A DNA stretch of 43,764 bases from Anaerolineae bacterium. Its GTDB lineage: Bacteria > Chloroflexota > Anaerolineae > Anaerolineales > Villigracilaceae. The stretch lies in assembly GCA_017303655.1 (NCBI GenBank), contig JAFLCE010000025.1, positions 1 to 43,764 on the forward strand, in the 5' to 3' direction. The translations under genes and the position numbers were made by a program. Positions 1-43,764 of this stretch are shown piece after piece. Each line of letters begins with the position of its first letter. The stretch's first letter is position 1. The notes under the pieces are model-generated. The model did no database searches. It worked only from the letters and a program-made list of their open reading frames with translations, and was not told the origin of the DNA.

Positions 1-200
1 ATCTTCCCAATTACACCAAACCAATAAACATTAGACCTGTCGCTTCAATAACCGTGACTTCGCCTGGTCCAAGCCATGCAGTAAACGTGTGAACTGAATG
101 GCTTGCTCAAATAAAACAATTTGAAATATACCACAGCACAAAAAATAAAAACTGAAACACTTTTCATAAAGAATATTTCAATTGCAAAATCGCTTTAACT
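1..200. other. AT-rich stretch downstream of dnaG, no gene assigned
   Basis: No convincing gene is visible. The base composition is AT-rich, like the neighbouring 3' half of dnaG. On the minus strand a short open frame runs from about 106 to the stop at 11-13 and would encode about 31 residues, but it has no start codon, no ribosome site and no recognisable motif, so it may be a remnant or chance. Confidence 0.3.
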
Positions 201-2156
201 TTAACGACGCCGAGATACCAACAAAACGGCTTTATCAAGCGAAAGAATTAATCTTGTATTTTGTTGCACTAATTCATCATATCCCTTAATTATCGTTTTC
301 TCAGTATCGAGTACTTCCATTTGATTTTTAAGTGAATTTATTTCTTCATTGTTTTCACGCAAAATGAGTTTCCTCAACTTAATAACATCTTGGAGTAGGT
401 TTTCAAGCATAACATCCGAGGAACGTACTTTAAACCATTTTTCAGCCTTATAGTCAGATAAAGTTTTCTTAGACTCTGGGTGAATAGTTGGATGGTTCAT
501 TAATTCTGTATAAATATCATTTAAGTGTTGTGGAATATTTTCTCGTATATATTTTGTGTAATCCTGAGCATCTTGACGGATTGCATCATAAATAACTTTA
601 TATATTAATTGATGTTCTGTAAAACTAAAATCTTGAAGTAAAAGTTCCTTAAGTCCGATTTCTTCCATAAAACGATCTACTTTATGATTCAATTCTGGCT
701 CTTCAAGCAAAAAAGCTAAAATCTCCTTCTCAAGTATTCTTCGAGGACTTGAAAGAGCTAGAAGTAAATCTTGCTTCTTATCAAATATTTGTCTTTTTGC
801 AAGTCGGTCTTTTTTTACTACTTGACCTGTATAACCTTTATCTGTAAAAAAATTCTCGGACACCCCTAATGTACGAGCTAGCTTTTGAGAATAAAAATCC
901 CTTTCGATAGAGTTTTGTAAATCATTAATAAGTGGAAGCACCTGGTTTATTATTTGTGTTTTGATTTTTGGGTCATTGATATCTTGATCTATAATCAGAC
1001 TCTCCATCACATGCGTAATGATAGGTTTGGCTTGCTCAATGAGTGTTGCCCACTCTTCTTTATTACGCGCCACGATCTCATCCGGGTCGAGGTCATCAGG
1101 CATGGTAGCCACGCGCAGGTCGGCTTGCAAGCGGGCTTCGTTGCGGAGTAAGCCGTGCGCATCGAACCCCAACTCCCCTTCTTTATCCATGGCAGAGCGT
1201 GCAGCTTCGAGCCCGCGCAACACAGCTTTTTGTCCAGCTACATCCGGGTCAAGCGCGAGGACGATTCTGCGCGTGGAGCGTTTGAGCAAACGCAATTGGT
1301 CTTCGGTCAGCGCCGTACCCATCGGCGAGACGATGTTCTCATACCCAGCCTGGTGCAAGGCGATCACATCGAGATAGCCTTCTACAATCACCGCCTGGTC
1401 CGCCGCACGGATCGGCTTGCGGGCACGATCCAAGCCGTAGAGCAAATGTCCCTTTGTAAAGATCGGGGTTTCGGGTGAATTCAAGAATTTGGGAATATCG
1501 TTCGGGTCCACGATGCGTGCGCCGAAACCTGCCATCTTCCCGTTCTCGTCGCGGATGGGGATCATGATGCGGTTGCGGAAGCGGTCATAATGCCCGCCGC
1601 TATCACGCTCCGAAAGCATGCCTGCATCCACAAGATCTTGCGGCAGGTATTTGCCAGAAAAATGCTTGATGAGGTTATCGTAGCCGTGCGGGGCATAGCC
1701 TAAGCCAAAGGTTTCAATGGTCGAATCAGTTAGTCCGCGTTTTTGGCGCAGATAGTTCAAGATCTCATTGTTGTTAAACAAATGGCTGCGATAGTAAACC
1801 ACTGCATCTTCCAGCAGGGAGCGTAAATGATCGTAGGCTTCGCGCTGTTGTGGCGTTTCGCGTTGGATCTGTTGAACTTCCACTCCGGCGCGTAGAGCCA
1901 GTTTTTGCAAGGCTTCTTTAAAGTCTATGCCTTCACGCTTCATCACGAACTTGAAGATGTCGCCGCCTTCATTACAAGCGCCAAAACAACGCCATGTGCC
2001 CGATTCGGGCCAGATGACAAAAGAAGGTGTATGTTTGTTATCGTGGAACGGACAAAAACCGGTCTGGTTACGACCGGCTTTTCGTAATTTCACCCCCGCC
2101 TCAGAAACGAGGTCGACGATATCTATTTTGGATTTGATCTCATCAATGGTGGACAT
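201..2156 (-). CDS. dnaG: DNA primase DnaG
   Basis: DNA primase makes the RNA primers for chromosome replication and is recruited by the DnaB helicase. The 651-residue length is usual for the family. The N-terminus holds a CHC2-type zinc-binding domain with C35, H38, C57 and C61 (CPFH and CFGAC motifs). The catalytic core follows, with a TOPRIM domain at about residues 250-345 showing VIVEGYLDVIAL and the acidic ALDPDVAG motif. The C-terminal 280 residues are helical, matching the helicase-interacting region, and contain an RLILRENNEEINSL-like end. The ATG at 2156 gives the standard MSTIDEIKSKIDIVDLV start. Oddly, the part encoding residues after about 365 is far more AT-rich (roughly a third G+C in sampled lines) than the first half (over half), with a sharp change near 1060. 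A -10-like box lies at 2171-2176. Confidence 0.95.
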   Translation of the reverse strand: MSTIDEIKSKIDIVDLVSEAGVKLRKAGRNQTGFCPFHDNKHTPSFVIWPESGTWRCFGACNEGGDIFKFVMKREGIDFKEALQKLALRAGVEVQQIQRETPQQREAYDHLRSLLEDAVVYYRSHLFNNNEILNYLRQKRGLTDSTIETFGLGYAPHGYDNLIKHFSGKYLPQDLVDAGMLSERDSGGHYDRFRNRIMIPIRDENGKMAGFGARIVDPNDIPKFLNSPETPIFTKGHLLYGLDRARKPIRAADQAVIVEGYLDVIALHQAGYENIVSPMGTALTEDQLRLLKRSTRRIVLALDPDVAGQKAVLRGLEAARSAMDKEGELGFDAHGLLRNEARLQADLRVATMPDDLDPDEIVARNKEEWATLIEQAKPIITHVMESLIIDQDINDPKIKTQIINQVLPLINDLQNSIERDFYSQKLARTLGVSENFFTDKGYTGQVVKKDRLAKRQIFDKKQDLLLALSSPRRILEKEILAFLLEEPELNHKVDRFMEEIGLKELLLQDFSFTEHQLIYKVIYDAIRQDAQDYTKYIRENIPQHLNDIYTELMNHPTIHPESKKTLSDYKAEKWFKVRSSDVMLENLLQDVIKLRKLILRENNEEINSLKNQMEVLDTEKTIIKGYDELVQQNTRLILSLDKAVLLVSRRR

Positions 2157-2170
2157 GGCTTGTCATTCAG

Positions 2171-2212
2171 ATTATAGACGCATTTGGCAAATCGAGTACA
2201 CGCCTTGCCAAA
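2171..2212 (-). promoter_or_regulatory. putative dnaG promoter with inverted repeat
   Basis: On the minus strand a perfect TATAAT (bases 2176-2171) lies 15 bases before the dnaG ATG. No good -35 box is visible at 17 bases. Just upstream is an inverted repeat with 8-base perfect arms, TTTGGCAA at 2183-2190 and TTGCCAAA at 2205-2212, separated by 14 bases. The position suggests an operator or a short hairpin leader, but no regulator is identified. Confidence 0.35.
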
Positions 2213-2230
2213 CCTAGGGAAAAAAGATAA

Positions 2231-3247
2231 TTACGGCAAACCGAGGTCTCCCTTAACTTGGGTATCCAAACCCCAATAATCCATTTCACCGACGGTGATC
2301 TGAGTGATGACACCATTCGGGTCGATGAAAAAATGGGAGGGAAAGGCAGAAATACGATACAAGTCCGCTACATTGCGGCTTTCATCATCAAAAATGGGAA
2401 AGGTCAAACGATGCGTGCCGATATAGTCACGTGCCAGAAAGGACTTCTCCCCCACATTGATGCCCATCACCACAAAGCCTTCATCTTCATAGACTTTATA
2501 TACATTTTGTAGTGAAGGCACTTCGCGTTCACAATAAGGGCACCAGGTCGTCCAAAAGAAAACCAACACAGCTTTGCCTTTGTAATCACTCAGCTTTGCC
2601 ATTTGACCGGTGCTGATATTCTCTGCCGTAAAATCTGGAGCAAAGTACCCGCGGATCGGACCGACCTTGGCTTGAGCCACTACTGTCTGGAGCAAATCCT
2701 GAGTCGGGAGCCCCGCAACAACCGTCGCCGTGGGAAGAGGCGTTGAAGTTGGCAACAGAGTGGCGGTGGGAGTAGGAGTCCATGTAGGCGGCAGGGAGAT
2801 GCCGATCGGTGTGCCATCATTGACGAGCACCTGAGCCGGTCTTATCGTTGCTCCGCGAACGATCATCACGCCAGCAAAGCCGATCAACCCGAGCGCAAAA
2901 CAACCCATCACAGCCAGAACTGCAAATTGCAGGGTTTGGCTTTGCTTCTTTTTACGCGGAGGGTTCACTCTGGCGGGAGTTTCACCCAACGATGCAGGCA
3001 GGGCAGATTTTAGTTTTTCAAGCCGTGCATGCGCTGATGTATGCGTGGGTTTTAGTTTCAGCACGCGCTCTACACATTCAATTTGTTCTTCCACATCAGA
3101 CATGGCAAAGCTAAGCGCCCACCAGCCGCGCGTCGAATTTATATTCCCGCGCAGATACTCCTCAAGCAAGGGCGCTGCCTGTTGCTTTTTCCCTTCGCGC
3201 AAAAGTTGTTCCGCTTTTAGAAGAAGTTCATTATCTGTAGAGTTCAT
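2231..3247 (-). CDS. membrane-tethered TlpA/ResA-like thioredoxin with N-terminal repeat domain
   Basis: The 338-residue protein has three parts. Residues 1-90 form a helical, TPR-like cytoplasmic region. Residues 107-131 are a single membrane helix after a basic KKK stretch. After a Thr/Pro-rich linker (about 153-175) comes an outer thioredoxin-fold domain (about 195-338). The redox motif W-C-P-Y-C places the cysteines at 236 and 239, followed by the TlpA/ResA pattern (FWTTWCPYC, then a late cis-proline region AFPSHFFID). TlpA/ResA proteins reduce disulfides outside the membrane, for example in cytochrome c maturation, but no such genes lie nearby, so the target is unknown. A strong promoter precedes the gene. 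Confidence 0.85.
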   Translation of the reverse strand: MNSTDNELLLKAEQLLREGKKQQAAPLLEEYLRGNINSTRGWWALSFAMSDVEEQIECVERVLKLKPTHTSAHARLEKLKSALPASLGETPARVNPPRKKKQSQTLQFAVLAVMGCFALGLIGFAGVMIVRGATIRPAQVLVNDGTPIGISLPPTWTPTPTATLLPTSTPLPTATVVAGLPTQDLLQTVVAQAKVGPIRGYFAPDFTAENISTGQMAKLSDYKGKAVLVFFWTTWCPYCEREVPSLQNVYKVYEDEGFVVMGINVGEKSFLARDYIGTHRLTFPIFDDESRNVADLYRISAFPSHFFIDPNGVITQITVGEMDYWGLDTQVKGDLGLP

Positions 3248-3267
3248 CGGCTTATACTCACAAACGA

Positions 3268-3296
3268 ATTATAGGCGCGTATTTTTTATTCTGCAA
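3268..3296 (-). promoter_or_regulatory. sigma70-type promoter of the TlpA-like gene
   Basis: On the minus strand, TTGCAG (bases 3296-3291) and a perfect TATAAT (3273-3268) are separated by exactly 17 bases. The -10 box lies 20 bases before the ATG at 3247, giving a very short leader. Confidence 0.6.
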
Positions 3297-3320
3297 GTTA
3301 TATTCGTATGAAACAAAGAC

Positions 3321-3353
3321 AAAAGGCTGACAACAAGTAGATGTCAGCCTTTT
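3321..3353 (-). terminator. intrinsic terminator after the 90-residue membrane protein gene
   Basis: Perfect 12-base arms AAAAGGCTGACA (3321-3332) and TGTCAGCCTTTT (3342-3353) flank a 9-base loop. On the minus strand the stem ends in TTTT, directly downstream of the gene that ends at 3382. It separates that gene from the TlpA-like gene. Confidence 0.7.
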
Positions 3354-3381
3354 ATGTAAGCATTGAAGGTCTATTCAAGAA

Positions 3382-3654
3382 CTACTCTTCGGGGTTCACC
3401 TGGGGTTCCGATTCACATTCGTGCCCTTCGCCTTTTTGACCAGCCGCTGGAACAAGCGGCTCGCTGGATGTGTCTGGAGCCGCATTCAAGGATTGTTCCT
3501 GAACAGGGAAAGACAGCGCACTACTAAGCTCGGTTGAACGGGCTTGGTCTGGCGAGCCAGTCAGGGATGCCGCCTGCACGGTAACAAAGCCTGCGATCAA
3601 GATCAGAACGCCGATCAATGCGGCAACGATCAACTTGTCAGTTAACTTGGACAT
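3382..3654 (-). CDS. small single-pass membrane protein, unknown
   Basis: The 90-residue product has one membrane helix at residues 8-28 (VAALIGVLILIAGFVTVQA) after a short basic start, so it is either N-terminally anchored or a secreted protein with an uncleaved signal. The rest is low-complexity, rich in Ser, Pro and Glu, and ends in an acidic tail. The ATG at 3654 is supported by GGAG about 10 bases upstream. It sits alone between two terminators. No family is recognised. A weak promoter candidate (TTGCAT, 17 bases, CATAGA) lies upstream. Confidence 0.6.
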   Translation of the reverse strand: MSKLTDKLIVAALIGVLILIAGFVTVQAASLTGSPDQARSTELSSALSFPVQEQSLNAAPDTSSEPLVPAAGQKGEGHECESEPQVNPEE

Positions 3655-3785
3655 ACTCTCGTCTCCTTGTTATCTATGGCTGCGATGAAACTGCGATGCA
3701 AATAGGTTTAACATTTATTGCCCCCGTCCGACAAAAAAATTATACCCAATCTAGTCTGAATTCAGGGCAGGGACTCAGGTTTCTC

Positions 3786-3823
3786 TAATAAAAAAGCGGC
3801 TCGTGTGAGCCGCTTTTTTATTA
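3786..3823. terminator. bidirectional terminator at the end of glyQS
   Basis: A perfect 17-base stem, TAATAAAAAAGCGGCTC (3786-3802) and its complement (3807-3823), closes a GTGT loop. The stem is rich in G+C at its top and flanked by A and T runs, so it can terminate on either strand. The glyQS stop codon (3821-3823) lies inside the stem. Confidence 0.85.
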
Positions 3824-6800
3824 GAACCCGTCGAGGTTGCTAAAGTCTGCGATGCCGTTTGAGAGGCTGGCAATACTTTGGAGCAAGCCAAGCCGATTTT
3901 CTTTCACTTTCTTATCCTCTGCCATCACCAGCACTTTATCGAAGAAGGCGTTGATCGATGGGATGAGTTTGACGACGATCTCCAAGAAATCATCGACCGT
4001 GGACGGTTGACCGCTGACCGCCTTTTGGATGGCGGTATATAAATCCTTTTCTTCTTTTTCTGCGAGAAGTTTCTCATCCACTTTGAAGGATTCTTTTTGA
4101 TCGCGGGTGATGCGGACGCAGCGAGCATAGCCCGGCAGGATCGTGGACCAGTCTGCGCGGCTCACCCATGCTGTGAGTTGCTTCACCGCCCGAGCAGATG
4201 CCGCCGGGTTAGCGGATTGTGCCGCCAGCACCGCTTCGACAACATCGTGTTTGTAGCCAGCATCCTTCAAAACCACTGACAAACGCCCACTAATGAATTC
4301 CAGAATCTGCTTCTGCGCTTCAGCTGTCACTTCAATGGGCTGAGTCTTGGCAGAGTGCTTGATCGCCTTGGCAAGGTCAAAATCCATGTCATGCTCAATG
4401 AGCGGTTGCACCAAGCCAATGGCAGCACGCCGCAGACCGAAGGGATCTTTCGCGCCAGTGGGAGCCAACCCCGCCGCAAACATACCGACAAGTGAGTCGA
4501 GTCTGTCTGTAATGGCGAGCGCCACACCAGCTTTGCTCTGTGGCACGGTTTGGTATTGCTCGGCAATGGCTTGTGCCACTTCAGGCGCTTCACCAGAACG
4601 CAGAGCATATTCGCCGCCGATGATGCCTTGCAGTGACGTCATCTCTGTGACCATCTGTGTGACCAGGTCGGCTTTGGAGAGGTAGACCGCGCGTGCCAAC
4701 GTCTTGATGAGCAACATGTCTTTGAAGCCGAGCAGACCGCCGATCTCTGCGCCGAGTTTAAGCATGCGGGCAGATTTATCCAGCATGGAGCCGAGCTTGG
4801 TGTGGAAGGTCAACTTGGCAAGCTGCGGGCGATAGTCTTCGAGCTTGAGTTTGACATCTTCGCGGACGAAGAAGTTGGCATCGGCGAAGCGCGCACCCAA
4901 AACGTGTTGATTGCCGTCGCGGACGATGTCAATGTGAATGTCGTCGCCGTTGCGGATGGCAATGAATTTTGCAAGTAAGGGCGACCCGCCAGGGTCTGAC
5001 GATACGCTCGATTGCGAAGACGCCTTGCCAGATGCATTACCCGTTTGACCATCTAGGGTCGCCCCTACGCGTTGAATCGGAAAATAACGCTGATGTTTCT
5101 TCATCACTGAGATCAACACATCACGCGGCAGGGTCAGGAATTCGGAATTGAATTCACCCATCACAGCCGTCGGCATTTCGATCAGGTTGGTGACTTCGTT
5201 GAGCAAACCATCTTCAATGATGGCTTCCCCACTGACCAAATGCGCGGCTTCGTTGACCTGTGCCAAGATGGCGGCTTTGCGTTCTTCTTTATCTAAAACG
5301 ATGCCTGCCTCGCGGATGGCGTCGAAATATTTATCGGCTGAAGTAATTTTGATTTCTGGAGAGTCGTAGGGGCGGAGTCCGCGAGAGATGTTGCTGCTTG
5401 TCACGCCAGCATATTCAAACGGAATGAGCATGTCACCGAGCAAGGCGACGTACCAGCGGATCGGACGGGAGAAGGCGACGCCAGAGTCGTTCCAGCGCAT
5501 GGACTTCTCGAACTTGATATCCGCGACCAGTTTCGGCAACGCTTCGGCAAGGACTTCGGGGGTGGGTCGTCCTTTTTGTTTGACAACAGCGAAGACGTAC
5601 TTACCTCCGCCTTCTTCGCGGATTTCCAAGTCTTTGGTATCGACGTTATTCTTCTTGGCAAAACCCATGCCCGCGGGCAAGGCGATGCCGTCTTTGTCGA
5701 AGGATTTATCGGCGGGGGGACCTTTGACGAGGTCTTCGCGGTCGGGCTGATTCGGGGAGAGAGAGGCTACTGAAAGGACGAGCCGCCTCGGCGTTGTAAA
5801 GATGCGGACGTCGCCATGAGTGAGATGAAGTTCCTTGAGGAGAGTCGGCACACGGGCAGATAAGGCTGCGTAGGCGGTATCGACGTCGTCTGCTGGAAGT
5901 TCTTCAACACCAATTTCCAAAAGGAAGTTGGCAGGTTGAAGGTTGGAAGGTTTGAACGTTGAAACCTGCGAACTTGTAACTTTCGAACCCGCATCTTTCA
6001 ACAACGGATACTCAAGATTCTTGCGCTGTTCTTCGTAGGAGGTGGCGACTTGACGAGCGAGTTCGCGCATGCGTCGGAAGAAGGCTTGACGTTCTGCCAC
6101 GCTGATGGCGCCGCGGGCGTCGAGGATGTTGAAGGTGTGCGACGATTTGAGGACGTAATCGTGCGCGGGGACGATGAGACCCTGTGCGAGACAGGCATCG
6201 GCTTCGGCGGAGAAAAGCTCGTACATCTGACGCGTGCGTTCGATGTCGGCGACTTCGTAATAATATTTGGAATGCTCGAGCTCTTCGCGGCGGAAAATTT
6301 CGCCGTAGGTGACGCCCGCGCCGAACTCTTCGTTCCAAATGCCTTTGGCGTTGTTGAGCGCGATGAGGATGCGTTCGAGCCCGTAAGTGATCTCAACCGA
6401 GACGGGGTTGAGCGCCACACCGCCCATCTGCTGGAAGTAAGTGAACTGGGTGATCTCTTGCCCGTCGAGCCAGACTTCCCAGCCCAAGCCCCAGGCGGCG
6501 ATGGCGGGTTGCTCCCAGTTATCTTCTACAAAGCGGATATCGTGCTGGCGCGGGTCGATGCCGAGGGCTTTGAGCGACTCGAGATACAACTCTTGCGGGT
6601 TGCCGGGGTCAGGCTTGAGAATCACCTGAAACTGGGTGTGCTTTTGCAAACGGTTGGGATTCTCGCCATAGCGCCCGTCATCGGGGCGCACAGACGGCTC
6701 GACGTAGGCGACGTTCCACGGTTCGGGTCCGAGCACGCGCAGGAAGGTGGCAGGGTTCATCGTCCCTGCACCCACCTGGGTGTAGTAGGGCTGTGTGATG

Positions 6801-6865
6801 AGGCATCCCTTGGATGCCCAGAAGTCTTGTAGTTTGAGGATTATTTCTTGAAAGGAGGAAGACAT
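3821..6865 (-). CDS. glyQS: glycyl-tRNA synthetase, fused alpha-beta chain
   Basis: The enzyme charges tRNA-Gly. The 1014-residue chain joins the alpha subunit (about 1-290, catalytic class II core, with the family start [18 protein letters not shown] and the [22 protein letters not shown] region) to the beta subunit (about 313-1014, starting [13 protein letters not shown]). Fused GlyQS is known in several bacteria. Two oddities stand out. The interdomain linker (residues about 288-314, bases 5921-6002) is encoded by a low-complexity GAAGGTTGGAAGG-type repeat. The beta subunit carries an extra segment of about 31 residues (about 599-630), between the HQRYFPIQ and FIAIRNGD blocks, that coincides with a REP-like palindrome. 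The frame stays open through both. The ATG at 6865 gives the usual N-terminus, though its ribosome site is weak. The gene ends in a strong terminator. Confidence 0.95.
4975..5068. repeat. REP-like palindromic element inside glyS
   Basis: Outer arms GTAAGGGCGACCC (4975-4987) and GGGTCGCCCCTAC (5056-5068) are inverted repeats with one mismatch in 13, enclosing about 68 bases. The 94-base element is read in frame as part of the beta subunit and encodes a Gly/Ser/Ala-rich loop. The arm ends (GTAAGGGCG/GTAGGGGCG) match those of the elements at 8771-8846 and 9075-9171, so these appear to be one dispersed family. Confidence 0.65.
5921..6002. repeat. low-complexity GGTTGAAGGTT repeat in the glyQS interdomain linker
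   Basis: On the plus strand the stretch consists of degenerate 7-9 base units such as GTTGGCAGGTTGAAGG, GTTGGAAGGTTTGAACG and TTGAAACC. It encodes the linker between the alpha and beta parts of glyQS. A closely similar stretch lies at 36727-36757 in an unrelated nucleotidyltransferase gene, also at a domain junction. Confidence 0.55.
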
Positions 6866-7036
6866 TTGATTTCCGATTGTCGATTTTAGATTGATTGCGA
6901 GGGGATTATAACTGATGAAAAGATGATGGATGATTTGCGCTTCACGCGACGGAGGAAGGTAATTCTATCGCGAGAGGCATTTTTCCACGCCTTTATCGCT
7001 GACTGCAGGTTGTGATTATAAATATTGCCATGATGC

Positions 7037-8731
7037 TTATTGTCCATCACTGCGAGCACAACGAAAGCCCAGATCGTCTAAGGCAGCCTTATGTGATTGG
7101 TTAAGGCGATTCCATGATATAGGGCTAAACCCATCATCATCCCAGGAAGCACCTCGAATGACTCGCCAGTCACTCGAATTTGGTCCTTGAGGATTTGATG
7201 GAGGTGAATTTTGATAATAGGTATCGCCATAAAAATCATTCACCCATTCCCAAACATTTCCTGCCATATCTAATGCGCCATAAATACTTGCACCTTTAGG
7301 ATATGTACCAACTGGTGTTGTATCGCCCACATTGCCACTGTAATTTAACAACTCGGTGTTGGGAGTCTCATTACCCCATGGGTAATCACGAGCGTCTGTG
7401 CCACGTGCTGCCTTCTCCCATTCAGCTTCAGTAGGCAAGCGGCGCTCAACCCACGAACAATAGGCAACAGCATCGTCTCGAGAAACATAAACAACGGGGT
7501 GGTTTGCATAACTGAGGTCTTCATAATGGGATGCATTGGATGGCTGTGTACAATGACCAGCTTCAACACATAATTTATACATGGCATTAGTTACTTCAGT
7601 TTGGTCAATCCAGAAAGCGTCAAGATATACTTGGTGAGCTGGTGATGAATAGACAAAAGAATCATCACCCATTGTAAATTCACCCGCTGGGACGAGCACC
7701 ATTGACACATCTTTGGCGTCCGTGATTTCGGTGGGCGAAGGCGTGTTGGAAGCAGCTGAAATTAAAGAGGCTGTTGAAACAACTTCTTTTGATGGTGTGG
7801 CAGTTGAAGCAGTTGAATTAACCTCCTTCATTAGTGATGGGATCCTAGTAGCTAAGAAAATTGCCAACAGTAAAAATATAATTGAAGCAAATCCAGCAAT
7901 ACGAGCTGCACTACTTTTAGATGACTTTGCCTTATTTGCCGTTACTTTATTATTATCATTAGACCTAAGGAGGTTTAGTGCAATTTTATTTATTCTTATT
8001 TTTTCTTGAAGCTCAAGTATTTTTTGCCGAATCTCCGAAACAAATGGATTGATATTTTCTATTTCAAGGTAAATTTCAAGTGCCTTTTCTAGCTCGCCAC
8101 TTTCTTCCAGGCTTCTTGCCTGCCTTTCATAAATCTGTAATCGCTTTTCTCTTTCTTCTTTTTCTACAATTTCACTTTCCTGTTTCTCGCGTAATTCTTT
8201 TTCTTTTCGTTCTTGTTCGGCAAGTTCAACAGCTTCGCGTTCTTTCTTTGCACGGACAAAATCTTCCTCTTCAATATTTTTCTTTGAAACCTCAACAATT
8301 GACCGTTCCAACTGCGAAGCACGGAACTTAAGCGCTTTCATCATCTTGGCATAGCCGGATTCGACCGTCAAATCCACCCATTGATAGCGGCTCAGGGTAA
8401 ATGGGACTTCACATTCATCAAACTTGACGGGAATCAGGAAAATCCGTCCCTCTGGCATTTCGAGGGCTTTATCCAAAGCAAATTTGATTTCCTTTTGGAT
8501 GTAACCTTCTTTATCTACTGAGTTTTTGGTCAAACAGATGATGATGGCATCCGAAGTTGCCAAGGCTTTGGGAATTTCAACTTGCCAGTCCTGCCCGCCT
8601 ACCAAATGTTCTTCGTCAAACCAAGGATTAATTCCCCGTCGTTTCAGGTAACGATAGAGTTCGCGGACTTTGGGTTTGTCCGTGGAGGCATGGCAGAGGA
8701 AGACTTTGAGAGGGCGTTTGGGTTGGGTCAT
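7037..8731 (-). CDS. TIR-coiled coil-membrane-FGE/sulfatase-modifying-factor-like protein
   Basis: The 564-residue chain has four parts. A TIR domain (about 8-135) shows FLCHASTD, the WFDEEHL and QDWQVEI blocks and a candidate NADase glutamate E81 in GYIQKEIKFAL. A charged Glu/Lys/Arg-rich coiled coil (about 150-205) is followed by one TPR-like hairpin (206-230). A membrane helix spans about 277-295. After a Ser/Thr linker comes an FGE/SUMF1-fold domain (about 342-562) with MVLVPAGEFTMG, DQTEVTNAMY, RLPTEAEWEKAARG, DMAGNVWEWV and FRCAR. The RGASW block lacks the cysteine of true formylglycine-generating enzymes, so it probably binds ligand rather than modifying sulfatases. TIR domains often cleave NAD in bacterial immunity. 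The gene is visibly more AT-rich than most neighbours. The ATG at 8731 has no clear ribosome site. The exact role is unknown. Confidence 0.85.
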   Translation of the reverse strand: MTQPKRPLKVFLCHASTDKPKVRELYRYLKRRGINPWFDEEHLVGGQDWQVEIPKALATSDAIIICLTKNSVDKEGYIQKEIKFALDKALEMPEGRIFLIPVKFDECEVPFTLSRYQWVDLTVESGYAKMMKALKFRASQLERSIVEVSKKNIEEEDFVRAKKEREAVELAEQERKEKELREKQESEIVEKEEREKRLQIYERQARSLEESGELEKALEIYLEIENINPFVSEIRQKILELQEKIRINKIALNLLRSNDNNKVTANKAKSSKSSAARIAGFASIIFLLLAIFLATRIPSLMKEVNSTASTATPSKEVVSTASLISAASNTPSPTEITDAKDVSMVLVPAGEFTMGDDSFVYSSPAHQVYLDAFWIDQTEVTNAMYKLCVEAGHCTQPSNASHYEDLSYANHPVVYVSRDDAVAYCSWVERRLPTEAEWEKAARGTDARDYPWGNETPNTELLNYSGNVGDTTPVGTYPKGASIYGALDMAGNVWEWVNDFYGDTYYQNSPPSNPQGPNSSDWRVIRGASWDDDGFSPISWNRLNQSHKAALDDLGFRCARSDGQ

Positions 8732-8770
8732 GGGTTGTCCGAGATGTGGGTATTATACGACCATGTTGGT

Positions 8771-8846
8771 GTAGGGGCGGGTCTGGTTGATCAACAAGTT
8801 GTCCATGCCTGAAAATGATTCATCAGGCGTAATTGTCCGCCCTTAC
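8771..8846. repeat. REP-like element between the TIR gene and the transposase
   Basis: Outer arms GTAGGGGCGG (8771-8780) and CCGCCCTTAC (8837-8846) are inverted with one mismatch. The inner part carries GCCTGA and TCATCAGGCG. Much of it is a direct copy of the element at 9075-9171 inside the transposase gene: both share GGGCGGGTCTGGTTG, TCATCAGGCG and AATTGTC followed by CGCCC. It begins 40 bases upstream of the TIR-FGE start codon and ends just 3' of the transposase frame. Confidence 0.65.
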
Positions 8847-8856
8847 GGGTTGGATT

Positions 8857-9444
8857 TCATCGGATTTTCATCATCTTCATTCCAGCGCAATGGATTGGTT
8901 CGATGTATCTGGTGATATTGTCCATTTCGCGTTCATTGCGGATGATGTGTTCGTAATAATTCCGCTGCCAAACGGGGATTCCGTCTGTGCGGCGGAGACG
9001 ATTAATTCGTTTTGCAGAAAATGATTTAAATGCGCGGATGATTTCGGGCAGTCCATGCCGCGGGGTTGGTTTCACGTAAGGGCGGGTCTGGTTGGTCGGC
9101 ATAGTATCTACGCCTGATGAATCCTCATCAGGCGCAATTGTCTCGCCCAACGAGGAAGACCCACCCCTACGATCATCGACCAAAACAACAATCCCATGGA
9201 CATGATTCGGCATGATCACAAATTCCCCTAATTCCACATGCCGGTAATGATTTTTCAGATCGAACCACGCAGCACGGACAATATGTCCATGACGATTTAA
9301 ATTCATCATCCCATCCACGATTTCCCCAAACAACATCTCGCGTTGCCAGGCAACCATCGTCACAAAATACGCGCCTGCCTGCGAATAATCATATCCATTC
9401 AGGCGGATGCTTCTACGGTGATGGTTTTGCGGGTCAAATTTCAT
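8857..9444 (-). CDS. REP-associated tyrosine transposase (Y1_Tnp/IS200-like), C-terminal frameshift
   Basis: RAYT enzymes are single-strand-specific HUH nucleases that act on REP hairpins. The 195-residue product starts best at the ATG at 9444 (MKFDPQNHHRRSIRL). It has the HUH motif at H81-V-H83 (MPNHVHGIVVL) and the candidate catalytic tyrosines Y163/Y164 (RNYYEHIIRN). Residues about 91-121 are encoded by an in-frame REP-like palindrome. After NITRYIE the frame ends as PIHCAGMKMM. In the other frame the same bases read NPLRWNEDDENP, the conserved end of this family, with a stop at 8843-8845. A one-base indel near 8896-8900 therefore probably altered the last 20 residues, by real decay or sequencing error. 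There are no terminal inverted repeats or target duplications, as expected for RAYT genes. Confidence 0.85.
   Translation of the reverse strand: MKFDPQNHHRRSIRLNGYDYSQAGAYFVTMVAWQREMLFGEIVDGMMNLNRHGHIVRAAWFDLKNHYRHVELGEFVIMPNHVHGIVVLVDDRRGGSSSLGETIAPDEDSSGVDTMPTNQTRPYVKPTPRHGLPEIIRAFKSFSAKRINRLRRTDGIPVWQRNYYEHIIRNEREMDNITRYIEPIHCAGMKMMKIR
9075..9171. repeat. REP-like element inside the transposase gene
   Basis: The outer arms, CGTAAGGGCGGGTCT (9075-9089) and AGACCCACCCCTACG (9157-9171), pair with two mismatches in 15. The centre is a perfect 10-base hairpin, CGCCTGATGA (9111-9120) and TCATCAGGCG (9125-9134), with a 4-base loop. It is read in frame and supplies about 30 residues between the HUH domain core and the C-terminal helix. 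Confidence 0.7.
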
Positions 9445-9595
9445 GGCATGAATTATATACACAACAGGTCTCACCCACTTAAACAACATTACATCAAACC
9501 TTAACCACTTGTCTGTCCATTCTTAATGGATACATAACCAGTTATTAAATGCAGTCCGTATACTGAAATCAAATTCTAAAGAAAGGAGAATGATT

Positions 9596-9727
9596 ATGGA
9601 AAACGTTACGTTTGTGGGTCCGGAAGACAACGAAGAATTGGAACAGGACGCTGCGGCTGAAGAAACAACGGAAGAAGAAACAGCCGAAGAAGAATCCGAT
9701 GCCGATGCCGCTGAAGAAAATACCTAA
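9596..9727 (+). CDS. 43-residue highly acidic small protein
   Basis: The frame runs from the ATG at 9596 to TAA at 9725-9727. An AAAGGAG Shine-Dalgarno at 9582-9588, 7 bases before the ATG, strongly supports translation; an in-frame ATG at 9590 is too close to it. The product begins MENVTFVGPED and is then almost entirely Glu, Ala, Thr and Asp, with no Lys, Arg or Cys. It is probably unstructured, perhaps an ion-binding or charge-balancing peptide, but no family is recognised. TATACT at 9559-9564 is a possible -10 box. A 13-base hairpin follows the stop codon. Confidence 0.6.
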   Translation: MENVTFVGPEDNEELEQDAAAEETTEEETAEEESDADAAEENT

Positions 9728-9748
9728 CCCTCCGCTTTGAGAATCATT

Positions 9749-9778
9749 CAGGCGCATGGACTTGAGTCCATGCGCCTG
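9749..9778 (+). terminator. hairpin after the acidic small protein
   Basis: Perfect 13-base arms CAGGCGCATGGAC (9749-9761) and GTCCATGCGCCTG (9766-9778) close a TTGA loop, 21 bases after the stop codon. The following bases lack a T run, so it may be a weak terminator or an RNA-stabilising hairpin. Confidence 0.5.
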
Positions 9779-9801
9779 TGCGTTTGGTAGAAAAGATTAA
9801 A

Positions 9802-10809
9802 TTATTCTTTGATCACAAAATTCAAGAACGAGCCCTCAATGCGATACGCACCGCGCAAACCTTTGTAGCCAAGGAATAACCACTTTTGCGGTTTCTTGAT
9901 CGAAACTTGATTGGTCACAAAGATATTCGGGTTCACTTTGCTGGTGACAGAAAGCGTGGTGAAAGTAAATGAGAGCGAATATCCATCACCCTGATACAGT
10001 GCCACGGTCCCTTGCTTGGTTACATAAGTCTTCGGGTCTTTTTGCAGCACCACATTGCGTTCCACATTCCCATTCGGAATGACCATCAACAACCCATCTG
10101 ATTCCACGTTCGGCTCAGGGAAGACTCCCATCAACAGGTCGGCATTCTCAAGAGATTCAAGGCGAATGGTGAACGTCACACTGCCGCTTTCGGGTAGGGG
10201 CATAAACAACCCATACAATTCCGCATCGCCGCCATCCCGTTCGGATAAAAAGTACAGATTGCCCTTATCCGCGGAGAACGCATAGACCGGTTCCCACCAA
10301 CAGCCGTCCCCTTTCGCATCCAACTCGACCGGGGGATAGGCCTGCCACAATTGGCTGATACAACCCTGTGACCAGTCCTCCCCTACCGCCACCGGCGGCA
10401 CCAGTGTAGCCGTCGGCAAAGACGTGGCGGTTGCCGTATCCACAGGGATGGATGTCAGCGTCGGCTCAAACGTTGCCGTGTCAGTTGGTGTTGGAGATGA
10501 GGTTTCTGTTTGGGTCACAAACGCAGTCGGGCTGGGAGCAGCCGGGGCAAAAGGAAACCAACCCATCGCGCCCGTGATCACAGCGCCAAAAATGATTGCC
10601 GTAAAGCCGATCCATGCCGCAATGATCGTGCCGTTCGGCTTTTGAGGTTTCTTGCCCACCCCTCTTTTTCTCGTTTTTTTCTGTCGATCAAAATGGACTG
10701 TATTGCCGTTCCCATTAATAACGACACTATCTTTTACATTACCGTCAACATCCAGGGTTTCTTCAGAGAATGGTTCACGCTTCTTTGTTCCAGGCTTTTG
10801 ACTGTTCAT
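9802..10809 (-). CDS. single-pass membrane protein with Thr/Pro linker, unknown outer domain
   Basis: From the ATG at 10809 (MNSQKPGTKK) the product is 335 residues; a longer reading from a TTG at 10830 is less likely. Residues 1-70 are cytoplasmic and basic, and include VVINGNGNTVHF, a Gly/Asn pattern also seen near the N-terminus of other membrane signalling proteins (from memory). A membrane helix spans about 80-105. A Thr/Pro/Ser-rich linker follows (about 110-155). The outer domain of about 180 residues is beta-rich, with Trp and Tyr residues (QAYPPVELDAKGDGCWW) and two cysteines. It resembles a carbohydrate- or ligand-binding sandwich but has no recognised family. It shares its architecture with the TlpA-like and FGE proteins. 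Confidence 0.6.
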   Translation of the reverse strand: MNSQKPGTKKREPFSEETLDVDGNVKDSVVINGNGNTVHFDRQKKTRKRGVGKKPQKPNGTIIAAWIGFTAIIFGAVITGAMGWFPFAPAAPSPTAFVTQTETSSPTPTDTATFEPTLTSIPVDTATATSLPTATLVPPVAVGEDWSQGCISQLWQAYPPVELDAKGDGCWWEPVYAFSADKGNLYFLSERDGGDAELYGLFMPLPESGSVTFTIRLESLENADLLMGVFPEPNVESDGLLMVIPNGNVERNVVLQKDPKTYVTKQGTVALYQGDGYSLSFTFTTLSVTSKVNPNIFVTNQVSIKKPQKWLFLGYKGLRGAYRIEGSFLNFVIKE

Positions 10810-10884
10810 TTCTATCCGCCAATCGTGCAATAGTTTGATGTTTGGTATGTTCTATTTTGAATTATACAACTGAACCCCTGGCTT

Positions 10885-11733
10885 TTATTCAGTTTCAGGA
10901 GGAATGTCACTCGTTGGCTTACGCAGTTTCGCCAGCACCGCCAGCGGATTTTCACCATGCCATAGGCTCAGTCCATGCAGAAGCAGCCCCAGCTGAGAAA
11001 AGGCTGACCAGAACAGGGCAACTGTCAGTGAGATTGAGGCGTTATCGATCCAGCCGGGCACAGACATTTGTAGCATCTGCACTTGGGCAAGCCAGTCGGT
11101 TAATTTGCTGTCGTATCCATCCAACACGATTAGAAGAGCCTCAAGGTTTTGTTTGGTCTCTTGAAAATCGCCGCCCAGCAAATAAGACGTGTCATTGATA
11201 AAGGTGGAGGCGCGTTTGGCAAGGTCTTGCATGTTCACAATCTCGCCGTCAAGCGAATCGACTTCAGCGATGATGTTCGACAGCAGATCGTCGCCGGGGA
11301 TGTCGAACTGAACGAAAGGCAGCGAGTTGAGTCCGTCTAACGCGCCGCGCAGGTCTTCTAAAATGCCACGCACTTCAGTGATGCGGGTTCGCGTGGTAGC
11401 CAGCCCCGGAATGAGCTGGTCATCCAAAGTTGCATTGACCTGCTCCAACGCATCTTTCGCGCTAGTGGTTTGTTGGGTCAATTCGGCTAGAGCTTCTTCA
11501 GCCGAGTTGATCATTCGCAGCGCGCGCTCCACTTCAGATTTGGCGCTGCGCAAGTCAGTTTGGATCTGCGACAGTTGAGTATCCGCCTCTTCCAAACGGG
11601 AAACGGCTTCGAGCGTAAGCGGCTCGTTATACACCCAAGCCAGGATCATCCCCACCAGGCTTGCCAGCAATACGAGGGAGCTGATGCCGATCAATATTCC
11701 TGATAGAACTTTTCGCTTCATTGTTGTGTCCAT
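10885..11733 (-). CDS. two-pass membrane protein with long extracytoplasmic coiled coil
   Basis: The 282-residue protein has an N-terminal membrane helix (about 12-35), a long heptad-rich helical region (about 40-200) with repeated Leu/Ile and Glu/Gln/Asp, and a second membrane segment (about 232-255) before a short cytoplasmic tail ending SDIPPETE. The ATG at 11733 has AAAGGA about 5 bases upstream. Its shape suits a scaffold or signal transducer, but no catalytic motif is seen and no family is recognised. It precedes the 9802-10809 gene on the same strand with 75 bases between, so the two may be co-transcribed. Confidence 0.6.
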   Translation of the reverse strand: MDTTMKRKVLSGILIGISSLVLLASLVGMILAWVYNEPLTLEAVSRLEEADTQLSQIQTDLRSAKSEVERALRMINSAEEALAELTQQTTSAKDALEQVNATLDDQLIPGLATTRTRITEVRGILEDLRGALDGLNSLPFVQFDIPGDDLLSNIIAEVDSLDGEIVNMQDLAKRASTFINDTSYLLGGDFQETKQNLEALLIVLDGYDSKLTDWLAQVQMLQMSVPGWIDNASISLTVALFWSAFSQLGLLLHGLSLWHGENPLAVLAKLRKPTSDIPPETE

Positions 11734-11848
11734 GGTTGTCCTTTCGCTTCACAAGCATTAACACCCAAAATGAAAAAACATGCCTATCGATATAGATAGG
11801 TATTGGGAATCAACTTATTTTCACTATGCGCAAATTTTATAAAAATAC

Positions 11849-11877
11849 TTGACAAACCGTCTAAGTTAGACTATTAT
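11849..11877 (+). promoter_or_regulatory. strong sigma70-type promoter of the ArsR/MFS unit
   Basis: TTGACA (11849-11854) and TATTAT (11872-11877) are spaced by exactly 17 bases. It lies 67 bases upstream of the 75-residue gene. The spacer contains the first operator palindrome. Confidence 0.75.
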
Positions 11878-11897
11878 CTAATTAGACATTGGTCTAA
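11859..11897 (+). promoter_or_regulatory. inverted-repeat operator cluster over the promoter
   Basis: The palindrome GTCTAA-G-TTAGAC (11859-11871) fills the -35/-10 spacer. A second pair, TTAGAC (11882-11887) and GTCTAA (11892-11897), is arranged outward just after the -10 box, and TCTAATTAGA (11877-11886) forms a small palindrome between them. Four copies of the 6-base half-site within 39 bases suggest cooperative repressor binding. The ArsR-type regulator encoded downstream is the obvious candidate for autoregulation (inference). Confidence 0.65.
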
Positions 11898-11944
11898 ATC
11901 AGGCACTTGCCTAACCCGCCCTTTTATTCAGAGAGAGAGAAACA

Positions 11945-12172
11945 ATGTCTGTAACCACTTGCGAGACACCCATGGAAAAACAGGAAGTTCGTATCGTATC
12001 TGAAGCCTCTGAGGCAGAAATGCCCGTACGGAGCCTCTTCACCCGTCAGACCGGGCAGGCGCTTATCACGCTTGGGACACTGTTCAAGCATGTTCCCCCA
12101 TTTAATGAAAGCATCGACAAAAGCACGGGAGATACACTGATCTCCATTGGTAAAAAACTAAAAGGAAAATAA
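11945..12172 (+). CDS. 75-residue leader protein of the ArsR/MFS unit, unknown
   Basis: The product has no membrane helix. The N-terminal half is polar (MSVTTCETPMEKQEVRIV) and the C-terminal half is amphipathic with a basic end (ISIGKKLKGK). It starts directly after the operator-controlled promoter, with a GAGAGAGAGA tract as its only ribosome-site candidate. A terminator-like hairpin follows its stop codon. In-frame ATG codons at 11945 and 11972 are both possible starts. The family is not recognised; the position suggests a partner of the regulator or the exporter. Confidence 0.6.
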   Translation: MSVTTCETPMEKQEVRIVSEASEAEMPVRSLFTRQTGQALITLGTLFKHVPPFNESIDKSTGDTLISIGKKLKGK

Positions 12173-12182
12173 CTTCGCAAAA

Positions 12183-12227
12183 GATCAGGGCAGCCCAATT
12201 CTGCCAAAAGGGCTGACCTGATTTTTT
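12183..12227 (+). terminator. terminator or attenuator before the regulator gene
   Basis: Arms GATCAGGGCAGCCC (12183-12196) and GGGCTGACCTGATT (12210-12223) pair at all but two positions (one of them a G-T pair) and are followed by a run of T (12222-12227). It lies only 15 bases before the regulator ATG, so it could limit read-through into the regulator and exporter. Confidence 0.7.
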
Positions 12228-12241
12228 CAATACCCCAGCTT

Positions 12242-13354
12242 ATGACCAAAACAACTCCTACCTCCCCCACCATCCTTTGGGATTTCGGCACCGCTTACGA
12301 ACTCTTCATCAGCCTGCACGTGTTGCTCGAACCGGAATACTTCGGTATTCGTCCATCATATGCAGCCAGCATCCGTGCCAGAGTCCCTAGCGCCGAACGA
12401 AAATTATTGGAGGAGTTATATCCCCTGTTGGGAGTGCCGCTCAAATGGCTGCACAGCCTGCCTGCCCCCAAAGATGCCATCAGTGCTTTGTGGGCGCTTA
12501 AACAAGTTCCACCTGCCGAGCGTATGCTACTGCTATACAGTGTCAACAACCCGATCAAAGGCAACAACCAAGAAGAAATCGAAAAGCACAAGATCTGGCA
12601 AGAAACTCTCCTACGCGTTGCAAACAAAGGCAAATGGACAGATAGCGATGTGGATTTCTTCCAGGAGCTTTTTTCAAAAAAACATGGCACCGTCAAACGC
12701 GAAACCATCGTCTCCGCACTCAATTGGTGGAGCCGTCCTGCCGAACTGGGTGAAGCTTTCCTCAATGCGATGCAATCATATTATCAGGCTTTTTTTGAGG
12801 AGGAAGAAAAGCGCATCGAACCCGTACTTCGGGCTGCCTTAGAACGTGCCCAGGCTTTATCTGCCACTGTCAGCTTTGAAGAGCTCTTCGTCGAACTCTC
12901 ACAAGGTCTTCAGTTAGGCGGTGAATTCTCAGCTTCAAAATTCATCATGACTCCCGCATTTTGGATCACCCCATTGGTCTTCTTCGATAAATTCGACGAA
13001 GACACCATGTTGTTCGCCTTTGGTGCTCGCCCGGCAGATATGTCTGTCATCCCCGGCGAGATCGTACCCGATGCACTCGTGCGTTCCTTAAAGGCGCTTG
13101 CCGACCCCACCCGTTTGAAGATCTTGCGCTATCTCACCCACGAAAAGCTGACACCCTCTGAGATCGCGCGCAGACTCAAGCTGCGTCCGCCCACGGTTAC
13201 CCACCATTTGCGTGAATTACGCATTGCAGGTCTGGTGGAACTCTCGCTTACCGAAGTAGAGAACCGCTATACCATCCGCAAACAAGCTCTCAATGCAGTG
13301 TACGAACATCTAAACTCCTTTCTGCTGGCAGAGTCACTTCAAGAACCGGCATAA
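12242..13354 (+). CDS. ArsR-family transcriptional regulator with large N-terminal domain
   Basis: The 370-residue protein has a C-terminal winged helix-turn-helix (about 283-352) with ArsR landmarks: LKALADPTRLKILRYL, SEIARRLKLRPPTVTHHL and RELRIAGLV. The first 275 residues are mostly helical and not recognised; they may sense a ligand or mediate dimerisation. Standard ArsR proteins are about 100 residues, so this is an extended type. No CxC-type metal-binding motif is seen in the HTH, which argues against classical arsenic or metal sensing. The start at 12242 follows a terminator hairpin and has no clear ribosome site. The stop is one base before the MFS gene, indicating coupled translation. 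It probably controls the operator cluster at 11859-11897 (inference). Confidence 0.8.
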   Translation: MTKTTPTSPTILWDFGTAYELFISLHVLLEPEYFGIRPSYAASIRARVPSAERKLLEELYPLLGVPLKWLHSLPAPKDAISALWALKQVPPAERMLLLYSVNNPIKGNNQEEIEKHKIWQETLLRVANKGKWTDSDVDFFQELFSKKHGTVKRETIVSALNWWSRPAELGEAFLNAMQSYYQAFFEEEEKRIEPVLRAALERAQALSATVSFEELFVELSQGLQLGGEFSASKFIMTPAFWITPLVFFDKFDEDTMLFAFGARPADMSVIPGEIVPDALVRSLKALADPTRLKILRYLTHEKLTPSEIARRLKLRPPTVTHHLRELRIAGLVELSLTEVENRYTIRKQALNAVYEHLNSFLLAESLQEPA

Positions 13355-13355
13355 A

Positions 13356-14624
13356 ATGATCAAAAGAATCCTCAGCGTCACAAACGAATACAGCAATCAG
13401 ATCCGCGCATTCAAGCCGAATGCGCGGCTTTATCTATGGAACGTCATCTTCACCGGAGCGGTGATGGGCGTCTTCCGACTCATCTTCAATTTCTATGCCC
13501 TCAGCCTCGGCTTCGACGAAGCCTTGTTGGGCAGTCTTATCACGGCGAGTAGTTTTGTGGCGCTTATCGCAGCTTTGCCCATGGGCTACCTCGCAGATAT
13601 CATCGGGCGCAAAAGTTCGTTGATTCTCTCGGGCGGGCTGTTGGCAACCTCCATTATCGCTATGGCGATCTGGCAATCAGAAGAGATCTTTTACATTATG
13701 AATGCGCTCTCTGGTCTCGCACAGAGTCTGGCGGGCGTTACCATGTCGCCCTTCCTCATGGAAAACAGCGAAGAAAAAGAACGGACCTACCTCTTCTCCT
13801 TTGGTCAAGGTTTGATGATGACCATGGCATCTGTAGGCAACTGGGTCGGTGGCTACCTACCCACCTGGATCGGACAAGTGCAGAATACTGCGCCTACTGG
13901 CAGCATCGCCTATGGGAATTCTGTTTTCATTGCGGGCATTGGTGCCGCGCTTGCCATTCTGCCATTGCTTTTTATCAAATCGCCGAACATCCAACGCAGT
14001 CAACGGGCGGTCTTTGCGCCGTTTGAGTTTGCGGCAAAACACCCCGGTTTGCTTGTCAAGCTGATCCTGCCAATGCTCATCACCTCGCTTGGTGCAGGAC
14101 TCATCATGCCGTTCATGAATGTATTTTTTCGGGTTGTGCATAATCAGCCAGACCCAGTCATCGGTACGCTATTTGCCTGGGGCTCATTGGCGATGGGCAT
14201 CGGGTTGTTGATCGCGCCGCCACTGGCAGAACGATACGGGAAGATCCAAGTCGTTGTTGTGACGCAAGCGATCTCGATTCCCTTCCTCATTTTGCTGGGA
14301 TTCTCCCCCATCTTCTGGGTTGGTGCGGCTACCTATTACATCCGCCTAGCATTGATGAACATGAGCAGTCCGGTCTATCAAACCTTCGTGATGGAGCATG
14401 TGGAGCCCTCGGCGCGCGCCACGGTTGCGAGCCTCACCAGCATGGCATGGAATTTTGGCTGGGCATTCAGCCCTACCATAAGCGGCTGGCTGCAAGTGAA
14501 GTATGGGTTTACGCCGCCATTCATTGGGACGATTACCTTGTACATCATCTCAGTCTTCATGTATTGGGCATTCTTCTGGCGTGGGAAAGTCGAACCGCAA
14601 CCTGTTCCGATCGCAGCGGATTAA
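13356..14624 (+). CDS. MFS transporter, 12 membrane helices
   Basis: The 422-residue membrane protein has about 12 hydrophobic helices and the MFS loop 2-3 signature GYLADIIGRKSSLIL (about residues 77-91), with a related second-half loop around APPLAERYGKIQVV. It moves small solutes with an ion gradient. Family membership and the adjacent ArsR-type regulator suggest efflux of a toxic compound or metabolite, but the substrate cannot be read from the sequence. The ATG lies one base after the regulator stop. A strong terminator follows at 14655-14679. Confidence 0.85.
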   Translation: MIKRILSVTNEYSNQIRAFKPNARLYLWNVIFTGAVMGVFRLIFNFYALSLGFDEALLGSLITASSFVALIAALPMGYLADIIGRKSSLILSGGLLATSIIAMAIWQSEEIFYIMNALSGLAQSLAGVTMSPFLMENSEEKERTYLFSFGQGLMMTMASVGNWVGGYLPTWIGQVQNTAPTGSIAYGNSVFIAGIGAALAILPLLFIKSPNIQRSQRAVFAPFEFAAKHPGLLVKLILPMLITSLGAGLIMPFMNVFFRVVHNQPDPVIGTLFAWGSLAMGIGLLIAPPLAERYGKIQVVVVTQAISIPFLILLGFSPIFWVGAATYYIRLALMNMSSPVYQTFVMEHVEPSARATVASLTSMAWNFGWAFSPTISGWLQVKYGFTPPFIGTITLYIISVFMYWAFFWRGKVEPQPVPIAAD

Positions 14625-14654
14625 ATAATTGCATCTCAGCCATGAATCAAAAAG

Positions 14655-14679
14655 CTTGAAGGGATCCTTCAAGTTTTTT
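14655..14679 (+). terminator. intrinsic terminator of the ArsR/MFS unit
   Basis: Perfect 8-base arms CTTGAAGG (14655-14662) and CCTTCAAG (14666-14673) with a 3-base loop are followed by six T. An A run precedes the stem, so weak function on the other strand is possible. Confidence 0.8.
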
Positions 14680-14851
14680 GATTCCACAAGAAAGCCACAG
14701 CGCAGAAAAAATTTAGGCAGCAAAAACAACTATCGGCGGGGAAAGAAGCGCGAAAGATGAGACATCTTTTAATTAAATATGGACATTCCATCTATAGTAG
14801 AGTAAAAAAGAAATTCAATAATCGTAGCAATCAAAAAGAAAGCTGAAGAAA

Positions 14852-15628
14852 ATGGGCACTGCAGACCTCCACATCCACTCCATTTATTCTTACGACGCCA
14901 CCACCACTGTACGGGGTATCTTAAAACAAGCTGCTGATGTTGGGCTGAATGTCATTGCCATCACGGATCACGATGAAGTTCGCGGTTCGCTTGAAGCGCA
15001 GCAACTCGCGCCGCAATATGGCGTTGAAGTGATCCCCGGCGTAGAAGTCAGTACAAGTGATGGGCATTTGGTGGCTTTGTTCATCAAGTCCCAACCACCC
15101 GCCGGAATGACCTTAAACGAAACATTGCTGCATATTGGCGAACAGGGTGGTATTGCCATTGCGCCTCATCCTTTTAACAACCTGCCTCATAGCCTTTCCA
15201 TAGAAGCCGTGCTGGGTGCGCTAACCGATGAGCGTGTGAAAGGTTTCTTGAAGGGAATTGAAACGCATAACATGGGTACGCAAAATTTTGACCGGGTTGC
15301 ACAAAAACTTTCGATCTACTTGCCGCTGGCAAAGATCGCTTCGAGTGATGCGCATATTTATTGGGCAGTGGGAGCAGGGCGCACAAGTTTCTCTGGCACC
15401 ACGGCAAGAGAACTACGCATGGCGTTGGAAACCAATACGACCGTGCCCATACCCTATGAAGGGGAGTCTTCTTCAAAAGCCGTTTTGAGTTGGGTGCGTC
15501 GGATCATGATGCGCCAATTCGGGTATGCGTCAGACGCGCGTTCTGCATCCACCCCTGTTGATACTCAACAGATCAGCAATTCTACGCTGATCAAGATCAA
15601 AAATAAAAACAAACGGGTCAACAAGTAG
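14852..15628 (+). CDS. PHP-domain metal-dependent phosphoesterase
   Basis: The 258-residue protein has the PHP metal-site motifs in order: DLHIHSIYSYD near the N-terminus, ITDHDEVRG, IPGVEVST, AIAPHPF and ASSDAH. PHP proteins of this stand-alone class hydrolyse phosphoesters such as nucleotides or sugar phosphates; the substrate is not evident. The C-terminal 40 residues are basic and rich in Lys and Asn (KIKNKNKRVNK), unlike the domain core. The stop codon lies inside a hairpin shared with the convergent recO gene. The 227-base gap upstream holds TATAGT at about 14793-14798 as a possible -10 box. Confidence 0.85.
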   Translation: MGTADLHIHSIYSYDATTTVRGILKQAADVGLNVIAITDHDEVRGSLEAQQLAPQYGVEVIPGVEVSTSDGHLVALFIKSQPPAGMTLNETLLHIGEQGGIAIAPHPFNNLPHSLSIEAVLGALTDERVKGFLKGIETHNMGTQNFDRVAQKLSIYLPLAKIASSDAHIYWAVGAGRTSFSGTTARELRMALETNTTVPIPYEGESSSKAVLSWVRRIMMRQFGYASDARSASTPVDTQQISNSTLIKIKNKNKRVNK

Positions 15629-15644
15629 TTGACCCGTTTGTTTT
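15606..15644. terminator. bidirectional terminator between PHP gene and recO
   Basis: Perfect 17-base arms AAAACAAACGGGTCAAC (15606-15622) and its complement (15628-15644) close an AAGTA loop, with A and T at the outer ends. Both convergent genes end inside it: the PHP stop codon is at 15626-15628 and the recO stop codon at 15643-15645. Confidence 0.85.
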
Positions 15645-16401
15645 ATGGTCTGACTTTTTTTAGAAACCCCGGGGTGTTCAACTCACGTTCAAGCAGATAG
15701 GTGAAGTATCCCTGCATGAGCGTTTCTGCCTCTTTCTGAATCTCAAGCCCGGGTCTTGCGCGAGAAGCGTCTTTGTAACTTGAACGTTGAAAATGCCGCA
15801 GGTATTTGAGAGTTTCCAGCGAGATCTTGCCCAAGTTGGGCAGCCCTTCCCCACAGCGCGGACAAACCACACCACCCGCAAGAAATGAAAAGAACTGGTC
15901 CTCGGGGCGTATCTCACGACCACAATTCACACATTCAAACAATTGAGGGCGAAATCCCACGGCATCTAAAAAGCGCATCTCATAATAACGGAGGGGTAGC
16001 CAGGCATCGTCTTCTTTTTCAAGCCGTTCAAGCGTTTCCACCAGCAGCCTAAAAATGGAAGGGTTCGCACCTTCATCTTCATACGAAAAGCGCAATAACA
16101 ACTCAATGGCATATGCCGCATGTCCGGTTTTCATCAAGTCATCATGCAGGGGCAAAAACGCATTGACCGTTTCCACCTGTGTGATGATGAGCAGGTCACG
16201 ACCTTTGGCGAGTTGCACCGTGATATATGTAAAAGGCTGTAAATGCCCAGCCTTACGGGAAGTGACTTTACGCGCTCCTTTTGCAAGCGCGCGTACCATG
16301 CCTTGCTCACGCGTGTAGAGAGTCAATAGGCGGTCCGCCTCGCCCCAATCGCTATGGCGTAGAACAACAGCAGACGCGCGAAAGGAACGGAAATCGGTCA
16401 T
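15643..16401 (-). CDS. recO: DNA repair protein RecO
   Basis: RecO helps load RecA on gapped DNA with RecF and RecR. The 252-residue length fits. The N-terminal OB-fold shows SAVVLRHSDWGEADRLLTLY and the basic KGARK turn. The middle is helical. A zinc site is formed by C157, C160, C180 and C183 (CVNC and CPRC). It is the last gene of the run glmU, cdd, recO, 31 bases after cdd, and ends in a shared terminator. Confidence 0.93.
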   Translation of the reverse strand: MTDFRSFRASAVVLRHSDWGEADRLLTLYTREQGMVRALAKGARKVTSRKAGHLQPFTYITVQLAKGRDLLIITQVETVNAFLPLHDDLMKTGHAAYAIELLLRFSYEDEGANPSIFRLLVETLERLEKEDDAWLPLRYYEMRFLDAVGFRPQLFECVNCGREIRPEDQFFSFLAGGVVCPRCGEGLPNLGKISLETLKYLRHFQRSSYKDASRARPGLEIQKEAETLMQGYFTYLLERELNTPGFLKKVRP

Positions 16402-16432
16402 GAAAGAGTACCGCCATTATGCGTAGCTGGCA

Positions 16433-16846
16433 TTATGGGTCAATCACCAAATGCTGTGGTGTAAACGCTTCGGGGAGCAGTTCGTTTACTGTGGTTTCTT
16501 TGACTAGCTCTCCCTTGCCATTGCCGAACAAGACGATGGCATCCAAAGCAAACTCCGCCATCACCTGCCTGCATCCGCCACATGGTGAGCCACCATTATT
16601 TGTAACAACAGCGATCACCTCGAATTCGGTTTCACCTTCAGAGACTGCTTTGAAGATCGCAACCCGTTCCGCGCACATGGTTTGCGGATACGAGGCATTT
16701 TCTACATTGACGCCAGTAAAGATCCGTCCGCTTTTTGTGCGTAACGCCGCACCGACAGGATATTTGGAATATGGAACATACGCCCGGCGACGGGCTTCAT
16801 TTGCAAGGTCGATCAATGATTGTTTTTCTTCTTGAGAAATGGTCAT
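16433..16846 (-). CDS. cdd: cytidine deaminase
   Basis: The enzyme deaminates cytidine and deoxycytidine to uridines for pyrimidine salvage. The 137-residue length matches the tetrameric class. The active site reads C58-A-E60 (TMCAERVA) and P-C89-G-G-C92 (PCGGCRQVM), giving three zinc cysteines and the catalytic glutamate. TGVNVENASYPQT is the substrate-binding block. It starts 10 bases after the glmU stop, so the two are co-transcribed. Confidence 0.95.
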   Translation of the reverse strand: MTISQEEKQSLIDLANEARRRAYVPYSKYPVGAALRTKSGRIFTGVNVENASYPQTMCAERVAIFKAVSEGETEFEVIAVVTNNGGSPCGGCRQVMAEFALDAIVLFGNGKGELVKETTVNELLPEAFTPQHLVIDP

Positions 16847-16856
16847 TTTTCACCTG

Positions 16857-18221
16857 TTATTTCTTTTTGGGTTTCCGTTCGATCTTGCGTATGGCGCGCG
16901 CGGGCATGCCAACCACGAGAGTATCTTCCGCGACATCTTTTGTAACGATAGAGCCTGCTCCCGTACGTGCCCCCGCTCCAAGCGTGATCGGCGCCACCAG
17001 CATAGTATCGGAACCGATAAAGACATCCTCACCAATTGTAGTGGGATGTTTTTTCTCGCCATCATAATTGGCTGTGATCGTGCCCGCACCGATATTGGTA
17101 TTTGAGCCGATCTGCGCATTGCCAATATAAGAGAAATGTCCCATCTTGACACCATCGGCAAGATAGGAGTCTTTCACCTCACCAAAATTACCCATATGAA
17201 CATGATTACCCAAATGCGCGCCTTTTCTCAGCCGCGCAAAAGGTCCCATGTCCACATCGTTTTCAAGGATGGCACCTTCGAGCGAAGAAGCAATGATCTT
17301 GCAGCCGTTCCCGATCTTCGTATCACTAATCATCGTGTTCGGACCGATCTCATTTCCTTCACCGATCTCCGTCTTTCCAAAAATATACGTGTTCGGCAGA
17401 ATGACTGTATCTCTACCGATATGTACATCTGCTTCGATGTACGTAGAGACAGGGTCGATCATCGTCACACCATTGAGCATATGTGTCTGGTTGATGCGCC
17501 TACGCATGGCGGCTTCCACTTCAGAAAGATGAATGCGAGTATTAACCCCGATGGTCTCTTCAATATCTTCCATCACAGTGGCGTGTACAGATAAACCATC
17601 TTTCGAAGCAAGCTCGACAATATCGGTAAGATAATATTCACCCTTTTTCGGATTTTTCGGAATACGCTTGAGTGCATCCCAAAGCCAGCTTGCATTAAAG
17701 CAGTAGCCACCCACGTTCAACTCTTTGATCTTAGCCTGTTCGGGCGTCGCAACATATTCCTCCACAATGGCTTCCACCGTGCCATCGTCCTTGCGGAGAA
17801 TACGCCCAAACCCACGCGGGTCATCTGCGATCACAGTCAACATCGAAATCGGACCTTGATTGTGCTGCTGAGTTTGCACCAATTTTTTTAACGTTTCCCC
17901 ACGCAGCAAAGGCATATCAGCATAACAGACGATGACCAAGTCCGTCTTATCTTTGAGAAGGGATTCTGCCTGCATGACAGCATGCCCAGTCCCTAACTGC
18001 GGCTCTTGCAAGACGGTTTGAGCTGATTCTCCCAAATAGGCTTTTACTTCATCCGAGCCATGCCCAACTACGACAACCGGCATCTCGGTAGTTGCTTGTG
18101 CAACCGCGTGCAACGCGTGCCAGATCATGGGCTTACCAGCAACCGGATGCAAGACTTTCGGCAAGGTTGATTTCATACGAGTGCCCTGACCAGCGGCAAG
18201 CAATACAGCTGTTATTTTCAT
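16857..18221 (-). CDS. glmU: bifunctional UDP-N-acetylglucosamine pyrophosphorylase/glucosamine-1-P acetyltransferase
   Basis: GlmU makes UDP-GlcNAc for cell wall and glycan synthesis. The 454-residue chain has an N-terminal nucleotidyltransferase (LLAAGQGTRMKSTLPKVLHP, then VCYADMPLL) and a C-terminal left-handed beta-helix of hexapeptide repeats (from about residue 250), with the acetyltransferase block around GNFGEVKDS, KMGHFSYIGNAQIGSNTNIG and GTITANYDG. It ends in a basic tail. It lies downstream of tRNA-Gln, separated by a terminator. Confidence 0.95.
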   Translation of the reverse strand: MKITAVLLAAGQGTRMKSTLPKVLHPVAGKPMIWHALHAVAQATTEMPVVVVGHGSDEVKAYLGESAQTVLQEPQLGTGHAVMQAESLLKDKTDLVIVCYADMPLLRGETLKKLVQTQQHNQGPISMLTVIADDPRGFGRILRKDDGTVEAIVEEYVATPEQAKIKELNVGGYCFNASWLWDALKRIPKNPKKGEYYLTDIVELASKDGLSVHATVMEDIEETIGVNTRIHLSEVEAAMRRRINQTHMLNGVTMIDPVSTYIEADVHIGRDTVILPNTYIFGKTEIGEGNEIGPNTMISDTKIGNGCKIIASSLEGAILENDVDMGPFARLRKGAHLGNHVHMGNFGEVKDSYLADGVKMGHFSYIGNAQIGSNTNIGAGTITANYDGEKKHPTTIGEDVFIGSDTMLVAPITLGAGARTGAGSIVTKDVAEDTLVVGMPARAIRKIERKPKKK

Positions 18222-18233
18222 TCATCACCTCAT

Positions 18234-18285
18234 AAAAAAACAGGATTTGTGCGGGGTACAACTTGCTCCGCTACAAATCCCGTTT
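18234..18285 (-). terminator. intrinsic terminator of tRNA-Gln
   Basis: On the minus strand the arms AAACGGGATTTGTAGCGG and CCGCACAAATCCTGTTT pair with few mismatches over a 13-base loop, and the stem is followed by seven T (18240-18234). It lies between the tRNA and glmU. Confidence 0.75.
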
Positions 18286-18315
18286 GAGAAAATTGCCCGC
18301 TTCCGCGGACAGGTC

Positions 18316-18389
18316 TGGCTGGGGCACCTGGATTCGAACCAAGATCCACAGCTCCAAAGGCTGGTGTGCTGCCATTGCACCATGCCCCA
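18316..18389 (-). tRNA. tRNA-Gln (anticodon UUG)
   Basis: The 74-base gene is read on the minus strand from 18389 (TGGGGCATGG) to 18316. The acceptor stem TGGGGCA pairs with TGCCCCA (18326-18320), followed by discriminator G and an encoded CCA. The T-loop is GGTTCGAATCC. The anticodon loop is CTTTGGA, giving anticodon TTG, which reads CAA. TACAAT lies just upstream as a possible -10 box, within a 7-base inverted repeat at 18398-18416. Confidence 0.93.
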
Positions 18390-18414
18390 GTGCGGGCAAA
18401 ATTGTATCACAATT

Positions 18415-19491
18415 TTATTTTTCGCCAGAAATTAACCCCATCTTTTTGGCTTCTTCCAGCGAGATCACTTCAGGGTTAACAGATTTTCTGCCAAGGTCCT
18501 GAGCTGCTTCGTCCCAGAAATCGTCAGTGTTGCTCTTCTTCTTTTCCTGCCCACCCGAGGCGTTCTTAAGTAAGGCTTCCATTTCGGGGGCAGGTGTGGC
18601 TTTGGCGAGTTGATCGGTATGTTTCTTGGGAAGTGGCACGGTCGGCGAAGAAACCTGAGCCGCTTTTGTTTTCAGTTCACCTGTAACGCCCATCGACGTC
18701 AAGGCTCGTTCCACCTGCCCACGCAGCGAGACTAACCCACGCACGGTTTCGAGAATTTGATCTTCATGTGCCAATCCCTTCCCCGCCACCAATAGTGCAT
18801 AAAGTGGCGTAACCGGGATGAACAACAGATCGTGGTCACCACCACTGAACACATGATACGACTCGATGGATTCTTGATGATTGTGGCGTGCCACTTTGAG
18901 GCTGGTGTTATGAAGCGCCATCAGCGTGGCGATCAAAGAAACTTCCATGCTGGGGTCGTGCAGTGCGCCGGTGCGGGCATTGATCAACCCGCGTTCATTC
19001 AAAAGAAAGACGGCATCTGCGTTGAAATCCTGCCGGAAATTAGCCAGCAAATCAGAAAGGCGGGTATGCGTTTCTTCAGTCTTGCCGGGGACGCTGTGTT
19101 CGGGAGGGAAAATGGTTTGGACAAAGCCGAGCCCACGCTCGACCGAATCCAGAAAATCTGCGATGGGTATGGGCTTGTCAAAGATGGAGTAGGCGCCCGT
19201 GTTAAGCATTTCCTCGCGCATCTTTCGATCGGTCATGCCGGTAATGAAGATCACTTTTACTTCTGGGTGGCGGGCACGGACTTTGTGCATCAACTCAACG
19301 CCGCTCATGCCGGGCAATTTGTAATCCGTAACAAGCATATCGATCTTATGGCGCGAAGATTCAAGCAGCGCCTCCTCGCCGGATTGCGCTTCAAATATCT
19401 TGATATCGGCATTTTTGAGGGTATCTAATGTGGCGCGCAATAGACGAAGAATATCGCGTTGATCATCCACAAGCAAAAGATTGCGAACCAT
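18415..19491 (-). CDS. response regulator with roadblock/LC7-like output domain
   Basis: The 358-residue protein starts with a receiver domain (about 1-122) with the acidic pair D9/D10, phosphoacceptor D56 (TDYKLPGMSG), T84 and K106 (FDKP), so it should be phosphorylatable. Residues about 145-270 look like a roadblock/LC7 or longin-type alpha/beta domain (NADAVFLLNERGLINARTG, then LLFIPVTPLYALLVAG), which usually binds GTPases or small signalling partners. The tail (about 275-358) is low-complexity and ends in a short helix. There is no DNA-binding domain and no histidine kinase nearby, so it likely acts by protein contact. Confidence 0.75.
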   Translation of the reverse strand: MVRNLLLVDDQRDILRLLRATLDTLKNADIKIFEAQSGEEALLESSRHKIDMLVTDYKLPGMSGVELMHKVRARHPEVKVIFITGMTDRKMREEMLNTGAYSIFDKPIPIADFLDSVERGLGFVQTIFPPEHSVPGKTEETHTRLSDLLANFRQDFNADAVFLLNERGLINARTGALHDPSMEVSLIATLMALHNTSLKVARHNHQESIESYHVFSGGDHDLLFIPVTPLYALLVAGKGLAHEDQILETVRGLVSLRGQVERALTSMGVTGELKTKAAQVSSPTVPLPKKHTDQLAKATPAPEMEALLKNASGGQEKKKSNTDDFWDEAAQDLGRKSVNPEVISLEEAKKMGLISGEK

Positions 19492-19611
19492 AATGACCTA
19501 CTCTCTTTTGGAGGCGAACTCGCAAAAGATAAAGAGATGGATTTTATAAAACCGACCACATTTCAATAATAATTTGTTGGATTATAGCAAATTTCGAACC
19601 CGGCGCCCTCA

Positions 19612-21540
19612 TCAATTTTGACAGGTTTCATCAACGCCAATCGCCTCGATATTCCAAAGTAGGTTGGCGGTTGGGTCAAGGTCAAAACCACAAACACCGA
19701 TGCGTGCAGCGGCGATCCGCAGGCGTGAATATAAAGGAATGGCGGGGAGTTCATCTGCCATAATGATCTGGGTTTGGCGATACGATGCAAGATAAGAGCT
19801 ATCTTCCCCCAGTGCTAACTGAGCAGCCTGACAGGCTGCATCATATTCATCGTTACGAAAGCCGATGATATTTGATCCGCTCCATGCGTTGGCTTCGGTT
19901 GGGATGCTGGTGCTGCTAAACCAGTTGCAAGGTGGTTCAATGCCTTCGGCCCCAAGAGCATACTGCGCCAGGTCGAACTGACGCCCAAAGAGCGGACCTA
20001 CCGGACCCGGCGCGTACAGGTCATTTGGAGAAAGGAATTCCACGTTCAAGCCAATGCTACATTCTGCCAGAGAAGCTTCGAGGATTGCCGCAACTTGTCG
20101 GCGTTGTGCAGTGGATGTAGTCTGGTAATTCAATACCAGCGGTGTGTTGTACGCCACTCCACGCACATTGATGGCTCGCCGCGGTGTAGCCGGGTCTTCA
20201 TCTACATCGAGCCAGCCCGCTTGTTCGAGCAATGAGATACCGATCTCGGGATCGTATGGAATGGCGGATATATTCGAATCAAATGCGGGATGATTGGCAG
20301 GCAGATAGGATGTTGGGATATCCGTCAGCTCGTAAAGGACATTGGTTGAAATCGTTTGTCGGTCGAGGCAGTAGGCAATTGCCTGACGTGTAAACTTATC
20401 GGCAAAGACATCTTGCCTGTCTTTTGTGAGGTCGTAGCCATTATCGTAAGAGGCAGGGACGATGCCCATGCCAAGCCATTCCATGCTCATACCGGTCGTC
20501 ACGAACATTTGTGCCTGACCCGTGGTTTGCATTTCTTGCAACAAGCCAACATGATCTTCGAGATTAATAGTAGGGTCGATCAAGTCACAGCGACCAGCGA
20601 TCAATTCGGACAGAGCCAGGTCTGGGTCGGGGATGAAGCGGAACTGAACTCGATCCACTTTGGGGTATCCATCTCGAATCCGATAATAGTATGGATTCTT
20701 TTCCAACGTGATGCTTTCACCGGGTAGCCATTCGGTGATTGCAAAGGGACCCCATCCAATCGGCGCGCGCGAAGAAAGGTCAACATCAGGTAATTGATCG
20801 GCTGGGAATTCGCTCCAGGCATGTTTTGGGGCAGGTTGCCAAACGTTCAGGAAATAAGTTGAGTCGATGAATCCGGGGATGCCGAACCATTGCAGGGTTT
20901 GTTCGTCGGCTGCTTCGTAGGTTTGGGTGCGGTCGATCAAATAAGAATTGAGGTTTGCCTCGCGCTGAAGATTGAATGTGTAAATCGAATCGTCAGCAGT
21001 GAGCGGCGTGCCGTCAGACCAGGTCAGGTCGGGGCGTAAACGAAAGGTGACAATCATTTGATCCATTTCAAGCGCGGAGACACCATCATAAGTGATCGCA
21101 CAATCGTCATTGCGGCAACCCGCCGGGCGGACGCGCAACCCGGTTTCTAACTGGGTCAAGTTTCCATCGGCATCTACTAAGGTTGCACCAGCCTGCACCG
21201 AGACAGTGACAATTTGAGCATCTTCATTTTCTAATGAGGGCAACTGTGTGAGGATAACAGGTTGATATTCGTAGCTAACACTATCAATGGGACCTTCGTA
21301 GATCACAGCCAGCACGCTGCGGGCAGCGGAGTTCAATTCGCCAAACGGGTACAGGCTGTTGGGCTCTTGCCCCATACAAACAGTAAGTAGATTTTGCGAA
21401 GTTACCTGAGGAGTTGGCGTGGCTTCGGTCTCTGGGTTCGAGGCGGGGGTTGGGGTTTCAGTTTGAGCAGGTGTACCCAAACAGGCTGGAATCACAAGAA
21501 GACTAAAGAGAAGGGTATAAGGTAAGTAGGCTTTTTTCAT
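19612..21540 (-). CDS. ABC transporter substrate-binding lipoprotein, family 5, normal domain order
   Basis: From the ATG at 21540 (MKKAYLPYTLL) the product is 642 residues. An AGGAAAC ribosome site supports this start over in-frame ATGs further upstream. A signal peptide ends in a lipobox, VIPAC, with C20 as the lipid site, followed by a Thr/Pro/Glu tether. The binding protein follows the usual order: EPNSLYPF near the start, LTWSDGTPLTADDSIYTF, GWGPFAITEW, ITLEKNPYYY, the IAGRCDLI block and RQAIAYCLDRQTI. The family binds peptides, oligosaccharides or nickel; the ligand is unknown. It sits after two ATPase genes but behind a terminator and has its own operator-covered promoter. Confidence 0.88.
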   Translation of the reverse strand: MKKAYLPYTLLFSLLVIPACLGTPAQTETPTPASNPETEATPTPQVTSQNLLTVCMGQEPNSLYPFGELNSAARSVLAVIYEGPIDSVSYEYQPVILTQLPSLENEDAQIVTVSVQAGATLVDADGNLTQLETGLRVRPAGCRNDDCAITYDGVSALEMDQMIVTFRLRPDLTWSDGTPLTADDSIYTFNLQREANLNSYLIDRTQTYEAADEQTLQWFGIPGFIDSTYFLNVWQPAPKHAWSEFPADQLPDVDLSSRAPIGWGPFAITEWLPGESITLEKNPYYYRIRDGYPKVDRVQFRFIPDPDLALSELIAGRCDLIDPTINLEDHVGLLQEMQTTGQAQMFVTTGMSMEWLGMGIVPASYDNGYDLTKDRQDVFADKFTRQAIAYCLDRQTISTNVLYELTDIPTSYLPANHPAFDSNISAIPYDPEIGISLLEQAGWLDVDEDPATPRRAINVRGVAYNTPLVLNYQTTSTAQRRQVAAILEASLAECSIGLNVEFLSPNDLYAPGPVGPLFGRQFDLAQYALGAEGIEPPCNWFSSTSIPTEANAWSGSNIIGFRNDEYDAACQAAQLALGEDSSYLASYRQTQIIMADELPAIPLYSRLRIAAARIGVCGFDLDPTANLLWNIEAIGVDETCQN

Positions 21541-21565
21541 GTTTCCTGCCTGTGCAAATGTTGAC

Positions 21566-21592
21566 ATTGGATAATTATAACCATTATCCAAT
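21566..21592 (-). promoter_or_regulatory. promoter/operator of the second solute-binding protein gene
   Basis: A perfect inverted repeat, ATTGGATAAT (21566-21575) and ATTATCCAAT (21583-21592), is centred on the promoter. On the minus strand TATAAT (21579-21574) lies within it. No strong -35 box is seen. A repressor bound here would block the -10 region, so the gene is likely regulated separately from the ATPases upstream. Confidence 0.55.
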
Positions 21593-21602
21593 TAGGTAAT
21601 AA

Positions 21603-21630
21603 AAAAGAGACCGTGGATACGGTCTCTTTT
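21603..21630 (-). terminator. intrinsic terminator after the second ATPase pair
   Basis: Perfect 12-base arms AAAAGAGACCGT (21603-21614) and ACGGTCTCTTTT (21619-21630) flank a GGAT loop, and the minus-strand stem continues into a T run. It separates the ATPase gene at 21644 from the solute-binding protein gene. Confidence 0.8.
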
Positions 21631-21643
21631 CAAGATCAACTTT

Positions 21644-22633
21644 TTATTCAGCCAGCAAGCAAGCCACAAAGTGACCGGGGCGAACCTCTTTCAACTCGGG
21701 TTCCTGTTGCGAGCATTGCGAAACAGCAATCGGACAACGTGTATGGAAGCGGCATCCCTTGGGCGGGTTGAGTGGACTGGGCACATCACCTTTAAGAATG
21801 GTGCGCTCACGCTTGACATTCGGATGAGGCACAGGGATCGCAGAGAGCAACGCCTTGGTATAAGGGTGTAAGGGCTCACGATACAGTGATTCGCGGTCAG
21901 TCAACTCCACCATCTTGCCGAGGTACATCACAGCAACGCGGTCTGAGATGTGTTCGACAACGCTGAGGTTATGAGCAATAAAAAGGTAGGTGAGACCGAA
22001 TTCCGATTGCAAGTCTTTGAGAATGTTCAAAACCTGTGATTGGATGGAAACATCCAACGCAGAGACCGGCTCATCACAGACGATGAACTTGGGGTTTAAT
22101 GCCAAAGCACGCGCAATCCCAATGCGCTGACGCTGACCACCGGAAAATTCATGCGGGTAGCGGCGGGCATGGTATTCCTCCAAGCCCACTTTCTTAAGCA
22201 TATTGATGGCAATCTCCCAACGATCCTTGGGGCGACCGATATTATGGATCTGCAAACCTTCCATCACCGATTCACCAATGGGCATACGCGGATTAAGAGA
22301 GGCATACGGGTCCTGGAAAATGATCTGCATGTCACGGCGTAGAGGCTTTAACTCACTCTGGCTCATTTTCAAGATGTTCTTGCCTTCAAACGAAACCTCA
22401 CCTGAGGTAGGTTCCACCAAGCGGAGCAAGGTGCGCCCGACCGTGGTTTTCCCACAACCAGACTCCCCCACCATGCCCAACGTTTCGCCTTGCTTTACGG
22501 CAAAGCTGACTTTATCAACAGCCTGAACCCACGCGGTAACGCGTTGCAGCAAACCTGTACGCACAGGGAAGTATTTTACGAGTTTATCCACGACCAAGAT
22601 ATCTGGTTTGTCTTGCTTATTGACTGTATTCAT
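21644..22633 (-). CDS. ABC transporter ATPase, OppF/DppF type (pair B)
   Basis: The 329-residue ATPase couples ATP hydrolysis to import. It has Walker [13 protein letters not shown], signature [15 protein letters not shown], Walker [13 protein letters not shown] and the H-loop IAHNLSVV. The C-terminal oligopeptide-transporter extension has [15 protein letters not shown], whose four cysteines match the iron-sulfur-type site known in this family. It starts 15 bases after the other ATPase of the pair, so they are co-transcribed. There is no permease in this unit. Confidence 0.93.
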
Positions 22634-22648
22634 GAGCGAATTATCCTT

Positions 22649-23671
22649 TTATTTACCAGATTTCATGGGGGCGGTATGCCCATCAGCATCTTGATACAGC
22701 CAACAGCGAACCTTATGACCATCGGCAACTTCGATCAACGCGGGGTGCTGATCTGTACAAATGGAAAGGTTATTTTCCACCCGGGCACGGCAACGCGGAG
22801 CAAAGCGACAGCCTTGCGGCAGATTGATCAGGTTGGGTACGCTGCCAGGGATGACATCCAATCGCTCACGGAGTTCACCCAGCACAGGGATGGATCCAAT
22901 CAAGCCTTGGGTGTAAGGATGATGCGGTTTATCAAACAGGGAAGCCACAGGCGATTCTTCCACGATCTCACCGGCATACATCACCACCACCCGGTTCGCC
23001 ATTTCAGCAATTACACCCAAATCGTGTGTAATCAGCATCATGGCAGAGCCAAGTTGTTTTCTCATATCGCGCATCAGGTCCAAGATCTGCGCCTGAATGG
23101 TCACATCAAGAGCCGTAGTCGGCTCGTCGGCGATCAATAAATCAGGCACACACGCCAGCGCCATCGCGATCATTACACGCTGCGACATACCGCCAGATAA
23201 TTCATGTGGAAATGCCTCAGCACGTCGTTCTGGTTCAGGAATACCGACCAACTTCAAGAGTTCCACCGCGCGCTCTTCACCGGCTTTCTTACCAAAGTCC
23301 TGATGAATGTTCAACACCTCAGAGATCTGATCACCCGCCCGAAATACCGGGTTCAGCGCAGATTGCGGCTGCTGGAAGATCATCGAAATGCGATTCCCAC
23401 GCACTTGCATCATCTCTTCTTCTGAAGCGGTCACCAGATTTTTACCGTCAAAATTGATCTCACCCTCCACGATCTTACCGGGAGTACTGATCAAACGCAT
23501 GATCGAAAGCGAAGTAACACTCTTGCCACACCCCGACTCCCCCACAATGCCAAGCACTTCGCCAGGAAAGATCGAAAAATCCACACCATCCACAGCATGA
23601 ACAACGCCGTCTTCGGTGTAGAAATAGGTCTTAAGATTTTTTACTTCCAACAGTGGTTTTTGAACGCTCAT
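22649..23671 (-). CDS. ABC transporter ATPase, OppD/DppD type (pair B)
   Basis: The 340-residue ATPase has Walker [14 protein letters not shown], signature [16 protein letters not shown], Walker [13 protein letters not shown] and H-loop LITHDLGVI. The C-terminal Opp extension ends [18 protein letters not shown]. It opens the second ATPase unit and has its own extended -10 promoter (23701-23708). Together with 21644-22633 it forms a complete ATPase pair, probably serving the permeases at 26072-28551. Confidence 0.93.
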
Positions 23672-23700
23672 TAAGATGACTCCTAAATTAGGATTGGTCG

Positions 23701-23708
23701 ATTATAGC
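23701..23708 (-). promoter_or_regulatory. extended -10 promoter of ATPase pair B
   Basis: On the minus strand TGCTATAAT includes a perfect TATAAT (23706-23701) with the TGN extension, 30 bases before the ATG at 23671. A TTGACG nearby is too close (9 bases) to be the -35 box. Confidence 0.5.
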
Positions 23709-23799
23709 AAACAATCGTCAAACTGGATGAAATCACCGCTTCGCTCCCGAACTCGAACTGGGTTCTCACCATAAAACTTAACCTACTACTCTGTAAAAA

Positions 23800-23835
23800 G
23801 AACCTGTAACCATGGTTGCCCATGGTCACAGGTTC
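23800..23835 (-). terminator. terminator between the permease/ATPase A unit and ATPase B unit
   Basis: Arms of 16 bases, GAACCTGTAACCATGG (23800-23815) and CCATGGTCACAGGTTC (23820-23835), pair with one mismatch. On the minus strand the stem is followed by TTTTT. It lies just after the small membrane protein gene ending at 23856. Confidence 0.75.
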
Positions 23836-23855
23836 TGATAGTACATGCAATACAA

Positions 23856-24086
23856 CTAGCGATATTTATCCTCGTCGTCCTTTTTGTGCCCCTGCTTCAC
23901 GCGCACAAACGCAACCGCAGCCACCCCCAGGAACAAGCCCAAAGTCGACAACCCGAACGATAGAAAGTTCAGAAAAATAGTGGACTCAACCACCTGCATC
24001 GCCATCAGGAACGGCATAATGCAGCCGAACAGCATCATCCCTATCGACACCACGATCACACGCTCAGGATGCTCAAAGATAAACAT
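23856..24086 (-). CDS. small membrane protein at the end of the transporter unit
   Basis: The 76-residue protein has two hydrophobic helices (about 9-31 and 38-62) and a very charged tail, HKKDDEDKYR. Its ATG follows directly on the stop codon of the ATPase gene (TAA then ATG at 24086), so translation is coupled. It is too small to be a normal permease. It may be an accessory subunit of the importer. No family is recognised. Confidence 0.65.
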   Translation of the reverse strand: MFIFEHPERVIVVSIGMMLFGCIMPFLMAMQVVESTIFLNFLSFGLSTLGLFLGVAAVAFVRVKQGHKKDDEDKYR

Positions 24087-25073
24087 TTATTTATATAACC
24101 AACAGGCAACGAAATGTTCGTCCACCTTGAAATCACCCGGTTCTTCCACATCACAAAGATTATCGATCTTCTTCGGGCAGCGCGGGTGGAAGCGGCAACC
24201 GCTCGGTGGGTTCACCAAACTCGGTGGTTCGCCCGCAGGCAGCTCACGATACTTCAAAGCATTATTCGCATCCGGGTCCGAGGTGGCATCCATCAAGGCT
24301 TCAGTGTAGGGGTGCTTCGGGCTATGGACAAGAGAATCCACGGGAGCCTTCTCCACCACATTGCCTGCATACATCACGAACACCCGCTCAGAGAAATAGC
24401 GGACAGTCGAAAGGTCGTGGGTAATGTAGATCACAGCGAGGCGATATTTTTCCTGCAAACCGCGCAGTAACTTGAGAATTTCCACACGTACTGAGGCATC
24501 CAACATCGAGACCGGTTCATCTGCCACAACCAGCTTCGGCTCAAGAATGATCGCGCGGGCGATCACTATACGTTGTTGCTGACCACCGCTAAGCATATGC
24601 GGGAATTTGTGCAGAAAATCATCTGCCGGGGTAAGTCTTACTTCTTCCATCACCTTGCGCACACGGCGTTCTCGTTCAGCAGCATCTCGAATGCCATTGA
24701 TGATCAACGGCTCTTCCAGAATGCGCTGAATGTTCATAAAAGGTGCCAACGCCCCGAACGGATCTTGTTGAACATAACCGATCTTGGAGCGATACATGCG
24801 TAGGTCTTCGGCATGGAAGGCGCTGATATCTTTATCTTCGAAAACTACATGTCCTTTGGTTGGCTTATTAATGCCAAGGATGGTCTTCATCAAACTGGTC
24901 TTACCGCATCCGCTTTCACCCACAATGGCGATGGTCTCACCATAATGCAGATCAAAGGTCACGCCATCCACAGCCTTTACATACCCGGCATGTCCGAAAC
25001 CAAAGCGACGCAATTCAAACCAAACATGCAAATCCTGAATTGAGAGGAGCACTTCTTTATTTTGTTCTGTCAT
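24087..25073 (-). CDS. ABC transporter ATPase, OppF/DppF type (pair A)
   Basis: The 328-residue ATPase has Walker [13 protein letters not shown], signature LSGGQQQRIVIARAI, Walker B LVVADEPVSMLD and H-loop YITHDLSTVR. The C-terminal block SGCRFHPRCPKKIDNLC carries the Opp/Dpp cysteines. It follows the other pair-A ATPase by 35 bases in the main operon. Confidence 0.93.
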   Translation of the reverse strand: MTEQNKEVLLSIQDLHVWFELRRFGFGHAGYVKAVDGVTFDLHYGETIAIVGESGCGKTSLMKTILGINKPTKGHVVFEDKDISAFHAEDLRMYRSKIGYVQQDPFGALAPFMNIQRILEEPLIINGIRDAAERERRVRKVMEEVRLTPADDFLHKFPHMLSGGQQQRIVIARAIILEPKLVVADEPVSMLDASVRVEILKLLRGLQEKYRLAVIYITHDLSTVRYFSERVFVMYAGNVVEKAPVDSLVHSPKHPYTEALMDATSDPDANNALKYRELPAGEPPSLVNPPSGCRFHPRCPKKIDNLCDVEEPGDFKVDEHFVACWLYK

Positions 25074-25108
25074 CTTGTTGACCTCGTAATGATATTTTGC
25101 TTAACCTG

Positions 25109-26068
25109 TCAGGATGCGTACAGCCAACACTTGACTTGAATGTCGTTCACGTTGAACGCAGGCGGTTCTTCAGAACATTTGGCGAATCGCTTGGGGCAAC
25201 GGTCTGCAAACCGGCAACCCGAAGGCGGGTTAAGCAGGCTGGGCGGCTGACCTGTAATAAATTCAGGTTCCACATTAGCACGTAAACGAGGCACGCTTGC
25301 CATTAACATGCGGGAATATGGATGAAGGGGTTCATTAAAGAAGCGATGCGCATCACTAACTTCAACGATCTGCCCGGCATACATCACCGCAACACGGTCG
25401 GCAAGTTCACTAGAGGTGGCAATATCATGTGTGATCAACACAAAGCTGACTTCAAGCTCTTTCTTCAGGCGCTTGAGAACATTGAAGATATTTGCCTGGG
25501 TCAAAACATCCAGCGCCGAGGTGGGCTCGTCGAGGATGACAAGGGCAGGTGCGGTGACGAGTGCCATGGCAATCGCCACACGCTGGCGCATGCCACCGCT
25601 CAATTCAAATGCATAGCGGTCGAGAAAATCCACAGGCACGCCCACATTTTGGAACATCTTGGCGGCTTGCACCAGAGCTTCTTCTTTTTTGACCCCAAAG
25701 TGTACGGTCATCGGTTCTGCAACCTGATCCCCCACTTTGAGCACGGGGTTAAGCGAGTTCATGGCTGCCTGCGGGACTAGAGACATGCGCATCCACCGCA
25801 CGTTCTGGCGGAATTGCTCCTCGTCCATAGACATGATCTCAGTTCCCTCAAGATAGACTTGACCATCGTAACGGCTCACATTTCGAGGCAACAAGCGCAG
25901 AAGCGCTTTGGCTAAGGAACTTTTTCCACAGCCAGATTCGCCTAAAACGACAACAGCTTCTTTATAGCCAAGGTCGAAAAATACGCCATCTACCGCCTGG
26001 ACAGGTCCCTTCATGGTATTGAAGTGCAATCGAAGATCTTTGATACTCAACAATGTTTCGGTAGGCAT
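25109..26068 (-). CDS. ABC transporter ATPase, OppD/DppD type (pair A)
   Basis: The 319-residue ATPase has Walker [13 protein letters not shown], signature ELSGGMRQRVAIAMAL, Walker B LVILDEPTSALD and H-loop LITHDIATS. The C-terminal Opp block GCRFADRCPKRFAKC is present. Its ATG is only 3 bases after the DppC-like permease stop, which ties it to the permeases as the primary ATPase. Confidence 0.93.
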   Translation of the reverse strand: MPTETLLSIKDLRLHFNTMKGPVQAVDGVFFDLGYKEAVVVLGESGCGKSSLAKALLRLLPRNVSRYDGQVYLEGTEIMSMDEEQFRQNVRWMRMSLVPQAAMNSLNPVLKVGDQVAEPMTVHFGVKKEEALVQAAKMFQNVGVPVDFLDRYAFELSGGMRQRVAIAMALVTAPALVILDEPTSALDVLTQANIFNVLKRLKKELEVSFVLITHDIATSSELADRVAVMYAGQIVEVSDAHRFFNEPLHPYSRMLMASVPRLRANVEPEFITGQPPSLLNPPSGCRFADRCPKRFAKCSEEPPAFNVNDIQVKCWLYAS

Positions 26069-26071
26069 GTG

Positions 26072-27418
26072 CTAAACACCTCGCAGGCGCGGATTGAAGA
26101 TACGATCAAGAGAGAAACCGACCATGGCAAAGGACAGGCCAGTGAGCAAGAGGATAAAGGAAGGTTCCATTACCCAGTAATATTGTCCCTGAACAAGAGC
26201 GCCATTGCGGTAGCCATCGTAAATGAGCTTGCCCCAAGTCGGCAAGACGGGGTCACCCAAGCCGATTAAGGTCAATGAAGCTTCAAGGAACACGTTCGCC
26301 GGGATGAGAATAACGAGCTGAGGGATCAGAAGCGGAATGATGCGTGGAACAAGATACTGCATAACAATGCGCATATTGCTGGCACCATACGCACGCGCCG
26401 CTTCTACATAAGGCGCTTCTTTAATTTGCAGGAAGATGGCGCGGAAGCCCTTAATGGCACCGCCAAAAATACTCAAGGCAATCACACAAAACAGAATCAC
26501 CCAGAGGCTTCTTGAATAAAAGGTACCCACCATGATAAGGATGGAAAGGAAGGGCAACACGAGATTCACTTCGGTAATACGTTGAATGACCTCATCCACC
26601 CAGCCGCCATACCAGGTGCCGAACGCGGCAATGATCATGGTGGTGAAGGTGGTGCCGATCGCTGCCAGCAAACCAAATGCCAGCGCGATGGGAGCGCCCC
26701 ACATCAAAGCGATGGAAATATCGCGGCGGCGGTGATCGGTGCCGGCCCAGCCGTATACTTTTCCATACACAACCAGTTCCGCATCGACGGTGGAATTCTC
26801 TTCGAAAGCCACACCTTCAACGATGACCTCGTATTTACCCGGCACAGCAGTTAATTGCTCGGTATCGGAAGGTAGTTGCATGAAAATACCCTGTTCTGGG
26901 CTGTTACCTTGCAGGCGACGCTGAAGCTTTTGATCTTGTGAGAAGCGATAAGTCTGGGTCTTGCCGACGGCAAAACTACCGACTTTGATCTCACGTCCAT
27001 CGGGAGTGATGATCTTCACGGAAACGAACGGCTCTTTTGATTCAAATTCTGAGGTGAAGAAGAGCGAAACTTCCTGGGGGAAGTCTTTGGAATTATATTC
27101 GAATGGGAAGGAGATCAGTATCTTGTTGGTCTCATTCGAATATTCTTCAGTCTTTGTGCCTTCATCGGTAGCGCTATTGAAGATGAAGGTTTCTGGCAGA
27201 TCATCTTGAAGGAACCAGTTGATCCATGTGGGCTGAGCCGTCTTTGGGGTCTTGTACCATACGTTCTCATCGCCGCGCCACAGAGCGATCGCCTCATTAT
27301 AAGGGAGGGCGATAACAGTATAGATCGAGAAGGCAATCAGCAGAAAAATCAACACCATCCCAATAACCGCGGACGGATACTGGGAAAGGTCTGAGAAAAA
27401 TCGGCGAATGTTACTCAT
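26072..27418 (-). CDS. ABC transporter permease, DppC type, with extracytoplasmic insertion
   Basis: Typical DppC/OppC permeases have about 280-310 residues; this one has 448. Helix 1 (about 17-38) is followed by a hydrophilic, beta-rich segment of about 180 residues (about 45-222) on the outer face. The usual core then has five more helices. The ATPase-contacting EAA loop reads EAPYVEAARAYGASNMRI (about residues 334-351). The inserted domain may contact the solute-binding protein or the ligand (inference). The start overlaps the DppB gene by 4 bases. Confidence 0.88.
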   Translation of the reverse strand: MSNIRRFFSDLSQYPSAVIGMVLIFLLIAFSIYTVIALPYNEAIALWRGDENVWYKTPKTAQPTWINWFLQDDLPETFIFNSATDEGTKTEEYSNETNKILISFPFEYNSKDFPQEVSLFFTSEFESKEPFVSVKIITPDGREIKVGSFAVGKTQTYRFSQDQKLQRRLQGNSPEQGIFMQLPSDTEQLTAVPGKYEVIVEGVAFEENSTVDAELVVYGKVYGWAGTDHRRRDISIALMWGAPIALAFGLLAAIGTTFTTMIIAAFGTWYGGWVDEVIQRITEVNLVLPFLSILIMVGTFYSRSLWVILFCVIALSIFGGAIKGFRAIFLQIKEAPYVEAARAYGASNMRIVMQYLVPRIIPLLIPQLVILIPANVFLEASLTLIGLGDPVLPTWGKLIYDGYRNGALVQGQYYWVMEPSFILLLTGLSFAMVGFSLDRIFNPRLRGV

Positions 27419-28551
27419 TGGCTAGAACTCTCATTTCCGATCTTGACACGCGGATCGACCAGAGCGTAAACGAAATCCAAAAGAAAGACGGTGATGGCAA
27501 GCAAGTAAGCAAAGATCACCGTCGTGCCTACGATCACTGGGGTATCGAATAAACCAGCTGCGATCAAGGTCGTTCTACCCAAGCCTGGCCAGTTGAACAC
27601 GCCTTCAAAAATGGGCGCGCCCCCCCATACGCCGATGAGAAGAAAGGCAAAGTTGGTGATATTGGTGGGGAGGGTGGGGCGCAAAATGTACTTGCGTTCC
27701 ACATCACGGGAAGTTAAGCCCTTGGCTTTTGCCATTTCCACATAGTCTTCACTGGAATAGATAAGGAAAAACGTGCGGTTGTTGTAAATAGCAAAGGTGA
27801 CCTGATTTAAGGCGATCGCCAGGGTCGGCAGGATCATATGTTTCAGCATGCTGAGCCCATATTCGATCCGGTTATCAGGTGGGGGCACGTCTACCATACC
27901 GCCAAAGGGTAATATCTGCAGCACCGAAGCAAAAATCACGATGAGGAAGATACCGTAGAACCAGGCTGGCGTCGCGGACATCGGTGAGGTGGCGACAATG
28001 AAACGGTCTATCCAACTGCCGTAATGGCGAGAGAGCGCCAACGCAGCGTAGAGAGTCGCAAAGAAGAGGATAATGTTCGTTGTGCCGAACAGGACAAGGG
28101 TCGAGGGGAGGCGTTCCAAGACGATAGTCCGTACCGAACGGGACCCATTATCCGCATTCATGAACTCGGCAAAGCCAAGGTTGAGGGTCAGAGCGTCTTT
28201 GAGAAATGCAACACTGCGGATCGCAAACGGACGATTGAGACCAAGTCGTTCTTCTTCATTCGCAACACGCTCGGTGATCAGTTGAACTCTCTGGTCACCG
28301 GTCAAATTCTTCAAGCCCGCATCGTTCATCACTTGTTGTTGGATCGTCTCGCGGATGTCTCCGCGTCGGATCTCATCCACATAACCGCCCATATTTGCGA
28401 TGAGAATAGTCAGGTACAAACCCACCACGACTGTGAATGCCATTGTGATCAAGCGCAGGCTCATATATTTTGCCACGCGCCAGACGGCACTTTCTGATGC
28501 CTTTTTCTTGGCAACCACAGGGACGGGGGACTGCAAAGTAGATTCTGCCAT
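27415..28551 (-). CDS. ABC transporter permease, DppB type
   Basis: From the ATG at 28551 (MAESTLQSPV) the product is 378 residues; the AAGGAAGG tract just upstream is a good ribosome site for this start and not for the in-frame ATG at 28572. The first helix (about residues 30-52) is followed by an outer loop of about 100 residues, then five helices. The EAA loop reads SSEDYVEMAKAKGLTSRD. The end has the DppB pattern VFNWPGLGRTTLIA and FVYALVDPRV. It forms the pore with the DppC-like partner, which overlaps it by 4 bases. Confidence 0.9.
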   Translation of the reverse strand: MAESTLQSPVPVVAKKKASESAVWRVAKYMSLRLITMAFTVVVGLYLTILIANMGGYVDEIRRGDIRETIQQQVMNDAGLKNLTGDQRVQLITERVANEEERLGLNRPFAIRSVAFLKDALTLNLGFAEFMNADNGSRSVRTIVLERLPSTLVLFGTTNIILFFATLYAALALSRHYGSWIDRFIVATSPMSATPAWFYGIFLIVIFASVLQILPFGGMVDVPPPDNRIEYGLSMLKHMILPTLAIALNQVTFAIYNNRTFFLIYSSEDYVEMAKAKGLTSRDVERKYILRPTLPTNITNFAFLLIGVWGGAPIFEGVFNWPGLGRTTLIAAGLFDTPVIVGTTVIFAYLLAITVFLLDFVYALVDPRVKIGNESSSQ

Positions 28552-28556
28552 GTCTA

Positions 28557-28570
28557 CCTTCCTTCCTTCC
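28557..28570. repeat. CCTT tetranucleotide tract at the DppB start
   Basis: CCTTCCTTCCTTCC on the plus strand (GGAA units on the coding strand) lies between two candidate start codons and provides the ribosome site for the ATG at 28551. Changes in unit number would alter spacing or the frame of the upstream ATG. Confidence 0.5.
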
Positions 28571-28663
28571 ATTTTGTTTACATGAATTTATGTCGATCTG
28601 AGCAAATCGAAGACAGCAGTATGTTATTTCTGTATTCGCTTCGCTCAGAAGCACATAAAGCCG

Positions 28664-28699
28664 AAAAAAAGCCCGGTAGAGGTTAGACCCCTACCGGGC
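28664..28699 (-). terminator. terminator after the first solute-binding protein gene
   Basis: On the minus strand GCCCGGTAG and CTACCGGGC (28699-28691 and 28679-28671) form a perfect stem over an 11-base loop, followed by seven T (28670-28664). It should make the binding protein mRNA more abundant than the permease mRNA, as is common in importers. Confidence 0.8.
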
Positions 28700-28716
28700 C
28701 ACGAGCTTACTTCAGC

Positions 28717-31290
28717 TTACTTGACGGTCACGAACTCAAAGCTGGAGAACGAAGGAATGCTCACCAGTTTGCTGACCACGGCGATTTCGATGCGGTTGGC
28801 ACCGGCTTCAAAGCCGCTGGTTACATCCGCGCCGAGGGTCACCGCGTACTGTCCATCTGCAACAGCTTCCGCATCGCCGCTGGCGACGAGGTCATTGTTG
28901 GAGTTGAAGACGAGGTACTTGACGGTATCGATATCCGCTGCGGCGTAGGGCTGGTCGTTGAAGGTTACGAAGACATCAAAGGCAGCTTCCTGTCCGGCAG
29001 TTACCGTTCCGTCGCCGCTCAGATCAACAACGGCAACAGCGGGTGAACTAAAGCGAGACCACTTGTCGGCAAGATCGGGGAAGTTCTCGTTACGTTTGAG
29101 AACTGCGTTGCCTTCGGTGGTAAAGACCTGATCCAGGTAGAACGGACCAGTGCCGATGGCAAAGTGATTGTGCGCGTCAACCCAGGCGGTCAGGTTTTCA
29201 TAGCGGGCAGTCGCTTCTTCAGCGGTGATGAACTCACCAAGGGTCGCGGCGTAGGGGATGGTCCCATCAGCCAAAGCCTGGGCAAGGTAGGTCTTCTGGA
29301 TGTCGAGGGTAGGACCATCGATGAAGTTGGTCCATTCGACTTCGAGGGCGGTGGCCTTATCAACGGTGAAAGCGATTTCGCCGTTGGATTCAGCCAGGAT
29401 AGCCGGGGTCAGGTTGTGCCATGCGCCCGAGCCCTGAGTGAAGAAACCAAGTCCATCAGAAGGATACCAGCTGAGACCAAAGGTTTCTGCATCGAGTGCA
29501 TACGCATCGGTGTAGGTGCTGATCACGAGCGGGTCGGTGGATTCGATCTGAACGCCGCGGAAGGCAGCCTGGAAGGCTTCCAAACCGGGAACGAGCGTTT
29601 CATCGTAGATCGCAGATTCGGGCTTGGCGGTATCAAAGAGCATGATCATTTCCATCACAAAGTCAGCCGCAGAGATCGGGCTGCCGTCATGCCAGGAAAC
29701 GGTGTCATACAGGTCGGCAGGGTAAGTCCAGGTAACTTTGACCAACGAGGTGACACCTTCGCCAGCCGGGATGAAGGTCTGAGCGGCGGCATCCCAGTCA
29801 GCCCATGCGTCCGCAGGAACCGCGATTGGATCCGCCTGGAATTCGAGGGACACCCAATCCAGAGTCTTGGTGATGGGTAAACCTTCCTGAGCGGTGATCT
29901 CGAGCTTTTCGGCGCGTTGCGGCCAAGCCAGACCGGTGTAAGGATCAGCCATGCTGGCAACGTCACCAGTGGCGCGTTGGATCATGCTGTCGGAGATCCA
30001 GTTGGAGCCGGCAATCGGGTTCCACGGATCAATGAAGTTGTCGTTCAAAGCGATGCGAGCGGTGCCGCCTTCGCCTTCACCCATACGGATGGTGTAGGGA
30101 TACAGGCGGGAGCCTGAAACACCACCAGCGAGGTCAGCAGCAACGGTCACTTCACTGCGCTGCGGGAAGAAAGCCTGGGTATCGATCAACCAGGTGTGGT
30201 AACCGTTCTGCATAGAGAGATCAATCGCCTCTTTGAACAGTTCGCCGCGTTCATCCATGGAAGCAAATTCATTGTTCCACAGTTTGGAAGACACATCATA
30301 AAATTCCTGGCTCACGTTGCCAGTGGTCGGGTTCATTTCATTCACACCGAGACCACAGCATCCGCCGAAGTCGGTGTAATAGAAACCGAAGTTGGTGCCA
30401 TCATCGCGAGAGATCGCGGTGTTGATCCAGCCTTCAGTATAGATGTGGAACTGACCTTCATTTGGATCACTGCGTGCCCAAATGGGGGAAGCTTCGGAAC
30501 GGCTCTTGTACTGGCGATCTACAACGAAGCCAGCGGTTTCGAGCTGATTAGCAGAGTAATCACCAATCGGAACGCGTTCGTCTTCGGTGCGGATCACTAA
30601 GATGATCGTGATGGGTTCATCATTGACAGCCCATTTGCCATCTGCATTCTTGGTCGCGCCAAGGGCTTCCATTTCAGCAGTGATGACTTCGATAGCCTTC
30701 TCGGGATTGTAAGCATATTTCGCTTCAATCGCGCGGTTGACTTCGATATAACGGGCATAGTCAGGGAATACACTCACCAGGGTGGAATACTTTGCAGCGC
30801 CCAAACCGCCAAAGATTTCCTGAATGATATAGTCGCGGTCCAGAAGCATGTTCATGGCTTCGCGGATCTTCGCATTACCAAACGGGTTAATGCGTCCATC
30901 TGTGAAGGTGGCAACTGGGTTATAGAGCAAACCAAAATTCAAACCATAGGAGGTCGCATATTCCAAGGCAGCATCACCCTGAACGGTTTTGAAGTCATCG
31001 GGGTTGGTGTTGCCGTCGGCGCAAAGATCTACATCGCCAGCTTGCAGCTGGGAGATACAGATCGCATTGTCAGCCTGTTCGGAGAACACGAGTTCATCGA
31101 CCCAAGGGCCCTTGCGAGTCACAGGTTCGGGGGTGGGGGTGGGCTCTTCAGTAGCAGCAGCCTCGGTGGCTTCAGCCGGAGCATCCGTAGCAGCAGGAGC
31201 TTCTTCGGTGGTGGCCGGAGCGCAAGCTGCGAGGACCATACTGGCAATCACCAGCAAGCCAAGCAAAGCAAACAATCGGTTTCGTAACAT
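28717..31290 (-). CDS. ABC transporter substrate-binding lipoprotein, family 5, apparent circular permutation
   Basis: From the ATG at 31290 (MLRNRLFALL), backed by a GGAGG site 8 bases upstream, the product is 857 residues. A signal peptide ends in a lipobox LAAC with C23 as the lipid site, followed by an Ala/Thr/Glu/Pro tether (about 24-58). The family-5 blocks occur in reversed order. What is normally the second half comes first: VDELVFSEQADNA and QLQAGDVDL (about 64-89), then REAMNMLLDRDYIIQEIFGG (about 143-162). What is normally the first half follows: NDNFIDPWNP (416-425), VSWHDGSPISAADFVMEM (531-548) and FAIGTGPFYL with LKRNENFP (710-738). A beta-rich, Ig-like domain closes the protein (about 750-857). 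It is the first gene of the importer locus and has a sigma70-type promoter. Confidence 0.85.
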   Translation of the reverse strand: MLRNRLFALLGLLVIASMVLAACAPATTEEAPAATDAPAEATEAAATEEPTPTPEPVTRKGPWVDELVFSEQADNAICISQLQAGDVDLCADGNTNPDDFKTVQGDAALEYATSYGLNFGLLYNPVATFTDGRINPFGNAKIREAMNMLLDRDYIIQEIFGGLGAAKYSTLVSVFPDYARYIEVNRAIEAKYAYNPEKAIEVITAEMEALGATKNADGKWAVNDEPITIILVIRTEDERVPIGDYSANQLETAGFVVDRQYKSRSEASPIWARSDPNEGQFHIYTEGWINTAISRDDGTNFGFYYTDFGGCCGLGVNEMNPTTGNVSQEFYDVSSKLWNNEFASMDERGELFKEAIDLSMQNGYHTWLIDTQAFFPQRSEVTVAADLAGGVSGSRLYPYTIRMGEGEGGTARIALNDNFIDPWNPIAGSNWISDSMIQRATGDVASMADPYTGLAWPQRAEKLEITAQEGLPITKTLDWVSLEFQADPIAVPADAWADWDAAAQTFIPAGEGVTSLVKVTWTYPADLYDTVSWHDGSPISAADFVMEMIMLFDTAKPESAIYDETLVPGLEAFQAAFRGVQIESTDPLVISTYTDAYALDAETFGLSWYPSDGLGFFTQGSGAWHNLTPAILAESNGEIAFTVDKATALEVEWTNFIDGPTLDIQKTYLAQALADGTIPYAATLGEFITAEEATARYENLTAWVDAHNHFAIGTGPFYLDQVFTTEGNAVLKRNENFPDLADKWSRFSSPAVAVVDLSGDGTVTAGQEAAFDVFVTFNDQPYAAADIDTVKYLVFNSNNDLVASGDAEAVADGQYAVTLGADVTSGFEAGANRIEIAVVSKLVSIPSFSSFEFVTVK

Positions 31291-31436
31291 TTGTTTTCTC
31301 CTCCAAGAAGAAAATTTATGGGGGTTGATTTTCGAGCACAATAGGAAAGAAACTAGCGCGTTAAACGTATTTCCCGATAGACCACCTCCTGTTCGAAGAG
31401 AAATAAAAAACGCTTTTCATAGTAGAAGCAAAAGGA

Positions 31437-31464
31437 ATTATACCTAATTCTCTAGTCAAGTCAA
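31437..31464 (-). promoter_or_regulatory. promoter of the importer locus
   Basis: On the minus strand TTGACT (31464-31459) and a perfect TATAAT (31442-31437) are spaced by 16 bases. The predicted start leaves an untranslated leader of about 140 bases before the ATG at 31290. No clear riboswitch fold was recognised in the leader. Confidence 0.6.
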
Positions 31465-31675
31465 CAGGAGCACTATAAATGTGAAAATGTTCACCCAATT
31501 TTCCCCCATAGAATTACCAAAAAACCCTACTAGAGAACTGTTTTCAACCTCAATGTGATAAATTTCAAAAAAAGTTATGACAAAAATAACGCAAAGCTCC
31601 GCCTCAACCGAAGCCGAAATCTGATTCTAACCATTCAACTTATTTTAGTCTCAGACATTCACCTGCCATATCTCG
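31465..31675. other. divergent intergenic region, no gene seen
   Basis: The whole gap between the importer locus and mscL (31291-31736) has no plausible gene. Besides the two promoters it is AT-rich with A and T runs. No conserved structure or large repeat was seen in this middle part. Confidence 0.5.
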
Positions 31676-31704
31676 TTGACAATCCCCCTCCCCTGCCATA
31701 AAAT
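31676..31704 (+). promoter_or_regulatory. promoter of mscL
   Basis: TTGACA (31676-31681) and TAAAAT (31699-31704) are separated by exactly 17 bases. They precede the mscL ATG by 32 bases, with CAGGAG as ribosome site. Confidence 0.7.
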
Positions 31705-31736
31705 TTATAAAATTAAATGTTTCAGGAGACATTATC

Positions 31737-32129
31737 ATGTTAAAAGAATTCAAAGAATTTGTCATGCGCGGCAACGTGCTTGACCTCGCCATCGCTGTCA
31801 TCATCGGCGGCGCGTTCGGCAAGATCGTTGCATCACTCGTCAATGACATTCTTATGCCGCTCATCGGCGCACTGTTCGGTGGAAGTAAATTCAGCGAGCT
31901 TTCGTCCTTGGTCAATGGCGTCCCGATCGTCTGGGGCTTGTTCGTACAGGCAATCGTTGACTTCCTCATTGTTGCCTTCGTTATCTTCATCATCGTCAAA
32001 GTTGCCAACAGCCTGAAGAAAGCCCCTGCCCCAGCCGACCCCACCACAAAAGAATGTCCGCACTGCATTAGCACCATTTCTATTAAAGCTACGCGCTGCC
32101 CGAACTGCACCTCTGAGTTGAAGGCATAA
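31737..32129 (+). CDS. mscL: large-conductance mechanosensitive channel with C-terminal zinc ribbon
   Basis: MscL opens under membrane tension to release solutes during osmotic downshock. The 130-residue protein has the classic start ([34 protein letters not shown]), helix 1 at about 14-45, and a second helix at about 66-92 ([16 protein letters not shown]). The usual cytoplasmic helix bundle is replaced by a short Pro/Ala linker and a zinc ribbon with C107, C110, C120 and C123 (CPHC and CPNC). A promoter lies upstream and a hairpin at 32170-32208 follows. Confidence 0.92.
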
Positions 32130-32169
32130 CACCTGCTCCATTGACCGTCTCGGGTCTGAATATTCACCC

Positions 32170-32208
32170 AAATGCTCCGATAAGGGTCAAGTCCCTGTCG
32201 GAGCATTT
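32170..32208 (+). terminator. hairpin after mscL
   Basis: Perfect 11-base arms AAATGCTCCGA (32170-32180) and TCGGAGCATTT (32198-32208) close a loop that can form a further AGGG/CCCT stem. The following ATAAT is not a full T run, so termination may be partial. Confidence 0.5.
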
Positions 32209-32222
32209 ATAATGTCTCCACC

Positions 32223-34415
32223 ATGAATTTGGATTTCATCAACAAACTCAACCCCCAGCAGCGCAGCGCGGTCACAGCGGCGGATGGACCTGTTTTGGTC
32301 ATCGCAGGTCCCGGGTCCGGAAAGACGCGCGTATTGACTCAGCGCATTGCCTATCTCATTGCCAACGAAGGCGTCCGCCCGTGGCAGATCCTCGCCGTCA
32401 CATTCACCAATAAAGCCGCCAAAGAAATGGATGAGCGCGTCAAATCCATTTTGAACGAGCAGGCGACCGAAGGCATGATGCTCGGCACCTTCCACTCCAT
32501 TTGCGCGCGCATCTTGCGGCGTGAGTCGGAGCATTTGCCGGTTGCACAGAACTTCGTCATCTTCGATTCAGACGACCAGCAAAGCTTAACCAAGTCCATC
32601 ATCCGCGAGATGAATTTGAATGATAAGTTATATCGCGCACAGAGTGTACATGCTTCGATCTCGCGCGCCAAGAACGAATTGATATTGCCGGATGATTATC
32701 CGATCAACACCTATCGTGATGAAGTCGTAAAGCGCGTGTACACCGAATATCAAAAACGTCTTGTCTCTAGCAACGCCGTGGACTTTGACGACATCCTCGT
32801 CTACACCGCACAGTTGATGGAAAACAACTCAGCCGTGCGCGACAAATACGCCCAGCGTTTTCGCCATGTGCTCGTAGATGAATTCCAAGACACCAATCTT
32901 GCACAATACGCGTTGGTAAAACATCTCGCTTCGCATCATAAAAATATTTTTTGTGTCGGTGACCCTGATCAATCTGTGTACGGCTGGCGCGGCGCGGACT
33001 ATCGCAACGTGCGCAGACTCGAACAAGACTTCCCCGACGCGCAGACTATTTTGCTTGAGCAAAATTATCGCTCGCATCAAAATATCTTAGATGTTGCCAT
33101 GGGCGTGATTGACCGTGCCAGCAATCGCAAAAAGAAACGCCTCTTTAGTGACCGCGGTGCAGGCGAAAAAGTTTTCTTCTACGAAGCACGTGATGATTAT
33201 GGCGAAGCTTCTTTCGTTGTCGATACCATCGCGCAACTCGTTGCCTCTGGTGATTTCGAGCCAAAAGATTGCGCCGTGATGTATCGCACCAATTCCATGT
33301 CGCGCTTACTTGAAGAAGCCTTCTTGCAAGCACGCCTTCCTTATAAGCTCGTCGGCGCACAACGCTTTTACGGACGCCGCGAAGTCAAGGACATGATCGC
33401 CTTCCTGCGTCTCGCCCACAACCCCGCCGACGAAGCTGCCCTTGGGCGCATCATCAACGTCCCGCCGCGCGGCATCGGCGAGAAGACGTTGACAACCTTA
33501 CACATGGTTGCGCGGCAAAACGACACCAATGCTGGGTTTGTGCTTCTCAACCTTGCACACGGCGCCGAGTCTAATTTCTATAAATCCTTCACGGGTCGTG
33601 CCGCTTTGCCACTCGCAGACTTCGGCGGCATGTTCGCCAACTGGCACGCGCTGTCAAAGACCGCCACCGTTGCTGAACTCTTCGACCGTATTGTCCTCGA
33701 CATCAACTACAAAGCCCATATCGTTGAAGATGACTCAGAAGAAAGTATTGATCGTTGGGAGAACGTGCAAGAGTTGAAACGCCTCGCACTCGAGTATTCC
33801 ACTCGTTCGATTGATGAGTTCCTTGAAAACGTCGCGCTCATCGCTGACCAAGACACACTCACCGACGCCAACGCCCCCACCCTGCTCACGTTGCATGCCG
33901 CCAAGGGTCTTGAATACGGCGCGGTCTTCATCGTTGGTCTTGATGATGGCATCATTCCACACAGCCGTTCCTTCGACGAGCCTGAGCAAATGGAAGAAGA
34001 GCGTCGCCTCTTTTACGTCGGCATTACGCGTGCCAAAGATCGCCTTTATCTCCTGCGCGCCATTCAACGCGGCGGACGCGGCATGGCGGAAGAAACATTT
34101 CCTTCGCGCTTCATGGATGACATCCCCCACGACTTACTGGTCGGGCGCACCCGCACGGGACGCTCGATGCGCGGCGCACCGACCGACATCAAATGGTCGC
34201 TTTCCCCTTCGGGGACGCAGCCGACTCCGACCCAGTCTGCTCCTGTCATCCAAGCCTTATACAAAGCTGGGACTCGCGTCCGCCACCCCATGTGGGGCGA
34301 TGGTATCGTGCTTAACTCACATATTCAAGACGGCGATGAGATTATCGATGTGGTCTTTGAGTCGGTAGGTATTAAAAGGTTGGCAGCAAGTTTGGCGAAT
34401 TTGAAAATCATTTAA
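32223..34415 (+). CDS. pcrA: UvrD/PcrA-type superfamily 1 DNA helicase
   Basis: This 3'-5' helicase acts in nucleotide-excision and mismatch repair and removes stalled RecA or RNA polymerase. The 730-residue protein has the superfamily 1A motifs in order: Walker A GPGSGKTRVL with K34, VTFTNKAAKEM, FHSICARILRR, DEFQDTN, GDPDQSVYGWRGA, LEQNYRSH, LLTLHAAKGLEY and FYVGITRAKDRLYLL. The C-terminus (about 680-730) holds a short Tudor-like domain (RVRHPMWGDGIVL) as in PcrA/UvrD. The assignment between pcrA and uvrD is by similarity of layout only. Confidence 0.9.
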   Translation: MNLDFINKLNPQQRSAVTAADGPVLVIAGPGSGKTRVLTQRIAYLIANEGVRPWQILAVTFTNKAAKEMDERVKSILNEQATEGMMLGTFHSICARILRRESEHLPVAQNFVIFDSDDQQSLTKSIIREMNLNDKLYRAQSVHASISRAKNELILPDDYPINTYRDEVVKRVYTEYQKRLVSSNAVDFDDILVYTAQLMENNSAVRDKYAQRFRHVLVDEFQDTNLAQYALVKHLASHHKNIFCVGDPDQSVYGWRGADYRNVRRLEQDFPDAQTILLEQNYRSHQNILDVAMGVIDRASNRKKKRLFSDRGAGEKVFFYEARDDYGEASFVVDTIAQLVASGDFEPKDCAVMYRTNSMSRLLEEAFLQARLPYKLVGAQRFYGRREVKDMIAFLRLAHNPADEAALGRIINVPPRGIGEKTLTTLHMVARQNDTNAGFVLLNLAHGAESNFYKSFTGRAALPLADFGGMFANWHALSKTATVAELFDRIVLDINYKAHIVEDDSEESIDRWENVQELKRLALEYSTRSIDEFLENVALIADQDTLTDANAPTLLTLHAAKGLEYGAVFIVGLDDGIIPHSRSFDEPEQMEEERRLFYVGITRAKDRLYLLRAIQRGGRGMAEETFPSRFMDDIPHDLLVGRTRTGRSMRGAPTDIKWSLSPSGTQPTPTQSAPVIQALYKAGTRVRHPMWGDGIVLNSHIQDGDEIIDVVFESVGIKRLAASLANLKII

Positions 34416-34449
34416 TCCGTCATTGCGACGAAGACGAAGGAGAACTCCC

Positions 34450-35433
34450 ATGCAATACGTAAACCTCGGCAAAACTGGATTAAAAGTCTCACGCCTATGT
34501 CTCGGTATGATGACCTATGGCTCGAAGACCTGGCGAGAATGGGTGCTGACAGAAGAGGAAGCCAAGCCCTTCGTAAAGAAGGCTTTGGATGCGGGTATTA
34601 ACTTCTTTGATACCGCGGATGTATATTCCCTTGGCGAAAGCGAACGTATTACGGGTAGCCTCTTGCGCCACTTCGGTGTAAAGCGTGAAAACGTGATCGT
34701 TGCCACAAAAGTCTTCTCCGCCATGAGTGACGAAGTCAACGACCGCGGACTCTCCCGCAAGCACATCATGGATGGCATCGACAAATCGCTCAAGCGCCTG
34801 CAAATGGATTATGTAGACTTGTATCAGATCCACCGCTGGGACTACAACACCCCCATCGAAGAGACGATGGAAGCGTTGAATGATGTTGTCCGCGCGGGGA
34901 AGGCGCGTTACATCGGAGCATCGTCCATGTTTGCGTGGCAGTTCGCGAAGGCGCAGCATGTGGCTGAGATGAACGGCTGGACGAAGTTCGTCTCGATGCA
35001 GAATCACTATAATCTTGCCTACCGTGAAGAAGAGCGTGAGATGATTCCGCTTTGCATTGATCAAGGCATTGGTCTCATCCCATGGAGCCCTATGGCACGC
35101 GGATTCTTTTCGGGCAACCGCAAACCGGGCGGCGGAGGCGAAACTGCCCGCGCCAAGAACGACCCATTTGCCAATGAACTCTACTTCCGCGAGGGAGATT
35201 TCAAAGTGGCAGACCGTGTGCAAGAGATTGCCAAAGAACGCGGTGTGAGCGGATCACAGGTGGCGTTGGCTTGGGTGTTGTCTAAGCCTCATATCGCCTC
35301 CCCCATTATCGGGTCCAGCAAGATCGAGCATTTGGATCAGGCAATCGCCGCATTGGAGATCAAACTCACCGAGGATGAAGTCAAACATTTGGAGGAATAC
35401 TATCAGCCCCATCCGGTGCTGGGACATTCCTAA
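34450..35433 (+). CDS. aldo/keto reductase
   Basis: The 327-residue enzyme reduces carbonyls with NADPH. From the ATG at 34450, supported by AGGAG, it begins MQYVNLGKTGLKVSRLCLGM. The catalytic tetrad is visible as D54, Y59 (FFDTADVYSLGESE), K87 (ATKVF) and H128 (YQIHRWD). The end has the NADPH-binding block ASPIIGSSKIEHL. It resembles the YhdN/aryl-alcohol dehydrogenase-like group. Its stop overlaps the start of the Nudix gene (TAATG). Confidence 0.9.
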   Translation: MQYVNLGKTGLKVSRLCLGMMTYGSKTWREWVLTEEEAKPFVKKALDAGINFFDTADVYSLGESERITGSLLRHFGVKRENVIVATKVFSAMSDEVNDRGLSRKHIMDGIDKSLKRLQMDYVDLYQIHRWDYNTPIEETMEALNDVVRAGKARYIGASSMFAWQFAKAQHVAEMNGWTKFVSMQNHYNLAYREEEREMIPLCIDQGIGLIPWSPMARGFFSGNRKPGGGGETARAKNDPFANELYFREGDFKVADRVQEIAKERGVSGSQVALAWVLSKPHIASPIIGSSKIEHLDQAIAALEIKLTEDEVKHLEEYYQPHPVLGHS

Positions 35434-35885
35434 TGTTCTATCGCTTTCTTTATCTTGGATTCAAAATCTACTGCTTTATCTTTCGTCCCATCCGCATGGG
35501 AGTGCGGGTGGCAATGATCGAGAATGATCAGGTGTGGTTAATCCGTCATACGTATTTGAATGGTTGGTTCCTACCGGGTGGCGGGCTTAACAAATGGGAG
35601 GCACTCGACCAGGCAGCCCGGCGTGAAGCCCGCGAAGAGACTGGCGCGGAGTTGGGTGATGTTTCGTTGTTGGGTGTATTCACCAGCTATAGGCAGTGGA
35701 AAACCGACCACACGGCTGTGTTCTTGTGCAAGGATTTCAAGTTTGTGGGCGGGTCTGATGCAGAGATCGCAGAGTTGAAGTTGTTTCCCATCATGCAATT
35801 GCCAGAGAATATATATGACCTACATCAAAACGTATTGAAAAAGTACCTTGCGGGAGAGATCCGTTCGAATGTTGGTGAATGGTAG
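35433..35885 (+). CDS. Nudix hydrolase
   Basis: The 150-residue protein has the Nudix box at residues 50-72 (GGLNKWEALDQAARREAREE then TG), with metal ligands R64, E65, E68 and E69. It hydrolyses nucleoside diphosphates linked to another group; the substrate is unknown. The N-terminal 20 residues are hydrophobic (MFYRFLYLGFKIYCFIF), which could tether it to the membrane. The start codon overlaps the preceding stop, so it is translationally coupled to the aldo/keto reductase. Confidence 0.9.
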   Translation: MFYRFLYLGFKIYCFIFRPIRMGVRVAMIENDQVWLIRHTYLNGWFLPGGGLNKWEALDQAARREAREETGAELGDVSLLGVFTSYRQWKTDHTAVFLCKDFKFVGGSDAEIAELKLFPIMQLPENIYDLHQNVLKKYLAGEIRSNVGEW

Positions 35886-35940
35886 TTTAGACAACTATTG
35901 CAAGATGGCGGGAAAGATCGTTATGATTTTTTTCAGACGG

Positions 35941-35946
35941 TATAAT
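35941..35946 (+). promoter_or_regulatory. -10 box upstream of the nucleotidyltransferase
   Basis: A perfect TATAAT lies 50 bases before the ATG at 35997. The -35 region is unclear. A second candidate, TTGCAA and TTATGA with a 17-base spacer, lies slightly upstream. Confidence 0.4.
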
Positions 35947-35996
35947 AAGAAAAAACTTAGGAAAGTTGGACATGTAAACCCATGACAAAGGAAACC

Positions 35997-37010
35997 ATGA
36001 AGATCGTGATTCCGATGGCAGGCTGGGGGACACGTATGCGCCCGCATACGTGGAGCAAGCCCAAGCCGCTCGTCAGCGTGGCGGGTAAGACTTCGCTTGA
36101 ACACCTGATGGATATGTTCAAGACCCTACCAGACCCCGAAAACGCCGAGTTCATTTTCATTGTCGGACCTTATCTCGGTGAGTTGCAAGTTCCCGCCTTC
36201 ATTAAAGAAAACTATCCCAACTTGAAGGCGCATTTTGTCGTTCAGCATGAAATGAAGGGACAGTCTCACGCGCTCTGGCTTTCGCGCGAGTATTTGACGG
36301 GTCCCATGATCATGTGTTTCTCAGATACCCTCATGGAGACAGACTTCTCCTTCCTTAATAAGGAAGAAGCGGACGGTGTGGCATGGGTCATGCCTGTGGA
36401 AGATCCGCGCCGCTTTGGGGTGGCGGAACTCGGCACAGACGGCTGGGTGAAGCGCTTCATTGAAAAACCGCAGAGTATGGACAACAACCTTGTGGTGGTA
36501 GGGTGCTATTACTTCAAAAGCTCCGAGCAAGTGTTAGCTGCCATTGACGACCAGATGAAGCGCGGTGTGATGCTCAAGAACGAATATTTCATGACCGATG
36601 CCATTTCCATAATGATCGAAGGCGGGGCGAAGGTGCGCACGCAGAATATCAGCACCTGGCTGGATACGGGCACGATTGAAGCAACGTTGGATACGAATAA
36701 AGTCCTGTTGGAGAAAATCGGTTCACAGGTTGGCAAGTTTGAAGGTTCGAATGTTGAGATCATTGAACCGGTTGCTATTCATGCCAGTGCAAAAATCAGT
36801 AACTCAAAGATAGGTCCGTTCGCGTCCATTGGGGCGAATTGCAAGATCGAGAATTCGCAAATCGCAGAATCGATCATCGAGCCGGATTGTGAGATCAAGG
36901 ATGCGGCGTTGAATCACTCTTTGATTGGCAAACAAGCCAAAATTAAAGGAAGAGGCGATGGTCACGTCATGCAGTTAAATATTGGGGATACGAGTTCGGT
37001 CGAGTTATGA
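35997..37010 (+). CDS. sugar-phosphate nucleotidyltransferase with left-handed beta-helix
   Basis: The enzyme transfers a nucleotide to a sugar 1-phosphate for glycan or cell-wall precursors. From the ATG at 35997, preceded by AAAGGA, the product is 337 residues. The N-terminal motif reads MAGWGTRMRPHTWSKPKPL, and MCFSDTLMETDF is the metal-site block. The C-terminal part (about 248-337) is a hexapeptide beta-helix with repeats such as ISNSKIGPFASIGANCKIENSQ. It resembles glucose-1-phosphate thymidylyltransferase or mannose-1-phosphate guanylyltransferase-like proteins. The junction between domains is encoded by the low-complexity repeat at 36727-36757. The stop codon overlaps the next start (ATGA). 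Confidence 0.85.
   Translation: MKIVIPMAGWGTRMRPHTWSKPKPLVSVAGKTSLEHLMDMFKTLPDPENAEFIFIVGPYLGELQVPAFIKENYPNLKAHFVVQHEMKGQSHALWLSREYLTGPMIMCFSDTLMETDFSFLNKEEADGVAWVMPVEDPRRFGVAELGTDGWVKRFIEKPQSMDNNLVVVGCYYFKSSEQVLAAIDDQMKRGVMLKNEYFMTDAISIMIEGGAKVRTQNISTWLDTGTIEATLDTNKVLLEKIGSQVGKFEGSNVEIIEPVAIHASAKISNSKIGPFASIGANCKIENSQIAESIIEPDCEIKDAALNHSLIGKQAKIKGRGDGHVMQLNIGDTSSVEL
36727..36757. repeat. low-complexity TTGGCAAGTTTGAAGGTT repeat in the nucleotidyltransferase gene
   Basis: The stretch GGTTGGCAAGTTTGAAGG followed by TTCGAATGTTGA resembles the repeat in the glyQS linker (5921-6002). It encodes GSQVGKFEGSNVE at the junction between the catalytic domain and the beta-helix. Confidence 0.5.
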
Positions 37011-37225
37011 ATCAGATGGAAGCGGTTGAGTGCAGGTCCGATACGGAATATGCGGAGCGTCCGCTTTCGCTGATGTGGCAGGGACGGCGCCATGAAATTG
37101 CGGAAATTTTTTCACGTTGGCATGGACCTGGTGAAAAAGGATTTTGCGTTAAGACGGTGGAAGGTTTGGCATTTGAATTAACGTACCAGGAAATCTCAGA
37201 CGACTGGCACGTACAACCCTTATAA
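37007..37225 (+). CDS. small DUF6504-like protein
   Basis: The 72-residue protein has the pattern RPLSLMWQGRRHEIAEIFSR, then GFCVKTVEGLAFEL and DDWHVQPL, which I recall as the DUF6504 family; this was not checked by search. It is probably a small beta barrel of unknown function. Its ATG overlaps the nucleotidyltransferase stop (ATGA), so the two are co-translated. The aminotransferase gene follows 9 bases later with AAGGAGG as ribosome site. Confidence 0.6.
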   Translation: MNQMEAVECRSDTEYAERPLSLMWQGRRHEIAEIFSRWHGPGEKGFCVKTVEGLAFELTYQEISDDWHVQPL

Positions 37226-37234
37226 GGAGGCTCA

Positions 37235-38413
37235 ATGCAGGAAATAAATTCAGTTCAACGACTCTCAAAACGTGTGGCGGGTTTGAAACCCAGCGGCATT
37301 CGAAAATTTTTCGACATTGCCGCGACGATGAAGGATGTGATCTCGCTTGGCATCGGCGAGCCCGATTTCACCACACCCAAACCTATTTTGGATGCGGGTA
37401 TTCGGTCGCTGCAAAACGGTGAGACGCATTACACCTCGAACTCTGGCAAGATGGAATTGCGCCAGGGGGTTGCCGACAATTTGAAGAAACTTTATAACGT
37501 GAAATACAACCCCGTTGATGAAATCATCGCCACTGTCGGTGTTTCTGAAGCGTTGTATCTCACGTTCACTGCTGTGCTCGAGCCGGGTGATGAAGTCATC
37601 ATCCCCACTCCATGTTTTGTTTCGTATCAAGCGGAAGTCATCCTTGCGGGCGGTGTGCCCATTGAGATTCCCGGGCGGCTTGAGAATAACTTTACCATTG
37701 ACCCGAATGACATCCGCAAAGCGATTACGCCGCGCACAAAGATCATTTTTATTGGTTATCCATCGAACCCCACCGGCGCAGTCGCTCCGCGTGAGGTGAT
37801 GATTGAGATCGGCAAGATCGCCGAAGAATTCGACCTGCTCGTCGTTTCGGATGAAATTTACGATCGCCTCGTTTATGACTTTGAGCATGTCTGCTTCCCA
37901 GCTTTGAGTGATAGCCTGAGAGAGCGCACCGTGTTACTTGGCGGCTTCTCGAAAGATTATGCGATGACCGGCTGGCGCATCGGCTATGCCTGTGCCCCTG
38001 CGGACATCATCGCTGGCATGGTGCGTATTCATCAATACACCATCATGTCCGCGCCAACCACTGCTCAAGACGCCGCCATCGAAGCCTTGAAGACCGGCGA
38101 ACCCTATGTGGCAGAAATGGTCGCGGAATATGACCGCCGCCGTCGCTTATTGGTGAGTGGATTGAACCGCCTCGGTCTCTCGACCTTTGAGCCGAAAGGT
38201 GCCTTCTATACCTTTCCCAACATCCGAGCCTCCGGCATGGACGATGAAACTTTCGCCGAAAAATTATTGCGTGAAGAAAGTGTTGCCGTAGTTCCAGGCA
38301 ACGCCTTCGGACCCGGCGGTGAGGGATTTGTGCGTATGTGCTATGCCACTTCCTACGAACAGATCGAAGAAGCCCTGCGCCGTATGGAAAAGTTCATGAG
38401 CAGGCATGGATAA
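37235..38413 (+). CDS. class I PLP-dependent aminotransferase (aspartate aminotransferase-like)
   Basis: The 392-residue enzyme transfers amino groups between amino and keto acids. Landmarks are GIGEPDFTTP near the start, N178 in YPSNPTGA, D206/Y209 in VSDEIYDRL, the PLP lysine K240 in GGFSKDYAMTGWRIGYA, and a late substrate arginine in FVRMCYATS. It belongs to the fold type I, AspC/PatA-like subgroup, and the exact substrate is uncertain. It closes the run started by the nucleotidyltransferase and ends in a strong terminator. Confidence 0.9.
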   Translation: MQEINSVQRLSKRVAGLKPSGIRKFFDIAATMKDVISLGIGEPDFTTPKPILDAGIRSLQNGETHYTSNSGKMELRQGVADNLKKLYNVKYNPVDEIIATVGVSEALYLTFTAVLEPGDEVIIPTPCFVSYQAEVILAGGVPIEIPGRLENNFTIDPNDIRKAITPRTKIIFIGYPSNPTGAVAPREVMIEIGKIAEEFDLLVVSDEIYDRLVYDFEHVCFPALSDSLRERTVLLGGFSKDYAMTGWRIGYACAPADIIAGMVRIHQYTIMSAPTTAQDAAIEALKTGEPYVAEMVAEYDRRRRLLVSGLNRLGLSTFEPKGAFYTFPNIRASGMDDETFAEKLLREESVAVVPGNAFGPGGEGFVRMCYATSYEQIEEALRRMEKFMSRHG

Positions 38414-38449
38414 GTGCAAGAAAATAGTGAATAGGTAATAGTAAAAAGT

Positions 38450-38477
38450 GGACGGGCATTTCGCCCGTCCTTTTTTT
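38450..38477. terminator. bidirectional terminator after the aminotransferase
   Basis: Perfect 8-base G+C-rich arms GGACGGGC (38450-38457) and GCCCGTCC (38463-38470) close a 5-base loop and are followed by seven T (38471-38477). A short A run on the other side suggests it also serves the convergent SUI1 gene, whose stop codon is at 38476-38478. Confidence 0.85.
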
Positions 38478-38811
38478 ATCCGCCTGCGATCTTGGTTTTG
38501 TAGCCGAGCTTTTGCAAAACTTCTGCCATACGTTGACGATGTTCGCCTTGAATTTCGATCATCCCATCTTTAACCGTCCCGCCTGTGCCGCATTCTTGCT
38601 TGAGTTTCTTGGCAAGCGTTTTCAAATCTTCCTCTGTAAGGACAAGGTTCTTCACAACGGAGACCACCTTCCCTCCCCTACCACCTGACTCGCGGTGCAG
38701 ATAAGCCGTCTGCTGTTGCGGCGGCAATGACCTTAAATGAGATGACGCTTGTTCTTTCTTTCGCTGATCTCCATCAGAGGTGGACCAAACGGTGCGATTA
38801 TTATTAGGCAT
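38476..38811 (-). CDS. SUI1/YciH-family translation initiation factor-like protein
   Basis: The 111-residue protein has the SUI1 fold in its C-terminal 70 residues: RESGGRGGKVVSVVKNL, then KKLKQECGTGGTVKDGMIEI and KLGYKTK. It resembles bacterial YciH, a homolog of eukaryotic eIF1 that influences start-site fidelity. The N-terminal 45 residues are polar and low in structure. It lies alone, convergent with the aminotransferase. Confidence 0.88.
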   Translation of the reverse strand: MPNNNRTVWSTSDGDQRKKEQASSHLRSLPPQQQTAYLHRESGGRGGKVVSVVKNLVLTEEDLKTLAKKLKQECGTGGTVKDGMIEIQGEHRQRMAEVLQKLGYKTKIAGG

Positions 38812-38870
38812 GCGGTAATTATAAATTCTCTTTCAACCCATTGGGGGATTTGTCCTTAAAATCCATCAGG

Positions 38871-38876
38871 TATACT
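38871..38876 (+). promoter_or_regulatory. -10 box of the RidA-like gene
   Basis: TATACT lies 32 bases before the ATG at 38908. TTTGTC about 16 bases upstream is a weak -35 candidate. Confidence 0.35.
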
Positions 38877-38907
38877 GGGTCAACTTAACTCAGAAGGAGA
38901 CTTTATC

Positions 38908-39285
38908 ATGACAGACAAAAAGGCAGTATCCCCTGAAGGCGCAACGATTTTAGGAGCCTATTCCCCCGGGCTGATCAGCGGCGGATTTTTATTCATCTCC
39001 GGTCAGGTCGGTCGCGCCCCCGATGGAACATTAGGGGCAACCATTGAAGAACAAGCCAAGCAGACCATCGAGAATATGGGCGCCATCCTTCGCGCCGCAG
39101 GTTGTGACTATAAAGACGTCGTCAAAGCCACGGTATACATCACCAAATCTGAATACTTCCTGCCATTCAATACGATCTACTCCGAATATTTCCCCGAACC
39201 GCGCCCGGCTCGCGCCACGGTTCTTGCTCAATTAGTAGACCCTGCCCTGCTGATCGAAATCGAAGCCATCGCCAAACTGCCATAA
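38908..39285 (+). CDS. RidA (YjgF/YER057c/UK114) family protein
   Basis: RidA proteins hydrolyse reactive enamines and imines made by PLP enzymes. The 125-residue length fits. Family blocks are ISGGFLFISGQVG, EEQAKQTIENMGAIL, VVKATVYIT, the catalytic arginine R102 in PRPARATV and the terminal LIEIEAIAKL. The retained arginine suggests true imine deaminase activity. A good AAGGAGA ribosome site precedes the ATG. Its nearness to an aminotransferase gene fits the role but they are separated by a convergent gene. Confidence 0.92.
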   Translation: MTDKKAVSPEGATILGAYSPGLISGGFLFISGQVGRAPDGTLGATIEEQAKQTIENMGAILRAAGCDYKDVVKATVYITKSEYFLPFNTIYSEYFPEPRPARATVLAQLVDPALLIEIEAIAKLP

Positions 39286-39299
39286 ATAATTCAGACCAC

Positions 39300-39346
39300 A
39301 GACAATAGACGATGGACCACTGACCATGGTCTATCGTCTATTGTCT
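39300..39346. repeat. long hairpin upstream of the pseudo-receiver gene
   Basis: Arms of 19 bases, AGACAATAGACGATGGACC (39300-39318) and GGTCTATCGTCTATTGTCT (39328-39346), pair with one mismatch over a 9-base loop. The units AGAC-AATAGACGATGG are themselves repetitive. The hairpin fills most of the gap between ridA and the next gene and lies just before the CGGAG ribosome site. It could be a terminator-like structure, a repeat element, or both. Confidence 0.6.
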
Positions 39347-39362
39347 ATTCACCGGAGCCACA

Positions 39363-40211
39363 ATGAATCTTCCCTACATCTACATTCTTCAATCTCATTC
39401 ATCACATGTCATCCCAGACTTACAAAAACGCTACGAGAATCGCTATCTTGTACAAGGCGCAGGCTCCGGCGCGGATGTGCTCTCGTCCCTGCAAAAGCAT
39501 CGCGAGAATAACGAAGATGTCGCGCTTCTTCTTGTAGACCAATCCCTGCCTGACATGCCCGGTACGGACTTTCTCGCCAAAGCCGCCAAATTCTTCCCTG
39601 AGGCACGCGAAGTTTTGTTCGCGCAGGCAAAGGATACTGAGTCCGCCATCACCGCCATCAATCAATTGGGCATTCATTATTATCTCGTCCAGCCCTGGCA
39701 GGCAGCCTATGCCGCGAAGCTCGACACTCTGCTCGAAGATTGGCGTGCGGCGATCCAATTGCCTTATATGTACGTCAAAGGCATCATGGACACACACATG
39801 GCACGCATCCGCGAGGACTCGAACTTGCATGTTGCGGCTGAGATCGTCGCCCATTCCGGCGTCAGCGATTTGATGGTCGTGAATAACAACGGCGTTTTTG
39901 TCGGTGTGCTCTCCGAAGGCGACATTCTCCGTGCGGCATTGCCCGATATTGACGAGATCGTCGAAGAAGGCGGGACGCTCGAATCAGCTTATCAAGTTTT
40001 CCTGCGTCGCGGTGCGGAACTTTCAGATCGCCCCATCGCTCCGCTCATCATCCGCGAACCGATCACACTGCAACCAGAAGATCACGTTGCCAAAGCCACA
40101 GCCATTCTCATCAGCAAACAGATTCGCTTGCTGCCTGTTGTAAAAGACGGACGTTTGCTCGGCACCGTCTCTCGCGCCAACATCTGTGAAGCCGTCGTCG
40201 GGACTCTCTAA
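39363..40211 (+). CDS. pseudo-receiver domain protein with paired CBS domains
   Basis: The 282-residue protein has an N-terminal receiver-like fold (about 1-125). It keeps an aspartate at the phosphorylation position (D59 in LLVDQSLPDMPG), but the acidic metal-binding pair is missing (ILQSHSS in place of a DD motif) and the conserved lysine is a glutamine (Q110 in YYLVQPWQ). It is probably a pseudo-receiver. Two CBS motifs follow (about 138-195 and 225-282), shown by SDLMVVNNNGVFVGVLSEGD and IRLLPVVKDGRLLGTVSR; such pairs bind adenosyl ligands. The IDO-like fusion gene begins one base after its stop codon, so this protein likely regulates or senses for that enzyme (inference). Confidence 0.8.
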   Translation: MNLPYIYILQSHSSHVIPDLQKRYENRYLVQGAGSGADVLSSLQKHRENNEDVALLLVDQSLPDMPGTDFLAKAAKFFPEAREVLFAQAKDTESAITAINQLGIHYYLVQPWQAAYAAKLDTLLEDWRAAIQLPYMYVKGIMDTHMARIREDSNLHVAAEIVAHSGVSDLMVVNNNGVFVGVLSEGDILRAALPDIDEIVEEGGTLESAYQVFLRRGAELSDRPIAPLIIREPITLQPEDHVAKATAILISKQIRLLPVVKDGRLLGTVSRANICEAVVGTL

Positions 40212-40212
40212 T

Positions 40213-43200
40213 ATGACCCAAATGATCCCCACTCGTCGCGTCATCATTGAAGCCGAAGCGACCAACCGCAAACTCGGTCATGAAAACTTGGGCTTCCTTT
40301 CTCTTTCGCATGGCTTCATGCCCATCGAAATGCCGCGCCTTGCCTTGGCAAAGTCACATCAAATTTGGGATGAAGTCGCAGCAGAGTTACCAGAACTCTT
40401 CCGCACTCTCGGCTTGCGTCGCCGTTTGGATGAAATGCCAATTCTCGATGCGAGTGAAGCGTCACTACCTGATGGTGACCTCTATCGCGCCGCATCCATC
40501 CTCGGCATTTTCGCGCATACCTATCATTACGTCGAACCGAAACCGTATCACGCCGTTCCAGATTCTGTCCTCATCCCTTGGGCAGAGGTCAGCCGCCGCT
40601 TGCATCGCCCTGCCCCACATTTATCTATTATCGATCTTAACATTTACAACTGGCGTTTGGTCGATCTCAACAAACCCGTTGTGATGGAAAACATGCAATT
40701 ATTGATTCCCATCGTGGGCAATGGCGATGAATGTCGTTTTCAATCCACACCGAATGAGATTGTCGCACGCTTCACGCCGTTGATCGAGATGGTCATCCGC
40801 GCGCAGGAAGCTGTAGTAGCCGATGACCGCCTCGCACTTAAACGCGAGTTGACTCTCCTCTCAGACGCATTCAACGACCTGACCTACTCTTCTTTTATGA
40901 AGGTCAACCCCAACGCCTATCACCCACTCTATGTGGACCCAGTCGTTTGGGGCAAGACCGTCGCGCCGATTGCAACTCCTTATCAAACAGGCACATCTAT
41001 CCCCGGACCCAGCGGCACCGCCATCCCAACCTTCACTCTCATGGACATTTTCTTTGGGCGCGGAACCTATGGCACAAGCATCGGTCACGAAACCGACCGC
41101 ATCCGCGCATGGTTCCCGCCGCATTGGCAAGCCTTCCTAAATGCCGCCGAAGAGATCTCCGTTCCAAAATATGTCCGCACTGTCGACGATGCCGAACTGA
41201 CCGGCTCCTTCCAACAAGCCATGGACTCTTACTCCGGCGAGACGGGCCTGCTCGGTCGTCATCGTCTTAAAGCCTACGGCTTCCTCGACCTTTCTTTCAA
41301 AGCAGGTCGCAGCCGTACCCTCGGTGGTTTCGATGGCGGTTTCGAAGACCGTCTTTGGGATCGCATGGACGATGAACTCGAAAAGGCACGTCAGGAACGT
41401 TATGCAAAAACGCCTGCCACTTGTCATTTCGTGCGCGTCAAAAAAGTGCAGCCGCTTACATCCGGCGGCGTCATGCCAACCAACCGCGTTGTGTTGGATA
41501 CGACCGGCACCGGGTTGAGATATCAGCCCGGGGACCGTTGCGCAATTCTCCCGGAGAATGATCCGGAGCTTGTCCAAAAAACGTTGGATGCCTTACACGC
41601 CACCGGCGACGAGCCCATCCCGCTTAATGCTGTTTGGCGCACCGCTGTTCAACTGCGTGATGGTCATCAAACCTCGGTCATTCTTTCGTTGCGCACCTTG
41701 CTCACTTTCGGTCGCATTCGTCCCATCTCGCGTTACATCGCCAAGATTTTGTATGAAGTGACGCACAACGAAACGTTGCATCGCATTCTCGAAGCGCGCG
41801 CCGAAGACCAATGGGAATTGTGGGACTTGCTCAACGTGCTCAGCAAAGGCGGCTTCAACCCCAAGCGTTTATGGAAAGCCACCCTCGGCGAACGCGAACA
41901 CATCACGCGCATCGTGCCGCCCGAAACCTTTCGCACCTATTCGATCTCGTCCATTCAAGCGGATGACGCCGCGAACGAACTTCACCTCACCATTGGCGGA
42001 CTCATCTACCAGACTCCCGACACCGACGTGTCGCGCGCCTCACTCCGCGCCGGAACCTGCTCCGCCTACCTCAGCCGACTCGGCTCTGCAAGTGATTCGC
42101 ATCCGCGCCGCGTTTCCATCAAAGTGATTCATCCGCCGCGCTTCAGCCTCCCTACAGATATCAACAAGCCTGTCGTCATGTTCGCGGGCGGTTCGGGCAT
42201 CGCTCCCTTCCGTAGCATGTTGCAAGCGCGGACAGGCGGTGAGAATTGGTTGTTCTTCGGCACCCGTTCCCGCGCTGAACTTTATTATGAAAACGAATGG
42301 GAAGCACTGGTTGCGTCTGGTCAATTAAATCTGCAAGCCGCATTCTCACAAGAAGATCTTCAACTCAAAGTGAGCAAAGGAAAATTTTCTTTCGCCAAAG
42401 GCAAGCGCGGACATATCGACTCAGTAATGCTCACACCAGAGATGAAAGACAAACTATGGGAGTTGATCCAAGGAGACGCATTCTTCTACATCTGCGGGCG
42501 CACCGGCTTCGCCAAAACCGTCATGGACACGATGCAAAGCATCATCAAAGAACGCGTGGGCGAAGAAAATGGACGCGAGCTATTCTATCGCCTCGTTGGG
42601 GAAGACCGCTACTTACAAGAAGTCTTCACCACCTACGGCGGCGCGCAATTCGAGCAGGAAAATATCTACCCCGCTTCTGAAGTCGTCCTGCGCAACAGCC
42701 CCGAAGATGGACATTGGTTAATTGTTAACGGACGCGTCTATGATGTGAGCGAGTTTGCCCACCTGCACGCGGGCGGATTGAAAATCATCCAATCGTATGC
42801 AGGCATGGATGCGACTCTCTCTTATAAAAAGATCCAGCACGATGTGAACCCCGAAGTGGATTCACTGCTGGGCATGTATCAACTTGGCGCGGTGCGGCGT
42901 TTGAATTTTGGCTCGGGCGGCGGCATTGCCATCACCCCGCGCGGACTTCAATTCGTCTCACTGACCGAGTTGTATCAAACCTGGGTACGCTTCCTGTATA
43001 CCGTCGTCGAAATGGAGAATGCCCTCATCAACGATTACAGCATCCGTAATGAACAGGTCACTCACGACGAAGTCCGCGGCAAACCGCGCTCATCGTTATA
43101 CCGCACTCAAGTGCTGCTCAGCACGCATGAGCGTTTCCTACGCGAATATCTCGCCAAAGCCAGCGGACGTCCGCTTGAGTATCTTTGGTCTCTTACCAGT

Positions 43201-43557
43201 GGGCTGTGCTCCAACCAACAAGACCACCGTTGGATAAGTGGACAGATCGCGGCAATCGAAGCCGAGTCCGCCTCTCAATATGCCAAATCCATTGGTAAGG
43301 AAACACTAGAAGTTCTCGACACCTTAAGCACCGATGAATTACCTAGGCTTGAACGTCTCACCGACACCCTCGCTCATGCAGACCGCGAGTTCCTCAAGCA
43401 AATGAAGTTGACCTTGCGAAAAGGCGTACAGGTCTTTGAGAAGTATGAAGGCAACACTCTCAATCATGGAAAAGAAGAATTGCTTGAGATCGCTCAGTCC
43501 CTGCCACAGGTTTTAGTGAACTATTATGAAGAATTGAAACCGGTTCTGGCAAAGTAA
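40213..43557 (+). CDS. IDO-like heme domain fused to FAD/NADPH reductase, cytochrome b5 and helical domain
   Basis: The ATG at 40213 gives 1114 residues; a start codon further upstream would overlap the preceding gene. Residues about 1-400 match the IDO heme superfamily: LIPWAEVSRRLHRPAPHLS, then DLNIYNW (about 120-147), KVNPNAY (230-236), GPSGTAIPTFTLMDIFFG (265-282), FPPHWQAFL (301-309) and GRHRLKAYGFL with H350 as proximal heme ligand. Residues about 402-810 match the sulfite-reductase-type reductase: RTYSISS with R574 for FAD, GTCSAYLSRL (614-623), MFAGGSGIAPFRSML for NADPH, FFGTRSRAELYYENEW and FYICGRTGFAKTV. No flavodoxin domain is present. A cytochrome b5 domain (about 820-897) follows, with heme ligands H852 (HAGG) and H876, exactly 24 apart. 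Residues about 905-1114 are helical and unrecognised. NADPH, FAD, b5 heme and IDO-type heme could pass electrons in one chain (inference). The substrate is unknown. A strong terminator follows. Confidence 0.8.
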   Translation: MTQMIPTRRVIIEAEATNRKLGHENLGFLSLSHGFMPIEMPRLALAKSHQIWDEVAAELPELFRTLGLRRRLDEMPILDASEASLPDGDLYRAASILGIFAHTYHYVEPKPYHAVPDSVLIPWAEVSRRLHRPAPHLSIIDLNIYNWRLVDLNKPVVMENMQLLIPIVGNGDECRFQSTPNEIVARFTPLIEMVIRAQEAVVADDRLALKRELTLLSDAFNDLTYSSFMKVNPNAYHPLYVDPVVWGKTVAPIATPYQTGTSIPGPSGTAIPTFTLMDIFFGRGTYGTSIGHETDRIRAWFPPHWQAFLNAAEEISVPKYVRTVDDAELTGSFQQAMDSYSGETGLLGRHRLKAYGFLDLSFKAGRSRTLGGFDGGFEDRLWDRMDDELEKARQERYAKTPATCHFVRVKKVQPLTSGGVMPTNRVVLDTTGTGLRYQPGDRCAILPENDPELVQKTLDALHATGDEPIPLNAVWRTAVQLRDGHQTSVILSLRTLLTFGRIRPISRYIAKILYEVTHNETLHRILEARAEDQWELWDLLNVLSKGGFNPKRLWKATLGEREHITRIVPPETFRTYSISSIQADDAANELHLTIGGLIYQTPDTDVSRASLRAGTCSAYLSRLGSASDSHPRRVSIKVIHPPRFSLPTDINKPVVMFAGGSGIAPFRSMLQARTGGENWLFFGTRSRAELYYENEWEALVASGQLNLQAAFSQEDLQLKVSKGKFSFAKGKRGHIDSVMLTPEMKDKLWELIQGDAFFYICGRTGFAKTVMDTMQSIIKERVGEENGRELFYRLVGEDRYLQEVFTTYGGAQFEQENIYPASEVVLRNSPEDGHWLIVNGRVYDVSEFAHLHAGGLKIIQSYAGMDATLSYKKIQHDVNPEVDSLLGMYQLGAVRRLNFGSGGGIAITPRGLQFVSLTELYQTWVRFLYTVVEMENALINDYSIRNEQVTHDEVRGKPRSSLYRTQVLLSTHERFLREYLAKASGRPLEYLWSLTSGLCSNQQDHRWISGQIAAIEAESASQYAKSIGKETLEVLDTLSTDELPRLERLTDTLAHADREFLKQMKLTLRKGVQVFEKYEGNTLNHGKEELLEIAQSLPQVLVNYYEELKPVLAK

Positions 43558-43575
43558 ACTGTGTTCAAATTCAAT

Positions 43576-43614
43576 AAAAAGTGACAGTCATCTTTGAGGT
43601 GACTGTCACTTTTT
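43576..43614. terminator. bidirectional terminator after the fusion gene
   Basis: Perfect 15-base arms AAAAAGTGACAGTCA (43576-43590) and TGACTGTCACTTTTT (43600-43614) enclose a 9-base loop. The A and T ends allow termination in both directions, serving the convergent partial gene as well. Confidence 0.85.
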
Positions 43615-43642
43615 AGATTTCTAAAAACATATCCTGGTTTTC

Positions 43643-43764
43643 TCAGGTTTCCATTGCTTGTTTCAATCGCTGCAAGTGATCCCCATCTTCTTTCTTCAGA
43701 ATAGATACGACTAATGGGAGCATGAGTTTTTTGACGCCGTTTGCTTTAATCTCGCACACCAAGC
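43643..43764 (-). CDS. C-terminal fragment of an SRPBCC/polyketide cyclase-like protein
   Basis: The 39 visible codons run off the window edge and end at TGA (43645-43643). The residues read VCEIKANGVKKLMLPL, then a helix with KKEDGDHLQRLKQAMET, which fits the terminal helix of START/SRPBCC small ligand-binding proteins. The evidence is short, so the family is tentative. Confidence 0.4.
   Translation of the reverse strand, partial: LVCEIKANGVKKLMLPLVVSILKKEDGDHLQRLKQAMET

Follow-up and report, generated by a model that had tools for sequence, protein, structure and literature searches.

A bacterial gene joins an IDO-like heme domain, a CysJ/CPR-type reductase and cytochrome b5 in a candidate self-sufficient heme-dependent oxygenase

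Introduction

Self-sufficient P450s of the CYP102 type hold an oxygenase and a CPR-type reductase in one chain, and in Ncb5or and nitrate reductase a cytochrome b5 is fused to a FAD/NAD(P) module. The histidine-ligated heme-dependent aromatic oxygenases, as one report groups them, include TDO, MarE, SfmD, TyrH, and PrnB (PMC11791213). The in vivo reductant of IDO1 is still described as unclear in PMC13142367. One priming electron is reported to suffice for dioxygenation, while monooxygenation by IDO requires re-reduction (PMC12921851), and ascorbate is reported to steer MarE toward monooxygenation (PMC12312684). In the assays that these reports describe, MarE and PrnB were supplied with external reductants (PMC12312684, PMC11791213).

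Here we analyze a stretch of 43,764 nucleotides from an Anaerolineae bacterium (contig JAFLCE010000025.1; hereafter, the window), in which one gene resembles each of these systems in part. Like human IDO1 and standalone bacterial IDOs, its product has an IDO domain, a putative proximal histidine, and residues that we map to Phe163 and Asp274 of IDO1; unlike them, it lacks the Arg231 motif and the GTGG loop and has its own reductase, a b5, an extra C-terminal domain, and a CBS-pair partner. To TDO, MarE, SfmD, TyrH, and PrnB it is alike at the superfamily level, its sequence match being to IDO. It shares FAD_binding_1 and NADP-binding modules with the CPR/CysJ diflavin reductases but differs from them in having no FMN flavodoxin domain (no flavodoxin match in Pfam at E up to 10), with a b5 on the C-terminal side instead. 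In contrast with Ncb5or and nitrate reductase, its reductase is of the FAD_binding_1 kind, and neither FAD_binding_6 nor a Mo-domain matched at E up to 10. The likeness to CYP102-type P450s is one of working, since the fusion has an IDO domain with a putative histidine ligand, and Pfam gave it no p450 match up to an E-value of 10.

Results

One reading frame encodes the heme domain, reductase, and b5

The fusion gene is a single open reading frame (40213..43557, + strand) with an ATG start and a product of 1,114 residues, in the order IDO-like domain, FAD/NADPH reductase, cytochrome b5, and helical C-terminal domain. The original prediction that one frame joins an IDO-like domain, a reductase, and a b5 was borne out by the profile searches it had proposed, with IDO PF01231, FAD_binding_1, NAD_binding_1, and Cyt-b5 all exceeding their curated Pfam cut-offs. 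We take its term "heme oxygenase" to mean a heme-dependent oxygenase, and our analyses found nothing pointing to a heme-degrading HO as the identity of the fusion protein. The full-length AlphaFold model was poor (mean pLDDT 62.2, pTM 0.36).

The reductase module, of the CysJ/CPR type without flavodoxin, occupies about residues 401-812 (41413..42648, +). FAD_binding_1 matched residues 405-619 (5.4e-11) and NAD_binding_1 residues 656-770 (3.6e-12), and the best NCBIfam matches to residues 392-805 were CysJ-type sulfite reductase flavoproteins, all below their cut-offs (CysJ, 128 bits versus an equivalog cut-off of 668), in agreement with the sulfite-reductase type originally proposed. Foldseek matches to reductases lend weak support, coming from the low-confidence whole-chain model. 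The cytochrome b5 domain spans residues 817-896 (42661..42900, +; Cyt-b5 2.3e-12, residues 823-892). Its two heme histidines, H852 (42766-42768, +) and H876 (42838-42840, +), lie 24 residues apart as in the original prediction and are invariant in 10/10 aligned orthologs.

The IDO-like domain has an altered substrate site

The IDO-like heme domain covers residues 28-400 (40294..41412, +). PF01231 matched residues 30-338 with an E-value of 7.5e-27 (94.6 bits versus a cut-off of 26), the match running from profile position 8 to 340 of 412 and thus stopping at position 340. A PDB sequence search with residues 1-400 returned IDO1/IDO2 (best 1.7e-10, or 5.6e-26 using a 10-row profile), so that the IDO assignment of this region held at the level of sequence profiles. 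In Pfam, the fusion protein had no match to the PrnB-like family PF08933 up to an E-value of 10; a PrnB search of the genome that carries the window also gave no match, but is uninformative because its control matched nowhere.

His350 (41260..41262, +), the putative proximal heme ligand, lies 49 residues after F301, as claimed in the original prediction, which set this beside a distance of 47 in human IDO1. We take His350, Phe176, and Asp278 to be the equivalents of IDO1 His346, Phe163, and Asp274. All three residues are present in 14/14 family members, and the His350 column of the MAFFT alignment is also histidine in 12/12 aligned standalone IDOs, with L068 likewise by eye; hhalign sets the canonical histidine 4 residues further on. 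Because the whole-chain model is poor, the assignment of His350 as heme ligand rests on alignment.

The substrate site differs. The arginine of a [VMIL]RP[YF] motif, which we take to be the equivalent of the substrate carboxylate-binding Arg231 of IDO1, is found in this motif in 13/13 standalone bacterial IDOs versus 0/14 family members. Residues 226-267 of the window protein contain no arginine at all, and the aligned segment is also free of arginine in L032, L033, L034, and G570, while the other 9 of the 14 members have at least one at a different spacing. Lys248, conserved in 13/14 members, could replace Arg231. A simple replacement by Asp242 was considered and dropped, because three aligners disagree in register and the standalone IDOs share an aspartate in that MAFFT column. 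The GTGG loop near the C-terminus is likewise present in 0/14 family members, while among the standalone IDOs it reads GTGG in 11/13 (these 11 having originally been chosen with a motif containing the histidine and G[TL]GG) and GTSG in one, and one sequence is cut before the loop. The standalone total includes L068 and L072, which that motif missed and which were read separately, and leaves out L075, a partial match in a 39-residue frame. The family IDO domains form one clade separate from 11 standalone bacterial IDOs. The predicted layout and its analogy to self-sufficient P450s, with an own reductase and b5 replacing flavodoxin, stood, while IDO-like action on tryptophan was weakened by the missing arginine motif and GTGG loop.

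These changes bear on whether the protein could be a genuine tryptophan/indoleamine dioxygenase, whose reductase and b5 would merely prime and rescue the ferrous heme, a role that has been proposed for b5 with human IDO1. The IDO match above cut-off and the retained His350, Phe176, and Asp278 speak for such an enzyme, and CPR with or without b5 is described as supporting IDO1 in vitro (PMC13142367). A class I/II aminotransferase gene further upstream (37235-38413, +) could in principle encode a kynurenine aminotransferase. However, the Arg231-equivalent motif and the loop are missing throughout the family, neither kynureninase nor TDO was found in the part of the window genes that was scanned, and TDO matches occur in 9/12 host genomes, including that of the window, which carries separate TDO and kynureninase genes, and the L033 genome has a canonical IDO in addition. 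Kynureninase matches below cut-off were disregarded because the family also matches in 10/14 control genomes. Taken together, we consider a tryptophan dioxygenase quite unlikely.

The fusion is conserved across two phyla

Collinear relatives of the fusion occur in Chloroflexota and Actinomycetota. Nine further loci are collinear with it from residue 1-5 through 1108-1113, G548 is so in addition over residues 2-1108, and G570 matches residues 6-1004 by tblastn as well as the C-terminal-domain profile. Several handles denote identical genes (L061/L055, L060/L056/L057, L062/L042/L073, L033/L002, and L034/L003). A b5-C-terminus frame in G084, 80% identical to the Ktedonospora fusion in that part, was considered as a fusion truncated at the end of the contig; its GTG start has a stop 12 codons ahead of it, and by eye none of that strand's frames shows a reductase tail in the last ~120 contig bases. 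It is a remnant or a separate gene and was excluded from the fusion count.

Compared with the nearest relative, pN was 0.08-0.26 versus a pS of 0.63-0.78 in each of five parts of the fusion. Since nine further loci are collinear and pN is well below pS in all five parts, the fusion is not a product of chance. Identity to L032 was 86% for the b5, 77% for the IDO part, 73% for the FNR, and 65% for the C-terminus. Among 88 matching plasmid records, none covered 80% of the query, and the best 10 of the 88 listed hit the reductase part only. PADLOC gave no anti-phage defense match for the fusion protein; a match of the upstream CBS protein (3.4e-4) was weak and judged meaningless.

Two divergent paralogs without a CBS gene adjoin specialized-metabolism genes. 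One is an IDO-b5 protein without reductase; a LuxR-type regulator and a type I PKS come after it in the same orientation, and its neighborhood also has P450, glycosyltransferase, and condensation-domain genes. The other faces an ebo-type cluster. No biosynthetic cluster was seen in the part of the neighborhoods of the window and of the CBS-linked loci that was scanned. An inactive or decoupled IDO fold, retained as a scaffold while the reductase-b5 pair serves another protein, would fit the active-site changes and a model in which AlphaFold finds no confident domain arrangement. Against this, purifying selection acts on the IDO part (pN 0.15, pS 0.78 relative to L032), which is more alike in the two proteins than the FNR and the C-terminus, and the IDO-b5 paralog retains its IDO domain though it has no reductase. 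We regard a scaffold as very unlikely.

A CBS partner, FHA forms, and a C-terminal domain accompany the fusion

One nucleotide upstream of the fusion lies a gene (39363..40211, +) for a CBS-pair protein of 282 aa (CBS 5.5e-19) with a weak REC-like N-terminus (Response_reg 4.7e-6, below its cut-off). A CBS-pair gene precedes the fusion gene in 13/13 testable loci. Upstream of it, and downstream of the aminotransferase gene, is a RidA/YjgF gene (38908..39285, +; Ribonuc_L-PSP 2.3e-29), common to the window, L032, and L058 (3/12 loci; in L033 and L038 little DNA is available on the upstream side). In the window protein a stretch of 27 residues (1-27; 40213..40293, +) precedes the IDO match, and in 7/12 relatives an FHA-like domain precedes the IDO start.

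The helical C-terminal domain (residues 897-1114; 42901..43554, +) matched nothing significantly in Pfam or among PDB folds, the best Foldseek E being 0.12 and none reaching 0.001. It was found in 3 of 296 actinobacterial genomes, each time inside a fusion gene, and as a free-standing protein in none of them. The original prediction did not include this domain, the FHA-bearing relatives, the CBS gene ahead of the fusion, or the altered substrate site.

These elements would suit a regulated redox or gas (O2/NO) sensor or scavenger, in which NADPH-fed electrons cycle the IDO-like heme and the heme either signals via the C-terminal domain and CBS/FHA or detoxifies NO/O2 as flavohemoglobin does. 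The CBS partner in 13/13 testable loci, the FHA-like N-termini, a C-terminal domain confined to the fusion family in the 296 genomes and without a known match, and the lost substrate-arginine motif all favor this reading. In contrast, the setting of the two paralogs in or beside specialized-metabolism genes suits an enzyme better, and the Pfam search of the fusion chain revealed no output domain such as a kinase or cyclase. We judge a sensor or scavenger unlikely.

Discussion

The domains, their order and conservation, the gene linkage, and the residue changes established here describe a protein that looks like an oxygenase carrying its own electron supply. With moderate confidence, we favor an NADPH-driven, one-component, histidine-ligated heme oxygenase of the IDO branch, for which we infer heme and FAD binding, an electron path, oxygenation, and regulation. 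NADPH would reduce FAD in the CysJ/CPR-type module, electrons would pass from FAD to the heme of the fused b5, and the b5 would hold the IDO-like heme ferrous or re-reduce it at each turnover. An electron chain that is fused in its entirety, combined with the loss of the arginine motif and the GTGG loop, suggests that electrons are used stoichiometrically, in the monooxygenation of a substrate other than free L-tryptophan. The enzyme is perhaps a monooxygenase, and its substrate is probably something other than tryptophan. Several points count against this explanation. PrnB, a relative, is reported to have yielded no product when b5 or CPR was supplied (PMC11791213). The Pfam IDO match stops short of the end of the profile, the whole-chain model is poor, and hhalign shifts the canonical histidine by 4 residues. 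Nine members have an arginine in the segment aligned to residues 226-267, Lys248 could replace Arg231, and the scanned neighborhoods of the window and of the CBS-linked loci showed no biosynthetic cluster.

Regulating the enzyme, or binding a partner or substrate, is the probable task of the C-terminal domain and of the CBS protein, joined by FHA in many relatives. CBS and FHA point to signaling as much as to metabolism, which also counts against the favored explanation. More tentatively, the family could comprise natural, NADPH-driven, one-component histidine-heme monooxygenases with an IDO fold, which would work like P450 BM3 but with a b5 where that enzyme has a flavodoxin. They would convert a new substrate into a signal or specialized metabolite and be switched by a CBS protein, perhaps sensing adenine nucleotides, and in many species by an FHA domain that reads phosphothreonine; their C-terminal fold would be novel.

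A natural fusion of IDO-like domain, CPR-type reductase, and b5 makes the b5 route to IDO heme directly testable on one polypeptide, and with it one could ask, in a natural protein, if a supply of electrons converts the IDO fold from a dioxygenase to a monooxygenase. It may also provide a biocatalyst running on NADPH and O2 alone. With the family come a domain that belongs to no known class and a conserved tie, through CBS and FHA, of heme oxygenation to signaling.

A four-part fusion built around an IDO domain

The original prediction had placed a single open frame at 40213-43557 of the window, joining an IDO-like domain to a reductase and a cytochrome b5. The frame was borne out on the (+) strand with an ATG start and 1,114 codons, and Pfam located IDO at residues 30-338 (E 7.5e-27), FAD_binding_1 at 405-619, NAD_binding_1 at 656-770 and Cyt-b5 at 823-892, each over its cut-off. 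The description was thus correct, though incomplete: all three parts are present, but an additional domain at residues 897-1114 had been overlooked. No further Pfam family matched the fusion at E up to 10, flavodoxin and P450 being absent in particular.

The best NCBIfam matches labelled residues 392-805 as sulfite reductase flavoproteins with scores below those models' cut-offs, and all 14 NCBIfam models among the matches listed scored under their cut-offs. When the whole chain was searched against the PDB (best 60 of 200 matches), the reductase part matched CysJ, CPR, NOS, FNR and related reductases, and residues 819-895 matched cytochrome b5. With residues 1-400 as query and E limited to 10, the PDB gave 27 different sequences, and 25 were IDO1 or IDO2. 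The predicted b5 histidines, H852 and H876, were invariant in all 10 aligned orthologs. The full-length structure model was poor (mean pLDDT 62.2, pTM 0.36) and uninformative on domain docking and the IDO heme site; its best 50 Foldseek matches were all reductases or reductase-containing chains, with no IDO among them.

Residues 893-1114, modelled alone with nine relatives, were predicted with confidence as a helical domain that includes a single beta hairpin (mean pLDDT 86.9, pTM 0.85). This model matched no PDB fold at E 0.001 (best E 0.12). Searched against Pfam up to E 10, the window copy matched nothing, and the copies in relatives gave weak matches (best E 0.049). A profile of the domain was present in 3 of 296 actinobacterial genomes, every time within a fusion gene. 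Among the matches listed, a full-text search of openly licensed PMC literature found no IDO-reductase-b5 fusion.

The fusion is patchily distributed across phyla

Two short peptide patterns taken from the IDO domain, run against 84,980 species genomes, returned 122 pattern matches, of which 9 were relatives; this count is a lower bound because the scan missed later finds. All nine, comprising three Chloroflexota records (HGW-Chloroflexi-6, an Anaerolineae MAG and Ktedonospora formicarum) and six actinomycetes, aligned collinearly with the window protein, beginning at residue 1-5 and ending at 1108-1113, at 39-73% identity. The full fusion occurred in 3 of 400 genomes of the window's phylum (host counted), in 3 of 396 from the phylum of the actinomycete G403, and in 1 of 47 from Ktedonospora's class, two others of which had standalone IDOs. 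Within G403's family, 19 of 200 genomes had an IDO-domain match lying within a frame 1,242-1,291 residues long, four being already-named loci. Since none of the 10 listed congeners of the window host gave a match, the distribution is patchy. Compared with the nearest relative, L032, all five parts had a pN of 0.08-0.26 against a pS of 0.63-0.78.

A tree was built from the IDO domains of 12 fusions together with 11 standalone bacterial IDOs. A branch with 100/100 support had all the fusion domains on one side and the standalones on the other; the tree program flagged S_L062, F_G570 and S_L060 as long branches. The window and L032 copies, both from Chloroflexota, clustered within the fusions with the actinobacterial draw G548 (support 99/99), a sequence grouping that suggests movement of the fusion between phyla.

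Genome G084 was rejected as a full fusion carrier, as all it has is a b5-C-terminus frame near a contig end (L041, 5909-6892, -), 80% identical to Ktedonospora's fusion, with a stop ahead of it and lacking the reductase tail. This frame may be a remnant, a rearrangement or a separate gene. Separately, a 1,389-residue frame in genome G016 (L080, 1518-5684, -) reads as b5-b5-P450-FMN-FAD, a putative CYP102-like self-sufficient P450 with tandem b5, its labels coming from sequence reading and from b5 and reductase matches.

Putative heme ligand conserved, putative substrate-site motifs absent

We aligned the active sites of 14 family members with 12 standalone IDOs, adding a further standalone, L068, by eye. 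The His350 column was His in 14/14 members and 13/13 standalones, the Phe176 column Phe in all 14 members and all 12 standalones, and the Asp278 column Asp in 14/14 members and 11/12 standalones; we take these residues to be IDO1 His346, Phe163 and Asp274. The motif [VMIL]RP[YF], whose Arg we assign to IDO1 Arg231, was found in none of the 14 members versus 13/13 standalones. Similarly, GTGG occurred in 0/14 members versus 11/13 standalones (the other two being one GTSG and one cut), with TLGG, TTGA, TLSG, TASG, TIAG or TVTG in its place in members. Counting against a changed substrate site, the register around Arg231 and His346 differs between aligners, some Arg lies in the Arg231 segment of 9/14 members, and Lys248, found in 13/14 members, could stand in for Arg231. 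Published work describes the IDO1 roles of His346, Asp274, Phe226 and Arg231 (PMC6072487), contact between Arg231 and the substrate carboxylate (PMC12921851), and a loop that influences product choice in MarE and TDO (PMC12312684).

A CBS-pair gene accompanies the fusion

A CBS-pair gene lies immediately 5' of the window fusion (1 nt gap, CBS E 5.5e-19), and one was found upstream in 13/13 loci with upstream sequence examined (the window, 9/9 relatives, and genomes G548, G570 and G999), with a gap of ~360 bases in relative L033. For each of two divergent paralogs, the surrounding 19.5 kb yielded no CBS gene. The longer N-terminus of the window CBS protein, also matched in L032 and G548, resembles a receiver domain, under Pfam's cut-off. 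An FHA-like N-terminal stretch is present in 7/12 fusions (L034-L040), Pfam-confirmed in both of two scanned; in G548 and G570 the CBS and IDO matches lie within 24 and 98 bases, leaving no space for FHA. RidA is encoded upstream of the CBS gene in 3/12 loci (window, L032 and G548), the upstream DNA of L033 and L038 being too short to judge, and an AMP-binding ligase gene comes next after the fusion in G570.

Elsewhere in the window, 7037-8731 (-) encodes a formylglycine-generating-enzyme/sulfatase-modifying domain fused to a TIR domain, and 3821-6865 (-) encodes glycyl-tRNA synthetase alpha and beta subunits as one 1,014-residue chain.

Tryptophan breakdown and a possible monooxygenase role

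TDO was matched in 9/12 host genomes (window host E 5.0e-80), kynureninase was over cut-off in 6/12, the window host among them, and genome G401, which carries fusion L033, also has a canonical standalone IDO (L062, 5540-6664, +). The fusion is therefore probably dispensable for ordinary tryptophan breakdown in such hosts. The genome search gave neither a TDO match nor an over-cut-off kynureninase in G400 and G548. The window also encodes a class I/II aminotransferase at 37235-38413, which might in principle act on kynurenine.

According to published reports, IDO dioxygenation takes one starting electron and monooxygenation re-reduction at every turnover (PMC12921851); IDO1 is supported in vitro by CPR, with or without b5, its in vivo donor being called unclear (PMC13142367); and ascorbate pushes MarE toward monooxygenation (PMC12312684). 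PrnB, by contrast, reportedly gave no product when supplied with b5 or CPR (PMC11791213). In the fusion, a fixed NADPH-FAD-b5 electron chain would serve an IDO-like heme with an altered substrate site. Taken together, the permanent chain, the altered site and the published reductant effects suggest a monooxygenase acting on another substrate.

Paralogs lie beside specialised metabolism genes

One copy in genome G972 lies in a frame of 1,242 residues; the genome also encodes a 660-residue paralog (L088, 8176-10158, -) with IDO, b5 and a short C-terminal part, in which no reductase match was found. A same-strand LuxR-type regulator lies 9 bases 3' of this IDO-b5 gene, followed after another 81 bases by a type I PKS whose domains are KS, AT, DH, KR and carrier. 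Nearby genes encode a P450, a glycosyltransferase and part of a condensation-domain protein. In G927, within L089 229-10501, a second fusion copy of 1,132 residues, with no CBS gene found nearby, faces an ebo-type cluster. This cluster gave over-cut-off matches to EboE, the EboA domain and the SCO3242-family prenyltransferase and also encodes an inositol-phosphate synthase; one report ties the ebo cluster to export of scytonemin intermediates (PMC6282210). Both contexts would suit a small-molecule tailoring enzyme, and the G972 IDO-b5/PKS neighbourhood offers a possible way to find the family's substrate.
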